From Pelagomonas calceolata (taxonomy: Eukaryota > Sar > Pelagophyceae > Pelagomonadales > Pelagomonadaceae), in NCBI GenBank assembly GCA_918797485.1, contig CAKKNE010000002.1, positions 3,810,501 through 3,874,500 of the forward strand: a DNA stretch of 64,000 nucleotides. The letters run 5' to 3'. The notes beneath the pieces were generated by a model. The model did no database searches. It worked only from the letters and a program-made list of their open reading frames with translations, and was not told where the DNA came from. Positions 1-64,000 of the stretch are shown in pieces. Within the stretch, counting starts at the first letter, position 1; every line of letters begins with the position of its first letter. The translations under genes and the position numbers were made by a program.

Positions 1-1
1 G

Positions 2-463
2 TACATACCGCTTCATTTCGCTGCCCGCCAGAGCAACGCGATCGTCGTCGCCGCCCTGCTCGAAGCCGGCGCCGACGTGAACCGGGGCGACGCATACGGT
101 CAAACGCCTCTTCACTTGGTGTGGCATAGTATTGAAGTCGGGTCTGCATTACTGCTCCTCAGACACGGCGCCGCGGTCAACGCGCAAGACGATTCGGGGC
201 GCACGCCCCTGAGCAACGCAAGTTACATTGACTCGGAGTCCCGCCGCCGCCTCGTCCCGATCCTCCTCCGCGCCGGCGCCGCCCTCCCCGCGCACACGAC
301 CAACGCGTACCTCCAGAAAGTGATCGCCGCGGGCGGCTTCGGCCGCTACGAGCGCAACCACCTCGACGCCCTCGCCGCAACGTTCGCCCCGCATTTCTCC
401 CACCTCCCGCCGGAGATAGTCCGCCTCGTCGTCGAGTACGCCTTCCACGCGGGCTACTACTGA
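2..463 (+). CDS. Ankyrin-repeat protein, 5' end outside window
   Basis: The frame is open from base 2, so the gene is cut by the window edge. Two ankyrin repeats can be read (PLHFAA...LLEAGADVN, then TPLHLVWH...LLRHGAAVN). They are followed by a conserved linker, LLRAGAALP...AYLQKV, and a C-terminal tail, LPPEIVRLVVEYAF, ending GYY before the TGA. The same tail occurs in the ankyrin loci at 21381-21840 and 45876-46840, so this is a local gene family. The tail resembles an F-box-like helix, but that is only an impression. The stop is 15 bp from the stop of the convergent MON1 gene. Role unknown; ankyrin repeats normally bind proteins. Confidence 0.8.
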   Translation, partial: YIPLHFAARQSNAIVVAALLEAGADVNRGDAYGQTPLHLVWHSIEVGSALLLLRHGAAVNAQDDSGRTPLSNASYIDSESRRRLVPILLRAGAALPAHTTNAYLQKVIAAGGFGRYERNHLDALAATFAPHFSHLPPEIVRLVVEYAFHAGYY

Positions 464-477
464 GTAAACAAGCAACA

Positions 478-1776
478 TCACATTATCAGGTCGCTTCGCT
501 CCGCGCGCTCCTGGAGCGCGGCGAGCGCGTCGACGACCTCGGCCGTCGGGACGCGCCCGCGGAGCGTGGCGAAGACCAGGTACCGCCCGCGCGGCGCGCA
601 CGCGTAGGTCCGGCCGCCGGCGGCGGCGCAGGCCAGCGCGCCGCGCTCGCCGCGGCACCGATCCACGAGGCGGTCGTACTCGCGCGACGCGGCCGCGTCG
701 CCGCCGGGCGCGCAGAGGCACAGCTTCGTGCCGTCCCGCTCAAAGACGACGGCCGCGTGCTCGCAACCGCCACACACGTCCGGCGGCAGGTCGTTGGTCG
801 CGTCGCGGAGCGCCTGGAACCTGCGTGGACATAGAATTTAGGTGCCCCACGCCATCGACGCGACGAAGATCTCCGCGTTGGTTAATTTCCACACCGCCCG
901 GCACGCCCCAGCCTCGAGGAGCGCGGCCTCGAGCCGCGCGCGGCTCGCGTGGAACCGCTCGAAGGCGTCCGGCGCCGCGCCGACCAGCGCCAGCACGGCG
1001 TCGTCCCCGAGGCCCGCGACGTAGGCATGCAAAAAGCCCTGCGATCCCAACACGGGCAGGCACACGGGCGTCCACGCGGCGGCCCCACTCGAGAGCGCGC
1101 TCCGCTGCGAACTCAGAAAGTTGACGAGCGTCGCCACGTCGCGCGTTTCCAGTGAAACGGTCCTAGGCTTCGCCAGGCCCGCGAGGCGGTTCTTCCAGAG
1201 CAGGGCGGCGCAGACGACGGGCACCGGTTTCAACGAGGCGACCGCGTCCTTCAGCTCCCTCTGAATAGCTTTGCGGACGCGCCGTTCCAGCGGCACCGTA
1301 GATACGCTCTCCGTCGCGAGGCCGAGCGGCCCTAGGATGGATAGAGACCGGTCCCACGACCGCGCCAGGCCGGCCAACACGAGCTTCGCACTGCCTAACA
1401 ACGCCGCGACGTCGGCGTTCGGCCGCTGCTTGAGCGCGGCGTGGATCTTGTCCGTCAGGCTCGAGAGCACGGCGTCGTGCGCCGCGGCCGTGCAGCGGCG
1501 CAGCGCCGCGGCGCTCTCGCGGACGCCGCTCGCCACGAAGATGAGTTCTCCTCGTCTATCAATCACAATTTTACGGTCGCCGGCGTCGATCTCATTTATT
1601 GATGCGATCGCGACGCACGCGCTCACGACGGCGGACGTCGTCGCGAGGCGCCCGGGGTCCACGCCGCCGTCGCTGCACCAGACGGGCTTGCCCGAGGGGC
1701 TGACGATGTATAATGTTGCTTTTTGTTTTTTTGAGGCGTCTTCTTGCAGGGAGAGGGTGGCGAGGGCCTCTGCCAT
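478..1776 (-). CDS. MON1: Vacuolar fusion protein MON1 (two exons)
   Basis: MON1 pairs with CCZ1 as the guanine-nucleotide exchange factor for Rab7 on late endosomes and vacuoles. The protein shows the longin-type arrangement and the diagnostic MON1 stretch around CLPVLGSQGFLHAYVAGL, followed by a third longin-like domain in exon 2. Exon 1 is 1776-893 and exon 2 is 820-478. The 72-nt intron has introner ends (GTGGAAATTAACC ... GTCCACGCAG) and is needed to join the two frames: exon 1 ends two bases into a codon and exon 2 supplies the third. The predicted length is 408 aa, shorter than most MON1 proteins, which carry a disordered N-terminal tail. The ATG at 1776 is chosen because the frame upstream offers only TTG. 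Confidence 0.82.
821..892 (-). mobile_element. Introner-like intron in MON1 (72 nt)
   Basis: On the minus strand the intron runs GTGGAAATTAACC ... CTATGTCCACGCAG, with ends that are imperfect inverted copies of each other. The ten bases before the element (CGTGCCGGGC) and the ten that start with its acceptor G (GGTTCCAGGC) match at seven positions, consistent with a decayed target-site duplication. Removal restores the MON1 reading frame; reading through meets an in-frame TAA. Confidence 0.75.
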
Positions 1777-3780
1777 GGCTCGGAGAGCTGTGTACAAACT
1801 GGAGCACAGCTCTCGTCCTACGCAGGCAGCGCTCTCAGGAGACAGTGCTAGAGCGGCGCTCGGGCGCTGCGTTTAGGGCCATTGCGCTGATGACTAGGGC
1901 TATTGTGTGTGCTTTCTAGTGTCTTAGTGGCCGCTAGCGTTTAGGGCTATTTGGGTTTTGCTGATTTACCCCCCCCCTCCCTCTACTTCAACTTTACGTT
2001 GAACTTCAATCTGACGCGGCACAAGTATCCTAGGCCTATTCATATAATATTTTGGTTTCCACACTGCCGCCGAATCAGCGCTGCCTCGATTGGGCCGACG
2101 TGACGTTGTGTGTGCTTCTAGACCTGCAAGAATAGGTTGGCGGCAGTTCTTCGCCCATTTCCGTCGCTTGCGTATGGGCGAACATAGTCTTCAGGACAAA
2201 AAAAAGCCCGTCACTGAGCGTCACCTCGAATGGACCATTTTGAGATGAAAGTCGTGTCCACACCCGTCCATACTTTGTATCGCTGGTCGTCGGGTGCGTA
2301 AGACCTGCTCTACAGAGTCACGCTGCCAACGGGTACGACGCGCGGCGGCGTCGGCGGGCCCTCGCTCAGCCCCGGCCCCGGGCCGATGCTCAATTTTAAT
2401 ATTTGATAGTTCCGTGAGTAAGTAGTAGTAATAATAAGCTTGCGTCAGCACCGCCGGCTACTATCATGATAATTATACACAGCTGGGTGAGTGAATGAGT
2501 AATAAATGCGGATGGCTTCCGGGGTCCGTGGACGAGAGAAAGTTTAGGGAACCTCTAGACCCATCAACTCTAACATATTTATGTGTGTGCGCCTATTTTG
2601 GATTGGAAGAGTCCATCTAACACAGTCAGACGATTACTGTGAGGGAGTAGGTGTCCCGTCGACGGCACCGATGTCGGTGACTTCGGAGCCCCGAATTTAT
2701 GCGAAGACGTCCCCAATCCCTGGACCTGCGAATATCCGCGACGCCACTATTACATAAGAGCTTAAAGCAATAACCAGTTCATCAATTAGCCCACTAGTTC
2801 CAGGGCACAGGCACGGTGGACCCCGGCCCATCAACATTTCTCATAAGATCGAAGATCCGATGTGGAGCAGCAATAGCATCCGTAAGTAGAACAACTTCAA
2901 CGTTCAATCCCCGCGGTTTTGCTGAACCCGCGACTTAGCCAGCGCGGCCGGCGTCCAGCAAACAGCAAGGGCAGCCCCAAACCCCAAGCACGGCTGCGTT
3001 TGTGCCATGCGGCAGAGGCAGCAGCTCGTCTGAGGCGCCATGCGCGCGTCAAGCGGCTGCGTTGCGCGCCTGGGCGCCATGCTAGGAATTGGCCTGCTGC
3101 TCCTGCTGTCGGCGAAACGCCGCTCGGCGGCGCAGCTCACTAATGCATTGCTGCTGACGCGGGACGCAAAACATGGCTCTCTTAGGAGCCTCGCAGCGCC
3201 ACACCGCTGCGCGCCGCCCTCCCTGGCTGGAATCCAATGTGAAAGCCTAAATGACTCGCTTTGGCCGTGGGCGCTACGCCGCACGTCGCGGCGTCGTATT
3301 TAAATCATCGCTGCTCTAAAAATCTCCCCCGCAGGTCGGCGGCCGCAGCGTCTGGCCCTGCTGCAGGCCCAAGCGCCGCTTCGTGCGGTGCAAAGGCGGC
3401 GGCCGCCGCGGCGCTCGCCGCGGCCTTGCGAATCACGACCGACAGTGTGCCGTGGCCACGGCATGCACAAACCTAGTCGGCCTCGTGCTTACGTGCGCCG
3501 CCGGCGCAGCCAGCGCGGTCGGCGCGCTCGCCGCGGCCCCTTTTCGGGGTCGCGCACCCGCCGGCGTTGCTTCCGCGCCCGACGCCATCGTCTCCGCGCT
3601 CCCGGCCGACGCAGCGCTGCCCGTGCGCGCCGCCGACGCGACGCCGAGCTCGGACGGTTCGTCTCGAGCCCCCGGCGCCGGCCGGGCAAGCGAGTGCGCG
3701 TTGGCAAGCCGTGGAACGGCGAGCTGCGCGCCGGCGGCGACGCCGCGGGACGACGACGACGCGGAGCCTCGGACGGGCAC
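1777..3780. other. Gene-poor region of about 2 kb
   Basis: No convincing coding gene was found. The stretch from roughly 1900 to 2900 is clearly less GC-rich than the rest of the window and has stop codons in all frames. It contains one copy of the palindromic GCTAG repeat at 1916-1939, 140 bp upstream of the MON1 start. A short open frame at 3040-3303 (+, 87 codons) begins with a leucine-rich segment, but it overlaps an equally long open frame on the other strand and has no recognisable domain, so it is not called as a gene. Confidence 0.5.
1916..1939. repeat. Palindromic GCTAG/CTAG repeat, copy 1
   Basis: CTAGTGTCTTAG followed by TGGCCGCTAGCG is a variant of a ~24-bp imperfect palindrome found nine times in the window. 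This copy lies upstream of MON1. Confidence 0.6.
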
Positions 3781-3866
3781 ACCGCGTCGACGGCGTCTTG
3801 CGGCCATTGCGGCCATGCCGGCCGCGCATCTAGCGCAATTTTTGGCGTTCGTGGTGTTTTGTTTTT

Positions 3867-3941
3867 GTGTAAAGAGTGCCGACCGGCGCACGAATCAACA
3901 GTTCTGCGGCGCCACTCGCGCACTGATTGATTTCCACACAG
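3867..3941 (+). mobile_element. Introner-like intron, 3' end clear
   Basis: The sequence ends CACTGATTGATTTCCACACAG. The last part, GATTTCCACACAG, is the inverted copy of the GTGTGGAAATC start of the introner at 28547. The donor side (GTGTAAAGAGTGCC at 3867) is diverged, and its exact position cannot be fixed because the upstream exon is uncertain. Length would be about 73-75 nt, like the other introners here. Confidence 0.6.
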
Positions 3942-5784
3942 GTGCGAGCGCCGCCGACTTCGGCGATGTCACCGAGATGGACCTGCGACCGCCAGTGCGG
4001 AAAGTTGCTTTCTCGGATCGATCGTCTACATGTTCGCCGTCGCTCGAAGTGGTCTCGACGGCTTCGTGTCCCAGAAAGGAGCGACATGACCGCATTCTCG
4101 CTTTATCCAAATCTCACTCACTGTTTGATTCCACACAGGAGTCAGATGTTGTTGGATGCCCTGGGCGCACCAGCCGTCGCGGTGGCGACCGGCGTCGGCG
4201 GCCTCGCGGCAGGAGCGGTCGTCGTGGGACGTCGCCGCCGCCGAGTATCTGGGACAACGCCACCCCGTCCACCACGGCCTCGAGTCGGGGAGGAGGACGA
4301 CGGAGGCCGTCCCCTTGGGCCGCCTCCGCCTGGTGCTGCGCTCGTCGCCGAGCTTGGCCCTGGCTGGGGGCCCGGCGCGGCGCGTCATGGCGACGCCGGC
4401 GACCCCTACGACTTCGACGACCTCCGGAGCCGCGACGAGGCCGACCCTGCCGGCGCCGACCACGCGGTGAACGCGTGCGCCTCAGGCTCGAGCCTCGGCG
4501 CGGACGTCTCGGACGGCGAGATCTCCGATTCCGACGAGGAGCCCCCTCCCGCCTACGACGACATGGGCTTCGATCTCGACGAGGAGCCGCCTCCCGCCTA
4601 CGAGGAGGAGCAGCTCGTCGCGCAAAGAGATGCCGACGCGGCGCCGCCGTTCCGTGGGACGCCCGACACGCTGGTGCTCCGGCCGGGCGACGGGCAGCTC
4701 GCCGCGCCGGCGCCGGCGGGCGAGTTCCTCCAGGCGAACGCCCAGCTCGCGCAGGACATCTCGGACCAACCTCTGCAAGAATTACCGGGCCCGGAGCAAG
4801 CACCTGTGCACGTCCTGACCGACCTCGGGCGACGGGCCGCTCTCAACGCGTCCAACGCGTCGGCGACCGCTCGCGAAGGCTCGCACGGCCACGAACTCCG
4901 ACGCGATCAAACTCGGGCGACGGAGACGCATTTCTTAGTGGATATCGTCATCGGCTCCGCGGGCCCGGACGCCACGGTCTACCAGTACTTCAAGACAAAT
5001 AGGCAGCACGCCAGGGGGGCCATTCATCGGCTGCTCGCCGCTGCCGCTTCGCGTGCCGAGTGGCTGCGAGGGGCCGCCTTTATTCCAGCGATCCATCACA
5101 ACAAGCTGCAGGCGCAGCCCGACGACCGCGTTTGGGACGCCGCCAATGCTGTGGTGCAATCCGTGGAAGGCGCGCAGCTGGCCGACAAGGTCATCCGTCG
5201 ACCCCTCGGCGCGCCGCCGCTCGATAAGGCGTCTCGCGACGACAACGAGGCCAGACGACGCTGGCACGTGGGCAAGCTCGCCGTCGATGATGAGGAGCTC
5301 ATCAAGATCAGAGAGACCACTGACACGCTCGCCATCTTCGACGACGACCACTGGACGGGGTTTACGCTCGACGCGATCTTCGACGTGCTCGACGAGGCCA
5401 ACGACAGGCTCCGGCTGGGCTTCAACATCATTTGCCTCACGTTCGCGCGGTGCGCGCCGGCGACGCGCGCGACGCCGACGTTCTCTGACCTGACGCGGGA
5501 CGTACGTCGTGTTCTTCGACCGGAGCGAGGCGACGGCGGACCTGGACTTCGACGACGACGGCTGCCTCTACGCGCTGTCCGGGCGCGTCGAGCTGAACGA
5601 GTGGCACGGCAAGAAGAGCCTGAAGGTCTCGGACTACGACGGGAAGTTCGCGCTCGCGCGCCGGCCCGGGTCGCGCGCCTGCCTCGAGTGCGACGAGCGC
5701 ATCGACGACGACGAGCCCAAGTGGAAGGAGATCTGCCTCAAGTGCTACCTCGACAAGAAGAAGAGCGCCTCCGAATCCGGGTGA
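3942..5784 (+). CDS. Unknown protein with two PPAY motifs and a C-terminal zinc ribbon (multi-exon, 5' end unresolved)
   Basis: Frame continuity supports exons 3942-4067, 4139-5449 and 5526-5784. The second intron (4068-4138) ends TTGATTCCACACAG, an introner signature. The third (5450-5525) is inferred from phase: GTGCGCGCC donor, CTGAC branch-like motif and CCGGAG acceptor. The protein has an acidic region with two PPPAY motifs (near 4545 and 4590), which in other proteins bind WW domains. It then has a hydrophilic central region, and a C-terminal C-x2-C ... C-x2-C zinc ribbon (CLECDERI ... ICLKCY, 5677-5745). A possible first exon from about 3809 encodes a hydrophobic start (MPAAHLAQFLAFVVFCF), but its phase does not fit the next exon. 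No family recognised. Confidence 0.6.
4068..4138 (+). mobile_element. Introner-like intron (71 nt)
   Basis: Flanked by exons in compatible phase (two bases before, one after). It ends GTTTGATTCCACACAG, close to the introner 3' consensus. The 5' end (GT then GTCCCAGAAAGG) has lost the GGAAATC part of the inverted end, suggesting an old copy. Confidence 0.6.
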
Positions 5785-5812
5785 GGAGCTCGTAAGAACA
5801 ATGATATGTAGA

Positions 5813-6961
5813 TCACACACTACTAGCGGCGCGGGCCTTCGAGGCCAGGCCGCTGAGCGCCGCGACGCGCTGGGACGGCGTCGGCATGCGCGCCGCGTAG
5901 AGGAGCCGCCGCGCGACCGCCGCCGTCGGCCCGCCGACGTTCAACAAGTCCGAGAGCCCGGGCACCAAAGCAAACGAAGCGTCCTCCTCGCCAAAAGTCA
6001 GGGCCTCGCCGAGCTCGGCGAAGCGGAAGTTGGCGATGGTCGACGACCCCGCGAGCGCGCCGCGCACGTTCCGCGCCGCGCAGGCGGACTGCTGCAGCGC
6101 CATCTGCGCCGACGGAAGATTGGAGACGCCCGCGACGGTCGCGCAGTCGCCGAGCGCGAAGACGTCCGGGGCGCCGCGCACGCGCAGGCCCGCGTCCGCC
6201 GCGAGGGCGCCCGTGCTCCGGGACCGGCAGCGGCGCGGCGCCCCGCGAATGGAAGAAGGAAGCCGCGAGCCGGCCGTCCACATCACCAAATCCGCGTCCG
6301 CGCCGTCGTACGCCGCCTCCAATTTCACGGCGACGCCCGCCGCTTCCAACGCCTTCGCCGCCGCCGCGCGGTTCCCGGGCGCCGCGTTCGGCACCAGGGC
6401 GTCGCCGCGGTCCCAGAGCGTGACGGCGTCGCCGGGCCGCTTCCTTTTTAAATTGCAGGCGAGCTCGACGCCCGTGTACCCCCCGCCGACGACGACAATA
6501 TCCTTGGAAGCAGCATCCCATCCATTCAAAGTCTCCCGGACGAACGTCGCGTCCTCGAGGCGGTAGAAGGGCCGCGCGGTCGCGGGCGCCTCCGGCGCCT
6601 CGCGGCCGAGCGCCACGACGAGCGCCTCGCCCTCAAGACGCGTGCCGTCGTCCAGCGTCGCGGATTTCGCGTCGAAGTCGATGCTTTCCACAGATGCCCG
6701 TTTGAAGGTCAGGTTCGGCACGCGGCAGAGCTCCTCGAAGGGCGCCGAGACCTCGTCGGCGTCGGCCGCGCCGCAGGCATAATCATAAAGCAGCGGCAGG
6801 AACGCGAAGCGCTCGCGCGCGTCGACGAGTGTCGTCTTGACGCCGCCGTTCGCGAGGTTCAGGGCCGTGTAGAGGCCCGCGAAGCCGCCTCCCAGTACGA
6901 GCGCTTGCAGGGCGGAGGCGGCGTGCAGGGTCGCGAGCAGGACGAGCGTGGTGCGCGTCAT
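5813..6961 (-). CDS. NDC1-like type II NAD(P)H dehydrogenase, probably plastid
   Basis: A flavoprotein of the type II NAD(P)H:quinone oxidoreductase family that moves electrons from NAD(P)H to a quinone without pumping protons. The FAD-binding motif VLGGGFAGLYTA is at residues 22-33, a second Rossmann motif VVVGGGYTGVELA near 155, and the FAD-contact motif ALGDCA near 270. The C-terminal FRFAELGEALTFG stretch and following region resemble plant NDC1, which reduces plastoquinone and takes part in phylloquinone synthesis. The first ATG in frame (6961) gives a hydrophobic leader, TLVLLATLHAASA, consistent with the signal-peptide half of a heterokont plastid targeting sequence. Its stop is 29 bp from the stop of the convergent upstream gene. 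Confident on family; subfamily and location are inferred. Confidence 0.78.
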   Translation of the reverse strand: MTRTTLVLLATLHAASALQALVLGGGFAGLYTALNLANGGVKTTLVDARERFAFLPLLYDYACGAADADEVSAPFEELCRVPNLTFKRASVESIDFDAKSATLDDGTRLEGEALVVALGREAPEAPATARPFYRLEDATFVRETLNGWDAASKDIVVVGGGYTGVELACNLKRKRPGDAVTLWDRGDALVPNAAPGNRAAAAKALEAAGVAVKLEAAYDGADADLVMWTAGSRLPSSIRGAPRRCRSRSTGALAADAGLRVRGAPDVFALGDCATVAGVSNLPSAQMALQQSACAARNVRGALAGSSTIANFRFAELGEALTFGEEDASFALVPGLSDLLNVGGPTAAVARRLLYAARMPTPSQRVAALSGLASKARAASSV

Positions 6962-7188
6962 TAGGCTCTCTGACACACTGGAGCACTAAGACCACGTTCG
7001 GTCCCAAGCAGCCGGCTAGATGTTCGAAGCAGGTCTGTGAGAAGCTATGCGGCTATAGCGTAACGTAGGTTTGCACGAATCGTCGCGAGATGCGTGTAAA
7101 AGCTGTAGGAGTCTGTGTTAAAGCTAGTACATCGCTAGTTCCGACGCGACGGTGGAGTGTGTAATATAAGACTCTTTCCGAAAAAACG

Positions 7189-8004
7189 TTAGTCCTCGAG
7201 CAGCTTCTGGACCTGGCGCTTGACCTTCTCCTTCTTCTTGGCGGCCTTGTACTTGCGCCAGTCGTACTTCTTGTGCTTGAGTTTTTGTTTTTTGGCCGCG
7301 GCCTCGGCGCGGTTCGCCGCGAGGGAATCCAAATCGAAGTAGTGGGCCATCATGCGGCCCTCCCTATCTTGAGGAATACCCTTGCTGTCCCAGTGGTTGC
7401 CGCCGTTCGCGTACTCGAAGCGGCCCGTCGCGCGGTTGAAGGTCGCGGACGCGGCGTAGGGGTCCGCGGCCGTTTGGGATACGGCCGTGGTGGTTGCGTC
7501 GACGAAACCTTCAGGAGGGGGGTCCCAGGAAGTCGCGTTCGTCTTCGTGTTGCTGAAGTAGGGCACGCCGCTACTGACGTCCGTGTGCTTGACCCAGTCC
7601 GTGCGGCCCGTCGTCGGCGCGTCGCCCAGCAGCGTCTGGATGTAGGCCGACGACGGCGTCTTGGTCTGCTTCTCCTTCCATGCTTCGTGGCTCGGATTAC
7701 TACTGCTTTCGGTTGGCACGTCCCAGGACGTCGCGCCCGTGGCCGCGTGCCAGTAGTACGTCGCGCCGGTCTTCTGGTCGGGGTGCGCCGTCCAGCCGGG
7801 CGGCAGCGCGGGCTCCGGCGGCGGCGGCGGCGGCGGCGGCGGTATGGTCGGCGCCGCCTGGTCCGCGGGCGCGAGCGCGCTCGGCGCCGGCGCGCTCGGC
7901 GCGGCTCCCGGCGGCGCGACGTCGAAGAAGTCGATGGCCGAGGCGCGCGCGGGCTTGCTCGTGCCGGGCGGCGCGTCGTCCGTGCCGGGCGGTCGGTCGT
8001 CCAT
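7189..8004 (-). CDS. Protein with two WW domains, possible splicing factor
   Basis: 271 aa. A proline-rich N-terminus with a run of nine prolines precedes two WW domains: LPPGWTAHPDQKTGATYYW...SWDVP near residues 68-98, and WVKHTDVSSGVPYF...SWDPP near 132-160. The C-terminus is strongly basic (KKQKLKHKKYDWRKYKAAKK), preceded by a conserved-looking GNHWDSKGIPQDREGRMMAHYFDLD segment. WW pairs with a basic lysine-rich tail are typical of nuclear pre-mRNA processing factors, so a splicing role is plausible but not shown. The ATG at 8004 is the first in frame. It is divergent with the importin gene, 465 bp away. Confidence 0.7.
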   Translation of the reverse strand: MDDRPPGTDDAPPGTSKPARASAIDFFDVAPPGAAPSAPAPSALAPADQAAPTIPPPPPPPPPEPALPPGWTAHPDQKTGATYYWHAATGATSWDVPTESSSNPSHEAWKEKQTKTPSSAYIQTLLGDAPTTGRTDWVKHTDVSSGVPYFSNTKTNATSWDPPPEGFVDATTTAVSQTAADPYAASATFNRATGRFEYANGGNHWDSKGIPQDREGRMMAHYFDLDSLAANRAEAAAKKQKLKHKKYDWRKYKAAKKKEKVKRQVQKLLED

Positions 8005-8468
8005 GGCTCGCGCTGCAAGTGCTGCGGCGCGACGCCTTATGAGCCGAAATGAGGGAGTGCCGGCCTCCTAATGCTGCAGCGCGCCGCACGTCGAGCGACG
8101 CCTGTGAGCGCCTGCTGAGCCGAATGAGGGAGTGCTGGCCTCCGCAGCGGCGGCGTTAGCCGAGGGCTGGAGCAGCGCAGCGCGAGAGTTCGCTGAGCAC
8201 TGCGGCTCCTCCGAAAGCGCAGAGGTGGAGCAATGCGTCTCGTCGCGTGAAATTTCACGGGGCTAGCGTATATCGACACTAGTTTTGACCGCAAGCGATA
8301 TTGTATTGCTTGCGGCCTAGGGTTCCTTAGCATCGTAGCGCTGGGAAAAAGTGCTATATCAACACTGCTACCATTGCTGCTGGTTGCAGTCGTAGGCGTT
8401 GCAGCATTGCAGTAGTTTTGCAGCAGTGTAAGACACAGTGCAAGCAGTAAGTGTGCAGCAGCACAAAA
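8005..8468. promoter_or_regulatory. Divergent intergenic region with a 27-bp direct repeat and a hairpin
   Basis: Shared upstream region of the WW-protein and importin genes. GAGCCGAATGAGGGAGTG with its flanks occurs at 8041-8068 and again at 8117-8143 with two or three differences. An inverted repeat, CCGCAAGC ... GCTTGCGG, lies at 8289-8316. Towards the importin start the sequence becomes rich in GCAG and TTGCAG words. No TATA box is obvious. Confidence 0.45.
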
Positions 8469-11400
8469 ATGGAGCAAGCAGCACAGCTCAAGACCATCCT
8501 CGAAGGCCTCTTAGTGCCGGACAACGCGACGCGCCAGGCCGCCGAAGCGGCTTTAGAAAACGCCCAAAAGACGCAGCCGAGCCCGTTCCTGCTCGCGCTC
8601 CTCACGCTCTGCGGCGACTGGTGCGTCGCCGAGCTCAAACGCGCGAACGGCGCGAGCTGCGTGGACGCGGCGGCCGAAATCAGGACGATGGCCGCCGTTT
8701 TACTACGAAGGAAGATCCAAGCGCACTACACTGCCTTGGACGACGCCACGAAAACTCAAATCCAACGGTGGCTCGCGACGTCCCTGACGACGCCGCCGCC
8801 AGAAAACGAGCCGGACCTCGCGCGGAAGCTGGGCGATATCGTCGCCGCCGTGGCGACGCTCGACGAGGGTTTTTCCGAGGACGTCAAGCCGGCTTTACTG
8901 AACGCGCTCTCCACGAATCAAACCGCGGGCGCGCTCGAGGCTCTCGTAAGGGGCGATTTTGTGGATGAGGGCGCCTTCTCGACGCAATGCGCCCCCAGGC
9001 TCGCGCGGCTCTGCGCCTCGACCGACGCGGCCACGCGACGGCGCGTCGTCGCGGCCATGAGCCGCACGCTCCTCGCGTTACAAGAGTCGGCGCACGACGA
9101 TGCTATCGTCGAGGCGTATTTGACGGCCGCCCTCGACGCGTCGCACGAAGATGCCTTACTGAACGGCCTCGAGGCCTTGATCGACCTCGTCACGGAGGTC
9201 CCGCGACTGTTTCGTTCGAAGGCGCCTCAAACGTTGACGTACGTCCTGCAGCTCGTCGCCACACGAAAGGGCGGCGTGCGCGCGCTGGCCGTCGAGTTCG
9301 TCGTGTCCTTCGCCGAGGCCGCGCCGGCGACGTGCCGCAAGGCCCGGCTCGAAGTGAATGGCGTCGACGCGTGCTGCGGTTTGCTGATGGAGGAGGACCC
9401 GGCACCGGAGGCGTGGGAAGTATCGGAAGAGCCCGAGCCGGATTTGGACGCGGAATCTGGGAGGGAGCTGGGCAGAGACGCCCTCGACCGGCTAGCTCGG
9501 GCGCTGCGGCCCGAGGCGCTACTCCCGCGAGCCATGGTCGTCGCATCAGAATTATTACAAAGGGGCGCCCAGGGGGACTGGAGGGCCGCGCGGGCCGCGT
9601 GCGACGCCCTCGCGCAGCTCGCCGAACATATCGGCGATTTACGCGCGGCGTCGGCGAAGGCTAGGAAGAACGTGCCCCTCCTCGACGGCGCGCGGACGGC
9701 GTCGACCAAAAAGCGCGTCGCGGATCTGGTGACTTCCCTGCTCCCGTTCGCGACGGGCTACCCCGCGGCCGTCGTGCGCGCGGCGGCCTGGGACGCGCTG
9801 GGCCAGGCGGCCGCGGACCTGCAGCCGCAGCTCCAGGACGATCACGCGTCCGTCGTGCTGCCGGCATTGTTAAATTCCATCGGCGGCGACGCGGCGCCGC
9901 GGGTCCGCGCGTGCGCCGCGCGCGCGCTGCTCTGCTTCCTGGACGGCTGCGGCTTTAGCACGCTGGAGCCGCACCTGGAACACTGCGCTCGAACATTATC
10001 CGCGACGCTGACGGAGGCGCCGACGTTCGTGCGCGAGTACTGCGTCGCGGCGGCGGCCGCACTCGCGGCGAGCGTCGAGTCGTGCTGGGACGAGCGAAAG
10101 AAGAAGATGGTCTCGACGGAGCTCTACGGGCTCTTCGCGCCTTCCCTAAAACCGCTCATCGGCGGCGGCGGCCCGGGCGCCGCCGCCGCGGCGCTCCGCG
10201 CGCGGTCGCTCGAGTGCCTCGCGTTATTGGGATGCGAGGCCGGCGTCGACGTCTTCGGGCGGGATGCGGCGGAATTATTACAAGTCGTGACGCGCGACTA
10301 CTTCGACGAGGCCACGCGGCGGCCCGAGGACGACGCGGAGCGGGGCGGCGCGCTGAAGAGCGTCGTGCGCGTCGCGGCGTGCCTCGGCGAGGACTTCGCG
10401 CCGTTTCTGGGACGGGTCGTGCCGCCGCTCCTCGAGGCGGCGAGCGGCAATCGGTTGCTCGTCGAGAAGGACGATAGCGATGATGATGAGGAGGGGCAGT
10501 ACGTCATCCGCACCGAGGCCCTCGAGGAGCAGTGCCAGGCGTGCAACCTGGTGCTGCTGCTGGCCGAGGCGACGGGCGCGTTGTTCGCAAACTACGTGCC
10601 CGCGTGCCTCGAGGCCCTCGCGCCGGTGGCGGGCAGCGCCATGGTCGGCGACGTGCGCGCGGTGGCGCTGTCCGCGTTGCCGGCGCTGGTCGGCTGCGCG
10701 AACCGGGCCGCGTTAGCCGTAGGAGGCGACTGCCGCGGGCCCCTGCTCTTCGCCCTAGACGCGTGCCTCGCGAGCCTCGCGGAGGAGGACGAGAGCGAGC
10801 CCCTCGAGACGGCCTGTCGAGCCTTCGGCGCCTGCCTCGAGGCGGGCTGTCGCCGCGACGTCGACGCCAAGACCTTTCAACCTTTGTTGAGGGGGTCGCG
10901 GCTCGATCCGGCGCAGCTCCTCGAGGCGCTCCACGCGGCCCTGGCGGCGACGCTCCAGCGGAGGGCAGTCAGAGCGGCCGAAGCCACGGTCGACCAGGAT
11001 TATGATGATGTCCAGCGGGCCGCCGACGACGAGGAGGGCGAGCGCGACGCGTCGATCCTCCATCATTTGGGAGAGGGCTGCGGCAGTCTGCTCAAGACGC
11101 ACGCGCCCGATACATTGACAGCATTGCTGGACGGCGCCTGGGCGCAGCGCCTCGCGCACATGGCCCAGCCGCAGTGCCTCGAGGAGGACCGGCGCTTCGC
11201 GGTCTACGTGGTCTGCGACGCGCTCGAGTTCGGGCCCGGCGGGGACGACGCGGCGCGGGCGCGGGCGGCGTCGTTAATCCCGGTGCTCCTCGAGAGCTGC
11301 GCGCCGGAGACGCCCGCCGCGCGGCGCCAGGCGGCCTGCTACGGTTTGGGGGTCGCGGCGACGGCGCTGCAGGCCCACTTCGCGCCCTACGCCGAAAATG

Positions 11401-11936
11401 CGGTCCGGGCGCTGGTGCAGCTGATGGCCGCGCGGCCCGACGCGTCCACGACGGCCGCCTGCCTGCCGGTCGAGGGCTTTGGCGACGACGACTCGGACTA
11501 CGAGGACGTGTCGGACGACGAGGACGGCAACGCCGTCCAGGAGGCGCTCGTCGCCGACAACGCGGCGTCGGCGCTCGCGCGCGTGCTGGTCGTGAGCTGC
11601 CCCGACGCCGGGGCCTGGAGCCTCTGGGTCCAGTACATGCCCCTGCTCGCGGACTGCACCGAGGCCGACGCGGCGCTGACGTGCCTCTGCGAGGGCATTC
11701 GCACGGGGAGCCTCCCCGCGCCTCTGAATCTGGTCGTCTCGTGCCTGGGCCGCTGCGCCGTCGCGCTCAAGGCCGGCGCGCACGGCACGACGGCGCGGGG
11801 CACGAGCCCCACCGAGTTCGACGGCGCTAAGCAGCGGCTCGGCGGCGCGCTCGCGGCGCTGCAGCAGTCCGCGGGCGCCGAGTTCGCTGCGCTGCCCGAC
11901 GACGCGCGGCAGGCGCTTCAGGAGTGTGCGTTGTAG
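8469..11936 (+). CDS. Importin beta family karyopherin (importin-5/Kap121-like)
   Basis: 1155 aa, single exon. It begins with the importin-N type region (LEGLLVPDNATRQAAEAALE ... EIRTMAAVLLRRKI) and continues as a long array of HEAT-like helical repeats. Acidic loops occur near KDDSDDDEEGQY and DDDSDYEDVSDDED, the second fitting the acidic insert seen near the C-terminus of importin-5/importin-4 type proteins. These carry ribosomal proteins, histones and other cargo into the nucleus with RanGTP. The ATG at 8469 is the first in frame; an upstream GTG is ignored. Which importin subtype is uncertain. It ends 22 bp from the stop of the convergent oxidoreductase gene. Confidence 0.85.
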   Translation: MEQAAQLKTILEGLLVPDNATRQAAEAALENAQKTQPSPFLLALLTLCGDWCVAELKRANGASCVDAAAEIRTMAAVLLRRKIQAHYTALDDATKTQIQRWLATSLTTPPPENEPDLARKLGDIVAAVATLDEGFSEDVKPALLNALSTNQTAGALEALVRGDFVDEGAFSTQCAPRLARLCASTDAATRRRVVAAMSRTLLALQESAHDDAIVEAYLTAALDASHEDALLNGLEALIDLVTEVPRLFRSKAPQTLTYVLQLVATRKGGVRALAVEFVVSFAEAAPATCRKARLEVNGVDACCGLLMEEDPAPEAWEVSEEPEPDLDAESGRELGRDALDRLARALRPEALLPRAMVVASELLQRGAQGDWRAARAACDALAQLAEHIGDLRAASAKARKNVPLLDGARTASTKKRVADLVTSLLPFATGYPAAVVRAAAWDALGQAAADLQPQLQDDHASVVLPALLNSIGGDAAPRVRACAARALLCFLDGCGFSTLEPHLEHCARTLSATLTEAPTFVREYCVAAAAALAASVESCWDERKKKMVSTELYGLFAPSLKPLIGGGGPGAAAAALRARSLECLALLGCEAGVDVFGRDAAELLQVVTRDYFDEATRRPEDDAERGGALKSVVRVAACLGEDFAPFLGRVVPPLLEAASGNRLLVEKDDSDDDEEGQYVIRTEALEEQCQACNLVLLLAEATGALFANYVPACLEALAPVAGSAMVGDVRAVALSALPALVGCANRAALAVGGDCRGPLLFALDACLASLAEEDESEPLETACRAFGACLEAGCRRDVDAKTFQPLLRGSRLDPAQLLEALHAALAATLQRRAVRAAEATVDQDYDDVQRAADDEEGERDASILHHLGEGCGSLLKTHAPDTLTALLDGAWAQRLAHMAQPQCLEEDRRFAVYVVCDALEFGPGGDDAARARAASLIPVLLESCAPETPAARRQAACYGLGVAATALQAHFAPYAENAVRALVQLMAARPDASTTAACLPVEGFGDDDSDYEDVSDDEDGNAVQEALVADNAASALARVLVVSCPDAGAWSLWVQYMPLLADCTEADAALTCLCEGIRTGSLPAPLNLVVSCLGRCAVALKAGAHGTTARGTSPTEFDGAKQRLGGALAALQQSAGAEFAALPDDARQALQECAL

Positions 11937-11957
11937 TTTAATTGTACTATTTACAAA

Positions 11958-13421
11958 CTAGTCCGTCGAGCTGCTCTCCGTCTCCGACTCGGTGTCCGAG
12001 GAGTCGCCGAAGACGTCGTACGTGTTCGCGAGGACGTTGTAGTCTTCCACGAGGTCGTCGTGCGAGCCCAAATTCGCGGCGCATATCTCGGCCGCGCGCC
12101 GCGCGCCCGTAGGGTTACCCGCGTCGGGACCCACACGCAGCTGCGCGAGCGCCCCGACGACAAAGAGGTCCTCGTCGCCCCAGCGTAAGGAGTCGTCGAC
12201 GGCCGGCAGACAGGACACGACGGGCAGGGCCAATCGTTTCGCCGTGTCGCGCAGGAGCGGGATCGTCCCGCAGTCGAGCTGGGACCCGGTAGCCAAAATA
12301 ATTTTCGTCGCCACGAGCGGCTCCGATTTATTAAATGCGACGCGGTGCGCGCCGTCTACTTCCTGAACGTCGCAGACCTCATCGACAAAATGCGCTATGG
12401 CGCCCCGGTCCTCGGCCGTCTTCAGCAAATCGAGGTAGTACTGCGGCACCGTCGCGCCGCCCCGCGCCTTCGCCACGAACGCTCTCCTCTCCTCGAGCGG
12501 CGCGCCCTTGAACTCGTAGAGGCGGCGCCGCGCGCTTCCTTTGCCCGTCGACCGGCGGTTCATCCAGTCCAGTTCCAGGTCGTAGGTCCGCGTGCAGAGC
12601 TTCCGGCGCGAGCAGAGCACGACCCGCCCCGCGCCGCGCTTCGCCGCCCGGAGCGCCGCCTGCGCGGCGGAGAGGCCGCCGCCCACGACGAGGACGGTGT
12701 CCTTCGACCCGAAATCTAGGTCCCGCAGCGCCCGCCAGTCGTTCGAGTGGACGATCGTCGGAGCGAGGGCGAACTGCGGCGGCACGCAGGGCGTCGTCGC
12801 GGCCCCGAGCGCGAAGACGACGGCCCGCGTCCTGACGGACGCGTCGCCGACGGCCACGGCGTAGCCCCCTTCACTACGTTTCTCGACAGCAGACGCCTCG
12901 CCCCGGAGCATGGCGTGGGGCAGGGTTTTGGATAGATCGCAGCAGAAGTCGCTGAAGAGGCCCGCGCCTGGCAGCCGGAACAACCCCGCGTTCACCTCGG
13001 TGAGGCGCCGCAGCGACGTCGTCGTGAAGTCGTCGATACTATGAATCTCGGCCTCGCGGCCGCGGCGCCACGCGTACTCCTGCAGGGCCGCTTCACTAAA
13101 AAAGTCCGGGTGCGCCCAGGCCGGCGACCGCAGCAGCGCGATATCCAGGGCGTCGAACCTCCCCCTCCACTCGTGGAGGAACGCGCCGGCCGGGTCGACG
13201 ACACAGACCTTGAGTGCCTCGCGCTCGCTCTTCTTAATACGGTTTTGACGACTGCGCGCCTGCATCGTCGCCTGCTGCTCGTCCGTCAAATTGCCCTCCT
13301 GAGCATGGAGAGCGCTAAGGAGCGCGAGGCCGCACGGCCCGGCGCCTGCGATAACCACGTCGTAGTTCGTCCCCGCGTCGAATTCCGTCGCCGCGGCGCA
13401 GGATGCGCAGTTTGCTGCCAT
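11958..13421 (-). CDS. FAD/NAD(P)-binding oxidoreductase, N-hydroxylase-like
   Basis: 487 aa. FAD-binding GxGxxG motif VVIAGAGPCGLALL is near residues 22-35, and a second nucleotide-binding motif VLVVGGGLSAAQAAL near 240. An ATGSQLDCG segment near 390 fits the flavin monooxygenase ATG motif. The arrangement suits the group containing lysine/ornithine N-hydroxylases and related uncharacterised flavoproteins. The substrate cannot be told from sequence. The N-terminus has three cysteines (NCASCAA). The C-terminus ends in an acidic serine-rich tail (DTESETESSSTD), suggesting phosphorylation or protein binding. No signal peptide is apparent. Confidence 0.7.
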   Translation of the reverse strand: MAANCASCAAATEFDAGTNYDVVIAGAGPCGLALLSALHAQEGNLTDEQQATMQARSRQNRIKKSEREALKVCVVDPAGAFLHEWRGRFDALDIALLRSPAWAHPDFFSEAALQEYAWRRGREAEIHSIDDFTTTSLRRLTEVNAGLFRLPGAGLFSDFCCDLSKTLPHAMLRGEASAVEKRSEGGYAVAVGDASVRTRAVVFALGAATTPCVPPQFALAPTIVHSNDWRALRDLDFGSKDTVLVVGGGLSAAQAALRAAKRGAGRVVLCSRRKLCTRTYDLELDWMNRRSTGKGSARRRLYEFKGAPLEERRAFVAKARGGATVPQYYLDLLKTAEDRGAIAHFVDEVCDVQEVDGAHRVAFNKSEPLVATKIILATGSQLDCGTIPLLRDTAKRLALPVVSCLPAVDDSLRWGDEDLFVVGALAQLRVGPDAGNPTGARRAAEICAANLGSHDDLVEDYNVLANTYDVFGDSSDTESETESSSTD

Positions 13422-13634
13422 CTTGCACGTAGAGGATGTATTTAGCGTCGCGTGCGCGGTTTTTTGAGAAGTGTCTTAAATACCCTGGTGCTCTTCGCAC
13501 AGCTATCGCGGCGACCCAAATTTTGGTAGGCGGGGAAATAACCTTAACAGGTGCTGGTTTGCCCCTGTGTCGTGCTGTTTCGCAACGTCTGTGCAGACCC
13601 CGATTTCGAACCGTGTGACAGAGGAGAGCGCCAA

Positions 13635-13657
13635 CCTAGTGGCCTGTAAGACACTAG
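13635..13657. repeat. Palindromic GCTAG/CTAG repeat, copy 2
   Basis: CCTAGTGGCCT followed by the exact core GTAAGACACTAG. It lies in the 527-bp divergent region between the flavoprotein (start 13421) and the small coiled-coil gene (start 13949). The rest of that region shows no gene. Confidence 0.65.
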
Positions 13658-13948
13658 AAAAACGCACGTCTACCACGTACCACCCCGTTCGCGCATCCTC
13701 GTAGACCCCTCGCCCGAGCGGAAGTCTCATTTTAGTAGGATTACGACGGAGTCATCAATATAATCCGCGCATTTGTTGAGGTCCCCATTTTGAGCCACCA
13801 GAACCAAGGCGTAAGCTGGTCTGGTGGCTGAATCGAGGGCAGTGGGACCAGCGTCGGACCGGCGGGGCTGCCCCCCCGGCCGCGTGCCCGGCGCCGCGGC
13901 TGCGCTTGCCCGGCAATTGCCGAGCAAAGCGGCACGTGGAGTGAGATC

Positions 13949-14404
13949 ATGTGCGGCTGCATCCCGCTGCCGAGCTGGGCCGGCGGGAGCGCCAAGGACG
14001 ACGCCCCGCCGACGCAACGCCAGGAGCGCGTTGAGAGATATGTGGAGGAGCTCCGGCGCGAGCGCGGCTTGTCCGCCGACGAGGAGGAGCGCCGGCTCGA
14101 AGAACGGCTCGCGGAGCTGGAGGCGAAGCACGCGGAGGCGCTCCGCGCGGGCGACGCCGGGCGCCTCGCGGATCTGGAGGGCGCGATTGCCGATCTGGAG
14201 CGGAAGCTCGAGGTCGACGCCGCCGCCTACACCCCGGAGCCGCGCAAGAGCTTCATCCCGAGCCTGGGGTCCATCGGCGAGACCAACTCGTTCGAGACGC
14301 CGCCGCCCCTGCGGCCGCAGCACTCGGGCGAGACGCTCGACGAGGTGAGCAGCCACGTCGACGCGCGGCGGAGCCGTCGGTCCCGGGACTCGGCCGACGA
14401 ATGA
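13949..14404 (+). CDS. Small coiled-coil protein with a cysteine N-terminus
   Basis: 151 aa. It starts MCGCIPLP, where paired cysteines could be lipid-modified. Residues ~28-95 form a highly charged heptad-like helix (ELRRERGLSADEEERRLEER ... LADLEGAIADLERKLE). The C-terminal third is serine-, arginine- and proline-rich and probably disordered. Third codon positions are strongly G/C as in neighbouring genes, supporting real coding. Not recognised; it could be a membrane-attached scaffold, but that is a guess. Confidence 0.6.
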   Translation: MCGCIPLPSWAGGSAKDDAPPTQRQERVERYVEELRRERGLSADEEERRLEERLAELEAKHAEALRAGDAGRLADLEGAIADLERKLEVDAAAYTPEPRKSFIPSLGSIGETNSFETPPPLRPQHSGETLDEVSSHVDARRSRRSRDSADE

Positions 14405-14770
14405 CGCGCGCCGTGCCGCATCGAACATCGAAAGAAGCGACGACGGAGGCACCATGACGCCCGGCGACGCCTACTGGGTAGGCGTCGCCCGGCCGAGGAA
14501 ACCCGCACCCACCCCCTGTCGTCGTGTCGCATCGTACCATCGTAAATAGAACTGCCTGTTAGCTACTTATGCATCCAACCCGAGCGGCGCCGCGTCCGGA
14601 ACCCGACCGCCGGGCGCTGCGATACCTACTTGCAAGGCGACGGCGTTTTCGCGGCGATAGCGTGAGTAGCTATTCCACCGGTAAGCCGTCGCGGCGATGG
14701 CGTCGCAGCACGCCGTCGCGGCGACGTCGGCTCGAAGCGCGACGGGAAGACAGGGACAGATAAGGGCTCC
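14405..14770. other. Intergenic region with a perfect hairpin
   Basis: Between two convergent genes. A perfect 12-bp inverted repeat, GGCGACGCCTAC and GTAGGCGTCGCC, separated by TGG, lies at 14463-14489. A second patch rich in GTCGCGGCG words spans ~14686-14733. No open frame is credible here. Confidence 0.6.
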
Positions 14771-17344
14771 TTACGCGCCCGCCTCCGCCGCGTTCCAGGG
14801 GTCCACGAGCTGGTCGTCGGGCGCGCCCGGGCCCGGGCTCCGCACGCGCCCGTCGCGGTACCGCTCGCCGTCGTCCGGCGCGGGCCGCAGCGGCGGCAGC
14901 GACGCGTGCGCGGCCGGGTCCGCGCCGTCCAACGACTTGGGCATGCGGAAGCCGCCGCGCATGACGTACTCGGGGTCGTCCTTCTCGCGGTGCTGTTTCT
15001 TCGGCGTGGCCGGCTTCTCCGCGCGCGCGCGGTCCGACCGCACCTTCTCGCCCTTGGACCGCTTCGTGGGAAGCGGCCGGTTGCAGGCGACGCAGGTCGG
15101 GACGTTCTGGGAGTGCTTTAAGGCGCTCTTCTCGGTCACCAGGACCTGGTCGTGCTTCGTCAGCCCCGTCCGCAGGGCGTGGTGACATTTTTCGAAGAAC
15201 AATTCTCGAGCTTTCAACTGCAACGGCGTCACGACGTCATTACTTCCAGCTAAAGCTTTCACGCGCCGCTCCGTGTCCGAGATCCAGGCCTCCATCTCTT
15301 TTTGCGCTTGGTCGGCGACGTGGTGGTCCCCGAACGGGTCGTCCGCGGGCCGGTCCATCATCTGCTGGCCCACGGCCCATCTATCTACGCGACCAGCAAT
15401 AAAGGCGGACATCTCCAACGTAGAAGACGCGATGGCCATGATTGCTTCTTGCGACAGGTCGGGGATGTGGTTCTTCGCATTACATAGCTTCTCGAATTCA
15501 AAACAGGCTTTGGCCACGCCGATGGCCTCGTTGTCCATGAACTTCTGCTGCTGTTCCGGTGGTCTCGAAGCCATCGATCCCGCCATGCCCGGTTTGTTGA
15601 CGCCAGGAATCCCGGTCGGATCGTCGTCCTCGACCACAGCGACGATCTCCTGCAGCTTCTCGGTCGCCTTCTTCTGGTCCGCCTGCATGACCTTCACCTG
15701 GTCCCGGACGCGCTGTTCCTGCTCTTGCGCTTTATTCTCGGCCTCGGCGATCTGCTGCTCCATCTCCTTCGCGTACTCCGCAGCTTCTTCCTGCATCTGG
15801 ACGATTTTTTGGGCCTCCTCCTTGGCTTGTTCTTGCACTTGCACGAGTTCCTGCTGCTTCTGTTCTTGCTTTTGGACCGTCTTCGTTATATTATTGATAG
15901 AAGCCTCGATGGCCTGGTGTTGCGCCTGCGCGGCCTTCATGTCCTTCAGACCCTGTTTCAGTTCTTCGGCCATGGCCGCGCCTTCCTGAATAGTAGTTCG
16001 TATGCTATCAACCTCTTCATCAAGATAGTCCAGCTTGTCCGGCATATCACGTGTGAGGTCGTCGACGTGCGTGACTTGCTGCTTCGTGTAGTCGAGTAAC
16101 TCACTCACTTCGTCCAAGCGATCGTCCGTCGCCTTCTGGGCGCCGCGCGCCGCCGTGAAATTCCCTATTCTCTCCTCCCGCTCCCGCTTGTTCTGGAACT
16201 CGCAGACCTCCACTCTATGCACTGTGTCTTCGAGTTTATCAGAGACCTTCTGCCTCGTACTGATCTCGTCGCCGAGATCGTCATCCAATTTTTGAATGCG
16301 CTCTTGACATACCTGTATGTCGCAGTCCGTGCCCTTGGCGTGTTCCTCTAAATCTTCAGTGCGCTTCTCGTTCGTGTTCACTTGCGCCTCGAGTAATTGC
16401 AATCTAGTTTCCGCTTCGGCAGCTTTTTCATCATGTCTTGCTAGTCGTTCATTGGTCATTTTGACCAGGTTATCGACGACCTCGATGTTCGCCTGGACCT
16501 TCTTCTCGGCGGCGTCCAGTCTTACCACAACGTCGTGCAGCACGGCTTGGAGTTGTAGCGTTTGGCCATTGACCGTTTGGAATTCTCGTTTCGCATACAG
16601 GTTGTTCTCGTGCGTGGCCTGCATCGCGTCCTCCATGCTGCGATTGACCGTCATCCTGAATTCATTGAAGACATTGTAGTTCTCGCCAATTTTATCTTCG
16701 AGCACTTGTTGCCTGCCAGAATTCACTTGCGTGAAATTCGCCTGCCAGATGCCGAAGTTGCCGATCTGGTCCTTGAGCCGCTGATCAAACCGCCGCTCCA
16801 TCTGCTGTTGTAGGTTGACAAGGGTAGCTTTCAGTTTTTTGGACCGCTCCCGCACGTAATCTTTCAACTGTTCTACATCTTCATACGCGGGCGCGCAGGC
16901 CTGCTTGTTCTCGAAGTTGTCCAGCCTTCCTTTGAGTTGGTTGAACTGCGCCAGCTGGAAGGGGTCCGGCGTCTGCAGAGCCGCCTCTTTTTCGGTGCGA
17001 CAGACGCTCTTTTTGATAGCGTCCATGTCCTGCTCGATCTGGTCGTCTTTGACATTCGTCACGCTCATCAGGTCGCCGACCACATCAGTCAAGGAAGAAA
17101 ACCCTTGATCCAATTTGTCCATCCGCTTCAGCTTCTCGGAGACGTCGGCGACCCACGGCGGCGGCGTCTTCAGGTCGTCCTGCAGCTTCGCGATGGCGCC
17201 GCCCATCCGCGCGATCACGTCAAATAACTTCGACGCGTCAATACCTATCGTCTGGTCCGTCGGGAGGCGGATGCCGCTGCTGCCCGGGAAGTGCGTCGCC
17301 ACCTCTAGCGGGGTGGTGGCGGCGGCGGCCTCATCCTGGGCCAT
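14771..17344 (-). CDS. Long coiled-coil protein with a C-terminal zinc-knuckle-like motif, possibly axonemal
   Basis: 857 aa. After a short leader the protein is almost entirely predicted coiled coil from about residue 60 to 590, including a glutamine/glutamate-rich block (KQEQKQQELVQVQEQAKEEA). A compact helical domain follows at ~600-740, then a CVACNRPLP motif near 750 and a basic, disordered tail. A helical domain plus a C-x2-C-x-RPL motif recalls ciliary proteins of the QRICH2/DUF4795 type, but this rests on memory of a short motif only. Single exon; ATG at 17344 is clear. Confidence 0.65.
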   Translation of the reverse strand: MAQDEAAAATTPLEVATHFPGSSGIRLPTDQTIGIDASKLFDVIARMGGAIAKLQDDLKTPPPWVADVSEKLKRMDKLDQGFSSLTDVVGDLMSVTNVKDDQIEQDMDAIKKSVCRTEKEAALQTPDPFQLAQFNQLKGRLDNFENKQACAPAYEDVEQLKDYVRERSKKLKATLVNLQQQMERRFDQRLKDQIGNFGIWQANFTQVNSGRQQVLEDKIGENYNVFNEFRMTVNRSMEDAMQATHENNLYAKREFQTVNGQTLQLQAVLHDVVVRLDAAEKKVQANIEVVDNLVKMTNERLARHDEKAAEAETRLQLLEAQVNTNEKRTEDLEEHAKGTDCDIQVCQERIQKLDDDLGDEISTRQKVSDKLEDTVHRVEVCEFQNKREREERIGNFTAARGAQKATDDRLDEVSELLDYTKQQVTHVDDLTRDMPDKLDYLDEEVDSIRTTIQEGAAMAEELKQGLKDMKAAQAQHQAIEASINNITKTVQKQEQKQQELVQVQEQAKEEAQKIVQMQEEAAEYAKEMEQQIAEAENKAQEQEQRVRDQVKVMQADQKKATEKLQEIVAVVEDDDPTGIPGVNKPGMAGSMASRPPEQQQKFMDNEAIGVAKACFEFEKLCNAKNHIPDLSQEAIMAIASSTLEMSAFIAGRVDRWAVGQQMMDRPADDPFGDHHVADQAQKEMEAWISDTERRVKALAGSNDVVTPLQLKARELFFEKCHHALRTGLTKHDQVLVTEKSALKHSQNVPTCVACNRPLPTKRSKGEKVRSDRARAEKPATPKKQHREKDDPEYVMRGGFRMPKSLDGADPAAHASLPPLRPAPDDGERYRDGRVRSPGPGAPDDQLVDPWNAAEAGA

Positions 17345-17743
17345 GGGCTCGTGGGGCGCAGGGCAGCCTTGCGCCCTCGCGCGGCAGCCTTGCTATGGTC
17401 ACGGAGTGGTGCGCACCGCGCAGGCGCGAGAGGCCGGCGGCGCTGCTCTCCGTACTTTCGGGCTAGTAGGGGCTAGTGGATCTGGAAGCATCAGAAGGAG
17501 GGCCATCGTTGGCGAGCGTCTTGGAGACGGCTTGGTCGATTTTTTCTATAATTAGTGACAGGTTAAGTCGCGCGCGGGCGCGACGCGTAGTTATTGGCGT
17601 ACCAACGGACGGAGACGGACGACGATAGCGGCGCATTTGACGACGGTCCTCGCCCCCAACCACGGCCTTTGGACGCCGCGCGCGCCTGGCAAAAGACGTC
17701 CGCGACCCGCGTCGTTTGTTTACAAAATTCGTCCCGCGGTCGT
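17345..17743. other. Intergenic region, nothing recognised
   Basis: Between the coiled-coil gene's start and the end of a small membrane-protein gene, both on the minus strand. Mixed composition, with an AT-rich patch near 17535-17560. Open frames here are short and unsupported. Confidence 0.5.
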
Positions 17744-17989
17744 CTATACGTTGTTATCTTTCACCTCGTCGGTGCCCGGCAGCCCGGGCGTTTCCTTCGA
17801 CGACTGCGTCAGCAGGCCCATCGCGTGCGCGGTCGCGAAACAACTGAGGAGCCATGCGACCGCTGCGATGAAGTACAACGCGTCGATGTGGCTCGAGAGT
17901 CCCTCGAGCAGCGCGGCGACGGCCCAGGCGAGACTCGCTACGAACTGCATCGCGAGGCTGAAGAGCTCGCTGCTGTCCCTGGTACCCAT
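17744..17989 (-). CDS. Small two-helix membrane protein
   Basis: 81 aa. Two hydrophobic segments can be seen: FSLAMQFVASLAWAVAALLEG (about residues 10-30) and ALYFIAAVAWLLSCFATAHAMG (about 37-58). They are joined by a short polar turn and followed by a polar tail, PGLPGTDEVKDNN. The layout is that of a small integral membrane protein with a hairpin topology. No family recognised. The opposite strand is also open in two frames here, so gene status rests on the clean membrane pattern and the well-placed ATG. Confidence 0.5.
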   Translation of the reverse strand: MGTRDSSELFSLAMQFVASLAWAVAALLEGLSSHIDALYFIAAVAWLLSCFATAHAMGLLTQSSKETPGLPGTDEVKDNNV

Positions 17990-19388
17990 TGTGTTAGATC
18001 ACGCGCACGAGCAGAGCAGTGCACCGTGCAGTGCACAGGGCTCAATGCAAAAAAGGTCTCGTGCGCGCGTTTCTTGGGCTCGCAGCAACGCGTCGTAGCC
18101 GAAATCGATCCGACACGGATGGCTTTGGCAGAAATAGCTTTGCTAGGACACAGTAGCAGCGCGTTCAACCTGATTAGCTTGCTAGTGTCTTTAACATACT
18201 AGCCATCCTATTTTCGTGATGATATTTGTATCTAGACCCCTCAGGTTTTTGATTGATGTGTGTTAAGGTTGATCTTTGATGTATTTTTGCGTTTTCCTCC
18301 CCCTCCTACCCCTTCCCCCCTTTTTCCCTTCCACTAGTCCGACCCACGTGTTTTTGTTGAGGTGGCCTGGATGCGATCTCAAGCAGAGACTGATAGGACA
18401 CCTCGGCTGCAGTCAAGCCAGCCCCATCTCTACCAGTCAGTCCGAGAATGAAAACGAAATGTACATGAAATGATTTCCGCTCTTTTGATCTTCAGTTCTG
18501 CGTCGATTCACGATCAGACTGGGGTTGTGAAATAAACCACAGCACCAGTTTCGATTGTCACAATTCGACCGATGCTTTGAAATCAAGCACATCACAAGAA
18601 CTAGGTAAGTCAATTGAGTGAGTATCATGCAGGTGTGCGTGTTTGAATCTCTCTTCTGACACATGGACACCGACAATGAATGATGATACAACTTCCACAT
18701 GCTCAAGATTCATGGACTCAGACCAACAGATCTCCAGCATACTATTGCATGTCTGCGATGCATGGAGGATCGACAGAGATCAAAGCCGCCGGCCATGGGT
18801 GATGATCATAGCCATTATCGCGAAGCAAATAGTATATCCAGGGCTCTGAGCGCCAGTACTAACCAGGGCGGCCGCGCATAGGCCGTATGTTAGTCCCCAC
18901 CGCCCAGAGACCATCCCTCAAGGCCTCAAGGGCCGTCTCTTTTCTCGCTTGGATGGCGGCCTTGAGGCGCGGCATCGTCTTGGCCCCTCTGCCAGGTATC
19001 TAATTCTAAATGCCGAAACCTGTGCTTCCCTGAGCTGGCGAGCAAGCGGCGTTACCCTACAAGCCATTAAATACCTACGTACACAGCGAAACCTACTAGC
19101 CCTAACCTAGATAAGTAGTAACATGCATAGGGTAATAGAGTGTGTAGCTCCGCACTTCCCCGGCAGCGTAGTGTAGTCGCTGCATCAGCGAGCTGCTACT
19201 CAAGCCGCACTCTCCAAGCAACGGCGTCCACATCCGTGCGCATCGCTGCATACTTGGTCATTGCAGCCCGATCGCCTTACTTTCCATTTGCGCCCGTCCC
19301 CGGCTCCGGACCGCCGACGCCCGTCCAGTCTGGACCAAAAGTGAACCCCTAGGACACCGCAAAACACGCACACGACGCCAACGCACCC
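17990..19388. other. 1.4 kb intergenic region with lower GC
   Basis: From about 18200 to 18850 the GC content drops well below the window average and reading frames are broken; no domain was found in any short frame. A copy of the GCTAG palindrome (variant) is at 18181-18204. Around 18912-18970, AAGGCCTCAAGG and GGCCTTGAGG words form inverted repeats. The last ~250 bp lead into the TPR-FAD-SAP gene. It may hold decayed transposon sequence, but no ends were identified. Confidence 0.5.
18181..18204. repeat. Palindromic GCTAG/CTAG repeat, copy 3 (diverged)
   Basis: GCTAGTGTCTTTAACATACTAG keeps both CTAG ends but has a changed centre. About 190 bp upstream of the small membrane-protein gene. Confidence 0.5.
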
Positions 19389-21293
19389 ATGTCGAACGGC
19401 GCCGCGACCCAGATGAACGAGATCATGCAGGCCGGCCTCAACAAGGCCGCCGATTTGTTGGACAAGGAGGAGTTCGACGAAGCAGCAAAAGCGGCCGACG
19501 ACGTGTTATTAGGCGCGCGGCTCTCCGTATTGTCAAAGTGCGCGTTGTTGCGAGGCCGCGCCATCCTGGGGCCGCTCATGAAACGCTTAGAAGATGACAA
19601 CGAGACGGACCCGACGGAGACGGAGTTCCGGGAGGCCTGGGTCATGTTCCAGCTCGCTTTGAGGTTTGTGCCCGAGAACGAAGAGGCCCAAGAAGGCCTC
19701 AAATTATTATCGGGCGTCGTGAGCGACCTGCCCGAAGAAGAGGTCACGTTCGAGCCGAACCACGGCGAGGACTTAGATGTGATTATTGTTGGAGCGGGAG
19801 CCTCAGGCATCGGCGTCGCCCTGATGTTGACGGGCTTATTCGGCTTAGAACCCGACCGGGTGCTCCTCGTGGATCGCGGAAATGTGGGAGAAACGTTTCG
19901 CAAGTGGCCCAAGGAGATGCGCTTCATCTCGCCGTCGTTCAACAGCCAGGGCTGGACGCAGTCGTTCGATCTGAACTCAGTCGCGTACGGCACGTCGCCG
20001 GCCTTCACGCTGCACGCGGAGCACCCGACGGGCAACCAGTACGCTGATTATCTGGAAGCTTTAGCTGAGACCAATGAGTTGAACGTCAAAACGGACACGG
20101 AAGTCGTGAGCGTAAAGCCCTTCGACGACGGGTTCGACATGGACGCCCAGACGCTGTCGGAGCAGAAGGCGGGCTTTGAGGTCGAAGTGCGACCCGCCAA
20201 AGGCGGCGTTTCTACCAAATTGCGGTCGAGGTTTGTGGTCTGGGCCGCCGGCGAATTCCAGTACCCGCGCGCGATGACCGAACCGCTCTTCCCCGGTTCG
20301 GAACTGTGTCGGCACAATTCGTCGGTCCGAAGCTGGTCCGACCTTGCTGGAGACGATTTCGTCGTGATCGGGGGCTACGAGAGCGGCATGGACGCCGCGT
20401 CGAACCTCTCGCAGTGCGGGAAGCGGTGCACGGTCGTGTCGTCGACGGCCTGCTGGGACGTGAGCACCGAGGACCCCTCGACGGAGTTGGCGCCCTACAC
20501 GTCCATGCGCATCCGGCAGGCCTGTGCTTCACCGAACCCGCCCAGACTCTTAGCGCCCTTGCGCGTCACTTCTGTCGAGAAGGACGACGACCAATACGTC
20601 GTCAAGGCGACGTGGGGCGCGCCCGTCGTCCATGAAGGTGGAGAGAGAAGAGAACCGGTGCAGTCCGCGGACATGGTCGCGGAGTTGGCGAAACTGAACC
20701 AGACCGAGGGCACGGAGTTCATCCTGAAAACGCCCCAACCGCCGTTACTCTGCGCGGGCTTCGCCGGATCCGTGAAACTCGGCGTCGCCAAGGACTTGTT
20801 CGCGTGGGGCGACCCGGCGAAGGAGCAGGGCTTCGAGGACCTGCCGGTCTTTGATGCGGAAAGCGCCCGCAAAGAAGCCAAGGGCATGAAGGTCGCGCAG
20901 CTGCGGGAGGAGTTGAAGGCCATGGGCCAGCCGACGGAGGGCACGAAGCCCGAACTCATCGAGCGGTTGGTGAGTGCGCACCAGGCCGAGGCCGACTCCG
21001 AGGACGAAGCGATGGAGGAGGCCAAGGGCTGCGCCGAGGGCGCGCCCTTGCTCAATAAATTGGACGAGTCGACGACGACGCCCGGCTTATTCCTCGTGGG
21101 GCCGGCGGTCCGCCACGGCGACCTCAGCTTCTGCTTCGTCTACAAGTTCCGCCAGCGCTTCGGGATTGTGGCCGACGCCATCGCCAAGGGTTTAGGAAGG
21201 GAGACGGCCGCGGCCGTGGACGCCGCGCGGGACATGAACATGTACCTCGACGACTTCGAGTGCTGCAAGGCGGCCTGCGGCGAGGCGTGCTAG
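19389..21293 (+). CDS. TPR-like / flavin oxidoreductase / SAP fusion protein
   Basis: 634 aa. Residues ~10-105 are helical and TPR-like (AADLLDKEEFDEAAKAADDVL ... AWVMFQLALRFVPENEEA). A two-dinucleotide-binding flavoprotein follows: FAD motif VIIVGAGASGIG at ~131-142 and NAD(P) motif DFVVIGGYESGMDAA near 323-337. Inserted before the final flavoprotein block is a SAP-like helix-extended-helix (MKVAQLREELKAMGQPTEG ... IERLVSAH, ~500-532), then an acidic linker. The fold then resumes with GLFLVGPAVRHGDLSFCFVYKFRQRFG (~565-592). The last residues are cysteine-rich (ECCKAACGEAC). The flavoprotein part resembles CzcO/YpdA-like reductases or monooxygenases. SAP motifs usually bind DNA or RNA. Substrate and location are unknown. 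Confidence 0.72.
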   Translation: MSNGAATQMNEIMQAGLNKAADLLDKEEFDEAAKAADDVLLGARLSVLSKCALLRGRAILGPLMKRLEDDNETDPTETEFREAWVMFQLALRFVPENEEAQEGLKLLSGVVSDLPEEEVTFEPNHGEDLDVIIVGAGASGIGVALMLTGLFGLEPDRVLLVDRGNVGETFRKWPKEMRFISPSFNSQGWTQSFDLNSVAYGTSPAFTLHAEHPTGNQYADYLEALAETNELNVKTDTEVVSVKPFDDGFDMDAQTLSEQKAGFEVEVRPAKGGVSTKLRSRFVVWAAGEFQYPRAMTEPLFPGSELCRHNSSVRSWSDLAGDDFVVIGGYESGMDAASNLSQCGKRCTVVSSTACWDVSTEDPSTELAPYTSMRIRQACASPNPPRLLAPLRVTSVEKDDDQYVVKATWGAPVVHEGGERREPVQSADMVAELAKLNQTEGTEFILKTPQPPLLCAGFAGSVKLGVAKDLFAWGDPAKEQGFEDLPVFDAESARKEAKGMKVAQLREELKAMGQPTEGTKPELIERLVSAHQAEADSEDEAMEEAKGCAEGAPLLNKLDESTTTPGLFLVGPAVRHGDLSFCFVYKFRQRFGIVADAIAKGLGRETAAAVDAARDMNMYLDDFECCKAACGEAC

Positions 21294-21380
21294 GAGTGTC
21301 CTCCTCCCCCAAGTCTAAGTTATATTTGCCTGTGAGCGCGCGGAGGGGTGCGGCTTGATAATGTGATGTTCTTGTTTTTA

Positions 21381-21840
21381 CTCAGTAGTAACCGACGTGG
21401 AACGCGTACTCGACGACGCGGCGGACCATCTCCGGCGGGAGACTTCGGTGGGCGAACTTAATATCGCTGCGAGGGCGTTGAGGTGGTTGTGCTCGTACTT
21501 TTTTATGCCGCCCGCGGCTCTCACTTTCTGGATGTACGCGTTGGTCGTTTCTGCGGGGAGGGCAGCGCCGGCGCGGAGGAGGATCGGGAAGAGGTGGCGC
21601 TTGGAGTAGCGAATTGCGTAGTCCAGGGGCATATCTCCCGCGTGATCTCTCGCGTTTAGATCGGCGCCGTTTCTGATGATCAGTAATACAACCTCGACGT
21701 CATCGTCTCGCTAACACGCAAAGAGAAGAGGCATTCTATTGTTGTTGTCGCCCCGGTTCACGTCGGCACCGGCTTCGAGCAGGGCGGCGACGAAGTCCGC
21801 GTTGCTGAAGCCGGCAGCGTAATGGAGCGGTGTCATCTGG
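21381..21840 (-). pseudogene. Ankyrin-family pseudogene (in-frame stop plus frameshift)
   Basis: The minus strand reads TPLHYAAGFSNADFVAALLE...GADVNRGDNNNRMPLLFAC, then an in-frame TAG, then continues in the same frame as RDDDVEVVLLIIRNGADLN and PILLRAGAALPAETTNAYIQ. After LNALAAI the frame must change, near 21455-21462, to read FAHRSLPPEMVRRVVEYAF and GYY, the conserved family tail. Two independent lesions make a broken copy likely. The nucleotides over the GADVNRGD region are almost identical to the gene at 2-463, and the homology extends past the stop codon, so the duplication is recent. The upstream part is lost at the CCCA satellite. Confidence 0.75.
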
Positions 21841-21867
21841 GGCCGATCGCGCACACAATCTCCGCGC

Positions 21868-22022
21868 GCCACCCACCTACCTACTACCCACCACCTACCC
21901 ACCCACCCACCACCCACCCACCCACCCACCCACCCACCCACCCACCCACCCACCACCCACCCACCCACACCCACCCACCCACCCACCACCCACCCACCCA
22001 CCCACCCACCCACCCACCCACG
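21868..22022. repeat. CCCA-type tetranucleotide satellite
   Basis: About 155 bp of near-continuous CCCA units with occasional CCA or CCCACA interruptions and a few CCTA units at the left end. The other strand is a GTGGG/TGGG run with strong quadruplex-forming potential. It separates the ankyrin pseudogene from the ZnT gene and lies about 30 bp beyond the ZnT stop codon. Confidence 0.9.
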
Positions 22023-22054
22023 CACAAGGGAGGGAAGGGCGCCAGAGCAGGCGC

Positions 22055-23662
22055 TCAGCAGAGAGAATCCTCGCGCGGACGCCCGCCCATGTCGGGCGAC
22101 ATGTGCTCCTGCGAGCAGCACGTCCGCGCGCGGCAGTGCGAGGCCTGGACCTGGATCGTCGCGTGGTCGATGTCGAAGTCGTCGGCGCAGACGTCCTGGC
22201 AGCGCATGAGCACCTCGTCGTGCGTCGCCCCCGGCGCGAGGACGACGTGGCACGACATCGCCGGCCTGTCGGCCGTGAGCTCCCAGACGTGGATGTCGTG
22301 CACGTCGCCCACGCCCTCGACGTCCTCCAAGCCCTTCTTCAGGCCCCCGATGTCCACGTTCGCCGGCGCGCCCTCCAACAAAATATTGACCGCCTTGCCC
22401 ATGAAGCCCATCGTCGTCCTGACCACGATCAGCGCAAAAAATAAAGTAACGAGCGGGTCGGCGACCTGCCACGTCGGCCGCCACCAGATGACGGCGCCGG
22501 CCAGGATGACGCCCAGGTTCTGCAATAAGTCGCCCAAGACGTGGAGGTAGGCCGCGTCGATGTTCATCTGGCGCTTCTTGGTTTTTGGAGGTGGCGTCTG
22601 CGTCGGTATGGCACTGTAGCCTTTCTTTGATGAGTGTAAGGGTGTCCGGTGGTCGCTGTGGCCGTGCTCTATATCATGCTTGGACTCCTCGTGCGCGCGC
22701 GCGCTGCCGTGGTCGTGCGCCGCGTCGTGGCCGTGGCTCGAGCCGTGGCCGTGGGACTCCTCCTTGTGGCCATGATCGGAGTGGCCATGGTCCTCGTCGC
22801 AGCAGTCGTGGTCGTGGCCCTTGTGACCGTGAGACTCATGAGAGTGCTCTGAGTGGCCGTGGTCCTCGTCGCAGCAGTCGTGGTCGTGGCCCTTGTGGCC
22901 GTGCTCCGAGTGATCGTGCTCCTTGTGCCCGTGCGCCTCGTGGCCGTGATCCTCGTCGCAGCAATCGCCGTGGTCGTGCCCGGAACCGTGGCCGTGCGCG
23001 TCCGCGCCGTGGCCGTGCGCCTCGTGGTCGTGGCCGGAACCGTGGCCGTGGGCCGCGTCGTGGCCGTGGGCCCCGGCGCCGCGGTAGGAGGCGAGCGCGT
23101 CGCCGTGTAACGGGTTGTGGCCATGGTCGCCGTCGCAGCACGCATGGTCGTCCTTGTGCCCGTGGCCGTGCCCATGACCGTGGCCGTGGCCGTGGTCGTG
23201 GCCCCCGAAGCCGTGCGAGTGCGCCCCCAAGATCCGCTCCATCGCGACGTTGGTTAACACCCCGAAGCACCCCAGGATGACCATGAGCTTGCCGTCGACG
23301 GGTTTGGCGTTGCCTTGGACGTAGGCGTGGATGCGGCAGAAGGCTTCGTAGACCAAGCCACCGGTTACGGCCCAGAGGGCGAGCGTCGACGCGAGCGCGC
23401 CCACGACCTCGACCCGCGCCAAGCCATACGTGTGGCGCATCGTCGGGCCCCGCTTGGCCACTCGCAAGGCCGCTAGACTCACCGCGAACGACGCCGCGTC
23501 GCTCAGCATGTGCGCGGCGTCGCCGAGCATGGCCAACGAGCCGGCCACTATGGCAAATGCTCCTTCAAAAACCATGAAGGTCAGCGTGAGCACGACGCCC
23601 GCCGTGAGCTTCTCCTCGTCGGTCAGGGGCCGGCCGACGAGGCGCTCGACGAGCCGGCTCAT
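22055..23662 (-). CDS. Zinc transporter of the cation diffusion facilitator (ZnT/SLC30) family with a giant histidine loop
   Basis: 535 aa. CDF proteins export zinc from the cytosol into organelles or out of the cell by proton exchange. The two zinc-site motifs are present, HMLSD in TM2 and HVLGD in TM5, with hydrophobic segments around GVVLTLTFMVFEGAFAIVAG, LASTLALWAVTGGLVY and LVTLFFALIVVRTTMGF. Between TM4 and TM5 is an exceptionally long loop (~residues 155-345) made of HGH, HDH and four DCCDEDHGH-type repeats. The C-terminal cytoplasmic domain contains DIHVWELTADRPAMSCHVVL. The tail holds CRARTCC, a further cysteine-rich metal-site candidate. The ATG at 23662 is the first in frame. Confidence 0.9.
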   Translation of the reverse strand: MSRLVERLVGRPLTDEEKLTAGVVLTLTFMVFEGAFAIVAGSLAMLGDAAHMLSDAASFAVSLAALRVAKRGPTMRHTYGLARVEVVGALASTLALWAVTGGLVYEAFCRIHAYVQGNAKPVDGKLMVILGCFGVLTNVAMERILGAHSHGFGGHDHGHGHGHGHGHGHKDDHACCDGDHGHNPLHGDALASYRGAGAHGHDAAHGHGSGHDHEAHGHGADAHGHGSGHDHGDCCDEDHGHEAHGHKEHDHSEHGHKGHDHDCCDEDHGHSEHSHESHGHKGHDHDCCDEDHGHSDHGHKEESHGHGSSHGHDAAHDHGSARAHEESKHDIEHGHSDHRTPLHSSKKGYSAIPTQTPPPKTKKRQMNIDAAYLHVLGDLLQNLGVILAGAVIWWRPTWQVADPLVTLFFALIVVRTTMGFMGKAVNILLEGAPANVDIGGLKKGLEDVEGVGDVHDIHVWELTADRPAMSCHVVLAPGATHDEVLMRCQDVCADDFDIDHATIQVQASHCRARTCCSQEHMSPDMGGRPREDSLC

Positions 23663-24241
23663 CCTTGTGCTGCTCTCACTTTCTTACTTGCTTACTCTCT
23701 CTTGGCGGAGTTTCACACGCGCGTGTGCTGGTACCTCTTATCGCTGTCGTGAGCGTGGCTCACACTTGCTGCCTCTCTCACTCACTTTTACTTGGTGTTT
23801 GAATGTATGCGTTTCGCGCTCGTTTTCTGGTACCGCGCTTGCGCTGGTCGATCGCTGTCGTGAAACGCGCGTCGCGCGCGACAGCGGTTCAGTGCTCGTC
23901 TGTAAATGCCCTGCATGCACACGAGGCAGAGGCCTGAATTGTGGCCTCGCTAGGACAGCGCAGGAATCGATTAGCCCGGGCGAATGAAGCCCTCGCTTAG
24001 GACAGGGTGGCATGAGCACTTCATTTAATCGGCTACTGGATTTATAGACGCTAGCTACACCCCCCCCAGGCGAGCCTCTCTAGACGCGCTACTTATCTCG
24101 CCCCGGCGATTTTGGCTTTTACGCACCACGCTGCACCTCGCCAGCCGAGCAGGCCACTCAGCGGCACTCCTTTGCCAGCACTCAGCGCGCTGTCAAAGTT
24201 TGAAGCGCGAGGAAGCAGCGCAACGCGAGCATCGCTGAGCC
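23663..24241. promoter_or_regulatory. Divergent intergenic region between ZnT and eIF3e
   Basis: 579 bp shared upstream region. It holds a pyrimidine-rich stretch (CTCTC/CTTACTTGC words) at 23680-23800. The words CGCTGTCGTGA and GCGCG recur at 23743 and 23851, suggesting a short local duplication. No open frame of interest. Confidence 0.4.
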
Positions 24242-25585
24242 ATGGCTGAGACCGCCGCACCGCGCCGCGTCGACTATGACCTGACGCACAAGGCGGCTCC
24301 TTATTTAGACGCTCACCTGGTCTTTCCGTTACTCGAGTTCCTCGAGGAGCACACGACGTACCAGGCGGGCGACGTGCGCAAAGCGCGATTAGCACTCGTA
24401 GCCAAGACGAACATGGTCGACTACGCGATCGAGATTCGGGAGGAACTAGACAACAACAACGCTAGGTTAGAAGGAATACCAACGGTCGCGGAGATGGAAG
24501 GTAGGAGAGATAGCGTCTTCGCGACGTTAGATCGCCTCGAGAAGCAAACGGAGAACCTGAGGAATTTACTAGAGGACGCGGATCAAGTAGACGAGCTCAA
24601 GGCCGAAGGCAAGTTCACGAAGGCGCACCTCGCGGAGGCCCACGGTGTCACTGCCCAGGACTGGGTCGATTACGCCGAGTTCGCAAAATTTTTATACGAG
24701 TGCGGCGACTACGAGGGCGCGAGAGATATGCTCGACCACTTCCTGGCCATCAACTTTCCCGATGGTGTTTCTGATACGTCCGCCGATGCCGACGGGCGAG
24801 GCTTCCGGGCCTTGTGGGGCAAGTTCGCCTCCGAGATTTTGCTCAAGAACTGGGACGCGGCCATGGCCGATTTACTTACTTTGAGGAGCGCCATTGATGA
24901 GAGGGGCTTCCCGCCCTTGCAAGCGCTGCAGCAGCGGTCGTGGCTGTGCCATTGGTCGCTCTTCGTCTTCTTTAACCACGCGAAGGGCCACGATGGCATC
25001 ATCGACCTGTTCTTGGCGGACAAGTACCTGCAGGCCATCCAGACGAACTGCCCTTGGCTTCTTAGATATTTGACCTGTGCCGTCGTGATCAACAAGCGGA
25101 GGCGGAGTACGCTGAAGGATCTCGTACGAGTCGTGTCTCAGGAGACGGATCTGTCCGGGGACCCGACGACGTCGTTCCTAGATAGTTTGTATATCAAGTT
25201 CGACTTCGACGAGGCCCAGAACACGCTCGCGAACTGCGAGACGGCTCTGCGGGCGGACTACTTCCTCTGCAACTGTGCAGACGCGTTTATGGCCGACGCG
25301 CGCCTGTTCGTCTTCGAGACGTACTGCCGCATCCACACGTGTATTGATATTGAGATGCTCGCCGGCAAGCTCGTCATGGACAAGGACAAGGCGGAACGCT
25401 GGGTCGTCGATTTGATCCGGGGGAGTTTGTTAGATGCGAAGGTCGACAGCGGCGCGAACACGGTGGTCATGGGCGCGAAGCAGCCCTCGGTCTACGACCA
25501 GGTCGTCGACAAGACGCGGGACCTGTCGCAGCGGACGGCGGCGCTGCTGGGCGCGCTCGAGGCGAAGGTGTGCGCGGAGGCCTAG
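24242..25585 (+). CDS. EIF3E: Eukaryotic translation initiation factor 3 subunit E
   Basis: 447 aa, the normal length for eIF3e/INT6. The N-terminal eIF3e region begins YDLTHKAAPYLDAHLVFPLLEFL, a hallmark of the family. Helical repeats follow, and a PCI domain (~residues 290-400) is seen at DEAQNTLANCETALRADYFL ... FVFETYCRIHTCIDIEMLA. eIF3e belongs to the eIF3 complex that recruits mRNA to the 40S ribosome. Single exon; the ATG at 24242 follows a GAGC context. It is convergent with the RhoGAP/SH3-like gene. Confidence 0.93.
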   Translation: MAETAAPRRVDYDLTHKAAPYLDAHLVFPLLEFLEEHTTYQAGDVRKARLALVAKTNMVDYAIEIREELDNNNARLEGIPTVAEMEGRRDSVFATLDRLEKQTENLRNLLEDADQVDELKAEGKFTKAHLAEAHGVTAQDWVDYAEFAKFLYECGDYEGARDMLDHFLAINFPDGVSDTSADADGRGFRALWGKFASEILLKNWDAAMADLLTLRSAIDERGFPPLQALQQRSWLCHWSLFVFFNHAKGHDGIIDLFLADKYLQAIQTNCPWLLRYLTCAVVINKRRRSTLKDLVRVVSQETDLSGDPTTSFLDSLYIKFDFDEAQNTLANCETALRADYFLCNCADAFMADARLFVFETYCRIHTCIDIEMLAGKLVMDKDKAERWVVDLIRGSLLDAKVDSGANTVVMGAKQPSVYDQVVDKTRDLSQRTAALLGALEAKVCAEA

Positions 25586-25788
25586 GGTAACGGAGCATGA
25601 CTATATCTTGTGGCGTCGACGGCGTCGCGGGGGACTTGTCGTCCTCCCGCACTGGCACAGGCCCGGGTCGGGTAACAGTAGCCAATGCTCTGCTTTTGGC
25701 GTTGCGCCGACGGAAGCCACTGGTGCCCGGCATCTTGCCCGGCGGCCGCGAGATAGGTCGAGTACTAGTAACGCAACAGATATGCTTA

Positions 25789-27354
25789 TCACAAGAGCTC
25801 CCGCACGTACTGGTGGGGCACGTAGCCCTCGCCGCCCCCGTCGACCTCCCTCGCGAAGACCCACTCGTCCCATTTCTTCAGGCACGCGGCCCGCACGAGG
25901 ACCACGTCCCCCGCGGCGACTGAGAGCTCCGATTCGTGCTCCGCGGCGAAGTCGTGGACGACGCGGCAGCGCCGGAACCCGCGGCGCTTCTCCGTCGCGG
26001 AGCTCGTCGGCAAGGTGCGGACCGGTGCCGGTGGCGTCGCGACCGGTTTTGGTTCCGGCGGGGCTGAAGGAGGCGTCGCGACGGGCTCCGGAGGAGGTGC
26101 CGGCGCCGCGACCGGCGCCGGATCCGGGGGGACCTCCCGAGCGGCCCGCCGCTGCATGCGACCGGTAGGCTTATGGGTCCCGGAGCTCGTCGCCGGTTGT
26201 TTTTCGTGGTGTTGGCGTTTCGCAGGAGCCACCGGAGTCGCGGGCGGCGCGTGCGCGACGGCGACCTCGCGCCGCAAGGTCGGCGGGGCCGGCGCGGGCT
26301 GCTGCTGCGTCTCTCGGGCAGCGATGGCCTCGCGGATCTTCGACAGCTTCGCGTCGAAGGAGGCGTCCTTCGAGCGGGGCGGCGGCGGCGGAGGCTTCGG
26401 CTTCTTCCAAGCCGCGTGGTGGTGCTTCTTCGCCGCCGCCGCGACGGCGACGGGCGCCGCGGCCATGACCGCGACCTCGCGCCGGACGGGCGACTCAAAC
26501 GAGACGCGCCGCCTCGCGGGTTCCTCGTCCGACGGCGCGGCCGCCTGGCGCGTCGCCTCCGCGACCGCCGCGTCCGCGAGGGCGCGCCGGCGCAGGGCCG
26601 CGGGCGACGGGCGGGGCGGCGACGCGGGCCCGCCGGCGGCCGCGTTCACGACGCGCAGGAGCCGCTCGCAGGCGACGGTCGCCCGCATCGCCTCGTCGGC
26701 GCTCGAGGCGCAGCCCCGGCCGAAGACGAGGGGCGCGACCATCAGGGCGAGGCCCCGCCACGACGCGCCGTTCAGGCGCTGGCGCCGCACGAGCCGCCCG
26801 AGGTGCAGGGCGAGGCGCTCGAGCACCTGGTGGTGGAGGCTCGCGAGCCCCGCCAGCAGGGCGTCGAGCGCCTGGGCGCCGGCGGCCGCGTCCGTGTCGG
26901 TCGCGGCGGAAATGCATGCGGCCCGCTTGTCGACCGGTATGAGTGGCGCACGCGATCGCAGTAGCGCCGCGACCGCGTCGAGGACGGCGTGCGGGTCGCC
27001 GGCGTCGATGGCCGACGCGATCGACTTCGTCCGCTGGCCGCCGTCGACGCGCGCGCCGGCGCCCAGGGCGAAGACCTTGACCACTGCCTTGCGCGCGACG
27101 TCGCCCTTCTCGAGCCAGAGGCCGCGGCGGCACATGGCGCGCTCGTCGCGCTCGAACGCGTCGAGCGCGCTGCGCAGCGCGCCCACGTCGCCGCGCGTCC
27201 AGGGCGGCGCCGATGGGGCCGACGGCGTGTCGTCCTCGTCCGCGCGGGCGGCGCCGCAGGCCGGGCAAAAACGATTTTTCGACTTGAGCCTCGCGCCGCA
27301 GGTGGCGCACTGATGGCTTCCTTTGGTCGCGCTTCCCCAGCGGAAGAGCGGCAT
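25789..27354 (-). CDS. Zinc-ribbon / degenerate RhoGAP-like / SH3 protein
   Basis: 521 aa. The N-terminus has a zinc ribbon (CATCGARLKSKNRFCPACG, residues ~17-35). Residues ~55-225 look like a RhoGAP domain: RRGLWLEKGD at the arginine-finger loop, HAVLDAVAALLRSRAPLIPVD, and LNGASWRGLALMVAPLVFG at the end. The finger arginine of the usual GIFRxSG loop is replaced (GLWLEKG), so catalysis is doubtful. A long proline/alanine-rich linker with PPPPPPRSK patches follows. The last ~65 residues form an SH3 domain (CRVVHDFAAEHESELSVAAGD ... GYVPHQYVREL). Likely an adaptor in actin or Rho signalling. The RhoGAP call is from pattern only. Confidence 0.6.
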   Translation of the reverse strand: MPLFRWGSATKGSHQCATCGARLKSKNRFCPACGAARADEDDTPSAPSAPPWTRGDVGALRSALDAFERDERAMCRRGLWLEKGDVARKAVVKVFALGAGARVDGGQRTKSIASAIDAGDPHAVLDAVAALLRSRAPLIPVDKRAACISAATDTDAAAGAQALDALLAGLASLHHQVLERLALHLGRLVRRQRLNGASWRGLALMVAPLVFGRGCASSADEAMRATVACERLLRVVNAAAGGPASPPRPSPAALRRRALADAAVAEATRQAAAPSDEEPARRRVSFESPVRREVAVMAAAPVAVAAAAKKHHHAAWKKPKPPPPPPRSKDASFDAKLSKIREAIAARETQQQPAPAPPTLRREVAVAHAPPATPVAPAKRQHHEKQPATSSGTHKPTGRMQRRAAREVPPDPAPVAAPAPPPEPVATPPSAPPEPKPVATPPAPVRTLPTSSATEKRRGFRRCRVVHDFAAEHESELSVAAGDVVLVRAACLKKWDEWVFAREVDGGGEGYVPHQYVRELL

Positions 27355-27602
27355 CGCGTTCGTATCGCAGGCTGCCCAGCAGCAAACTCTGGGGCTCGGC
27401 GCGTCGCTCGCGGTCCGGGGCTGCTCCCGCAGCCTTGTGCGCTGCCGCCAAAGAGCTGCGCGAGTCGTGCGTCGCGAGCTCGCGCTTTACGCCGCGCACA
27501 GAGCTTTGCAAGGCGCGTTGCACGAAGCGCTACAGCCAGCAGCAGATGAGGACAAAAATGGGAGCACGCGACGCTGCCCCGGCGGACTAGCGCACCGACA
27601 CG

Positions 27603-28907
27603 ATGCGTGGCGAGGCCTCGGACTTCGCGGCGATGCGCGACGCCTTCCGCAGCGCGGGCCTCTGCAGCGAGGCCACGCCGGCGGCGCTCGTGGAGAGCTG
27701 GTGCGCGCGTCGGGACGACGCGAGCGACGGCGAGGACTCGCTCTACGTGCCGTCGCCGCAGCGCGTCAAAATCCGGCGGCGCCTCGCGGAGGCGTGCGTC
27801 GCGAGCCCGCGCTTCGTGCGGCGCGCGGCCGAGGCCGCCGCGGTCGAGCGCCTCAACCGGCGGCGCGCGGTCCGGGCGCTCGCGGCGGTCGTCGCGCGCG
27901 GGCGCGCGGCGTGGCTGCTCGCGCGGCGGGCCGACGCGTTCCGGGCGGCGCGCGGCTTGGACGCGTGGCGACAAGCCGCGGAGGCGGCCCGGCGCCGCGC
28001 CGCCGCGGACGACCTGCTGGACGCCTACGGTGACGCGCGCCGCACGCAACGGGGCTTGGGGCGGTGGCGGCGCGGCGCGGCGCGACTTCGAAGGCGGCGG
28101 CGCCTGCGGACGCACGGCCGGCGCGCGTTCCACCGGTGGGCCAAGCTGATCCGGTACGCGCGGCGGCTGCGCGCGGCCCGCGTCTTCGGGGTCCTGAAGC
28201 GCGCGGCCCAGCGGCGCCGGCGCCGGGAACTGGTGGTCGCGGACGCGTACCGGCGGGCTCGCTTGCGCCTCGTCCTGGGGGCGTGGGTCCCGGTCGCGGC
28301 GACGTGGAAGGCGCGGCGCCTCGCCTACGTATTGTAGCCGGCGTCCTTCATCTTTTTGGAAGCCTTCGTCGATGGCCGCCGCCGAGAGACACCGCAACAG
28401 CACCGCCGTCGACGCGAGAGACATGACGCGCCCGCAGGAGCGCGAGGCGCGACACACGCGGCGCCTCGTCGCGGCCGTCTTCGCGCGCTGGGTGCGCGTG
28501 CGGCGGTTCCGGCGCGCGGCGCGGGACTTTCTGCGGGCGCGCGGCTGTGTGGAAATCAACCAGTGCGTCGGGTGCACATTTCTCGGCGATGATGCGGCCG
28601 TGCCGGCTCCGTCGGGCGGCGAGGAACCGGCACCCTCACGCTATCGAGCAGGCGCCGCGTCGATGGCGTCGAGGTCGATGCGGCGATTCAGCATGGACGC
28701 CGTAACATTTCGATTTCCACGCAGGCGCGCGGCCTCGAGCGGCGGCGGACGCGCCAGCTCGCGCGACGCTGCCTCCGAGGCTGGCGGGCGCGCGGGCGCC
28801 AGGCGCTTGTACTTGCAACGCCGCAGCAGAAACACAACAGAGAGCGGTCGTCGCGCAGTTTATTTAGCGAGGACGCGATCCGGCGCATCCACGCGCCCTA
28901 CACCTGA
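27603..28907 (+). CDS. Sfi1-like repeat protein (three exons), possible centrin-binding
   Basis: Exon 1 (27603-28328) has several tryptophan-centred helical repeats (AFRAARGLDAWRQAA, RTQRGLGRWRRGAARL, RRAFHRWAKLIRYARRL). Exon 2 (to 28548) has VFARWVRVRRFRRAAR. Exon 3 (28725-28907) has LARRCLRGWRARGRQAL. This AFxxW pattern resembles Sfi1 repeats that bind centrin at centrosomes and basal bodies. The first intron starts at 28329 (GTATTG); acceptors at 28362 (34 nt) or 28386 (58 nt) both keep frame. The second intron is a 176-nt introner (28549-28724) whose removal keeps the repeat frame and leads to a TGA at 28905. Proteins are arginine-rich throughout. The ATG at 27603 has another in-frame ATG nine codons on. 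Confidence 0.62.
28546..28723 (+). mobile_element. Introner element with inverted ends and perfect 10-bp target duplication
   Basis: The element starts TGTGTGGAAATCAACCAGTG and ends CGATTTCCACGCA. The terminal 12 bases, TGTGTGGAAATC and GATTTCCACGCA, are inverted copies with one mismatch. GGCGCGCGGC is repeated exactly on both sides (28536-28545 and 28724-28733). The donor is the second GT of the left end, and the acceptor AG joins the element's last A to the first G of the target duplication. Splicing removes 28549-28724. The net insertion is 12 nt, so four residues (CARG) are added in frame. An inner inverted repeat, GTGCCGG ... CCGGCAC, lies at 28599-28633. Confidence 0.88.
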
Positions 28908-28918
28908 TTTATTAAATA

Positions 28919-30334
28919 TTAAGTATTACATATCTTCGTGTGCCTCGCGTGCGCTTCGTCTTTGGAACCGGGCGCGCCGTAGGCGTACATGAGCTGCGCG
29001 AGGAACTCGCGGTATAAATGATCCATGCGGTCGCGGTGCGTGTTGCCGTCCGCATCTTGAGTCTCCTCCCACTCGACGCGCGCCGCGCTCTTGTGGTGCG
29101 GGAAGTGCGTCAAGAAACTTCTCCCCAAAACCTGGAAGCGCCAGCCCGCATACCTCAAGTGGACGATCTGCTCGATCTTGTTTTTGCCGTAGCCCGTGAA
29201 CCGCTCCTCGTACATGGGTAAGAGCGGCGACTTCCTCAGCACGACGTAGGGCTCGTATCTATTGGATCCAAAACACGACACGGGCTTCAGACTCTTCCCC
29301 CCGTCAAAGCCGTGCAACCAACTCCTATAATCCGTCGTGCCGTGGCCGTCGTGGTTGTACCGATCAAAAATGTGGCAGTCCTTGGCCATGATGCACTTCT
29401 TGAGCGTCTCGAAGGAGTCGGGGATCTGGTCCGCTTCCCGGTGACACAATTTGAGGTCGACGCGGTATTTATCTCGCTGGGCCTTGGCCGTGGAAGAAGC
29501 GCAGTCCGTCTTGACCTCGCGCGCGAAGGCCGCGATCACGATGGCCTGCCGCGGGTCCGCGAAGGTGTGGTTGTGCCGCGCCATGCTCGACAGTCGCTTT
29601 AACCTCGGTAGTAAATTAGCATCTGGCCAGAGATCGATATCAGCGTGTAAGAAATGCGACGTCCTTACTCTCGAAATGGCCATATTCCTCAATTTATTAA
29701 CCGGGTAGGACGAGTGGTCGCTGTAGATGTGCAGCTTGACGGTCGTGATGATGTACTCCACCTGGTTCGGGTAGCACTTGTCCCGCTCCGTCTGGATCTT
29801 CTCCGTGATCGGCGCGTAGACGGAAATGACGATGGGCCCGTGCCACCGCTGGCAAATGTGGTCGAGCATCCACAGCCGCTCCGCCGACGCTTGCGTCACG
29901 AGCGTAAAATCGACCCGACACAAGTCCCTGCTCTCGGGAAACGGCTCCGGCTGCGCTAATTGTGTCGCAATACTCACGAATGAGTCATTTGTAACTACTG
30001 AACCGGTGAACGCCGAGTGGATCGACGCCCGCGCGGGCGCGCGCTCCTGCGTGCGCCAGCAGCCCCGCGGCCCGCGGTATAAGGACCGGATGGCGTCGTC
30101 CGTTTTTGTGGAGTAGGACGGGGCCGGCGTCGGCTGATGCAACAAAGCTTCCTCGCGGAAGAAGTGCGTCTTGGGGTCGTCGTCGACCCACTCCTCCACC
30201 GTGTGCTGCTGCTCCGTCGTGGGCCGGAAATGTTTTAGGACAACATAGGCGTAGAGCGTCAGGGCGCCGAGCACCGGTAGCAAAACGAAGCACTTGGCGC
30301 GCGGCTTGCGGCGGCGCCGTGGTGGTGGAGGCAT
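28919..30334 (-). CDS. Type II membrane glycosyltransferase, GT49/LARGE-C-terminal-like
   Basis: 471 aa. A basic N-terminus (PPPPRRRRKPRAKCF) and one membrane anchor (VLLPVLGALTLYAYVVL, ~17-33) indicate a Golgi type II protein. The catalytic region has NKLRNMAISRVRTSHFLHAD with the metal-binding DID of HADIDLWPDAN. Further on come EPYVVLRKSPLLPMYEERF, GYGKNKIEQIVHLRYAG and FLTHFPHHKSAARVEW. This order matches the Glyco_transf_49 family that includes B4GAT1 and the second domain of LARGE. Such enzymes transfer glucuronic acid or N-acetylglucosamine to glycans; the actual donor here is unknown. The stop is 12 bp from that of the convergent Sfi1-like gene. Confidence 0.82.
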   Translation of the reverse strand: MPPPPRRRRKPRAKCFVLLPVLGALTLYAYVVLKHFRPTTEQQHTVEEWVDDDPKTHFFREEALLHQPTPAPSYSTKTDDAIRSLYRGPRGCWRTQERAPARASIHSAFTGSVVTNDSFVSIATQLAQPEPFPESRDLCRVDFTLVTQASAERLWMLDHICQRWHGPIVISVYAPITEKIQTERDKCYPNQVEYIITTVKLHIYSDHSSYPVNKLRNMAISRVRTSHFLHADIDLWPDANLLPRLKRLSSMARHNHTFADPRQAIVIAAFAREVKTDCASSTAKAQRDKYRVDLKLCHREADQIPDSFETLKKCIMAKDCHIFDRYNHDGHGTTDYRSWLHGFDGGKSLKPVSCFGSNRYEPYVVLRKSPLLPMYEERFTGYGKNKIEQIVHLRYAGWRFQVLGRSFLTHFPHHKSAARVEWEETQDADGNTHRDRMDHLYREFLAQLMYAYGAPGSKDEAHARHTKICNT

Positions 30335-30840
30335 GTCTCAGTTGCTGCGTCGGATGAGGTCGCGCACGCCCGGGCCGAGTAGTGCTCGAATAGGGCTCTG
30401 TGGTGGGCAGCACTTATTCACCTCAGAGGCTGCCGCATGGCATGCGTTGCATTTGTTTGGGTTGTGCACATAGCGGTGCGGCACAGTTCTTGCTTGCAAG
30501 GCCGTACAATCGTGCAATAATCGCCTGCCCCCACCAAAACTTTTACCAACCCTTTTTTTTAATAAGGCAGTTCCTAAAGGGGAGGGGCGGAGAGGACCCG
30601 TGGGGATGGGTGAGTCCGGCCGCGCGGGGGATCCCGTCCGTCCCTCGGCTCCTCCGCCAGCAGTGCCAGGTGTCTGCTGCATGCTCTGCATATCGCCGGT
30701 AACACTCGACCGGCAACGGAACCAGTCAAACTGCGTAGCTGATTCGAGACGTGCACTGAATTAATCTTGCGTCCAGGACATCGTTGGTTTGCAAGGGTCT
30801 ACACAACTAAACACTGCAACCTCTGCCAGCAGCATCAACC
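30335..30840. promoter_or_regulatory. Divergent intergenic region between the GT49-like and Tic22-like genes
   Basis: 506 bp. Less GC-rich, with a T-rich run (CCTTTTTTTTAATAAGG) at about 30551-30567. No gene seen. Confidence 0.4.
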
Positions 30841-31866
30841 ATGCGCGCGTTGCGGCTCCTCTTAGCCCTCGCGAGCACACATGCCTGGAAACGTCACACG
30901 AGCGCCGCCGCGATCCATAGACGAAAGCGGCGTTTCGTCCGCGGCGGCGCGTGGGGCTTCGGCAAAAACAAGGACAGCGCGGCCGAGGCGGACAACGCCA
31001 CGACCACAAGTGAAGGCGGCATGTCCCAGTCCCAGATCGACGAGGCCTTGTCCGTGGTGCCCGTCTTTTGTCTGGCGGACCCGGAAGGCCGGCCGGTGCT
31101 CATGACGGCCCCCGAGGACAAGGACGACGCCACCAAAAAACCTTTGCAAGCTTTTTTTACGGATGTTAATGTCGCCCAGGCCCACGCGGCTCGAATTAAA
31201 GAGTTGAGTGGTGATGATAAATTAGACCTGAAACTAGCCGTCGTCGAGCTCGGCCGCGTCCTCAGCGCGGGCGAACCGGAAGACCGGAAGGTGTCGCTCA
31301 TGGCCGATCCTAGGGAGTTGCATGTGGCGCGGCAGTTGGTCCTCAAAGGTGCGGGGTTCCGGGACACGAACTCGACGGGGACGTCCGACAAAGTCGTAGA
31401 CTTCTCGTCGGAAGCGTCGGTGAAGAAGGAGTGCAAGGCGCACTGCCCCGACGGCGTCGACCTGGATCAAGGCGTGCCGCTCTTCACGCTGAAAGATTTG
31501 AATGCCACCGTCCAGGGCGACGACGTCATCCAACCGTGGTTTCTATCGTTCGCGGATTTGGTACGGGCCTACGTGAACTCGACCGGATCTTCCGACGAAG
31601 AGGAGGCGGCGTCGGGCTTGGAGCGGCTGCTCATGGAGGGCGGCGTCGTCGTCGGCACGCTCGATTCCGTATTAGCTGCGGCGCGGGGCGGCCACACGCG
31701 GCGCGCCTTCATGATCCCGCCGGCGTCGTCGTTGGCGGTCATGCGCCAGCAGCAGCAGGCGCCGGCGGCGGCGCCCAAGGCCGCGCCGAGCGCGGACGAC
31801 GCGCTCGCCGCGATGGCGGCCGACGCGGGCGCCAGCGACGGCGGCGGCGGCGGGCTGTTCGACTGA
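30841..31866 (+). CDS. Tic22-like plastid protein import factor
   Basis: 341 aa. Tic22 acts between the outer and inner plastid envelopes during protein import. The N-terminus (MRALRLLLALASTHAWKRHTS) is a signal-peptide-like leader followed by a basic, transit-peptide-like region, as expected for a complex plastid. The Tic22 core starts VVPVFCLADPEGRPVLMT, with FFTDVNVAQAHAARIKEL. It repeats as VPLFTLKDLNATVQGDDVIQ followed by PWFLSFADLVRAYVN, the two-fold similar halves being typical of the family. The C-terminus is low-complexity (Ala/Gln/Pro, then Gly-rich). It ends 42 bp from the convergent kinase gene's stop. Confidence 0.8.
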   Translation: MRALRLLLALASTHAWKRHTSAAAIHRRKRRFVRGGAWGFGKNKDSAAEADNATTTSEGGMSQSQIDEALSVVPVFCLADPEGRPVLMTAPEDKDDATKKPLQAFFTDVNVAQAHAARIKELSGDDKLDLKLAVVELGRVLSAGEPEDRKVSLMADPRELHVARQLVLKGAGFRDTNSTGTSDKVVDFSSEASVKKECKAHCPDGVDLDQGVPLFTLKDLNATVQGDDVIQPWFLSFADLVRAYVNSTGSSDEEEAASGLERLLMEGGVVVGTLDSVLAAARGGHTRRAFMIPPASSLAVMRQQQQAPAAAPKAAPSADDALAAMAADAGASDGGGGGLFD

Positions 31867-31907
31867 CCCCCTGTTTCTCTCGGAGTAACTTTGTTTCGCC
31901 CGTATTT

Positions 31908-33923
31908 TTAAGCTACTAATATACTCTCGGGCTCCGCGGCGGCCTCGACCTGGGCCTCAAGCCTTGCCCGCCGCGCCGCGCCCCGCCTTCTAAGCCGCTC
32001 CAAGCGCGCGTTCGACCGCTCCTTCTCGTTCGTCGTCTGGCCGACGTCGACGCGCCACGCGGGGGTGTGGCCGCGCTTCGCGAACGGCGCGTTGTAGTTG
32101 GGCAGCGACTCCTCCGAGGGGCGCCGCGCGGGGCCGGGGATGAGCGGCGCCGGGGGCGTCCGCGACCGCGGCGTCGCGTCCCGCGAGACGACGCGCGACG
32201 GCGGCGGCGGGTCGCGGCGGGGGCGGCGGTCGGGCGCGGCCGTCGCCGCGCGCGCGGGCCGCGGCGCGGCCGGCGCGACGGGCTCCGGCGACGGCGGGGC
32301 CGGCCGGACGGCGGCCCGCCGCCCGCCGACGAAGGACGGCGCCGTGCGCGGCGGCGCCCGCCGCCGCAGCGCCTCGAGGGGCGGCCCGTCGGCGAAGCCG
32401 GCCGGCCGGCCGCCGAACATGGCCGCCTTGCGGCTCCGCCGCGCCTTCTGGTCCCGCTCCTTGCAGAAGAGGAACGGGTCCGCGGCCTCGACGCCCAAGT
32501 GGTGGTCCTCCTCCCGCGCGCGGCGCGCGCGCTCGAAGGCCTGGAGGCGCGCCGGCGGGACGTTCGAACTCCGATCTACGGGCGTCGGCGAAGCCGGCGG
32601 CGCGACCTCCGGCGCGGCAACTGGAGCCGGTGGCGGCTCGCGAGGCGACTCCACCATTTTCCGCGGCACGGCCTCGCGGAGCCGCTGGACGAGCGCCGCC
32701 ACGTCGCGCTCGCAGCGCTCGATGTCGGCCGCGCGCTGCTTCGCCTGGGCGAGCTCGCGCGGCGTCAGGCCGCTGTCGGCGTCCCGCAGCGCGGCGGCGG
32801 CCCGCAAGTTCGTCAGGTGCGTCCGGCGCCTTCGCAATAAAGCCTCGAGCCGCCGCGCGTCGCGCGCCGTTTTGGGGGGCGAGACCTCGGGCGTCGGTGG
32901 CAGCGCGACGGGCTTTGGAGGCGGCGTCGCCGGCTTTGGCGGGGGCTTCGCCGGCGACGCCGGCGGCGACTCGTAGGCCTTCTCGCCCAGCGTCACCGTG
33001 GCCCCGCTCCGCCGGTCCTCGCAGACCTGAACTAGTTTCTGCACCGTCGGCCGCGCCCGACCGTCGACTCTCAAGCACATGGAGACGACCTCCTTCAGGA
33101 GCGACGAGTAGTGGTCCCCGAGGGGCTCGAAGGCGCCCGCCTTGATGGTCTTGGCCAAAGCTACCAGGTTGTTGGCCGTGAACGGCGGCTGCAACGCGCA
33201 CAGCTCGTACAAGACCACGCCCAAACTCCACACGTCCGTCTTCGCGTCGTAGGGCGTCCCGTCGCAGATCTCGGGCGACGCGTAGAGCGGCGTGCCGAAC
33301 ATGGTCCTTAACATAATCGTGTTCTCCGAGCACTCCCGCGACACCCCCAAGTCCGCGACGCGGAGGTTCGGGTCCTTCGGCAATGGCGCCAGGCCCCGCG
33401 GGACGCCGCGCTCCTCGAAGACCTCTCGCGACGTCGGCGAGACCAAAACATTCAACGCCTTGATGTCTCGATGCACGACCTTCTGCTCGTGTAAAGCTAA
33501 TAAACCGCGGCAGACCTGCTCGAAGGCGAGCCAGACCCAGTCCTCCGGTAGAAAGTAGGCCCGGTCACCTAATGTTCTTCGCTTGAGTAGCTGAGCTAAA
33601 TCACCTCCTGCCGCGTAGTCCAGGACCACGTACAGGCGCGCGCGTTCCCAGAAGTGCCCGTGGCAGCCGATGAGGTGCGGGTGCCGCCCGACGCGCCTTA
33701 ACAAATTGGCCTCGTGGTCCGCAGGCGCCCGCTTCCCCAGCTCCGCGACGCGCCTCTCTTTCAACACGAGAATCTTCTTGTCGCTCCGCCGTCGGACTTT
33801 GTATACCGCGCCCGTATTTGAGCGGAACAACTCCTCAATTATGATGTAGTCCTTCAGCGTGTGCTTGGCGCAGGGGTTGTCCCGGACCTTGTCCCTATCC
33901 AGGGCGAAGGGCGGCGCGCCCAT
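31908..33923 (-). CDS. NEK-like serine/threonine protein kinase
   Basis: 671 aa from the ATG at 33923; the frame is open further upstream but only with TTG. The kinase domain covers ~residues 25-295. It shows a glycine-loop region (ELFRSNTGAVYKV), the catalytic lysine in ILVLKER, the catalytic loop VVHRDIKALNVL, a DLG in place of DFG (VADLGVSR), and the activation segment TMFGTPLYASPEICDG with PYDAKTDVWSLGVVLYEL. The overall pattern is closest to NEK kinases, which regulate mitosis and cilia; DLG is common in that group. A helical region (RRLEALLRRRRTHLTNL) and a long proline/arginine-rich disordered tail follow. It shares a ~150 bp upstream region with the divergent SHIPPO-like gene. Confidence 0.85.
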   Translation of the reverse strand: MGAPPFALDRDKVRDNPCAKHTLKDYIIIEELFRSNTGAVYKVRRRSDKKILVLKERRVAELGKRAPADHEANLLRRVGRHPHLIGCHGHFWERARLYVVLDYAAGGDLAQLLKRRTLGDRAYFLPEDWVWLAFEQVCRGLLALHEQKVVHRDIKALNVLVSPTSREVFEERGVPRGLAPLPKDPNLRVADLGVSRECSENTIMLRTMFGTPLYASPEICDGTPYDAKTDVWSLGVVLYELCALQPPFTANNLVALAKTIKAGAFEPLGDHYSSLLKEVVSMCLRVDGRARPTVQKLVQVCEDRRSGATVTLGEKAYESPPASPAKPPPKPATPPPKPVALPPTPEVSPPKTARDARRLEALLRRRRTHLTNLRAAAALRDADSGLTPRELAQAKQRAADIERCERDVAALVQRLREAVPRKMVESPREPPPAPVAAPEVAPPASPTPVDRSSNVPPARLQAFERARRAREEDHHLGVEAADPFLFCKERDQKARRSRKAAMFGGRPAGFADGPPLEALRRRAPPRTAPSFVGGRRAAVRPAPPSPEPVAPAAPRPARAATAAPDRRPRRDPPPPSRVVSRDATPRSRTPPAPLIPGPARRPSEESLPNYNAPFAKRGHTPAWRVDVGQTTNEKERSNARLERLRRRGAARRARLEAQVEAAAEPESILVA

Positions 33924-34069
33924 CGCGGCTCGTCGACCGGCGGCTAGGTTGTCCTTGATAAAAACTACCGGCTGCAGTCGCCGAGCAGCAGCCGCGGGCA
34001 GCCTCGGGCAGCCTCGGACAGCCTCGATGGCGTCTCGCAACGCAGCGGCGTCGCGTCAACGCCGTCGAA

Positions 34070-37000
34070 ATGCCGCAACGGCGCCGCCGCGCTGTGCCTA
34101 ACGTGCGGGGTGATCAGTTTGCGGCGCCCAAGCGTACGTTTGGCCGCGCCGCGGCCACCGCGGCTCCAGCCATGGTGGAAATGGCGGACGAGGGTGCGAC
34201 GGCCGCCGGGGCCGCCGCCGACGCCGAGCTGGCCCGCGCGGCGGAGCTCAAAGCCCAAGCAACAAACCACCACAAACAAGGCGAGTACGCCGAGGCCATC
34301 GCGGCCTACGACGAAGCGTTGCAATGCTACGCCGAGCCCGTGGACCCCATGGACCCCAGCCACTGGGGCGAGACGCCGGACCAACGAGCCCAGCGCGAAC
34401 TAGACGAGCTCGAGCGCCTGATGGGTGATACAAGGGAAGAAATGGGCCTGCCGCGGAAGCCGCTGACGGATCCTAATGCGAGAAAACACAAGGTACCTCT
34501 TAGGAAGCGACGAATCCCCGGCGCGAAGCGGTCCAAGATGTACGCGCGGCTGTCGAACCACCACCTCTGCAACACTGGTAAACATTTCTGCTGCGCGGCG
34601 TCGCTGGGCCCGAAGGGCGGGCCCGAGGCTATGATGGAAGCGGTTGCAGCGCGGCGGGAGAGAGGAGAGAAGGCTAGAAAAGCGTGGAATAGAATAGATC
34701 TGCGCCGCACGCGCGGGACTGACGACGGGCCCGGCCCGGCGGCTTATGTCAATAGAGCGACGCGGTTCGGGGACGTAGCGACGGAAGTTGCTCCTCCAAA
34801 AAATCGGAAGCGGCCCGCGCCGCCGGACGAGAAGCCTTGTGCGGTGTGCTACGACCACTGCTGGTACGGATGTGGGTGCGCGTGCCACGACTCGGACGGT
34901 GGCGAATTATCCGAAGAGGACGAGGAGGCGAGCGACGGCGAAGTGCTCTCAACGGAAATTCCGTTGCCGGCGCGCGACGGACCGCGTCCTTCAAAACCAA
35001 CGCCGCCGCGGTGGCTCCGCCAGCTGCTCGGAAGAGAGGAGGAAGACTTTGAGGTGGCGCTGCGGGACTTGGAAATCGCGCTCCGGAGGCCGCCGTCGCT
35101 GCCCGACGAGGGAAACGAGAGGGAATGTCTCGTGGTCGCCCGCTATTTAAAAGCCGCCGGGCCGGACGCGGCGGCGTGGCTCGAGTTGGATGAAGAGACG
35201 CTCCGGCTGCGGTTGTCGGGGCAGGTCAGCCTCCACGATCTCCGGGACGTTTGTGGAGGCGCCTTGTCGTGGTCGGCGCTGCGCGCCGCGTCGTTAAGGA
35301 CGGTACTGGCGCCAAAACGCGTCGCGCGGCGCGTCAACGCTTCGATAAGAGCGGCCAAGGGCCGCGTCGCCGATGTCTTTGCGAGGGCCTGCGACGACGG
35401 TATTTGTAAGGCCCGCGCGCTGGCCGAGGCGCTGGCGCCGCTCGCGGGGCCCTTCGTTCGCAACGACGCGTTATGTGCGGCCGAGGCGCGACCTGCGGAA
35501 ACCGCTCCCGAAAGCGGGTGCCCCGACTGCGCCGACGCGTGCTGGTACGGCTGCGACTGCCCGTGCCACGATCAGCTTATGTCCGAGGAGGAGGAGGAGG
35601 TTATATCAAGGGAGCCGCCGGCGCTCGGCGCGTCCATACACGTGCGCGTCGCCGGCGCGACGCAGTGCTTCCCGGCGAAAGTCGCCTGCGTCTACGAGGA
35701 CGCCATCGACGTGCTCTACGACGACGCTGAAACGTTCGAGGCGCGCGTGCCGCTCTCGAGGGTCCAAGGGTATGACGTTCAGAGAAGGATTCCGAGGGCC
35801 CGGACGCCGCGCGTACCCCGGAAAAGGCCGCCAGTCCACGAGGAGGCCAAGGAGGCCTGCGTCGAGCCGCGCGCCGACAAGCATATCTTGACGTGGCATA
35901 AACCGGCCGAGCAGAAGCCGCCCGTCTCCACGAATGACGGGCTGGAGCGGCACTCGCAGGTTTTAAACGGAGAAAAGGTCCTGGGACGACGAGTCAAGGG
36001 TGTCCGGGCGTGGTCTACTGTTGAAATGAAAGACGGCAAGGAGACGCGCGTGCACCCGCGCCGCTTTCCGGAGACGCCGCGGAAGGAGTCGCCGCGCTCC
36101 CTCAAGACGCCGCGGTCGCTGCACGACGGGCTCAAGAAGCACGTGCCTACTTTTGGTTTTGGCGAGGCGCCCTCCTCATCATCCGAAGACGAGGTCCTCC
36201 CGGGCCCCGGCGAGTACGACCGGCCGGAGGAGGCGCCCGCGCCCGGCGGTCGCATGAACCCGCTGCCGTCGCAGAAGATCAAACCCTTCGCGAAGCTGGC
36301 CATGGCGCGGCGGCGGCGGCCGACGAAGGCGCCCGGCGAGTACGACGTCGTGGAGACGGACGTTGTGAATGGCCGCTTCCGGACGCTGAAGGGCGGCGTG
36401 CGCATGGAAGAAAGTAAGACGCAACGGCGCACGAGGCCCGTCGAAGCTCAGAAACAACTGGCCGAGCTCGAGGCGCTCGTCGCGCTGAGGGACAAGAAGG
36501 CGCGGCGGCGGCGTCGCATGCAACGACGCGAGGCGCGCCTCCGGCGCCAGCGCGACAAGGAGGAGCAGCGGGAGTTCGCGCGGTGGCGCAGCGCGAAGAT
36601 GTCTGATTCGTCCTACACGGACTCGTCCTACACGTCCTCTTCATCATCCTCGTCGTCGTCGTCATCATCATCATCATCCGAAGAAGATCTAGCTCCCGTC
36701 GACAAGGACCGGCTCGTCCGGAAACGCTCCACGTCCATAGTCATCGGCAAGCCCACGGAAGACAACAAGCACGTCGCGCGCAAGAAGTATCTCGAGAAGG
36801 AGTCCGAAGCGCGACGGGGCGTCGGCGCCTACGACATTGACAAGGCCCAGCGGGCCGTCGAGAAGGAGGTCCCGCACGCGGCGCTCTTCGGGGACGAAGT
36901 GGCCGCGCGCGAGCGCCACGTCAAGACGAAGGGCGACGTCGTCCGGGAAGCTCGGAAGAAGATTGATGAAGAGCGGGACGCGACGCGGCCGATCCTGGCG

Positions 37001-38563
37001 TCCCAGGCGCAGGTGCCCTGGGCTTCTGTCAAGGACGACGCGAGGCCGGAGGAGTTAGCGTTCAGACGGTTCCTGAAGCCCGACCGGGCGTCGGTGCGGT
37101 ACATGGACGCGCCGGCGACGCCCGAGGCCCTCCGCAAGAAGCGGGAGCTCGAGGACGTTGCGAAGGCGAATCGCGACCTGCGACCGCCGGGCAAGGAGAT
37201 TATGAAGGAAGCGCACTTGAATGCTGTACAATACGACATCCAACGGGGCCGCGACGTCATTGAAATTACGGCCAAGGACGAGATCCACCTGTCGACCTTC
37301 GGCTCTCCAACTTTACATCGGAAGCGCGACGCTCCATTAACTCCGGAGAACGTCGAGCAGGCCTTGGCGTACCTCGAGGGCTCGCCGGCCAACATCACGT
37401 CGTTCGTCGCGCCGGCTCGGTCGGAGGCCGTGGGCCCCTTCGGCGAGCGGCCCGAGGACGCCTTGGTGGAGGGCGAGGGCGACCATCTGGAACTAGATGT
37501 GGAGAGGGCCAAGGCCTTCCTCGACGCGGAGCGCGATGCCATGCAGCTCGGCAGGGCGCCGCGCTTCCCGTCCCCCGTGTATGAAGATCACGACGGCGAC
37601 GTCCTCGACCTCGACGTGGCCGACAAGAAAGGCGTCGGCGACGCCCCCGCGAAAGGTTTTAGGTACTCCTCCTTCAAGACGCAGCCCGGGCGAGGAGTTG
37701 TGAAGAAGAACGATGACCAGGGCGACGTGCTCGAGCTCTCGCCGCACTCGCCGCCACAAAAGGTGCCCGCGGCGGTCATCGGCCGCGAGGAGCGCTGGAC
37801 GGAGTATTCGGATGACGACACGGGCCTGATCCTGTCGCCTAAAAAGGTGGAGAAGCACCGACCCGGCTTCTCCCTCGAGAAGGCGCCAGATCGGTGGCGC
37901 GTCTCGGACGAGATACCTGAGGAAGTTATTGTGGACCATGACAAGGTCGAACGAGCGAAGCGACGGGCCTGGGCCGCGCCGGTGCCCGATCTAGCGGCGG
38001 GCGGCGACCGCTTCGTCGAGAACTCGGTGGACGAGCCCGCCTTGCAGTTAAATCCGAACGACAGCGTGCTGTCGACGCGGGGCGTGACGTCGCAGCTCGG
38101 CGCGCTGTCCTTCGGCAAGCGGCCCGGGCGGTCGAAGACCAAGGAGGAGGCCGGCCACGTGCTCGAGCTCGATCCGGGCGAGCGGCCGCGCGACCGGGTC
38201 CAGGGCGCGGCCGACTGGGCGCGCGAGGCGCCGCGGTCGCCGCTCCAGAACGTCGACGAGGGCAACACGCTCGTGCTCGAGCCCGAGCGCGGTCGGCCCG
38301 CGGCGGCGCCCAAGGGCCACGTGTCCATGGCGACGGCGCCGGGCCGCCACGTGCCGACGCGCGACCCCGGCGGCGACGTGCTCACGCTGAACGTGACCGA
38401 CCCGGGCCTCAAGCGCCAGGACCGCGCGGTCTCGTTCGCGAGCGCGCCGAACAAGCCCAAGCTCCCGAAGAAGAAGAAGAAGCGGCCGCGCCGCCAGCGG
38501 CCGCGGCCGGCGTCGGCCATGGGGCGGGCCCTGAAGGCGCTCGGGAGCGTGCGATTCTTTTAA
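34070..38563 (+). CDS. Giant SHIPPO-like (PGPGEYD) repeat protein with duplicated CWYGC cysteine motif
   Basis: 1497 aa (a second ATG at 34172 would remove 34 residues). A TPR-like helix pair (ELKAQATNHHKQGEYAEAI) is near the start. Two copies of an unusual motif, C-x2-C-x3-CWYGC-x-C-x-CHD, lie at 34838-34891 and 35519-35572, each followed by an acidic run. Further on are SHIPPO-like motifs (GPGPAAYVN, LPGPGEYDRP, APGEYDVVET, GVGAYDIDKA), which in other proteins bind the inside of flagellar microtubules. A charged helix and a 16-serine run (TCA/TCG microsatellite, ~36640-36680) follow. The last third has about eight spaced GDVLELD-like repeats. A flagellar or cytoskeletal role is inferred; no close relative recognised. 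Confidence 0.7.
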   Translation: MPQRRRRAVPNVRGDQFAAPKRTFGRAAATAAPAMVEMADEGATAAGAAADAELARAAELKAQATNHHKQGEYAEAIAAYDEALQCYAEPVDPMDPSHWGETPDQRAQRELDELERLMGDTREEMGLPRKPLTDPNARKHKVPLRKRRIPGAKRSKMYARLSNHHLCNTGKHFCCAASLGPKGGPEAMMEAVAARRERGEKARKAWNRIDLRRTRGTDDGPGPAAYVNRATRFGDVATEVAPPKNRKRPAPPDEKPCAVCYDHCWYGCGCACHDSDGGELSEEDEEASDGEVLSTEIPLPARDGPRPSKPTPPRWLRQLLGREEEDFEVALRDLEIALRRPPSLPDEGNERECLVVARYLKAAGPDAAAWLELDEETLRLRLSGQVSLHDLRDVCGGALSWSALRAASLRTVLAPKRVARRVNASIRAAKGRVADVFARACDDGICKARALAEALAPLAGPFVRNDALCAAEARPAETAPESGCPDCADACWYGCDCPCHDQLMSEEEEEVISREPPALGASIHVRVAGATQCFPAKVACVYEDAIDVLYDDAETFEARVPLSRVQGYDVQRRIPRARTPRVPRKRPPVHEEAKEACVEPRADKHILTWHKPAEQKPPVSTNDGLERHSQVLNGEKVLGRRVKGVRAWSTVEMKDGKETRVHPRRFPETPRKESPRSLKTPRSLHDGLKKHVPTFGFGEAPSSSSEDEVLPGPGEYDRPEEAPAPGGRMNPLPSQKIKPFAKLAMARRRRPTKAPGEYDVVETDVVNGRFRTLKGGVRMEESKTQRRTRPVEAQKQLAELEALVALRDKKARRRRRMQRREARLRRQRDKEEQREFARWRSAKMSDSSYTDSSYTSSSSSSSSSSSSSSSEEDLAPVDKDRLVRKRSTSIVIGKPTEDNKHVARKKYLEKESEARRGVGAYDIDKAQRAVEKEVPHAALFGDEVAARERHVKTKGDVVREARKKIDEERDATRPILASQAQVPWASVKDDARPEELAFRRFLKPDRASVRYMDAPATPEALRKKRELEDVAKANRDLRPPGKEIMKEAHLNAVQYDIQRGRDVIEITAKDEIHLSTFGSPTLHRKRDAPLTPENVEQALAYLEGSPANITSFVAPARSEAVGPFGERPEDALVEGEGDHLELDVERAKAFLDAERDAMQLGRAPRFPSPVYEDHDGDVLDLDVADKKGVGDAPAKGFRYSSFKTQPGRGVVKKNDDQGDVLELSPHSPPQKVPAAVIGREERWTEYSDDDTGLILSPKKVEKHRPGFSLEKAPDRWRVSDEIPEEVIVDHDKVERAKRRAWAAPVPDLAAGGDRFVENSVDEPALQLNPNDSVLSTRGVTSQLGALSFGKRPGRSKTKEEAGHVLELDPGERPRDRVQGAADWAREAPRSPLQNVDEGNTLVLEPERGRPAAAPKGHVSMATAPGRHVPTRDPGGDVLTLNVTDPGLKRQDRAVSFASAPNKPKLPKKKKKRPRRQRPRPASAMGRALKALGSVRFF
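36640..36678. repeat. TCA/TCG/TCC serine-coding microsatellite
   Basis: A run of serine codons, mostly TCATCA and TCGTCG, inside the SHIPPO-like gene. It encodes an uninterrupted serine tract followed by EEDL. Confidence 0.8.
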
Positions 38564-38566
38564 GTT

Positions 38567-38634
38567 GTACTACTGATACTACTGATACTACTATCACAAC
38601 GTACTACTGATACTACTGATACTACTATCACAAC
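38567..38634. repeat. Two perfect 34-bp tandem copies
   Basis: The unit GTACTACTGATACTACTGAT followed by ACTACTATCACAAC occurs at 38567-38600 and 38601-38634 without a difference. Within each unit ACTACTGAT is itself repeated. It fills the whole gap between two convergent stop codons, and the second copy includes the stop of the minus-strand gene. Confidence 0.95.
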
Positions 38635-39167
38635 GTTATTGTCTCCGACGGACCGCCGGGCGGTTCGTCGTCGCCGAAGAAGTCGTCCTCGGCCGCGTCC
38701 GTGCCCGTCGCGCCGGCCGCCGGCTTCCAGTGCAGCATCACGCGTCGCAGCGCGTGCGGCTGGTGCGCGCACGCGTTCCCGTCGCTACACCGCCAGCCCG
38801 TCGTCTCGCCGTCGCACGCGAGCGCCGACGCCAGCGCCGACACCTGCACGAGATGCGTGCCGCGGCAGCCGTCGCAAAACGCCGCGCCGCACTCGTCGCA
38901 GGTCGGCGCGGCGCCGAGCAGCGCGTCGCAGCGTGCGCCGCACGCGAGGCACTCAAGTTTTTCGCCCGCGCCGACGCAGGCCAGGAGGCCGCAAGCGAAG
39001 GAATCGAGGGGTTCCTCCCGCGCGATTCGCCGTCGCGGCGGCGGCGGCGGCGGCGGCGGAGGAAACGCGTCGCCAATGTCCGGCAGGTCGGTTTCGTCGC
39101 CGCGCTCCTTCAGTTCCATGGCCGGGGCGCTCGGTTTTCGCAGGGGTTTCAGGGACGGGGTGCTCAT
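38628..39167 (-). CDS. Cysteine-rich zinc-binding protein with polyproline
   Basis: About 179 aa from the ATG at 39167. A nine-proline run precedes a basic patch (RRRIAREE). The core has paired cysteines, LECLACGARC, PTCDECGAAFCDGCRG and a later CSDGNACAH, that could hold two or more zinc ions in a RING-, B-box- or MYND-like fold. The tail is acidic (EDDFFGDDEPPGG). No exact family assigned. The frame ends inside the tandem 34-bp repeat. It is divergent from the methyltransferase gene, 360 bp apart. Confidence 0.6.
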   Translation of the reverse strand: MSTPSLKPLRKPSAPAMELKERGDETDLPDIGDAFPPPPPPPPPRRRIAREEPLDSFACGLLACVGAGEKLECLACGARCDALLGAAPTCDECGAAFCDGCRGTHLVQVSALASALACDGETTGWRCSDGNACAHQPHALRRVMLHWKPAAGATGTDAAEDDFFGDDEPPGGPSETITL

Positions 39168-39527
39168 GCCCTGCAGCACTGGTGTGCTCCTGGCTCTTGC
39201 CAGTGGTAGAAGTCGAGCCCAGTGAAATGAGGCGTCGAAATAAAAGTGAATATCTTAGAACTAGAAACGAGGGTGTGCCAAAATTCACGAAGCTTGTAAA
39301 ATCCGCAGCCTGCTAGCTAGCGTCTGTAAGGCACTAGCAAGCACGTAGCGTTCATCACCTTAAAACTGCTTGCGAGACCCGTTTCCGAGAGCCCCAGACC
39401 CTTGCCACCTGACAGCGCAGAACTGGAGACGCGCAGGAGGCCATCCCACCAGTGAGAGCACCTAGGCTCCGTGACACAGACACGCGCAGACACGCGCAAA
39501 AGCCATCTCAGGGGAGACGCATTGGTG
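39168..39527. promoter_or_regulatory. Divergent intergenic region with a palindromic repeat
   Basis: Between the zinc-protein and methyltransferase genes. It contains copy 4 of the palindrome, GCTAGCGTCTGTAAGGCACT and then AGC, at 39316-39339, followed by the CAAGCAC extension also seen at 60930. An AT-rich patch lies at ~39235-39300. Confidence 0.5.
39316..39339. repeat. Palindromic GCTAG/CTAG repeat, copy 4
   Basis: Has one change in the GTAAGACACTAG core (GTAAGGCACTAG). It is followed by AAGCAC, as in copy 9. Confidence 0.65.
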
Positions 39528-40545
39528 ATGCCGGCCGGAAAGACATTACTGGTGCTGCTTGCACCATGGATCTCACAAGTGGCAGCATTTGCCCACGTCC
39601 ACTCACAGCCGCGGACCCGCAGCGTAGCCAAGAGCGCCGCCGGGGATTGTGACTCGCCGACTTCGCGACGCGACCTCCTCAAGGCGGCCTCGCTCACGGC
39701 TCTGGCCTTCCCGAACGCGGCGCTCGCCCTCGCCCAGATAACGGCTCCCTCACAAGAGCAGCTCAAGCTCTACGACCTGCCGCGCAACGCGCTCCAGGAC
39801 GCAGCCTTCGCGCAAGGCATGGCGTCGGGCATGGGCTCGTATGAGAGAGCTGCCTTCCCGACGAAGCAGCGCCTCTTCGAGAGAATGTTTGCGAAACTCC
39901 AGGACACCGCCGAGCCCACGATCGTAGAGATTGGGATAGGGAGCTTCCCGAACGCTCCGCTCAGGCCTGTGTGACAATCGACCCAGTTAGGGAGAGAACG
40001 TCGCGTCGATAGCGTAGAGAGCGGACGTCCCAATTTGAATCCCGCACAGGTATTACACCCCCCGACTCAAGGGCCGGGGCGGCCTCGACATCATCGGCGT
40101 GGACCCCAACGACCGCATGGAGAATTATGCAAGGGACAACGCGGCCAAGGCCGGCCTCGGTGCGACCAGCTCGCTGCGCGTCGTCCACGGCGTCTCCGAG
40201 GCCCTGCCGCTGGCGTCAAAGTCGTGCGACGCCGTCGTCTGCTCGCTGACGCTCTGCAGCGTCGTCGACCCGGCGCGGTCGGTCGCGGAGATCAAGCGCG
40301 TGTTGAGACCCGGCGGCCAGTTCGTCTTCTGGGAGCACGTCCTCTCGGAGACGGATCCTAGTTTCGCCGAGGAGCAGGTCCGGGCGACGCCCATGCAGAT
40401 CAAGCGCGCCGACGGCTGCCACCTCGATCGCCGGACGGGAGACATTATCCGCAAGGCCGGGTTCAGGTCCTGCGACCTCGAGTATCTGGAGTTGAAGGGC
40501 TTCGGGTTCCTGAATCCGACGGTTTGCGGTATTGCTACGGCATAA
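39528..40545 (+). CDS. SAM-dependent methyltransferase predicted to reach the thylakoid lumen (two exons)
   Basis: Exons 39528-39970 and 40050-40545. The leader has a signal peptide ending VAAFAHV (like the ASAFAP cleavage motif of heterokont plastid proteins). A transit-like stretch and then a twin-arginine segment, SRRDLLKAASLTALAFPNA, with ALA cleavage follow. Together they predict transport into the thylakoid lumen. The methyltransferase core is class I: motif I VEIGIGSFPNA is split from IIGVDPNDRMENYA by an introner, then ALPLASKSCDAVVCSLTLCSV and VLRPGGQFVFWEHV. It resembles the plant family of small methyltransferases related to UbiE. Exon 1 ends in GT of a valine codon completed by G after the intron. 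Substrate unknown. Confidence 0.75.
39971..40049 (+). mobile_element. Introner-like intron in the methyltransferase gene (79 nt)
   Basis: Begins GTGACAATCGACCCAGTTAG and ends AATTTGAATCCCGCACAG, both clearly related to the introner ends GTGGAAATCAACCAGTG and GATTTCCACACAG. Removal joins motif I to the rest of the methyltransferase in the correct frame; reading through gives TGA at once. No flanking duplication remains. Confidence 0.75.
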
Positions 40546-40652
40546 GTATTTGTTTTGTGACTTACTCGCCTCGCGTGTCGCGCGCTACACGCCATCGACG
40601 TCCAGAGATAAAATCCAAGCCAACTTACGCAGAGGGGAGGGGACACGCATCG

Positions 40653-41942
40653 CTAGATGTCCAGGTCCGCGTACTGCGCGCCGGCGTTATCGGTGTCGAT
40701 GCCGAGCTCCTCGTCGAGCGCCTTCTTGTCGAGGATGACCATGACGTTGTCCGCGAAGCGCGTCGAGATCTGCATCACTGAAGAAGTGTCGGCGGCGTTC
40801 CGCTGCGACGCTTCGAGGAGTTCCGCGGCCTCGGCCTGGAGCTTCTCGAGCTGCTCCGCGCGAGCCCGTAGAACAGCTAACAATTGATCTCTTTGACCCA
40901 TCAGCAGCTCCTCCTTGAGCTTGAACTTGTCCTGCGCGTCGCCCATGCAGACCTCGAACCACTTCTTGAAGCCCAGCGACTTCTTCATGTTGATCATGCG
41001 GTACAAGATTTTGGTCGTCAGCGTCGTCGACTCGTTGAACTTGCGCACCTTCTCGGCCCAGATCTTGAACGCAAACACGGACATGTTGCCCGTCATCTTC
41101 GCGAGGATCTTGATCAGCAATTCCTTCTGTTCGCCCGTGGCCCGATTCAACGCGGCCTGCATCGCGGCTTCTTGTCTTGATTCACATTCTTTCTCAAATG
41201 CTTTCGCCTTCCTCTCGAGGTCCTCCAATTCCTTGATCAATCTGTCTTTAAGAGCGATCTTCTGGACGAGGTCCCACTTCGTCGCGACGTACTTCCACTG
41301 CTGGTAGCCCTTGTGGAGCTGGCCCTTCAGCAGTCTTTTGAGGACCTTCTTCATGACGGCCTGCATGCGCTTCTTCCCGAAGGTCTGCATGTCCCAGTGC
41401 TGCCAGAAGACGCGCGTTTTCCCTTGGATCATCCGCGTGAAGATCTTCTTGCAGAGGTTCCTTTGTTTATCGGTCGCCGCGCCCATGGCCTGGGCCGCGG
41501 CCTCGTCGGCGCGCGCTTGCGCCTCCGCTTCCAACTTCTCGGCCTGCTCCTTGGCTGCCGCGACCTCCCGCAGTAACATTTTGAGCTCTTCGTCCGCCGA
41601 CAGCTGGTTGATCTTGATCGTGCCGTTGTACCACGCCGACCAGGCCTGGTAGTAGGTCATGTTCGACATCCTTGACAGGATCTTGATCATCATCTTGCGC
41701 TTGTGCTCCTCCTTGAGCTTGGCGAGCTTGGCCTTGAGGCGGTCGCGCTCCGCGGCCGCCTCCTCGGCGTCGGCGCAGAGCTCCTGGATCCAGCCGTCGT
41801 AGGCTGCGTGGGCACGGGGCGTGAGTACATGTGGGACGGCGCTCTCTCTTACGGACGTCGTGGCGGCGACGGCGCGGCGGTGGTTCGAAGGGCTCTCGCG
41901 GGGCGACGGCGTGGCGGCGTCGAGCGTTGTTTGTGTGGTCAC
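40653..41942 (-). CDS. Coiled-coil protein with Sfi1-like tryptophan repeats, 5' end unresolved
   Basis: 429 codons from the first possible start, but that is a GTG, so the true start is probably upstream. An in-frame TAG at 41976-41978 doubles as a splice-acceptor-like AG, which would make a first exon beyond it. The protein has four repeats of about 70-80 residues: helix, then MSNMTYYQAWSAWYNGTIK, KTRVFWQHWDMQTFGKKR, MSVFAFKIWAEKVRKF, KSLGFKKWFEVCMGD, separated by coiled coil. The tryptophan pattern resembles Sfi1 or other basal-body proteins. It ends in an acidic segment, LGIDTDNAGAQYADLDI. The region 41943-42610 holds no other clear gene and is very GC-rich. Confidence 0.6.
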   Translation of the reverse strand: MTTQTTLDAATPSPRESPSNHRRAVAATTSVRESAVPHVLTPRAHAAYDGWIQELCADAEEAAAERDRLKAKLAKLKEEHKRKMMIKILSRMSNMTYYQAWSAWYNGTIKINQLSADEELKMLLREVAAAKEQAEKLEAEAQARADEAAAQAMGAATDKQRNLCKKIFTRMIQGKTRVFWQHWDMQTFGKKRMQAVMKKVLKRLLKGQLHKGYQQWKYVATKWDLVQKIALKDRLIKELEDLERKAKAFEKECESRQEAAMQAALNRATGEQKELLIKILAKMTGNMSVFAFKIWAEKVRKFNESTTLTTKILYRMINMKKSLGFKKWFEVCMGDAQDKFKLKEELLMGQRDQLLAVLRARAEQLEKLQAEAAELLEASQRNAADTSSVMQISTRFADNVMVILDKKALDEELGIDTDNAGAQYADLDI

Positions 41943-42610
41943 GCGCAGTCCGCGGCGGCGGCGCGGCGGCGGGCGCTACGCCGCCGCCGCGCCACACACC
42001 GCCCGCGGCCGCCCGAGCGGCGGCGGCCGCGCGCGATAAGGTGTTCAGGGACGCGGGCGCGCACCCTGGCGCTGCTTCGACAGGTGGCTCTCGACCATGC
42101 GCACCGTCGAGCTCTTGACGCTCTTCGCCCGCCCGGCGAGCTTGTGGTTTTGCATCGTGGAAGCGGCGCCCGGGAATCGGGGCTTTGTTCACTCGGCGAC
42201 CGCCAACCGCGCGTCCCGCGGCCGCCTGCTGCGGGTGGGCAGCTCCTCTGTCGCGCCGACGGCGTGTGAGGCCGCGCTGCCGAACAGGACGCGCTACAAA
42301 AGCAGCCCCCGGCCAAGCTCTCTGGCGGCGCGTTAAGTCGGAGGTGAACATTTTGGAAGTTTTTCCGGGACGCCTCTCCCTGTTTTGGCTTGTACCGAGG
42401 ACGTCTCGGCCGCCCGGAGCGGCTCGCCGACGGATGCGCGCCCCAAACCTTTCGGCTCTAGCTTGTGCAAAACTGAGAGCCGGTGGAGCCTCGCAAAGGC
42501 GCCCGTATGGCGGGGTCCGGGCTGCCTCGCATGGGTAGAGAGGCTTGATTGTACTCCAGACATACCCTGGTACCGGGGGGGCAGCGCGGCGGCGCGCGCG
42601 GGCCACCAAT

Positions 42611-44116
42611 ATGATAAAAAGGCGGCGCTGGCTGCTGCTGGGCTGCGCCGCGCGCGGCGCGGCCCAGTTCGCCGACACGCGCGTCTTCGAGTTGGGTTCC
42701 TCATCCAAGACGAACATGCTCGCCGATGCGGTGGTGCGGGACGAGGCCGCGGGCTGCCTCGAGTCGCCCGGGATTAGTCGGAGGTACGGCGACCGCTGCG
42801 TCGCCCAGGAGGCCGACGCCGTGGAGACCTGTTTGAAACTCTCCAACTGCCTCGCGTTCACGTGTCTGCCTTCCGTATCCTTCCGGGACCTGCCGGACAA
42901 GATTGGGATCGACGACGAGGGCCTGCCGATCGGCGCGCAAGCGGCGACCATCAAACTCTGGGACGCCGCGAAGCGAGGCAACGCCGGCGAAGTATCATCC
43001 AGCTTAAAGCAGGGCGCCGACATTGACGCGAAGGACGCGCGGCAAGGGCGCACCGCGCTCATGTACGCCTGCGCCTCTGAATCGTTACCGACGGTGCGAG
43101 CGTTGTTGGAAGCTGGCGCCTCGACAAGACCGACGGACAAGAAGGGCCTGACGGCCTTGGACTTCGCGGTGAACAACTACGACCTGAACGGCGTCGGCTC
43201 CGCCCCGCCGAACACAAATAAAAGAATAAACCGCCAGCCGCGCCAGGACGCCGTGCGCCACGCCATCCGCAACGCTCTCGTAAAGCAGGCTACCGCCGAG
43301 CAGGCGGCCCAGGACTCCTTTGAGAAACCTACAGTTTATGGGTCCTCTGAAGAATTGGCCGCGTTGTCGCGGTCCGTGAATGCCGAGGATCCACAAATGA
43401 AACGGTCCGCCGCGCGGTCCGCCGCTTTGCTACACGACGGCATCGACGGGCGGCTCTGCGTGTTTCATAGTTCGCACGTCGAGTTGCAAGCGCGCGACGA
43501 GGGCCACGAGTTGTGTGATGCGAACGGTACTGAGGTGAAGGCAGTGCATCGCAACCGCCGGGCCACCCCGTCACGCGAATGCGACCGCTTCCTTTTTTCC
43601 ATCAAGACGGTGCGCGACGTCTTGGACCTGCGACGGCTGCCGGGCGTCGCCCAGCGCGCCATTTTGAACGCGGCGAAAGAGAAGCGCACCGCGCTGATCT
43701 ACGACGCTCCTTTAGGTGTTGTCGAGTGGCAGCGGCGGTTGAGGGACGTGGCCCGCGGGCAACTGCGGCACCCGATCACCGGCAAAAGTCGTCGATTAGC
43801 CGTGCTGGACGGGAGCGCCCTCCAGACCTGCGCGCCCCGCTGCCCCGCGAAGCCCCTCACGGACGCGCGCAAGACCTGGGCGCGGACGTCCTCCGTCTTC
43901 CGAGACGCGACGAAATCCTTTACCGTGGGCCACAAGGCCAACGAGACCGCCGCGTCGAGCGTCGCGGCGGGCGTCGCGGGCGTCGGCGACGCCGACTGGC
44001 TGGAGAACCTCGGAGGCAACATGGCCGACGAGCGCGCGCGGCCGTCGGCGGACTACGTGGCGAGCACGTTGGAGCTCGGCGACCCGCTCGTCGGGGCGTT
44101 CCCGTGGGAATCATAA
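42611..44116 (+). CDS. Secreted or plastid-targeted ankyrin-repeat protein
   Basis: 502 aa from the ATG at 42611. The N-terminus MIKRRRWLLLGCAARGAAQF is a signal peptide. A cysteine-bearing segment follows (GDRCVAQEADAVETCLKLSN), then two ankyrin repeats (ATIKLWDAAKRGNAGEV ... TALMYACASESLPTVRALLE, AGASTRPTDKKGLTALDFAV, residues ~115-190). The C-terminal 300 residues have no recognised domain but contain several cysteines (DEGHELCDANG, CDRFLFSI, LQTCAPRCPAKPL), suitable for an oxidising compartment. Unlike the other ankyrin genes here it lacks the PPEIVRLVVEYAF tail. Function unknown. Confidence 0.65.
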   Translation: MIKRRRWLLLGCAARGAAQFADTRVFELGSSSKTNMLADAVVRDEAAGCLESPGISRRYGDRCVAQEADAVETCLKLSNCLAFTCLPSVSFRDLPDKIGIDDEGLPIGAQAATIKLWDAAKRGNAGEVSSSLKQGADIDAKDARQGRTALMYACASESLPTVRALLEAGASTRPTDKKGLTALDFAVNNYDLNGVGSAPPNTNKRINRQPRQDAVRHAIRNALVKQATAEQAAQDSFEKPTVYGSSEELAALSRSVNAEDPQMKRSAARSAALLHDGIDGRLCVFHSSHVELQARDEGHELCDANGTEVKAVHRNRRATPSRECDRFLFSIKTVRDVLDLRRLPGVAQRAILNAAKEKRTALIYDAPLGVVEWQRRLRDVARGQLRHPITGKSRRLAVLDGSALQTCAPRCPAKPLTDARKTWARTSSVFRDATKSFTVGHKANETAASSVAAGVAGVGDADWLENLGGNMADERARPSADYVASTLELGDPLVGAFPWES

Positions 44117-44198
44117 TAGTTTTGTTTTAATCTCGCGCGTCGACGGCGTGCGGTCGACGGCCCGCTGCGCCGTGGGTTGTGTTCGTTGGGTATTTCTG

Positions 44199-44256
44199 TT
44201 ACGGTGCTAGGACTAGTGGGCGGAGTACCTGGAAGTGTCCCTGGGGGGAGACACGC
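44199..44256 (-). repeat. ~77-bp repeat family, copy 1 (partial, reversed)
   Basis: On the minus strand: GTGTCTCCCCCCAGGG, then GTACTCCGCCCACTAGTCC and TAGCACCGTAACAG. It is related to the copies at 58191, 59621 and 59956. Confidence 0.75.
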
Positions 44257-44270
44257 TTCTTTAACAAAAG

Positions 44271-44292
44271 CTAGTGTCTTTGTTACGCTATA
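44271..44292. repeat. Palindromic GCTAG/CTAG repeat, copy 5 (diverged)
   Basis: CTAGTGTCTTTGTTACGCTA: left half intact, right half changed. Confidence 0.45.
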
Positions 44293-44480
44293 GGCGCGTG
44301 CTCAACCATAGCTTGTACGCACGCCTGCACCAGCGCACCGGCGCATCTCGACTCGCCGGACCGCGCAGGGCTTTGCTGGCCGACCGACCAGAGCCCCTGG
44401 AGGACAGGCAGGGCGCTCGCCCCTCGCCCGCCTTTGAATTGGGAGAGCCCTGTTGAGGAGCTCCAAACTGCTGAAGCAAG

Positions 44481-45749
44481 ATGGCCGCGCCCCCCAAGGA
44501 GTGCCCCTTCGCCAAGGCCGGAGAGCTCGTCGAGCTCGCCAAGGAGAAGTGCCCCGCCTTCCAGGAAGGGTGCCCCTTCTCCGAGACCAAAACGCCGGTC
44601 GAAATCAGGGCATCGCTCCAGAAGATGCCGCCGTCGCACACGTCCAAGAGCCACGCCGTCCACGCGGCCGTCGCGAGGACGCGCGCCAATTCACTAACGG
44701 ACCAGTCGGGCGACGACGTCCTGGTGGACGAGTGGCTCGGCTGGTGGGCGAGCCACACGGACGTCGACATCGAGAACCAAATTTCCAGTGATGACGGCCT
44801 CGCGTCGCGCTTGAAAAAGGGCACGGAGCAGGCTCATGAGGAGGCCGAGAACGTGGCCTTCGTCAAACTACTGCTCAAGGGCAAGGCCCCTCTGGAATCA
44901 TACGTGGCTTTGATAGCTGCGCTGAAGCCGATCTACGGTGCTCTTGAGAAAGCGGCGGATCGGGTATCCAGGACTTGCCCCGCGGTGGCGCGAGTCTGCG
45001 ACGACACCCTACCACAATTGAGGAGATACGAATCGCTCGAGGCGGACCTGGCCTACTATCGGAGAAGGTGCCCCGACGTAACAAAACGGGCCGAGGCCTT
45101 TGCAAGGCGGTCGAAAGCCACGAACGAGTACGTGTCTTCTCTAGATAGCTGGCCTGCAACTGGCCCGAAGGCCGAAGCCTTGGTGGCCCATTTGTACACG
45201 AGGTACCTCGGCGACCTGTCGGGAGGCCAGATTTTGCGACGGGCCGCCGTCCGGGCCTACGGCCTCACGCCGCCGGGCGGCACGACGCTCGACGCGGTCG
45301 ACGGCGTGCGGTTCTACGACTTTAGGCTCATCGGCAAGCCGACGAAGTTGCGACGCTTCAAGGACGAGTACCGGAGGCGGTTGGACGACCTGCGCGTGGC
45401 CGATGGTGATCTGGTCGTGGCCGAGGCCGTCGCGGCCTTTAGAAGGAACACGCAGCTCCTCAAGGAATTAGATTTTGTGGTCCTGGGCGCCACCGAGGCG
45501 GCGGCGCGCCACGCGCGGCCCACGAAGCCGAAACAGCAGGGCCAGTGCCCCTTCCTCGCCAAGGAAGACATCGCGGCGCTGCCCTTCAAGGAGTGCCCCG
45601 TCACGGGCGAGAGCGTGAGCGCGTCCCGGGCGTCGCCGCGGCGGCGTTTTAACGCCGCGGATATCGCGGTGGTGGCGTTTTTTGCGTTGGGAATGGTATT
45701 CCTGATCCACCGCGCGACGCCGCCCAGCGTGCTGCTGCCCGGGCCCTGA
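44481..45749 (+). CDS. Tail-anchored heme oxygenase with five Cys-Pro heme-regulatory motifs
   Basis: 422 aa. Heme oxygenase opens heme to biliverdin, CO and iron. The core (~residues 108-320) has the proximal-histidine motif GTEQAHEEAE (His ~119), HLYTRYLGDLSGGQILRRAA (~238-257) and a FYDF segment. A membrane helix near the C-terminus (IAVVAFFALGMVFLI) makes it a tail-anchored, probably ER, enzyme like animal HO-1/HO-2. Cys-Pro motifs lie at C8, C24, C31 (ECPF, KCPAF, GCPF) and at C356, C372 (QCPF, ECPV), bracketing the core. In HO-2 such motifs bind heme or form redox switches. The ATG at 44481 is unambiguous. Confidence 0.9.
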   Translation: MAAPPKECPFAKAGELVELAKEKCPAFQEGCPFSETKTPVEIRASLQKMPPSHTSKSHAVHAAVARTRANSLTDQSGDDVLVDEWLGWWASHTDVDIENQISSDDGLASRLKKGTEQAHEEAENVAFVKLLLKGKAPLESYVALIAALKPIYGALEKAADRVSRTCPAVARVCDDTLPQLRRYESLEADLAYYRRRCPDVTKRAEAFARRSKATNEYVSSLDSWPATGPKAEALVAHLYTRYLGDLSGGQILRRAAVRAYGLTPPGGTTLDAVDGVRFYDFRLIGKPTKLRRFKDEYRRRLDDLRVADGDLVVAEAVAAFRRNTQLLKELDFVVLGATEAAARHARPTKPKQQGQCPFLAKEDIAALPFKECPVTGESVSASRASPRRRFNAADIAVVAFFALGMVFLIHRATPPSVLLPGP

Positions 45750-45875
45750 TTGATAAGCTTCCTTTGTTTGTACTTCACTTACAACTACTACCAGCGACAG
45801 GGAGGGGGTGGGGGGTCGCGCCATCGAAGATGTGGTTGCCACAACTACCGGCGGAGGAGAGGGGGCGACTGCGGT

Positions 45876-46840
45876 TCAGTAGAAGCCGAGGTGCGCCCAG
45901 AACGTGAGCACGAGGCGCACAATTTCTTCGGGTAGGCCCGGGAACTTGGGGACGAACACCTTGGCCAGCGCCGCGAGGTGGAGGGACTCGTAGGCCGCGA
46001 AGCTCCCGAGCTCCATGACCTTCTGCAGGTAGACGAACTCGCTCTCCTTCGGTAACGACGCGCCGGCCCTCAGTAGGTACGGGAGGACGCGGCGGCACCG
46101 CGTGCGGTGCGCGCGGGCCGTGATCTTGGGCCTGCGTGCGATTGAGTCGTGAGTCGTGAGTCGCGTCAATGACGTGAGGCGCCGGTAGGATGCGGGCAGT
46201 TCGCTAAATCGAGGGCCGTGCCGTAGCGACCTCTAAAGTTGGCGTCGGCGCCCGCGCGGAGGAGGGCGTGGACCGTGGCGGCGTGGCCGTGCTGCGCCGC
46301 CGCGTGGAGGGGCGTGCGCCCGCCGCCCGTGGACTGGTTCGGGTCGGCTCCATAAATAATGAGCAGCTCGACGAGGCGCGCGCCGGCTCTACGGCACGCG
46401 GCGGCGCAGTGGATAGGCCCCAACCCATAGACGTTGGCGGCCTTCGCCGACGCGCCGGCCCGGAGCAGCGCCGTCGCGCACGCGACCTGGGCGTCCGCGT
46501 GCCCCTCGTCGTTGCTCAGCGCGGCCGTGAAGTTCGACTCCTCGCAGCACGCGAAGAAGAGCGGCGTGCGGCCACCGGGCTCGTCGAGGGCGTCGGGGTT
46601 CACGCCCTTCGAGATGAGCTCCTGGATCTGGTCGACGTCCCAGTACCGCGCGGCCTCGTGGATCGGGAGCCTGCGAGGCATCGGTGAGTGCCTCGGCGAG
46701 CGAAGCATGTCGACAAACGCCGGATCGGACAAGGCGGACGGCGCCGAGGCGACGAAGAGCGTGTCCTGCACCCAGACGCGGCGAGCGTCCCGTTCCTGGA
46801 GCCACACCCGCAGCGTCGCGCGGCGACTGATGTGGGCCAT
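45876..46840 (-). CDS. Ankyrin-repeat family protein (intron or frameshift before the conserved tail)
   Basis: The first part (46840 to ~46174) encodes a leader, MAHISRRATLRVWLQERDAR, and about five ankyrin repeats (LPIHEAARYWDVDQIQEL, TPLFFACCEES, GPIHCAAACRRAG, TPLHAAAQHGHAATVHALL). The family linker and tail (VLPYLLRAGASLPKESEFVY ... PEEIVRLVLTFWA, ending GFY) follow in another frame (46130-45876). A candidate intron, GTCATTGACGC to CGCACGCAG (46173-46132, 42 nt), has an introner-like 3' end but leaves the phase wrong by one base. Either another splice pattern is used or the gene carries a frameshift. Binding role inferred from the repeats only. Confidence 0.65.
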
Positions 46841-47433
46841 CTTGTTGTTTGTGCTCGCGAGAGTAATGGCCTTGGACGGCTAATCGACGGCGTCTTACTT
46901 CGATGCTGCGATGCTCAAAAGTAGTTCGACGGCGATTGCGGTGCACCAAACCTCTCTGCAGGCTTGGTGCTCCTGCTTTGTTTCGAGACGCGTACGCAAG
47001 CGTTGCATCTACAGGGCTGGGAAATGGGTGCGAGGGTAGCTCGTAGACTGTGTGTCTGGTATCGAACGTCGCGAACGTCGTAGTTTAGGGTGCAGCAACC
47101 GCATTGAGAGCCTGTGCCTGAAGAGGCTGGTTTATTTTTTTTTGCCGCACGTGTCGCAATCAACCCTGCAATAAGCAAAAAGATAAGTGAATTACTCTCG
47201 AAACGACCGGACGGCGCCGGCGCACAACGTACGGGTTCACACTCCACACACAAATAAATAGATAAATAAAATTTGCTTTGCACAGCTAGGCTGCCTAGCC
47301 ACCAGCCGCCGCGGGGGCTGCATTATTACCGAGGCAGCTCACCAAAAAAGGCTGCCCTTTACACGCCATCGATGCGTCGATGCAAGTATTCATAGAAACA
47401 AATGGGATGGCAGCCGAGTGAGCGCCATCATCG
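46841..47433. promoter_or_regulatory. Divergent intergenic region, ankyrin gene and sulfotransferase
   Basis: 593 bp, the middle being AT-rich (TTTATTTTTTTTTG near 47130; AATAAATAGATAAATAAA near 47252). No gene or repeat recognised. Confidence 0.45.
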
Positions 47434-48498
47434 ATGCGGCTGATGCGAGCGTTCCTCACGATCACGCTGGTGACGACGAGCGCGGCGGCCCGCGGCCGCG
47501 AAATCTACCGCAACGTCACGAGCAAGCGCGAGCGCTGCTTCGAGAATAGTAAGACGGGCCGGCCCGCGCAGCGCCGCCTGGGCTTCTGGACCTGGGGCAA
47601 GAAGAAGCAAAAGGCCGACGCCTATGAAAAGGAAGGGCGGCGCCGGGACGCGCTGCCGGCGTGCGGCACCGAGCTGGACGTACCCCGTAGACCACCGTTA
47701 CTCTGGTGCGAAGCGCATCGCCTGCGCTTCCCGAAGCGGTGCGGCCATACTGTGCTCTGCGTGCCGCAGAAGAACGGCAACCGCGACTTTAGTTTGCTGA
47801 TCTATGCGATGACCTACGGCGCGATCCCGCAGCAGGAGATGGCCATGGACACGAAACTGAAGCACGCGGGCCTGTCCATGACGACCGTCTCCACCAGAGA
47901 TACGGTGTACGTCGTCAGCCGGAACCCCTACACGCGCTTGCTCTCGTTGTACCTGGATAAGGTCCTGCGGTGCTTCGGCGTCGGGGCGAATACCGGACGG
48001 AAGCGGCGGGTCAATTGTGATCATGATTTATTGAGCCAGTCGGGCGCCTTCCCCGACGAGATCGCGGACGTCGAACGTAAGCCAAAGAACGCGCCGTCGT
48101 TCGCCAAGTTCGTCACGCTCGTCGAGGAGGCCACGGAGCGGTACGACCTCTGCCAGGTCGACCACCACCTCTGCCTCCAGAGCCAGGGCTGCCTGCTGAA
48201 CGGCGCGCGGCGGCTGCGCTTACTCCGCCTGGAGCATATGCAGAGCTGGTTCCCCTGCTTGAACCGGACGCTGGGCCTCACGTTCCTCGAGGACGACGGC
48301 TGGCGGCGCTGGAAGCGGCAGCCCTGCTTCTACGGCGACTGCGGCGGCGCGGAAGCCTCGAACGTCGGCGCGGTGCACCCGACGGGCGCGAGCGACCGCG
48401 TCGGCGAGTTCTACGACGACAAGACGGCGGCGGCGGCCCTTCGATTATACCGGGAGGACTTCGAGATCCTCGGGTACCCGACGGCGTTACCTAGTTAG
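47434..48498 (+). CDS. Sulfotransferase-like protein, secretory pathway
   Basis: 354 aa. A hydrophobic N-terminus (MRAFLTITLVTTSAAARG) indicates a signal peptide or anchor. The 3'-phosphosulfate-binding pattern is clear in YVVSRNPYTRLLSLYLDKVL, and the end GEFYDDKTAAAALRLYREDF followed by EILGYP is typical of Sulfotransfer_2 enzymes that sulfate carbohydrates in the Golgi. The 5' phosphosulfate loop is weak (LCVPQKNGNRDFSLLIY, lacking the usual K-G-x-T/S), so activity may differ. Many cysteines fit a lumenal protein. It ends 11 bp from the stop of the convergent GST_N gene. Confidence 0.75.
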   Translation: MRLMRAFLTITLVTTSAAARGREIYRNVTSKRERCFENSKTGRPAQRRLGFWTWGKKKQKADAYEKEGRRRDALPACGTELDVPRRPPLLWCEAHRLRFPKRCGHTVLCVPQKNGNRDFSLLIYAMTYGAIPQQEMAMDTKLKHAGLSMTTVSTRDTVYVVSRNPYTRLLSLYLDKVLRCFGVGANTGRKRRVNCDHDLLSQSGAFPDEIADVERKPKNAPSFAKFVTLVEEATERYDLCQVDHHLCLQSQGCLLNGARRLRLLRLEHMQSWFPCLNRTLGLTFLEDDGWRRWKRQPCFYGDCGGAEASNVGAVHPTGASDRVGEFYDDKTAAAALRLYREDFEILGYPTALPS

Positions 48499-48508
48499 TG
48501 TACTTCTG

Positions 48509-49291
48509 TTATTCTTCCTCTTCGTCAAAGTCGCCGTACGTTCGACAGAGATACGCGACGATGTCCGCGCTCTCGGCGAGCGCCTCGCCCGTGTTCGGAT
48601 CCACCAGATACGGGCACTGCGACGAGCCCGCCAGCTTCGCCAGCACGTCCCGTCGCGGGCTGTCCTTCCCCGCGGAGTAGAGCCGGTACGGCAGATCGAG
48701 CTCGCAGAGGACCTCGCGCACCAGGCGGCAGAACTGGTTGCCCTCGTACGAGTAGAGCTCGAGGAGCTTCCGCGGCGGCTTAGCCAGCGCGCCCGCGGAC
48801 ACGGCGTCGCCGCGGCCCGGCCGGAACGCCGTCGCCGCCGCGGACGCGAGCACGCCGCCCTTCGGCGGGGTGAGCGTCGTCCCGCGCTTCTCCGCGAGGT
48901 AATCGACGATGTCCGCGCTCTCGTACAGGACAGTGTCCCCATCCACTAACAGGGGAAACTGCTCCTTGCCGCCGACCTTCCGCGCCTCGGCCCTATGCCT
49001 CGACCCGCGGCCGCACGGCTTCACGTCCACGACGAGGTCGAGCGCCGTGACCGCCTCGCGGACGAAGCGGCAGTAGGGGCAGGCCTCGAACTCGTAGAGC
49101 ACGGGCGGCGTCTTGAACGCCGGGTACGCGGCCAGCCCCTCGACGACGGTCGTGCTCTTGCCCGCTGCCACGGGCATTCTCGCCATCGACGCGAGACCGC
49201 TGGCGGCGACGTCTGCAGCCTTGACGACGGGTGGCGCCAGGGCGGCGGCGTGGTTTTGGAGCAGTAGCAGCAGCGCTGCGACGCGTCTCAT
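48509..49291 (-). CDS. Plastid-type protein with two tandem GST N-terminal (thioredoxin-fold) domains
   Basis: 260 aa. A leader, MRRVAALLLLLQNHAAALAPP, fits a signal peptide with an AxA-AP cleavage motif of heterokont plastid proteins. The first domain begins PVLYEFEACPYCRFVREAVTA (CPYC active site) and continues FPLLVDGDTVLYESADIVDYL. The second begins LELYSYEGNQFCRLVREVLCEL (first cysteine lost) with CPYLVDPNTGEALAESADIV. Both have the cis-Pro and ESADIV signatures of the GST N-terminal fold. The same tandem arrangement exists in plant plastid thioredoxin-family proteins of unknown role. There is no GST C-terminal helical domain. Confidence 0.78.
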   Translation of the reverse strand: MRRVAALLLLLQNHAAALAPPVVKAADVAASGLASMARMPVAAGKSTTVVEGLAAYPAFKTPPVLYEFEACPYCRFVREAVTALDLVVDVKPCGRGSRHRAEARKVGGKEQFPLLVDGDTVLYESADIVDYLAEKRGTTLTPPKGGVLASAAATAFRPGRGDAVSAGALAKPPRKLLELYSYEGNQFCRLVREVLCELDLPYRLYSAGKDSPRRDVLAKLAGSSQCPYLVDPNTGEALAESADIVAYLCRTYGDFDEEEE

Positions 49292-49529
49292 TGCTTGGGA
49301 GAGCTTAGTGGTTGCTGACGCTCTCTGCTGGACTTGGCACTATTGCCGCTGCAAGCGCTCGAGCCCTGCGGAACCTGCAGAGCCGCGACGATGCAGCAGT
49401 GGGCAAGGAATTGGGCAAACCTGTACAAATCTCGTACAAAATCGGGGGAAACCCGTTCGTAATAGCCGAGCTCGCCCCGACGCCGCCGCCGCATTCTTCT
49501 GAAACTTTTACGCCCCCAAGGGAAAGTAT

Positions 49530-50567
49530 CTACTCGTCCCCGTCGTCCCCCAATAATGCTTCCATCATCGCGTCCGCCTCCTCGGCCTCGGCGTCCGGGT
49601 CGTAGTCCGGGTCCTGCTCGCCCTGCAGATTCTTGCGGTGCATCTCTTGTATTTTTTCGGCCTCTTCTTCCTCTTGCCTAGATTTGATCTCCTCGGCCGC
49701 CAATTCGGCCCACGACGGTCTTTTCACGAGATCAATATCGTCCTTCGACTGCTGACTAAAATCCGTGAGTAACTTCCCATCGTAGAGATCATCGATGAAC
49801 TCCTTCTGCGCTTCGACGAACAAATCGAAATCGGTGGGTTGATTATAAGCCCACGCGAAAAACGCGACCGTGCCCATGAACAGCGCCGCCCGGTAGTATC
49901 TCTGACCCTTCGCGCCGGGGTCGAAGGAGTAGCCCGGCTTGAAGGACTCCGCAAATGTGAGGGACTCGTCGAACAAATTCGGCAGGATCCAGAATTCATA
50001 CCCCAAAACCCAAAAGTTCATAAATAGTAACATCCGTAGCGTGCAGAAGATGCTCATGAAGATCAAGAACGTAACACTGAGGTACCAGAGATAAACTTTG
50101 AGGAAGTGGGGCCAGATCGGGAAGCACGTGCAGACGAGCATGCCTACGATGAGCAGCCCCGTCATGAAATTACTAAAGCCCTTCGAGCCCTCGTAGTCCC
50201 AGACATAGTAGTCCCGCGGCTCCCAGGTTTGTTTGGGTTCCCATTCTAATTGCCCTTTGCCTACTCGCGTCGCTCGGTGGATGTAGCCCGCGGCCATCAT
50301 GCTTGTCACAACGTTTCTCGCCTCCTCCGTGTCCTTGGCGGTAAACGGCCGGCCCTTCTGCTTCTTCTTCTTCTTGCCATTATCGTCGTCGTCCAAGTCT
50401 CCCAGTAAGAATATGGTGAGCTTCTCGCCCCTGAAATACTCGACCCTCCGATCCGTGTCGTGCGCGTTCCTCAATCTCTCGATGCCGCTCCGCACCGGGA
50501 AGCCGTTTCTACAAAACTTGGCGATCTCCTCGAGTCCTTCGTCCGTGTCCCAGTCGGCCTGGGGCAT
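49530..50567 (-). CDS. SEC62: SEC62-like subunit of the ER protein translocation complex
   Basis: About 345 aa from the ATG at 50567; an upstream GTG is discounted. SEC62 works with SEC61/SEC63 in post-translational import into the ER. The cytosolic domain contains NGFPVRSGIERLRNAHDTDR and VEYFRGEKL, and YYVWDYEGSKGFSNFMTGLL leads into two membrane spans (GLLIVGMLVCTCFPIWP and LWYLSVTFLIFMSIFCTLRM). FWVLGYEFWILPNLFDE follows the spans. The C-terminus is highly charged, ending in acidic residues. This order matches the Sec62 family. Confidence 0.88.
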   Translation of the reverse strand: MPQADWDTDEGLEEIAKFCRNGFPVRSGIERLRNAHDTDRRVEYFRGEKLTIFLLGDLDDDDNGKKKKKQKGRPFTAKDTEEARNVVTSMMAAGYIHRATRVGKGQLEWEPKQTWEPRDYYVWDYEGSKGFSNFMTGLLIVGMLVCTCFPIWPHFLKVYLWYLSVTFLIFMSIFCTLRMLLFMNFWVLGYEFWILPNLFDESLTFAESFKPGYSFDPGAKGQRYYRAALFMGTVAFFAWAYNQPTDFDLFVEAQKEFIDDLYDGKLLTDFSQQSKDDIDLVKRPSWAELAAEEIKSRQEEEEAEKIQEMHRKNLQGEQDPDYDPDAEAEEADAMMEALLGDDGDE

Positions 50568-51142
50568 GGTTGTCTTTGTGGCGCTAGCGGTCACGCGCGT
50601 GGCTCGTCGCTGCGTAGCTATCGGTGATGCGCGGCGGCGGTGCGGTACGCGTAGCTATCGCTGATGCGCGGCGGCGGCGCGGTGCGGCTGCGGCGTAGCT
50701 GTCGGTGATGCGCGGCGACGGCGCGGTGCGGCTGGCGCGGCGCCGGGTTACGGCTGGCTGTGGCGAAGGTTCCTCTACGTGGCTGGCGCGGCGCGTCGGC
50801 CTCGGTGGCGCACGCGGCGGATCGCTGCGCTGCTTGGCCGCGTTTACGGCGGCTGAGTCCGTGACTTGGTGACTCGCTGGCTTACGGAGCCTCTCCAAAG
50901 CAAGGTCAACCTCGAGGTGGCTAGCGTCCTGTAAGACACTAGAAAGCTTCGTCCCTCGTAGAATCAATCCTACGGCGGGCAAAAGGGTCACTTGTTCGCC
51001 AGGTGCCGTCAGCAGAGACGGTCGGCACCAGACGCGCCGCCGCGTGGGCCGCGTCGTGTTCCAACCAACGCCGTCGACCAGCGCCGCCATTCCCAAGGGG
51101 ACGCATCCCAAACAGTCCCCAAGAAGGAGAAGAAACAATAAG
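50568..51142. promoter_or_regulatory. SEC62 upstream region with threefold repeat and palindrome
   Basis: The words CGTAGCTATCGGTGATGCG and GGCGGCGGTGCGG recur three times at 50612-50732 (copies begin near 50612, 50649 and 50694). Copy 6 of the GCTAG palindrome is at 50920-50942. The rest shows no gene. Confidence 0.6.
50920..50942. repeat. Palindromic GCTAG/CTAG repeat, copy 6
   Basis: GCTAGCGTCCT followed by the exact core GTAAGACACTAG, 355 bp upstream of SEC62. Confidence 0.7.
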
Positions 51143-51517
51143 TTAAACACTCGCCTTGCCGCTCTTCGGCGGCGGCAGCTTGTCCTGCAGCGCCGCCTCG
51201 TGCAGGTCCGCCTCGTGGAGCTCGTGCTCGGGGTCCAGACTAATCGTCAGCTCATCGTGCGGCGCCACGGCGTTCGCCACGGGCGTCTCGAGGTTGATGA
51301 TCGTCCGATCTCTATCGATCATGATCCGGCACTTCGTCGCATCGACCGGGTCGTCGGGGTAGTTCTCGTTGAACTTCTTGACGTAGTACTTCAGGATTTT
51401 GGCGGCGGGCTTCGCGGCCCAGGACGCCGGTAGACTCATCTTCACGACGAAGACGCGCTTGTCCTCGTTATACCGGTCCTCGTCGAACTTGATCGTTACG
51501 GGGATGGGCTCGCCCAT
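51143..51517 (-). CDS. Small conserved-looking protein, possible ubiquitin-like fold
   Basis: 124 aa. It begins PIPVTIKFDEDRYNEDKRVF, then MSLPASWAAKPAAKILKYYV, and later ATKCRIMIDRDRTIINLETPV and APHDELTISLDPEHEL. The alternation of predicted strands, one helix and further strands is compatible with a beta-grasp (ubiquitin-like) fold, and the tail is acidic then basic. No family assigned. The ATG at 51517 is preceded by GC-rich promoter-like DNA. The region 51518-51868 between this gene and the next has nothing recognisable. Confidence 0.6.
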   Translation of the reverse strand: MGEPIPVTIKFDEDRYNEDKRVFVVKMSLPASWAAKPAAKILKYYVKKFNENYPDDPVDATKCRIMIDRDRTIINLETPVANAVAPHDELTISLDPEHELHEADLHEAALQDKLPPPKSGKASV

Positions 51518-51868
51518 GGTCGCGCGCGCCCAGGTGCTCCTTTGTTGATTGGTTCCGATGGTTGCTTTTTTAATCCGCTGCTGCGGCTGGCTTTGATGGG
51601 TGTGCAGGGGCTCTCACGCGCTCGTGCGTTGCGCAGCGGTCTCAAACTCTTGCAAAACAGCGACAGTGGATGGCGTGAGCTTTGCTGCAAATGCTCGTTC
51701 GAAAAACGTCCCTAACTTATACGACCGCTGAGCAGTGGAAATCGCAGGGCTAGCGCAGATGCCCACTAGTCCGATAATCTCCAGCCGCGGGAATGGGGCA
51801 ACAGGACGCACCACAAGAAGCACTCGATAATAAAAAACCGCTCTAAATTACCACAAGAAAAACAGCTA

Positions 51869-52825
51869 CTACGACTCGCGCCCCTCGAGCACCGCCAGGG
51901 AGTCCGCGACGCCCTCGGCCTCGCACGCCGCCGCGCGCGCCGCGTCGCCCAGGAACCGCTTCGCCGCGGCGGCGCACTGCTCCGCGCGCTTGGGCGGCCC
52001 GGCGCGGGCGACGGCGCGCGCGCAGTGCTCGCGGAGCTGGCGCCGCGCCGCGTCGGCCGCGACGTCGTCCGCGAACAGCGGCGGCGCCTCGAGGTGGCGC
52101 GTCGCCGCGTTGATCGCCGACCCGAGGTGCGTCTTGCGGCCCGGGTCGTCGGCGAGCAAGGCTTGGAGCGCGAAGGCCGCCTTTGCCGCGAGGCGCGCGC
52201 CGTCCTTCGTGGCCGAGCGCAGGAGCGCGTACTTGAGCACCTCGCAGGCGTCTTTTTCTACGTAGCGCTTCTCCATGGGCGCGTTGCGCGTCGTCGCGCA
52301 GAGCGCGTGCAGCGCGCGCCGGCCCCAGCCGTCGTCCTCCCTGGCCGCGCTCCGCCGCCACGCCCCGAGCAGCGCGTCCACGGCCTGTTGGCCCGCGCCG
52401 TTCTGCACCTCGGCGTCGTTCGCGGTGGCCACGGCGACGACGCCGCACGCCGCCGCCGAGACGGCCGCGTCGTCCGCGTCGACCGCTTTCAGGACGAGGC
52501 CCAGCATCCCCACCTTCAGCAGGTCGCGCGCCGCGTCGAGGTCCTGGGCGTCGTCCTCGAGCTGCTCCAGCGCATCCACACACGCGTCCGCGTCGCCCGC
52601 GCCGTCCACATATTTCTGCACGGCTTCAAAGATCGCGCGCTGGCGCTCGGCGCCGTCCTCGCCCATCGCTTTTAAGGCACCTTCCAGAAACTTGCGCTTT
52701 TCCTCGCTCATGGGCCCCTGCGGCGACGCACTCGTGCCGTCGGAGCCCTGCGCCAGGCTCCAGCGCAACAAGCTCGACCACATTGGGTAGTCGGGGTGGG
52801 CCGCGGCGGCGCCGAGCTCGCTCAT
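51869..52825 (-). CDS. Fes1/HSPBP1-like Hsp70 nucleotide exchange factor
   Basis: 318 aa from the ATG at 52825. It opens with the family signature MWSSLLRWSLAQ (residues ~14-25). A helical armadillo-like domain follows: CVDALEQLEDDAQDLDAARD then LLKVGMLGLVLKAV (the counterpart of the LVE-IDNA-DLxKLGGL region in HSPBP1), then EKDACEVLKYALL and AAFALQALLADD. Fes1/HSPBP1 proteins release ADP from cytosolic Hsp70; SIL1 does the same in the ER. No signal peptide is seen, so the cytosolic form is more likely. Confidence 0.75.
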   Translation of the reverse strand: MSELGAAAAHPDYPMWSSLLRWSLAQGSDGTSASPQGPMSEEKRKFLEGALKAMGEDGAERQRAIFEAVQKYVDGAGDADACVDALEQLEDDAQDLDAARDLLKVGMLGLVLKAVDADDAAVSAAACGVVAVATANDAEVQNGAGQQAVDALLGAWRRSAAREDDGWGRRALHALCATTRNAPMEKRYVEKDACEVLKYALLRSATKDGARLAAKAAFALQALLADDPGRKTHLGSAINAATRHLEAPPLFADDVAADAARRQLREHCARAVARAGPPKRAEQCAAAAKRFLGDAARAAACEAEGVADSLAVLEGRES

Positions 52826-53082
52826 GGTGCAGTCCTGCGGCTGTGAGTGCACTGCTGCGGCTGTATATAATAAGAAGTCGAGGCATACTAGTATGTTACA
52901 ACGCTAACACAATTGTCTCCCCTCAACTGGGGAGCTGCTGAAAGCTGCGGGAGCTGGGCAAGGGCATCGACCAGGGGTTGGGTTTCGTTGGATCTCAGCA
53001 CTCACGCACTCACAGCCAAATCTCCAGCCAGGCCGGCCCACAGACACCCCTTGTCTACAGCTGTGAGAGGACGCTGTCAAAG

Positions 53083-54531
53083 ATGAAGAACCAAGGCAAG
53101 ACCCTCGAGCCCCTCGCGCGCAAGCTGCGACGCGGCGCCCCCGAGGGCGACGACGCGGCGGACGGCGCGAAGAGCCGGCTCCGCCTCCTCTCGGACGAGG
53201 TAGTGCGCGTCGTCGCATCGTATCTGCCCGCCGTGGAGACGCCCGGCGTGCGGCCGCCCGCCGCAATGTGCTTTCGGTGCGGCGGAGCAGAAGGGCAAGT
53301 AAGAAGGCTGCGGACCTGCGGCTGCGCCAGGGCGAGAACGTATTGCGACGGCTGTCACCAGGTTAGACAAACACACAGTCCACTTTTTGAGCCATGCGAA
53401 GCATCGTGTCAGATGCCGTCGTCGTACGTGCCATCGACGACGCTGCTGCGCTTCGTCCGGCGCGCCGCCGGTTCATCATTATCGAGGCGCGACCGCGACA
53501 TGGCCGCGCTCGCGTTCGTGAAGCTGCGCCTGCTGGAGGCCGGGCGGGAGGTGTCGGCGGAGAGATGGCGCAACGTCCTCGGCGACGACTTCCGCCCCGC
53601 CCCGCGCACGTCGGCCTGGCTGCGGCGCTTCGGCCACACGGAAGCCGCGATCCGGTGGATCCAGCCCGGCGGCGCCAAGTTCGCGCAGTGGTTCCAGCGG
53701 GCGTCTCTGACGCAGCGGCGCACGCGCCGCGTGCCGGAGGACTACGCCACGGTCCAGATGGCCGTGTGGGCCGCGAACGCCGGCGACCGCGTCCTCGTGG
53801 CGCCCGGCACCTACAACGAAGCGGTCGAGGTGACCAAAGACGTCATCATCGAGCCGTCTAGCGGCCGGGCCACCATCCAGTCCGTCGAGGTGAGTTATGG
53901 CGTCCGGGACGAGCCCACGGTCTTCCTCGTCAACCTGGACGTCTACTGCCCGGCGTTTATCCGCGATCGCCCGGCGTGCAAGGTCGAGGGCGCGCGGCTC
54001 GTCATGGTCGACTGCCACGTGCGCTCGGCGTCGGTCTCCGGCGTCGTCGCGGAAGATGACTGGGCGCAACTGCGGCTCATTCGGTGCCTCCTCCACGACT
54101 GCGGCGAGTCGGGCGTCTTCGTGCGCGGCGCGAAGTGCGCGCTCGACGACTGTCGCTTCCTCCGGAACAAGGCGTCGGGCCTCTCGGCGCACGGCCGCGC
54201 CGAGGCCAGCGCTAGGGGGTGCCACTTCCTCGACAACAAGGAGAACGGCGTCCACGCGTCGAACGCGACGGTGACGCTGCGCCACTGTGTTGCGAACGGC
54301 AACGAACGGCGGTCCACTTTCGTGCAGCACGGCGGCCGCGTCGACGTCGACAAGACCTGTTCGCTCGCCGCGTCCGTCGGCGCCTACTGCATACGAAGCG
54401 GCAAGGGCGCGAATCGCACGCCCAGGACCGAGGCGCAGGCGCGGGCCGCCGCGGCGATACTGCCGCCGGCCGCGATGGCGCCGCCGCCGCCGGCCACCGC
54501 GCCGCCGCCCGGGGAACCCCCCCGCCGCTAA
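53083..54531 (+). CDS. MYND-like zinc finger plus right-handed beta-helix protein
   Basis: About 482 aa from the ATG at 53083. A short helix, LRLLSDEVVRVVASYLPAV, resembles an F-box start. CFRCGGAEGQVRRLRTCGCA with TYCDGCHQ follows as a MYND-like zinc site. The C-terminal half has beta-helix repeats (AVEVTKDVIIEPSSGRATIQ, KVEGARLVMVDCHVRSASVS, ARGCHFLDNKENGVHASNAT), like the CASH domains of FBXO11 or NosD. A 51-nt stretch 53362-53412 (GTTAGACAAAC ... GTGTCAG) looks like an intron and is in frame either way, so the middle of the protein is uncertain. Low-complexity Pro/Ala tail. Ubiquitin-ligase substrate adaptor is possible but unproven. Confidence 0.65.
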   Translation: MKNQGKTLEPLARKLRRGAPEGDDAADGAKSRLRLLSDEVVRVVASYLPAVETPGVRPPAAMCFRCGGAEGQVRRLRTCGCARARTYCDGCHQVRQTHSPLFEPCEASCQMPSSYVPSTTLLRFVRRAAGSSLSRRDRDMAALAFVKLRLLEAGREVSAERWRNVLGDDFRPAPRTSAWLRRFGHTEAAIRWIQPGGAKFAQWFQRASLTQRRTRRVPEDYATVQMAVWAANAGDRVLVAPGTYNEAVEVTKDVIIEPSSGRATIQSVEVSYGVRDEPTVFLVNLDVYCPAFIRDRPACKVEGARLVMVDCHVRSASVSGVVAEDDWAQLRLIRCLLHDCGESGVFVRGAKCALDDCRFLRNKASGLSAHGRAEASARGCHFLDNKENGVHASNATVTLRHCVANGNERRSTFVQHGGRVDVDKTCSLAASVGAYCIRSGKGANRTPRTEAQARAAAAILPPAAMAPPPPATAPPPGEPPRR

Positions 54532-54559
54532 ACGCCATTGATTGTCTTAATCACAAATC

Positions 54560-56656
54560 TCACGGAGTCCCGCCCCCGAACGCGAGCGCCTTCGCCGCCG
54601 CGGACGCGTCGAGGTCGACGAGGATGGCGGTCACGTTGTCGCGCGACCGCCGGCGCACGCACTCGGCGACGAGCGCGTCGCACTGCGCGTCGAGGCCCTC
54701 GACGCACGAGTCGAGGATGGCGCCGCACTCCTCGCCCGTCAGCACGTCCCAGAGGCCGTCGCACGCGAGGAGGACGCAGGACCGCTCGCCGCCGCGGCAC
54801 TCCTGCAACGAGAGCGCGCGCGCGTCCGCCTCGCACGTCACGGCGCGCTCCGTCGCCGTCTTGAAGACGAAATCCCCTAAAGCGCGCGTCGTCTGGAGCG
54901 CGCCGTTCTCGACGACCGCGCCGTCGACCTTCCGCGCGACGCGCGGTGCGTCGTTCTCGCGCCGCAAGACCCCGAAGTTTTGTAAGGAGTCGATGCGCGC
55001 CGCCTCCGCCGGCGAGCCCGCGGTGTGGTCGGCCAGCGTCAGATCTTGGGACGACCACTTTCCCCCCTGCTTCCGGAGCAGCGCGCCGCGCGAGTCGCCC
55101 AGGTGGGCCACGACGACCTCGGTCCGCGTCACGAGACAGAGCAACGCCGTCGCGCCGCTCTCGTCCTCCGCCACCAAAGGCCCGGTCCCGCCGCGGCCGC
55201 TCCTTCTTGATTTAACGAGGCGCGGGTGCTGCTCGAGTTCCGCGTCTAGCGTCGCGAGTGCATTTTTCAGGGACGCCGCCGGGTCCTCACTCAGCTGCAG
55301 ACACCGCTCAATGTTCGCCGCCGCGTAGTTCGCGACGAGCGACCCCCCGTGGCCGTCGAAGACGGCGTACAACGTCGCGCCGTCCAAGCGACAGACGCAG
55401 TGCGCGTCCTCCATGACGACGCGCCAGCCCGCCGTGCTCGACACGGCGTGCGCCGCGTGCGACTTTTCTGATCGCCGCGGGAGCACCGTCGCGTCGCCGG
55501 GCGAGAAGAGCGTCGCCTCCAAAGCGTCGCGTTTTTGCGCGTCCTTGACGCGCTCGGCGGCCCAGGCGCAGGGCGTCCGGCCGCTCATGTCCATGGGCGC
55601 GTTCTCCCCGACGGGGTCGTCCTGGGAGGCGCTCATGGCCTTGCGCAGCGCGTCGCAGCATCCGACGTGGCCCCGCTCGGCCGCGACGTGCAACGCCGTC
55701 CGCCCCGCCGTGTCGAGCGTCCACGGATCCAATGGAGACTCTTCGATGGCCAAGACGGCTTCGATGACGTGGAGCTGGCCGTGGAAGGCCGCCGCGTGGA
55801 GCACGGACGCCCCGTCGTACACCTTGGGCCCGCACCGCGTCGCTCTAGCCCTCAGCAGCGTCTCGTCCGCCTTGAGCCGTAATGCCAGCGCGTCCAGGGC
55901 CTTCGTGCCCTTGCGCACGCCGCACACGTCATCAAACAAACGCTGGATCCGGCGCCCCTCGGCGTTCGGCGACGCCACGGCCCGCGCCGTCTCCTCGCAG
56001 GCCTCCAGGACCTTCTCGACGGACGCCGCCGAGGCGTTCGACCCCGTCGAGAGCCGCTGCTGGTTGCGCCGCCGCGCGTCGTCGCGCTCGCTCCAGGCGC
56101 TGCCCGGCCGGAAGCGCACGGGGCTGCGCGGCCGCGGCGGCGTCGCGGGCGCGGGGCTGCGCGGCCGCGGCGGCGACCGCGGCCGCGGGGCCGCGCCCGC
56201 CGCCGCCGGCCGGGGCTTGAAGGCCGCCGCCACCTCCGCATCCGGCGCCGCCGTCGAAGCGACGGCGGCGCGGCGCGGCGACAGCTGGCTCGCGCCGACG
56301 ACCCACGCGGTCGGCGACACGAGCGACACGGTCTTGGCCGCTGCTGCCGGTGGCGGCGCGGCGGTCAGGCGCGGCGGCGACTTTGCCGTCGCCGCGCAGG
56401 GCACGCACACGGTCGGCGGCGGCGGCGGGCGGCTCGCGTCCCCGGTCGTCGCGTCGTCCGCCGCTTCGAACGAGTACTGCTGCGGCGGTAGCGGCGGCGC
56501 TGATGTCGCGGCCGCCGCCGCTGCCTTGGGGTCCGGCGCCACGTACTGCGCGAGGCCGCTGAGCAGCGACGGCGCCGCTGTGTGCTCCTCCTCCGGCCCT
56601 TCCCCCGCCGGCAGCGGTGCGAGGATGTCGCCGGCTTTTAGGAAGAGATTGAACAT
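54560..56656 (-). CDS. PP2C-type protein phosphatase with N-terminal ankyrin repeats
   Basis: 698 aa. Residues 1-230 are Ala/Pro/Arg-rich and probably disordered. Two or three ankyrin repeats occur at ~270-380 (SVLHAAAFHGQLHVIEAVLA, GRTALHVAAERGHVGCCDAL, GRTPCAWAAERVKDA). The PP2C domain spans ~410-690, with metal-binding motifs GWRVVMEDAH, YAVFDGHGG, LLACDGLWDVLTGEEC and SRDNVTAILVDLDA, all key aspartates present. PP2C enzymes remove phosphate from serine/threonine using Mn or Mg. The ankyrin part presumably recruits substrates. It ends 29 bp from the convergent beta-helix gene. Confidence 0.9.
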   Translation of the reverse strand: MFNLFLKAGDILAPLPAGEGPEEEHTAAPSLLSGLAQYVAPDPKAAAAAATSAPPLPPQQYSFEAADDATTGDASRPPPPPTVCVPCAATAKSPPRLTAAPPPAAAAKTVSLVSPTAWVVGASQLSPRRAAVASTAAPDAEVAAAFKPRPAAAGAAPRPRSPPRPRSPAPATPPRPRSPVRFRPGSAWSERDDARRRNQQRLSTGSNASAASVEKVLEACEETARAVASPNAEGRRIQRLFDDVCGVRKGTKALDALALRLKADETLLRARATRCGPKVYDGASVLHAAAFHGQLHVIEAVLAIEESPLDPWTLDTAGRTALHVAAERGHVGCCDALRKAMSASQDDPVGENAPMDMSGRTPCAWAAERVKDAQKRDALEATLFSPGDATVLPRRSEKSHAAHAVSSTAGWRVVMEDAHCVCRLDGATLYAVFDGHGGSLVANYAAANIERCLQLSEDPAASLKNALATLDAELEQHPRLVKSRRSGRGGTGPLVAEDESGATALLCLVTRTEVVVAHLGDSRGALLRKQGGKWSSQDLTLADHTAGSPAEAARIDSLQNFGVLRRENDAPRVARKVDGAVVENGALQTTRALGDFVFKTATERAVTCEADARALSLQECRGGERSCVLLACDGLWDVLTGEECGAILDSCVEGLDAQCDALVAECVRRRSRDNVTAILVDLDASAAAKALAFGGGTP

Positions 56657-57886
56657 CGTTCAGCCGCAGAGTCTTGCAAACGCAGCGATGAAACGAGCAC
56701 TCAATATATTTAGTGCCGCGGCGCCGCGCGCACAGGCCACGGCGCTAGCGATTTGTGCACACACTAGCCCTCCGTGTGCGCCGTGTGCGCGCGAAATAAA
56801 AATCGCTCCGTTTCACACGTGGGGCTACGAGGGGTGTCCTTGGACCTCGAACGACTGCGCGCAGGCTTCACACACGGAAAAAAACGCGCGCGCGCATGAT
56901 TTTAGCCAAAAGCGCTGCGATGCCTACGATCGGTCACGGCCGCCCGTAAACGCCGCGCGGACTCATTTCGCGCCACGGGACAGTTGCCGACCATACATAC
57001 AACACGTCCGTTGCGCCAGCATGACTTATAACACTCTTTAGGACTCGCACACACCCATGCGCCGAGACGCGTTTTCGCACAAGTGCAGTGCGCGGATGAA
57101 AACCAGCCACTGATCGCTATGACGCGCTGTGGAGTCGCATCGCTCGCTATACGTGATCATGGCAACTGTGGTGCTCCGCCAAACTGGCGGAATCGATCGT
57201 CGCGGCTCGTGCGGTCGTCGGGTGGCCGTCCGCGAATGCGCGACCCGGCTCCCGTCCGCTCTAGGCCTACTAGGGAGGCCCTATGGGCGCGTCGGGTTGG
57301 GCTGTAGGGCGTTTGTTCCTTTCTGGGGCCGGGAGTGGCCAGTAGGTCCCATAGAAAGAGTCCCTGAGAAACCCGTTTAGTATATTTAAGAAATTGAATT
57401 TTAGGAAACAAAGGCGCTAAATGCCCCGACAGGCGGTTTCCGAGCCGATAGAAGCGCTCGCGACGCTCCACGAGTGCTGTGCGACCGCGCGCGTAGCGCG
57501 CATCCATCTGTTCGGCACTTTTGCGATTGCGCGTTCGTTCTCGACTCGATGCGCCGGGCCGGCACGGCTCACAAAATCCTTTGAAGTCGCGTCAGAGGTT
57601 TCGCTGCGTCCCAGAACTCACGCGAAACGATGCCGTGGGCCTCAAAGTTCGCAAAAACGGAAGGGCGTGAAAAATTGCATCTCGGCGATTCTCGGCGAAC
57701 GCGTCTTTCGCGCACAGCGCGCGTCTAGAACCGTTTACAGCTAGAATTTTTGGCGTCGCGGCGCCCTAGGATGTCTGGCAGCTGCTGCGCGCGGTTGCAG
57801 CGCGCGAACGTAGAGTTCGCGGCCGTCGAAAGGCCTCGAGAGCAGTCGTGCCAAAATCCGTCCAAATCGCTAGCGCCGTGGCCTGT

Positions 57887-58017
57887 GCGGCTTCACATGA
57901 GGCCTGTGCTGCACACGCAAAAACACGGCTGGCGGCTCCGCTGCGCAGCTTCGCTGCTCCGCTTCGCTCGCCAACCGTGTTTTTGCGTGTGCAGCACATG
58001 GCCTCATGTGCAGCCCG
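57887..58017. mobile_element. Foldback / MITE-like inverted repeat
   Basis: Two arms of about 49 bp (57887-57935 and 57969-58017) pair almost perfectly. For example, CACATGAGGCC and GCACACGCAAAAACACGG on the left match CCGTGTTTTTGCGTGTGC and GGCCTCATGTG on the right. The ~33-bp loop is rich in CTTCGCTGCTCCG. No clear flanking duplication was seen. Confidence 0.75.
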
Positions 58018-58021
58018 GTGA

Positions 58022-58045
58022 GCTAGCGGCCTGTAAGACACTAGC
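58022..58045. repeat. Palindromic GCTAG/CTAG repeat, copy 7
   Basis: GCTAGCGGCCT plus the exact core GTAAGACACTAG and C; the best-preserved palindrome. It is followed by GACTAGCACCGTAACATCGA pieces of the 77-bp repeat. Confidence 0.75.
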
Positions 58046-58190
58046 GCCTAGCCGAGGGGTACGGGGGACTAGCACCGTAACATCGACTTAGCACCGTAGG
58101 GTACGGGGGACCCTGCGACGTAACTAGCCTTAGCCTGAGCCTAGCCTGAGCCTGAGCCTGAGCCTGTTATGAAAGAAGCGGCCCGCGCCC

Positions 58191-58267
58191 GCCGCCGATG
58201 AATCGGCGACGCGCGGTGTCTCCCCCCCAGGGGCTCCGCCCACTAGTCCCAGCACCGTAACATCGAC
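58191..58267 (+). repeat. ~77-bp repeat family, copy 2 (full)
   Basis: Starts GCCGCCGATGAATCGGCGAC, continues GCGCGGTGTCTCCCCCCCAG and GGGCTCCGCCCACTAGTCCC, and ends AGCACCGTAACATCGAC. It contains the small hairpin CCGATGAATCGG. Lies just beyond the stop of the ankyrin gene. Confidence 0.9.
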
Positions 58268-58311
58268 TTAGTCGCGCGCCGATTACGCCGCGAGGCTTAC
58301 TCAACAAAAAA

Positions 58312-59451
58312 TTACGTGTTCTTCTCCGGACTCGTATCGACCACAACATCGACGACCTTCTCCTCCTCCGCGGGCGGCGGCGCCGGCGGCCGCAGCCGCG
58401 GGAACCCGCCCGGCGGCGGCCGCGGCGAGTAGATCTTCGTGCCGGGCGCCGCGAAGCCCAGCCTCGGCCGCCGCGCGAGCGCCCGTCGCGCCCGCCCCGC
58501 GGCGCGGAACGCCGCCTCGTCCGCGAGGCGGCGCTGCGTCTCGCGCGCCATGTACCCCTCGTCAACGACCACCAATTCCGACTCCCACCTGCCCACGCCG
58601 CACTCGTCCCGCAGGTAGGTCGCCACGGCGTCGCGGCCGTCGTAGAGCGCGACCTGCATGAGCGTCGTCTGGACGCGCCGCCCCGCGACGAGCTCGTGAT
58701 CGATAAAACACGGCCGCCGCGCGTCCGCGCCGTGCTTCACTAAAACCTGGAGCGCTTCGAGGTGGCCCGCCCGCGCCGCGAAGAGCGACAGCGTGAAGCC
58801 GTTCCGGTGCAGCCGCTCGCAGTGGACGCCCGTCTCGAGGAGGAACGCGAGCGCGTCCGCCTTGCCGAGCGCCGCGGCGAGGTGCGCCGGCGCGAAGCCC
58901 CGCGTGTCCTCGGCGTCGACGTCGCCGTCGAACTCGTAGAGCGCTCGTAGGCCGTCCCGCGAGTCGATGGCCGCGCACCGGTGCGCCGCGCTCCTCCCGT
59001 GGACGTCCAACGCGTCCGGGGCCGCGCCCAGCCGCAGGAGGCACTTGAGGACGTCCAGCATGTCCGGACTATCGGCTGCGAAGTGCAGGGCCCGCTCGCC
59101 GTCGTCCGTCAGCGCCGCGTCGACGTCGAAGCCCAGCCGCTGCAGCCGACAGACGCGCCCCAGCTGCTTCTTCTGCAGCGCGTCCACGAAGTCGCTCAGA
59201 TGCTCGTCGTCCGTCTTCGCCGGCGGGGCCGCGATCGCCGGTGCTTCCGGGAGCGGCCCCAGCTCCAGGGGCTCCGCCTTCGCCTCCTCGGCGCCCGCCT
59301 CCTCGTCGACGGTGTCCCCATCACTCTCGTCGCTGCTCGACTCGTACCGGAACTGGTGCGTGCGCAGCTGCTGCGCCGTCGCGGCCCAGGGGTAGCGCTC
59401 CCACTGGTTCGCGTCGTCGTCGTCTTGCTGGGCGGCCTTGTCTGCGTCCAT
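58312..59451 (-). CDS. Ankyrin-repeat protein
   Basis: 379 aa. An acidic N-terminus (SSSDESDGDTVDEEAGAEEA) is followed by five or six ankyrin repeats at ~105-270 (GERALHFAADSPDMLDVLKC, GRSAAHRCAAIDSRDG, GFAPAHLAAALGKADALAFL, GFTLSLFAARAGHLEALQVL, TLMQVALYDGRDAVATYL). A basic/proline-rich tail (RARRALARRPRLGF, PRPPPGGFPRLRPPAPPP) ends TSPEKNT. It lacks the PPEIVRLVVEYAF tail of the other family. It sits between copies of the 77-bp repeat at both ends. Function unknown. Confidence 0.75.
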   Translation of the reverse strand: MDADKAAQQDDDDANQWERYPWAATAQQLRTHQFRYESSSDESDGDTVDEEAGAEEAKAEPLELGPLPEAPAIAAPPAKTDDEHLSDFVDALQKKQLGRVCRLQRLGFDVDAALTDDGERALHFAADSPDMLDVLKCLLRLGAAPDALDVHGRSAAHRCAAIDSRDGLRALYEFDGDVDAEDTRGFAPAHLAAALGKADALAFLLETGVHCERLHRNGFTLSLFAARAGHLEALQVLVKHGADARRPCFIDHELVAGRRVQTTLMQVALYDGRDAVATYLRDECGVGRWESELVVVDEGYMARETQRRLADEAAFRAAGRARRALARRPRLGFAAPGTKIYSPRPPPGGFPRLRPPAPPPAEEEKVVDVVVDTSPEKNT

Positions 59452-59620
59452 CTGCTCGCTCCAGGCGCTGCCTAGCTGGCCGTGGCTATCGCCGCATGTC
59501 CTGCGCTCGCAACGTTTGAAAGGCTCCGATACCTTGCTACTGCGTGAGCTGGACCCTCAGGCAGGAGGAAGGAGGGGGACGAATTAGCGCACAGACATAC
59601 TAGTAATAACAAACGCTCTC

Positions 59621-59692
59621 GCCGCCGATGAATCGGCGGTGCGCGTGTCTCCCCCCAAGGGGCTCCGCCCACTAGTCCTAGCACCGTAACAA
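59621..59692 (+). repeat. ~77-bp repeat family, copy 3
   Basis: GCCGCCGATGAATCGGCG, GTGTCTCCCCCCAAGGGGC and ACTAGTCCTAGCACCGTAAC are all present. Confidence 0.9.
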
Positions 59693-59712
59693 TATCACCC
59701 CGCGCCGGAGCA

Positions 59713-59770
59713 ATCGACGCGCGGTGTCTCCTACCAGGCGCCCCGCCCACTAGTCCCGGCACCGCAACAA
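59713..59770 (+). repeat. ~77-bp repeat family, copy 4 (degenerate)
   Basis: GACGCGCGGTGTCTCC is kept, then CCGCCCACTAGTCCCGGCAC and CGCAAC; the first hairpin part is replaced. Confidence 0.75.
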
Positions 59771-59913
59771 TAGGAGCAATTGCGGGAGCCCTGAAGTTAA
59801 AGAAGACGGGTGTTACTGCCGGTAGAAAGAAAGCTCGGCGAAGAGGGCGCTCGGACCGAGTGCTCCACGTCGAGCGCCGATAAGCTTCCCCCCAGCTTCT
59901 AGATCCGAGGCTT

Positions 59914-59934
59914 GCTAGTGTCTTACAAACCGCT
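59914..59934. repeat. Palindromic GCTAG/CTAG repeat, copy 8
   Basis: GCTAGTGTCTTAC (exact core on the minus strand) followed by AAACCGCTACGAGC. It lies 22 bp before copy 5 of the 77-bp repeat. Confidence 0.65.
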
Positions 59935-59955
59935 ACGAGCTTGTAGACGCTGCCC

Positions 59956-60032
59956 GCCGCCGATGAATCGGCGACGCGCGGTGTCTCCCCCCCAGGGGCT
60001 CCGCCCACTAGTCCTAGCACCGTAACATCGAC
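59956..60032 (+). repeat. ~77-bp repeat family, copy 5 (full)
   Basis: Nearly identical to the copy at 58191, including the seven-C run and the CATCGAC end. Confidence 0.9.
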
Positions 60033-60080
60033 GAGCACGAGTACCACCCAGGAGGGACGAACAAGACTTAGAGAGATAGA

Positions 60081-60737
60081 CTAGGGCGGCGAGATGAAGT
60101 TCCGGTCCGCGCGCGGCGGCTTGAGCGGCGTCGACGACGGGAGCGGCACGACCTCGTGCGCGAGGACGCGGTTCGTGGCCTCGCCTCCCGCCGCGTAGTC
60201 GAACCAGCCCTCGAAGCGCTCGCCCGCCAGGAAGCGCGGCAGCCAGAACGTGTCGTCGTGCCACATCTCCGCGTAGGGGATGGCGTCGACGTCGAACCAG
60301 CGCGGCGCCATCTCCTCCGTCTCGACCGGCTCGCCCGCGAAGCCCTCCGCCGCGAAGACGTGGACGCGCATGAGCTTGCCCGAGTCGCGGAACGTGAACA
60401 GCAGCTGCGCGCGCCACTCCATCCGCTCGGGCACGAGGCCGCTCTCCTCCTCCAATTCCCGCAACGCGCAGTCTCGAACGGTCTCGCCCGCGTCGAACTT
60501 CCCTCCAAAACCATTCCACTTGCCGACGCCGAAGCCGCGCTTCTTCATGCCCAGCAGGAGCTGGCGCTTGCCTTCGTGCGTGCGGAAGCACTCGACGAGC
60601 GTGTAGTCCTTGATGCTGCCGATCGCCTCGACGCCGTCCTCGCGCGTGCGCCGCCGGATCTTGTCGTAGAGCGGCGCGTCGGTGGCGAGCGGCAGCACCG
60701 AGTTGGCGGCGGCACGGGCGTCGGCGTAGGCGGCCAT
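60081..60737 (-). CDS. MTH1-like Nudix hydrolase
   Basis: 218 aa. MTH1/NUDT1 hydrolyses oxidised purine nucleoside triphosphates such as 8-oxo-dGTP, cleaning the nucleotide pool. The Nudix box is complete: GGKFDAGETVRDCALRELEE then ESGL. Flanking residues match MTH1: GFGVGKWNGFGGKF before it, and LLFTFRDSGKLMRVHVFAAE, EMAPRWFDVDAIPYAEMWHD, DTFWLPRFLAGERFEGWFDY after it. The N-terminal ~45 residues are extra relative to human MTH1, and the C-terminus adds a short proline-containing tail. The ATG at 60737 is the first in frame. Confidence 0.88.
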   Translation of the reverse strand: MAAYADARAAANSVLPLATDAPLYDKIRRRTREDGVEAIGSIKDYTLVECFRTHEGKRQLLLGMKKRGFGVGKWNGFGGKFDAGETVRDCALRELEEESGLVPERMEWRAQLLFTFRDSGKLMRVHVFAAEGFAGEPVETEEMAPRWFDVDAIPYAEMWHDDTFWLPRFLAGERFEGWFDYAAGGEATNRVLAHEVVPLPSSTPLKPPRADRNFISPP

Positions 60738-60907
60738 GGCGCTTTGTTGCTGCCGCGCTCTGCCGTGAATTGGCCGTCGATCACGGCAGCGAGCAGCTTC
60801 GCAGTGCCGAGATGTCGTGCGGGACAGCGCTCACGTGTAGTTAGCGCTACTGTGTTGACAACGTATGGCGGCGTTTTATCGAAGAGAGCGCGACTTTGGT
60901 TTGAGTT

Positions 60908-60931
60908 AGCTAGATGTAGTAAGACACTAGC
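60908..60931. repeat. Palindromic GCTAG/CTAG repeat, copy 9
   Basis: GCTAGATGTA then the exact core GTAAGACACTAG and CAAGCAC; 170 bp upstream of the Nudix ATG and 12 bp before a 77-bp repeat piece. Confidence 0.7.
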
Positions 60932-60942
60932 AAGCACAGTCC

Positions 60943-60980
60943 TCCAGGGGCTCCGCCCACTAGTCCTAGCACCGTAACAA
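60943..60980 (+). repeat. ~77-bp repeat family, copy 6 (3' part)
   Basis: CCAGGGGCTCCGCCCACTAG and TCCTAGCACCGTAAC are exact; the hairpin half is missing. Confidence 0.85.
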
Positions 60981-61096
60981 TACTACTCACGAGAGCTACT
61001 GGATAATACAAGGCCCCCACCGTCGCGCCAGGCCCGGCGCCACTCGTAGGACCGTAACAGATCCCACGCACTCCAAGACGTCCAAAGTTTTAAAAG

Positions 61097-61978
61097 TTAG
61101 ACGCGCCCCTTGGCCCCGGCGATAGACAGCACGCGCGTCGGGCCCGCCTTGGGCTTCGCGTGCGTTGACCGGAAGGGCGGCCGCTCCTTGAGGGACGGCG
61201 GCAGGTGCCGCGTCTTGATGGCGACGGGCTGCCGCCGCAGGGGCAGGGCCGCCCGCCGCCGCGCGACGTCGTCGTAGGGCTCCGGCAAGAGGTCGGGCAC
61301 GGGGCAGAACATCTCGCCGCCCTTGACCGCCCGTCGGAACGGCCCGCTCCGCGTCCAGGGCCGCGTGTTGTCCTTCGCGTACAACGGCTTGTCGGTCTCG
61401 GGCTCGTTCTCCACCTTCCCGAAGGCCCGATTCGCGCACGTCGCGGAGGAGTAGGGCCGCGCCGAGCCGATCTTGGCGCACAGCTCCTTGTGGTGGTCCT
61501 GCTCCTTCTTGAGTTGGATGTCCGTGGCCTCGAAGGGATCCGTGGAGTAGGTCACCATGGGCTGGCCGGTGATCGTCTCGTTGCGGGAGCGACCCTTGGC
61601 CGTGCCCACGTTGCGCGGCGCGATCGTGTCCCGCCGCTTGACCGGGTCGTAGCCGCCCTCGGGCTTGTACTCGATACCCTTCCCGAAGGCCTCGGGCCGC
61701 TGCGACGCATACCGAAAACCCTCGGGCGTCCGAAACTTCTGTTTCGAGGCCTTGCGCACCTTGCCCATCATCTTGTCGTACTCCACATACGGCTCGCCCC
61801 CATAGGCGCCTCTATAATCACAGGGACCATCCCCAAAATTCGCCGCGGTCTTGCCCTTCTTGGACGAGCAGGTCACGAAGTTCCGGCTCTTGTCCCGCCA
61901 CTTCGCGGGGAGGTGCGGCGGCTGGCGCCACTTGTCGCCCGTCGAGAGGAACGTCGGGGGGCTGAAGCAGTAGTCCAT
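61097..61978 (-). CDS. CFAP96-like (C4orf47) cilia/centrosome protein candidate
   Basis: 293 aa from the ATG at 61978. Most of the protein consists of short Gly/Pro/Tyr-rich segments without obvious secondary structure, such as LSTGDKWRQPPHLPAKW, SSKKGKTAANFGDGPCDY, GGEPYVEYDKMMGK and RTPEGFRYASQRPEAFGKGI. This order resembles the C4orf47/CFAP96 family, in which similar GDKY and KKGK motifs occur; the match is from memory and moderate. The C-terminus is basic (KERPPFRSTHAKPKAG). A microtubule-associated role is plausible and would fit the other flagellar-type genes here. Confidence 0.5.
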   Translation of the reverse strand: MDYCFSPPTFLSTGDKWRQPPHLPAKWRDKSRNFVTCSSKKGKTAANFGDGPCDYRGAYGGEPYVEYDKMMGKVRKASKQKFRTPEGFRYASQRPEAFGKGIEYKPEGGYDPVKRRDTIAPRNVGTAKGRSRNETITGQPMVTYSTDPFEATDIQLKKEQDHHKELCAKIGSARPYSSATCANRAFGKVENEPETDKPLYAKDNTRPWTRSGPFRRAVKGGEMFCPVPDLLPEPYDDVARRRAALPLRRQPVAIKTRHLPPSLKERPPFRSTHAKPKAGPTRVLSIAGAKGRV

Positions 61979-62482
61979 TTTATTCGCGGCGCGGTGGCCA
62001 GTCTCGGTGGTGCCTCGCGGCGCGTCGACGGCGTGTGCGAGGCCTGGCCGGCAAGGAGGCTCAGTTCGATCAGGGCGCTTGCGCGGGCTGCCCAAGCGCG
62101 GCACGGAGCTGTTTGTGGTCGCTCAAACGACCTCGGCCAGTCGTGTGGCCGGCTAGCGGCGGCGGCGCAGCGGAGAGCCTTGTAGCTTCGCGCTGTGTGA
62201 GTTTGTGTGCGTGAGATGAGGGGGGTTACGACGGACCATGGAGATTTGCCGACGCTCCAGGAGACGTGTGCGGCTGGGAAACGTCCCGAAGACGACTGCT
62301 TGCGACCGTCAGAAAAAAAAAATGTAAAACCCGTCCCGTTTTTAGCCAAAATCCAGTCGACGTGGCTAAAATCCACCTTGAAACGCCCCTTTGCAAGCCG
62401 CAAGGCTGTCGCAGCTTGTGCAAATTGCAGCACGAGCGAGCAGCGCGCGCACGGCCGCAATCCATCCGTAGCCCTTCGAGCA
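61979..62482. promoter_or_regulatory. Divergent intergenic region with short inverted repeat
   Basis: 504 bp between the CFAP96-like and propeller genes. TTTTAGCCA and TGGCTAAAA form an inverted pair at 62340-62375; an A-run precedes it at 62311. No gene called. Confidence 0.4.
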
Positions 62483-63556
62483 ATGCAAGCTGCAATGCAG
62501 CGTGCGCTACTCGCAGCATGCGTCACCCGAGCAGTAGCACTCACGATGCCCTTCGCCACGCCCGCGACCTGGAAGGTGCACACGCTCGGCGGTCCGCGAG
62601 TGGCCAAGGTCGACGGCGCGTACACGCTGTTCTACCACTACCGGCCGCTCGAAGACAAGGACGACCCGGAGCTGCCGCCCCTCTCCACGGGTCGAATCGG
62701 CCGCGCGACGAGCCCGGACGGTCTAGAATGGGAGGTCCAGCACGACGGCCTGGGCGAGGGTGGCTCGAGCGTCTCGAAGGCGGAGGACTGGTTCCAGCAC
62801 GACTGCGGCCACGTGGGCTGCGGCGACGTGTTGTCTGGAGACGCCTGGTTCCTGTACACCTACGGCGGGTCGAACGCGCCGATGGCGCTGCGGGATTTAG
62901 GCGTGGACAGGGACGGCGAGGTCTACGGCATGGACATGAAATTAGGTGTGTGCGTGTCCCAGGACGGCATCAAGTTCGGGAGGTTCGAGGGCGACGAGGC
63001 GGACGGGAGCCTGCTGGGGCCGCCGCCGGCCAATAGCTGGGAGCGGCGGAACGCGCCGGTCGCGTGGCCGGCGGTCTGCGAGGACCCCGGCGGCCAGACG
63101 GGCGACCTTCTCTTGTTCTACGGGACGACGCAGGACGCTACCGGTCTATCGGCGTGTGGCCTGGCGCGCTCGTCGAACGGCGTGACCTGGCGACGGGCGA
63201 CGCCGGCGTCGCCGTGCATCGCGCCGGGCGACGACTGGGACGCGGGCGGCATCCTGCGGCGGAGCGTCCTGCGGCGCGGCCGGGAACTGCTCATGATCTA
63301 CGAGGCCAAGTCCGCAGAGGGGGTCCACGCGTTCGGCCGCGCGACGTCCGATGATGCGGGCGTCACGTGGACCAAGACCGGGCGATGTTTTGAGAGGGGC
63401 GACACGTGGGACGCGCACGCCATCTCGGCGCCGCATCTTCTGGAAGAAGATGGTATTCTACGGCTGTACTACGCGGGGAGCGCCGAGGCCGGGGGAAGCG
63501 CCTCGCTGGGCGTCGCGGAGTCGTCGGACTACGGCGTGACGTGGACTAGGCTCTAA
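62483..63556 (+). CDS. Beta-propeller glycosidase-like protein (GH43/GH32 type), secretory
   Basis: 357 aa from the ATG at 62483. A leader, MQRALLAACVTRAVALTMPF, suggests a signal peptide. Repeated blades read YTLFYHYRPLEDKDDPEL, GRATSPDGLEWEVQHDGL, LLLFYGTTQDATGLSACGLA, RSSNGVTWRRATPASPCIAP, LLMIYEAKSAEGVHAFGRAT, SDDAGVTWTKTGRCF and LRLYYAGSAEAGGSASLGVA, ending SSDYGVTWTRL. The pattern of A-S/T-S-D-G-x-x-W and L-x-Y-x-G is typical of five-bladed GH43/GH32/GH62-type propellers. Catalytic residues were not identified, so enzymatic activity is not certain. The stop is 15 bp from that of the convergent hydrolase gene. Confidence 0.68.
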   Translation: MQAAMQRALLAACVTRAVALTMPFATPATWKVHTLGGPRVAKVDGAYTLFYHYRPLEDKDDPELPPLSTGRIGRATSPDGLEWEVQHDGLGEGGSSVSKAEDWFQHDCGHVGCGDVLSGDAWFLYTYGGSNAPMALRDLGVDRDGEVYGMDMKLGVCVSQDGIKFGRFEGDEADGSLLGPPPANSWERRNAPVAWPAVCEDPGGQTGDLLLFYGTTQDATGLSACGLARSSNGVTWRRATPASPCIAPGDDWDAGGILRRSVLRRGRELLMIYEAKSAEGVHAFGRATSDDAGVTWTKTGRCFERGDTWDAHAISAPHLLEEDGILRLYYAGSAEAGGSASLGVAESSDYGVTWTRL

Positions 63557-63570
63557 GAACAAATCACAAT

Positions 63571-64000
63571 TTAGGAGAAGAGTGACGCCACGAGGGGCCA
63601 GCCGCCGTCGTCGACCCGCCGCGCCTCGACGCCGACGGACCGGTCGCCGACGAACCCAACGAAGTCCGAGACCGCCCGCAGGCACGCGTCGTCGGGCATG
63701 TCGTGGTGGCCGCAGCCCTCGAGCCAGACCGGCGCGTGCGGGTCGACCAGAAGGGGGTACAGGACGTCGTGGCTGTGCGCGAAGGGGACCATCTGGTCGT
63801 CGCGCCCGTGCATCAGCAACGACCGGCACGTCACGGAACTTATCTTCTCGTAGTTCCTAAACAAGTCGAAAGTGGATAATGCGCGCGCCGCGAAGGAAGG
63901 CATGACCACGAGTCCCGCGGACGCGATCGGCGACTGCAGGATCATGCCGCCCACCTGATGCCGGGCGCACAGGTCGACCGTCGGCCCGCTGCCGATCGAC
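63571..64000 (-). CDS. ABHD17-like alpha/beta hydrolase, 5' end outside window
   Basis: The frame stays open to the window edge. The visible part starts SIGSGPTVDLCARHQVGGMI, matching the nucleophile region GQSIGSGPT of ABHD17-type hydrolases; the serine codon is at 63999-63997. It continues LQSPIASAG, then FDLFRNYEKISSVTCRSLLM with HGRDDQMVPFAHSHDV (catalytic aspartate) and VWLEGCGHHDMPDD (catalytic histidine). ABHD17 proteins remove palmitate from proteins at membranes. Only the last ~140 residues are present, so the membrane-targeting N-terminus cannot be judged. Confidence 0.78.
   Translation of the reverse strand, partial: SIGSGPTVDLCARHQVGGMILQSPIASAGLVVMPSFAARALSTFDLFRNYEKISSVTCRSLLMHGRDDQMVPFAHSHDVLYPLLVDPHAPVWLEGCGHHDMPDDACLRAVSDFVGFVGDRSVGVEARRVDDGGWPLVASLFS

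Follow-up and report, generated by a model that had tools for sequence, protein, structure and literature searches.

The DNA analysed here (the window, a stretch of 64,000 nucleotides from Pelagomonas calceolata) carries on its plus strand a gene with three predicted exons. Its neighbours on the minus strand encode a protein with SH3, RhoGAP and zinc-ribbon-like stretches (25789-27354) and a glycosyltransferase of the family Glyco_transf_49 (28919-30334). The initial annotation of this DNA had called the host gene Sfi1-like, a label without support from Pfam, where 0 families matched at E <= 10. Judged by its sequence, the segment at 28545-28724 within this gene is one copy of a large family of introners, i.e., short non-autonomous DNA transposons acting as introns. 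The features are as follows (a slash marks a splice position):

27603-28328, plus strand: predicted host exon 1
28329-28437, plus strand: the other predicted host intron, 109 nt, outside this introner family; absent from protein P0001 and partly kept in P0015
28438-28548, plus strand: predicted host exon 2, ending in the element's first four bases CTGT
28537-28544, plus strand: left copy of the target-site duplication, 8 bp, GCGCGCGG (placed by the family-wide 8-bp boundary)
28545-28724, plus strand: introner element of family A, 180 bp (placed by genome matches and family boundaries)
28545-28557, plus strand: left 13-bp inverted end CTGTGTGGAAATC, with the donor CTGT/GTGG inside
28549-28724, plus strand: predicted intron, 176 nt (from frame, homology and family rule)
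28576-28577, plus strand: scar left by an internal deletion of 21 nt (consensus 33-53), at a distance of 32 bp from the left end
28712-28724, plus strand: right inverted end GATTTCCACGCAG, with the acceptor CAG/ inside and one mismatch to the left end
28725-28732, plus strand: right copy of the target-site duplication, GCGCGCGG (placed by the family-wide boundary)
28725-28907, plus strand: predicted host exon 3, through the stop codon

A search of the genome (32,445,274 bases in 8 contigs) with the 178-bp element as first delimited, a check that the initial annotation had itself proposed, scored 40 places including the query among 541 first-look candidates, all at E <= 7.5e-45, with the other 39 at 79-88% identity. 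A pattern scan for exact ends returned 71 copies of 96-125 bp, 53 of 126-156 bp and 160 of 190-220 bp, as well as 220 strand matches of 156-186 bp; owing to the near symmetry of the 156-186 bp pattern, most elements listed there show on both strands, and the 220 matches represent about 110 elements. The reversed pattern gave 0 matches in each of the four length classes. All these counts are lower bounds because lengths of 187-189 bp and copies with mutated ends are left out. The window and 120 fetched regions yielded 132 copies, and 20 further regions raised the number to 153; most of the fetched copies were picked by exact ends and length class, so that deleted forms and intact ends are both over-represented. 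They fall into subfamilies A (121 copies) and B (32 copies), each with a 203-bp full form, with ends in common and different interiors.

Many similar copies at unrelated gene positions, 117 of the 153 with coding called on both sides and on one strand, are what is expected of introners. The elements are short and non-coding, with 13-bp inverted ends, a fixed 8-bp duplication and a 203-bp full form, and in this they have the make-up of MITEs, or non-autonomous TIR transposons. Copies and boundaries of the family support the earlier proposal of a transposon-like introner with inverted ends. Three more traces occur in the window. The minus strand has a degenerate family-B-like introner of 76 bp (821-896), whose duplication has 2 mismatches, and a solitary left introner end in good condition (3919-3941), for which no right-end partner was found within the window. 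The third is a degenerate family-B-like element with recognisable ends (39967-40050), a matching duplication being absent from the letters read.

Splicing is predicted from the reading frame. A codon model that trained itself on 28 long frames called coding on both sides and on one strand for the 117 copies mentioned above; 17 others were weak, the two sides of 14 fell on different strands and the flank of 5 was too short. Once the element is removed by the rule CTGT/GT...AG/, the frames on either side join in 111 of the 117, compared to 40 of the 117, which is the chance level, with the element left in. Intron phases 0/1/2 number 56/17/38, and six copies break the rule (L038, L043, L047, L079, L100 and L102). 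Relative to the gene, 73 of the 117 elements lie one way and 44 the other, and frames are kept in both orientations; as the ends are inverted repeats, an element would be spliceable in either. An antisense B copy in an aldehyde dehydrogenase leaves four extra residues opposite a four-residue gap in each of the four alignments inspected out of 240 matching chains, a case that is supportive rather than decisive because a second four-residue gap lies about 20 residues upstream.

The window copy stands outside the 117, since its short exon and neighbouring intron left the codon model undecided, and its splice rests on translation and on alignment with relatives. Removal of the predicted intron takes out 176 nt and leaves 12 nt (CTGT plus 8 bp), just as the initial annotation had it. 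Likewise, the predicted in-frame gain of four residues agrees with both the family frame test and the host protein, which in spliced form matches its relatives but for exactly four extra residues. We regard the element as probably removed from the message as a brand-new intron. The accompanying suggestion that this copy was an intron from the start is plausible.

Alleles with and without the insertion occur among public proteins, nearly all of the matched ones having the source "ena". A search with the spliced host protein (339 aa) matched 12 proteins, and the empty site for which a search in relatives had been suggested is seen in the alignments, reading DFLR----ARGLE, in P0001 (335 aa, 94%), P0002 (94%) and P0007 (70%). 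The unspliced frame matched 41 proteins at E <= 10, among which P0010, P0011 and P0013 read through the element and represent filled alleles. Two more of the proteins read, P0015 and P0016, have the empty site; both retain part of the preceding intron and therefore look genomic. A second introner elsewhere in the same gene is present in P0005 and P0006 (left side) and in P0041 (right side).

The same was found at a second locus, L119, which was chosen for its antisense orientation and full length, not for polymorphism. Here, a search with 23 matches gave empty sites in P0049-P0052, filled sites from the left in P0057 and P0059-P0065 (the latter seven with slightly different letters just before the element), and filled sites from the right in P0055, P0056, P0058 and P0069. 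Relatives of the L119 gene (P0053, P0054 and P0067) show, a few codons upstream, signs of a further introner, which has a variant end (..SAEINQ / ISAQ..) and would occur in other populations. Both loci examined (2 of 2) are thus polymorphic, and the co-occurrence of empty and filled alleles in public protein sets indicates that the insertions are recent, as had been proposed for the window copy. No protein both filled and spliced appeared among the matches of the three protein searches (12, 41 and 23 matches). The read-through frames of the filled proteins would also be expected if the element were a disruptive, unspliced mobile element and the filled allele a damaged gene; we consider this very unlikely, as the frames in 111 of the 117 copies join only if the element is spliced by the rule and the exon downstream of the window copy retains its sequence in the spliced frame, as the alignment with relatives shows.

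The boundaries of the element follow from the family. Across the 132 copies, agreement between the two flanks is 86-94% at each of exactly 8 positions, and only 23-29% ahead of this stretch and 14-35% beyond it; 79 of the duplications are perfect and 26 have a single mismatch. Their commonest letters form the palindrome GTCGCGAC; of the 132, 76 have T as the second letter and 62 have A as the seventh. The inverted ends had been correctly recognised at 28546-28557 and 28712-28723. The 10-bp direct repeat GGCGCGCGGC described with them is truly present (28536-28545 and 28724-28733, plus strand), and with it the element would be 178 bp long and its acceptor AG made of the element's last A and a co-opted target G, an arrangement said to occur in Aureococcus and Micromonas. 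We hold this arrangement to be highly improbable here, because matching ends at exactly 8 bp in the 132 copies. The window duplication is accordingly the 8-bp GCGCGCGG, and the extra matching base on either side of it agrees only by chance with the terminal C and G, which are the element's own. The element therefore spans 28545-28724 (180 bp), and the acceptor (CACGCAG/ in the window copy, CACACAG/ in the consensus) lies wholly within it, its final G being the element's last base. With both splice sites inside the inverted ends, no target bases are co-opted, which sets the family apart from introners that take a splice site from the duplicated target.

We are highly confident that the window holds an introner, a MITE-like non-autonomous DNA transposon, in an exon of this picoalga. 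It would have inserted into the protein-coding exon with duplication of 8 bp of the target, driven by a transposase acting in trans; its inverted ends would supply the donor CTGT/GTGG and the acceptor, splicing would remove all but 4 nt of the element, and together with the duplicated 8 bp the message would gain 12 nt, or four codons, in frame. For fungal introner-like elements, spread through RNA has been proposed, with introns being reverse-spliced. Such a route would fit copies that lie in coding sequence and behave as introns, yet is barely credible here: the ends are inverted, the 8-bp duplication shows a target preference and insertions occur in both orientations, all of which favours DNA transposition.

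Introner ends begin with CTGTG, whereas the usual tip of hAT ends is CARNG. Hermes and other hAT transposons make 8-bp duplications and prefer nTnnnnAn targets (PMC10368747), and both features are found in the introners, GTCGCGAC fitting the preference. Hermes requires about 220 bp of each end in cells, which is more than a whole introner element (PMC10368747). Profile searches for MULE and Merlin-type transposases gave 0 matches; the 0 matches of the KDZ and P-type profiles show nothing, as these were silent in control genomes too. An element of 3651 bp lies at L130:4550-8200 (G000 C4:4499549-4503199). Its 20-bp ends (CAGGGCAGCAGAAGGGCAAG) are perfect, as is its 8-bp duplication (TTGCTCGC), and its 714-aa frame includes a hAT dimerisation domain. 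From its sequence it is a canonical, intact-looking hAT that appears to be young; no other hAT was found, and its ends differ from those of the introners. No introner end closer than 4 mismatches of 13 occurs within its 9.9-kb surroundings, and its different ends speak against it as the autonomous partner. In the five profile types searched and the surroundings of the hAT locus, a transposase with introner ends was not found. The transposase presumed to be supplied in trans would perhaps be hAT-like, going by duplication length and target preference, although the tip of the ends does not fit.

Many copies have internal deletions, and these tend to begin at a fixed distance from the element end. 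Deletions of at least 4 nt were scored against the 203-bp consensus, and seven loci with insertions of at least 8 nt were dropped. In family A, 69 of 141 deletions leave 29-34 nt on the left (mean 5.8 and maximum 15 in 5000 trials of random placement) and 28 of 141 leave 29-35 nt on the right (random mean 6.7, maximum 18). In family B, 17 of 42 deletions fall at that left distance (random mean 1.8, maximum 8), and the 4 of 42 at that distance from the right end are not significant (random mean 2.1). The longest ungapped run from the element end, an alignment-free measure compared with 300 simulations, agrees: among the 121 A copies, 72 have prefixes of 29-35 nt (simulated mean 8.5, maximum 18) and 23 have suffixes of that length (mean 9.4, maximum 19); among the 32 B copies, the prefixes number 20 (mean 2.5, maximum 9) and the suffixes 4 (mean 2.3, not significant). 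Near-complete runs aside, the largest class of A suffixes is that of 18-20 nt (36 of 121), which ends where a short A/T run has gaps of 1-2 nt. The effect at about 31 bp is thus strong at the left end of both families and weaker at the right end of A. Recurrent 58-nt deletions in family B (in copies such as L031, L140, L142, L149 and L150) are of a different kind, having the length of a B-interior repeat unit.

Most of these deletions appear to have arisen separately. The opposite ends of the left-anchored deletions are scattered (51 distinct among 87), pairs of copies with the same left-deletion length have a mean identity of 0.919 (66 pairs) compared to 0.928 for different lengths (1764 pairs), and the nearest relative shares the left deletion in 2 of 61 cases; for most copies tested we therefore reject joint inheritance. 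Full independence is contradicted by several near-identical family-B copies of about 112 nt with one common interior deletion (G000 C1:876241, C2:6027860, C4:225198, C6:3350360 and others), which by their sequence are a trimmed form that has in turn multiplied. The deletions do not serve as an age clock, as full copies have a mean identity of 0.959 (n = 17) and deleted ones of 0.952 (n = 99; p = 0.24); at single-element loci (13 full, 90 deleted), duplication mismatches are commoner in deleted copies, a difference that is no more than suggestive (p = 0.058). Left-anchored deletions are present in both gene orientations (43 of 56 vs 20 of 36 in A, p = 0.04; 10 of 17 vs 4 of 8 in B), for which reason a link to transcription was set aside and a cause at the DNA level is preferred, although a small orientation difference remains. 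Microhomology of at least 2 nt is in slight excess at the left-anchored junctions (20 of 87 vs 12.8 expected, p = 0.047).

The window copy lacks consensus 33-53, a stretch that its nearest compared relative, L010 (94.9%), keeps. At the same insertion, P0010 lacks six further residues beside the scar and P0013 differs at the same place; the left deletion end of P0010 would lie at about 25-26 nt rather than 31. Both proteins read DAV-FRFP at the right end, which goes with a 2-nt deletion unique to the window copy among the A copies. These differences, read from protein letters, suggest trimming in place.

The pattern of deletions as such has good support. As a tentative explanation of it we propose that copies are repeatedly cut and rejoined in place, with one deletion end set about 31 bp inside the element end and the other free. 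A bound transposase, or else a nucleosome, would plausibly act as the ruler by its edge, and the deletions would most likely come from resident copies being broken and repaired, with the bound protein setting the limit on one side. Alternatively, and somewhat more doubtfully, local sequence or chromatin rather than the transposase may set the distance, through a palindrome at the boundary or a nucleosome edge on the interior of about 141 bp. Family A has a 16-bp palindrome GTCGGGTGCACCCGAC at consensus 23-38, around the left boundary, and 203 minus twice 31 approximates a nucleosome core, albeit by arithmetic only. Family B, however, has no palindrome there and yet its deletions show the same distance, so that the palindrome was rejected as a general cause of a hot spot. 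As single strands, both consensus forms fold stably (z -5.0 and -8.0), but neither fold has an obvious base at 31 bp.

Introners as such are an established kind of element. Huff et al. reportedly described those of Aureococcus anophagefferens and Micromonas pusilla in 2016 as short non-autonomous DNA transposons with inverted ends and duplications. Each is said to bring one splice site and to co-opt the other from the duplicated target, whereas both sites lie in the element in the window family. This arrangement is also already published: an introner with both splice sites described in 2022 adds 12 bp, of which the introner contributes 4 and the duplication 8, and thereby four extra residues relative to an ortholog without it (PMC9860276). 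The arithmetic of 4 + 8 nt is the same as in the window family, a likeness of description rather than of compared sequences; the published example (scaffold position 3289-3365) is shorter than the window element, and the accessible text makes no mention of fixed-distance deletions for it (PMC9860276). For P. calceolata, where the published RCC100 assembly comprises 32.4 Mb in six nuclear contigs and one contig each for plastid and mitochondrion, introners were suspected because intron lengths peak near 210 bp, which is also how long Aureococcus introners are; the accessible part of that paper describes no ends, duplication, orientation or pattern of deletions (Guerin et al. 2022, PMC9481584). 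In the open-access introner literature, as far as its text was accessible, we found no mention of fixed-distance deletions, and internal deletions that start about 31 bp from the element end and are mostly independent are possibly new.

The rule that turns this element into an intron is readable from DNA alone, and intron gain is caught here while segregating, with one gene present with and without the intron in natural populations. The fixed-distance deletions, if confirmed, would be a footprint of the mobilising enzyme and a mechanism for the length of new introns, an idea that is testable in existing plankton metagenomes. If it holds, new introns would be born at about 200 nt and then shortened copy by copy by the very machinery that moves them, while the spared ends would leave each trimmed copy spliceable in either orientation.
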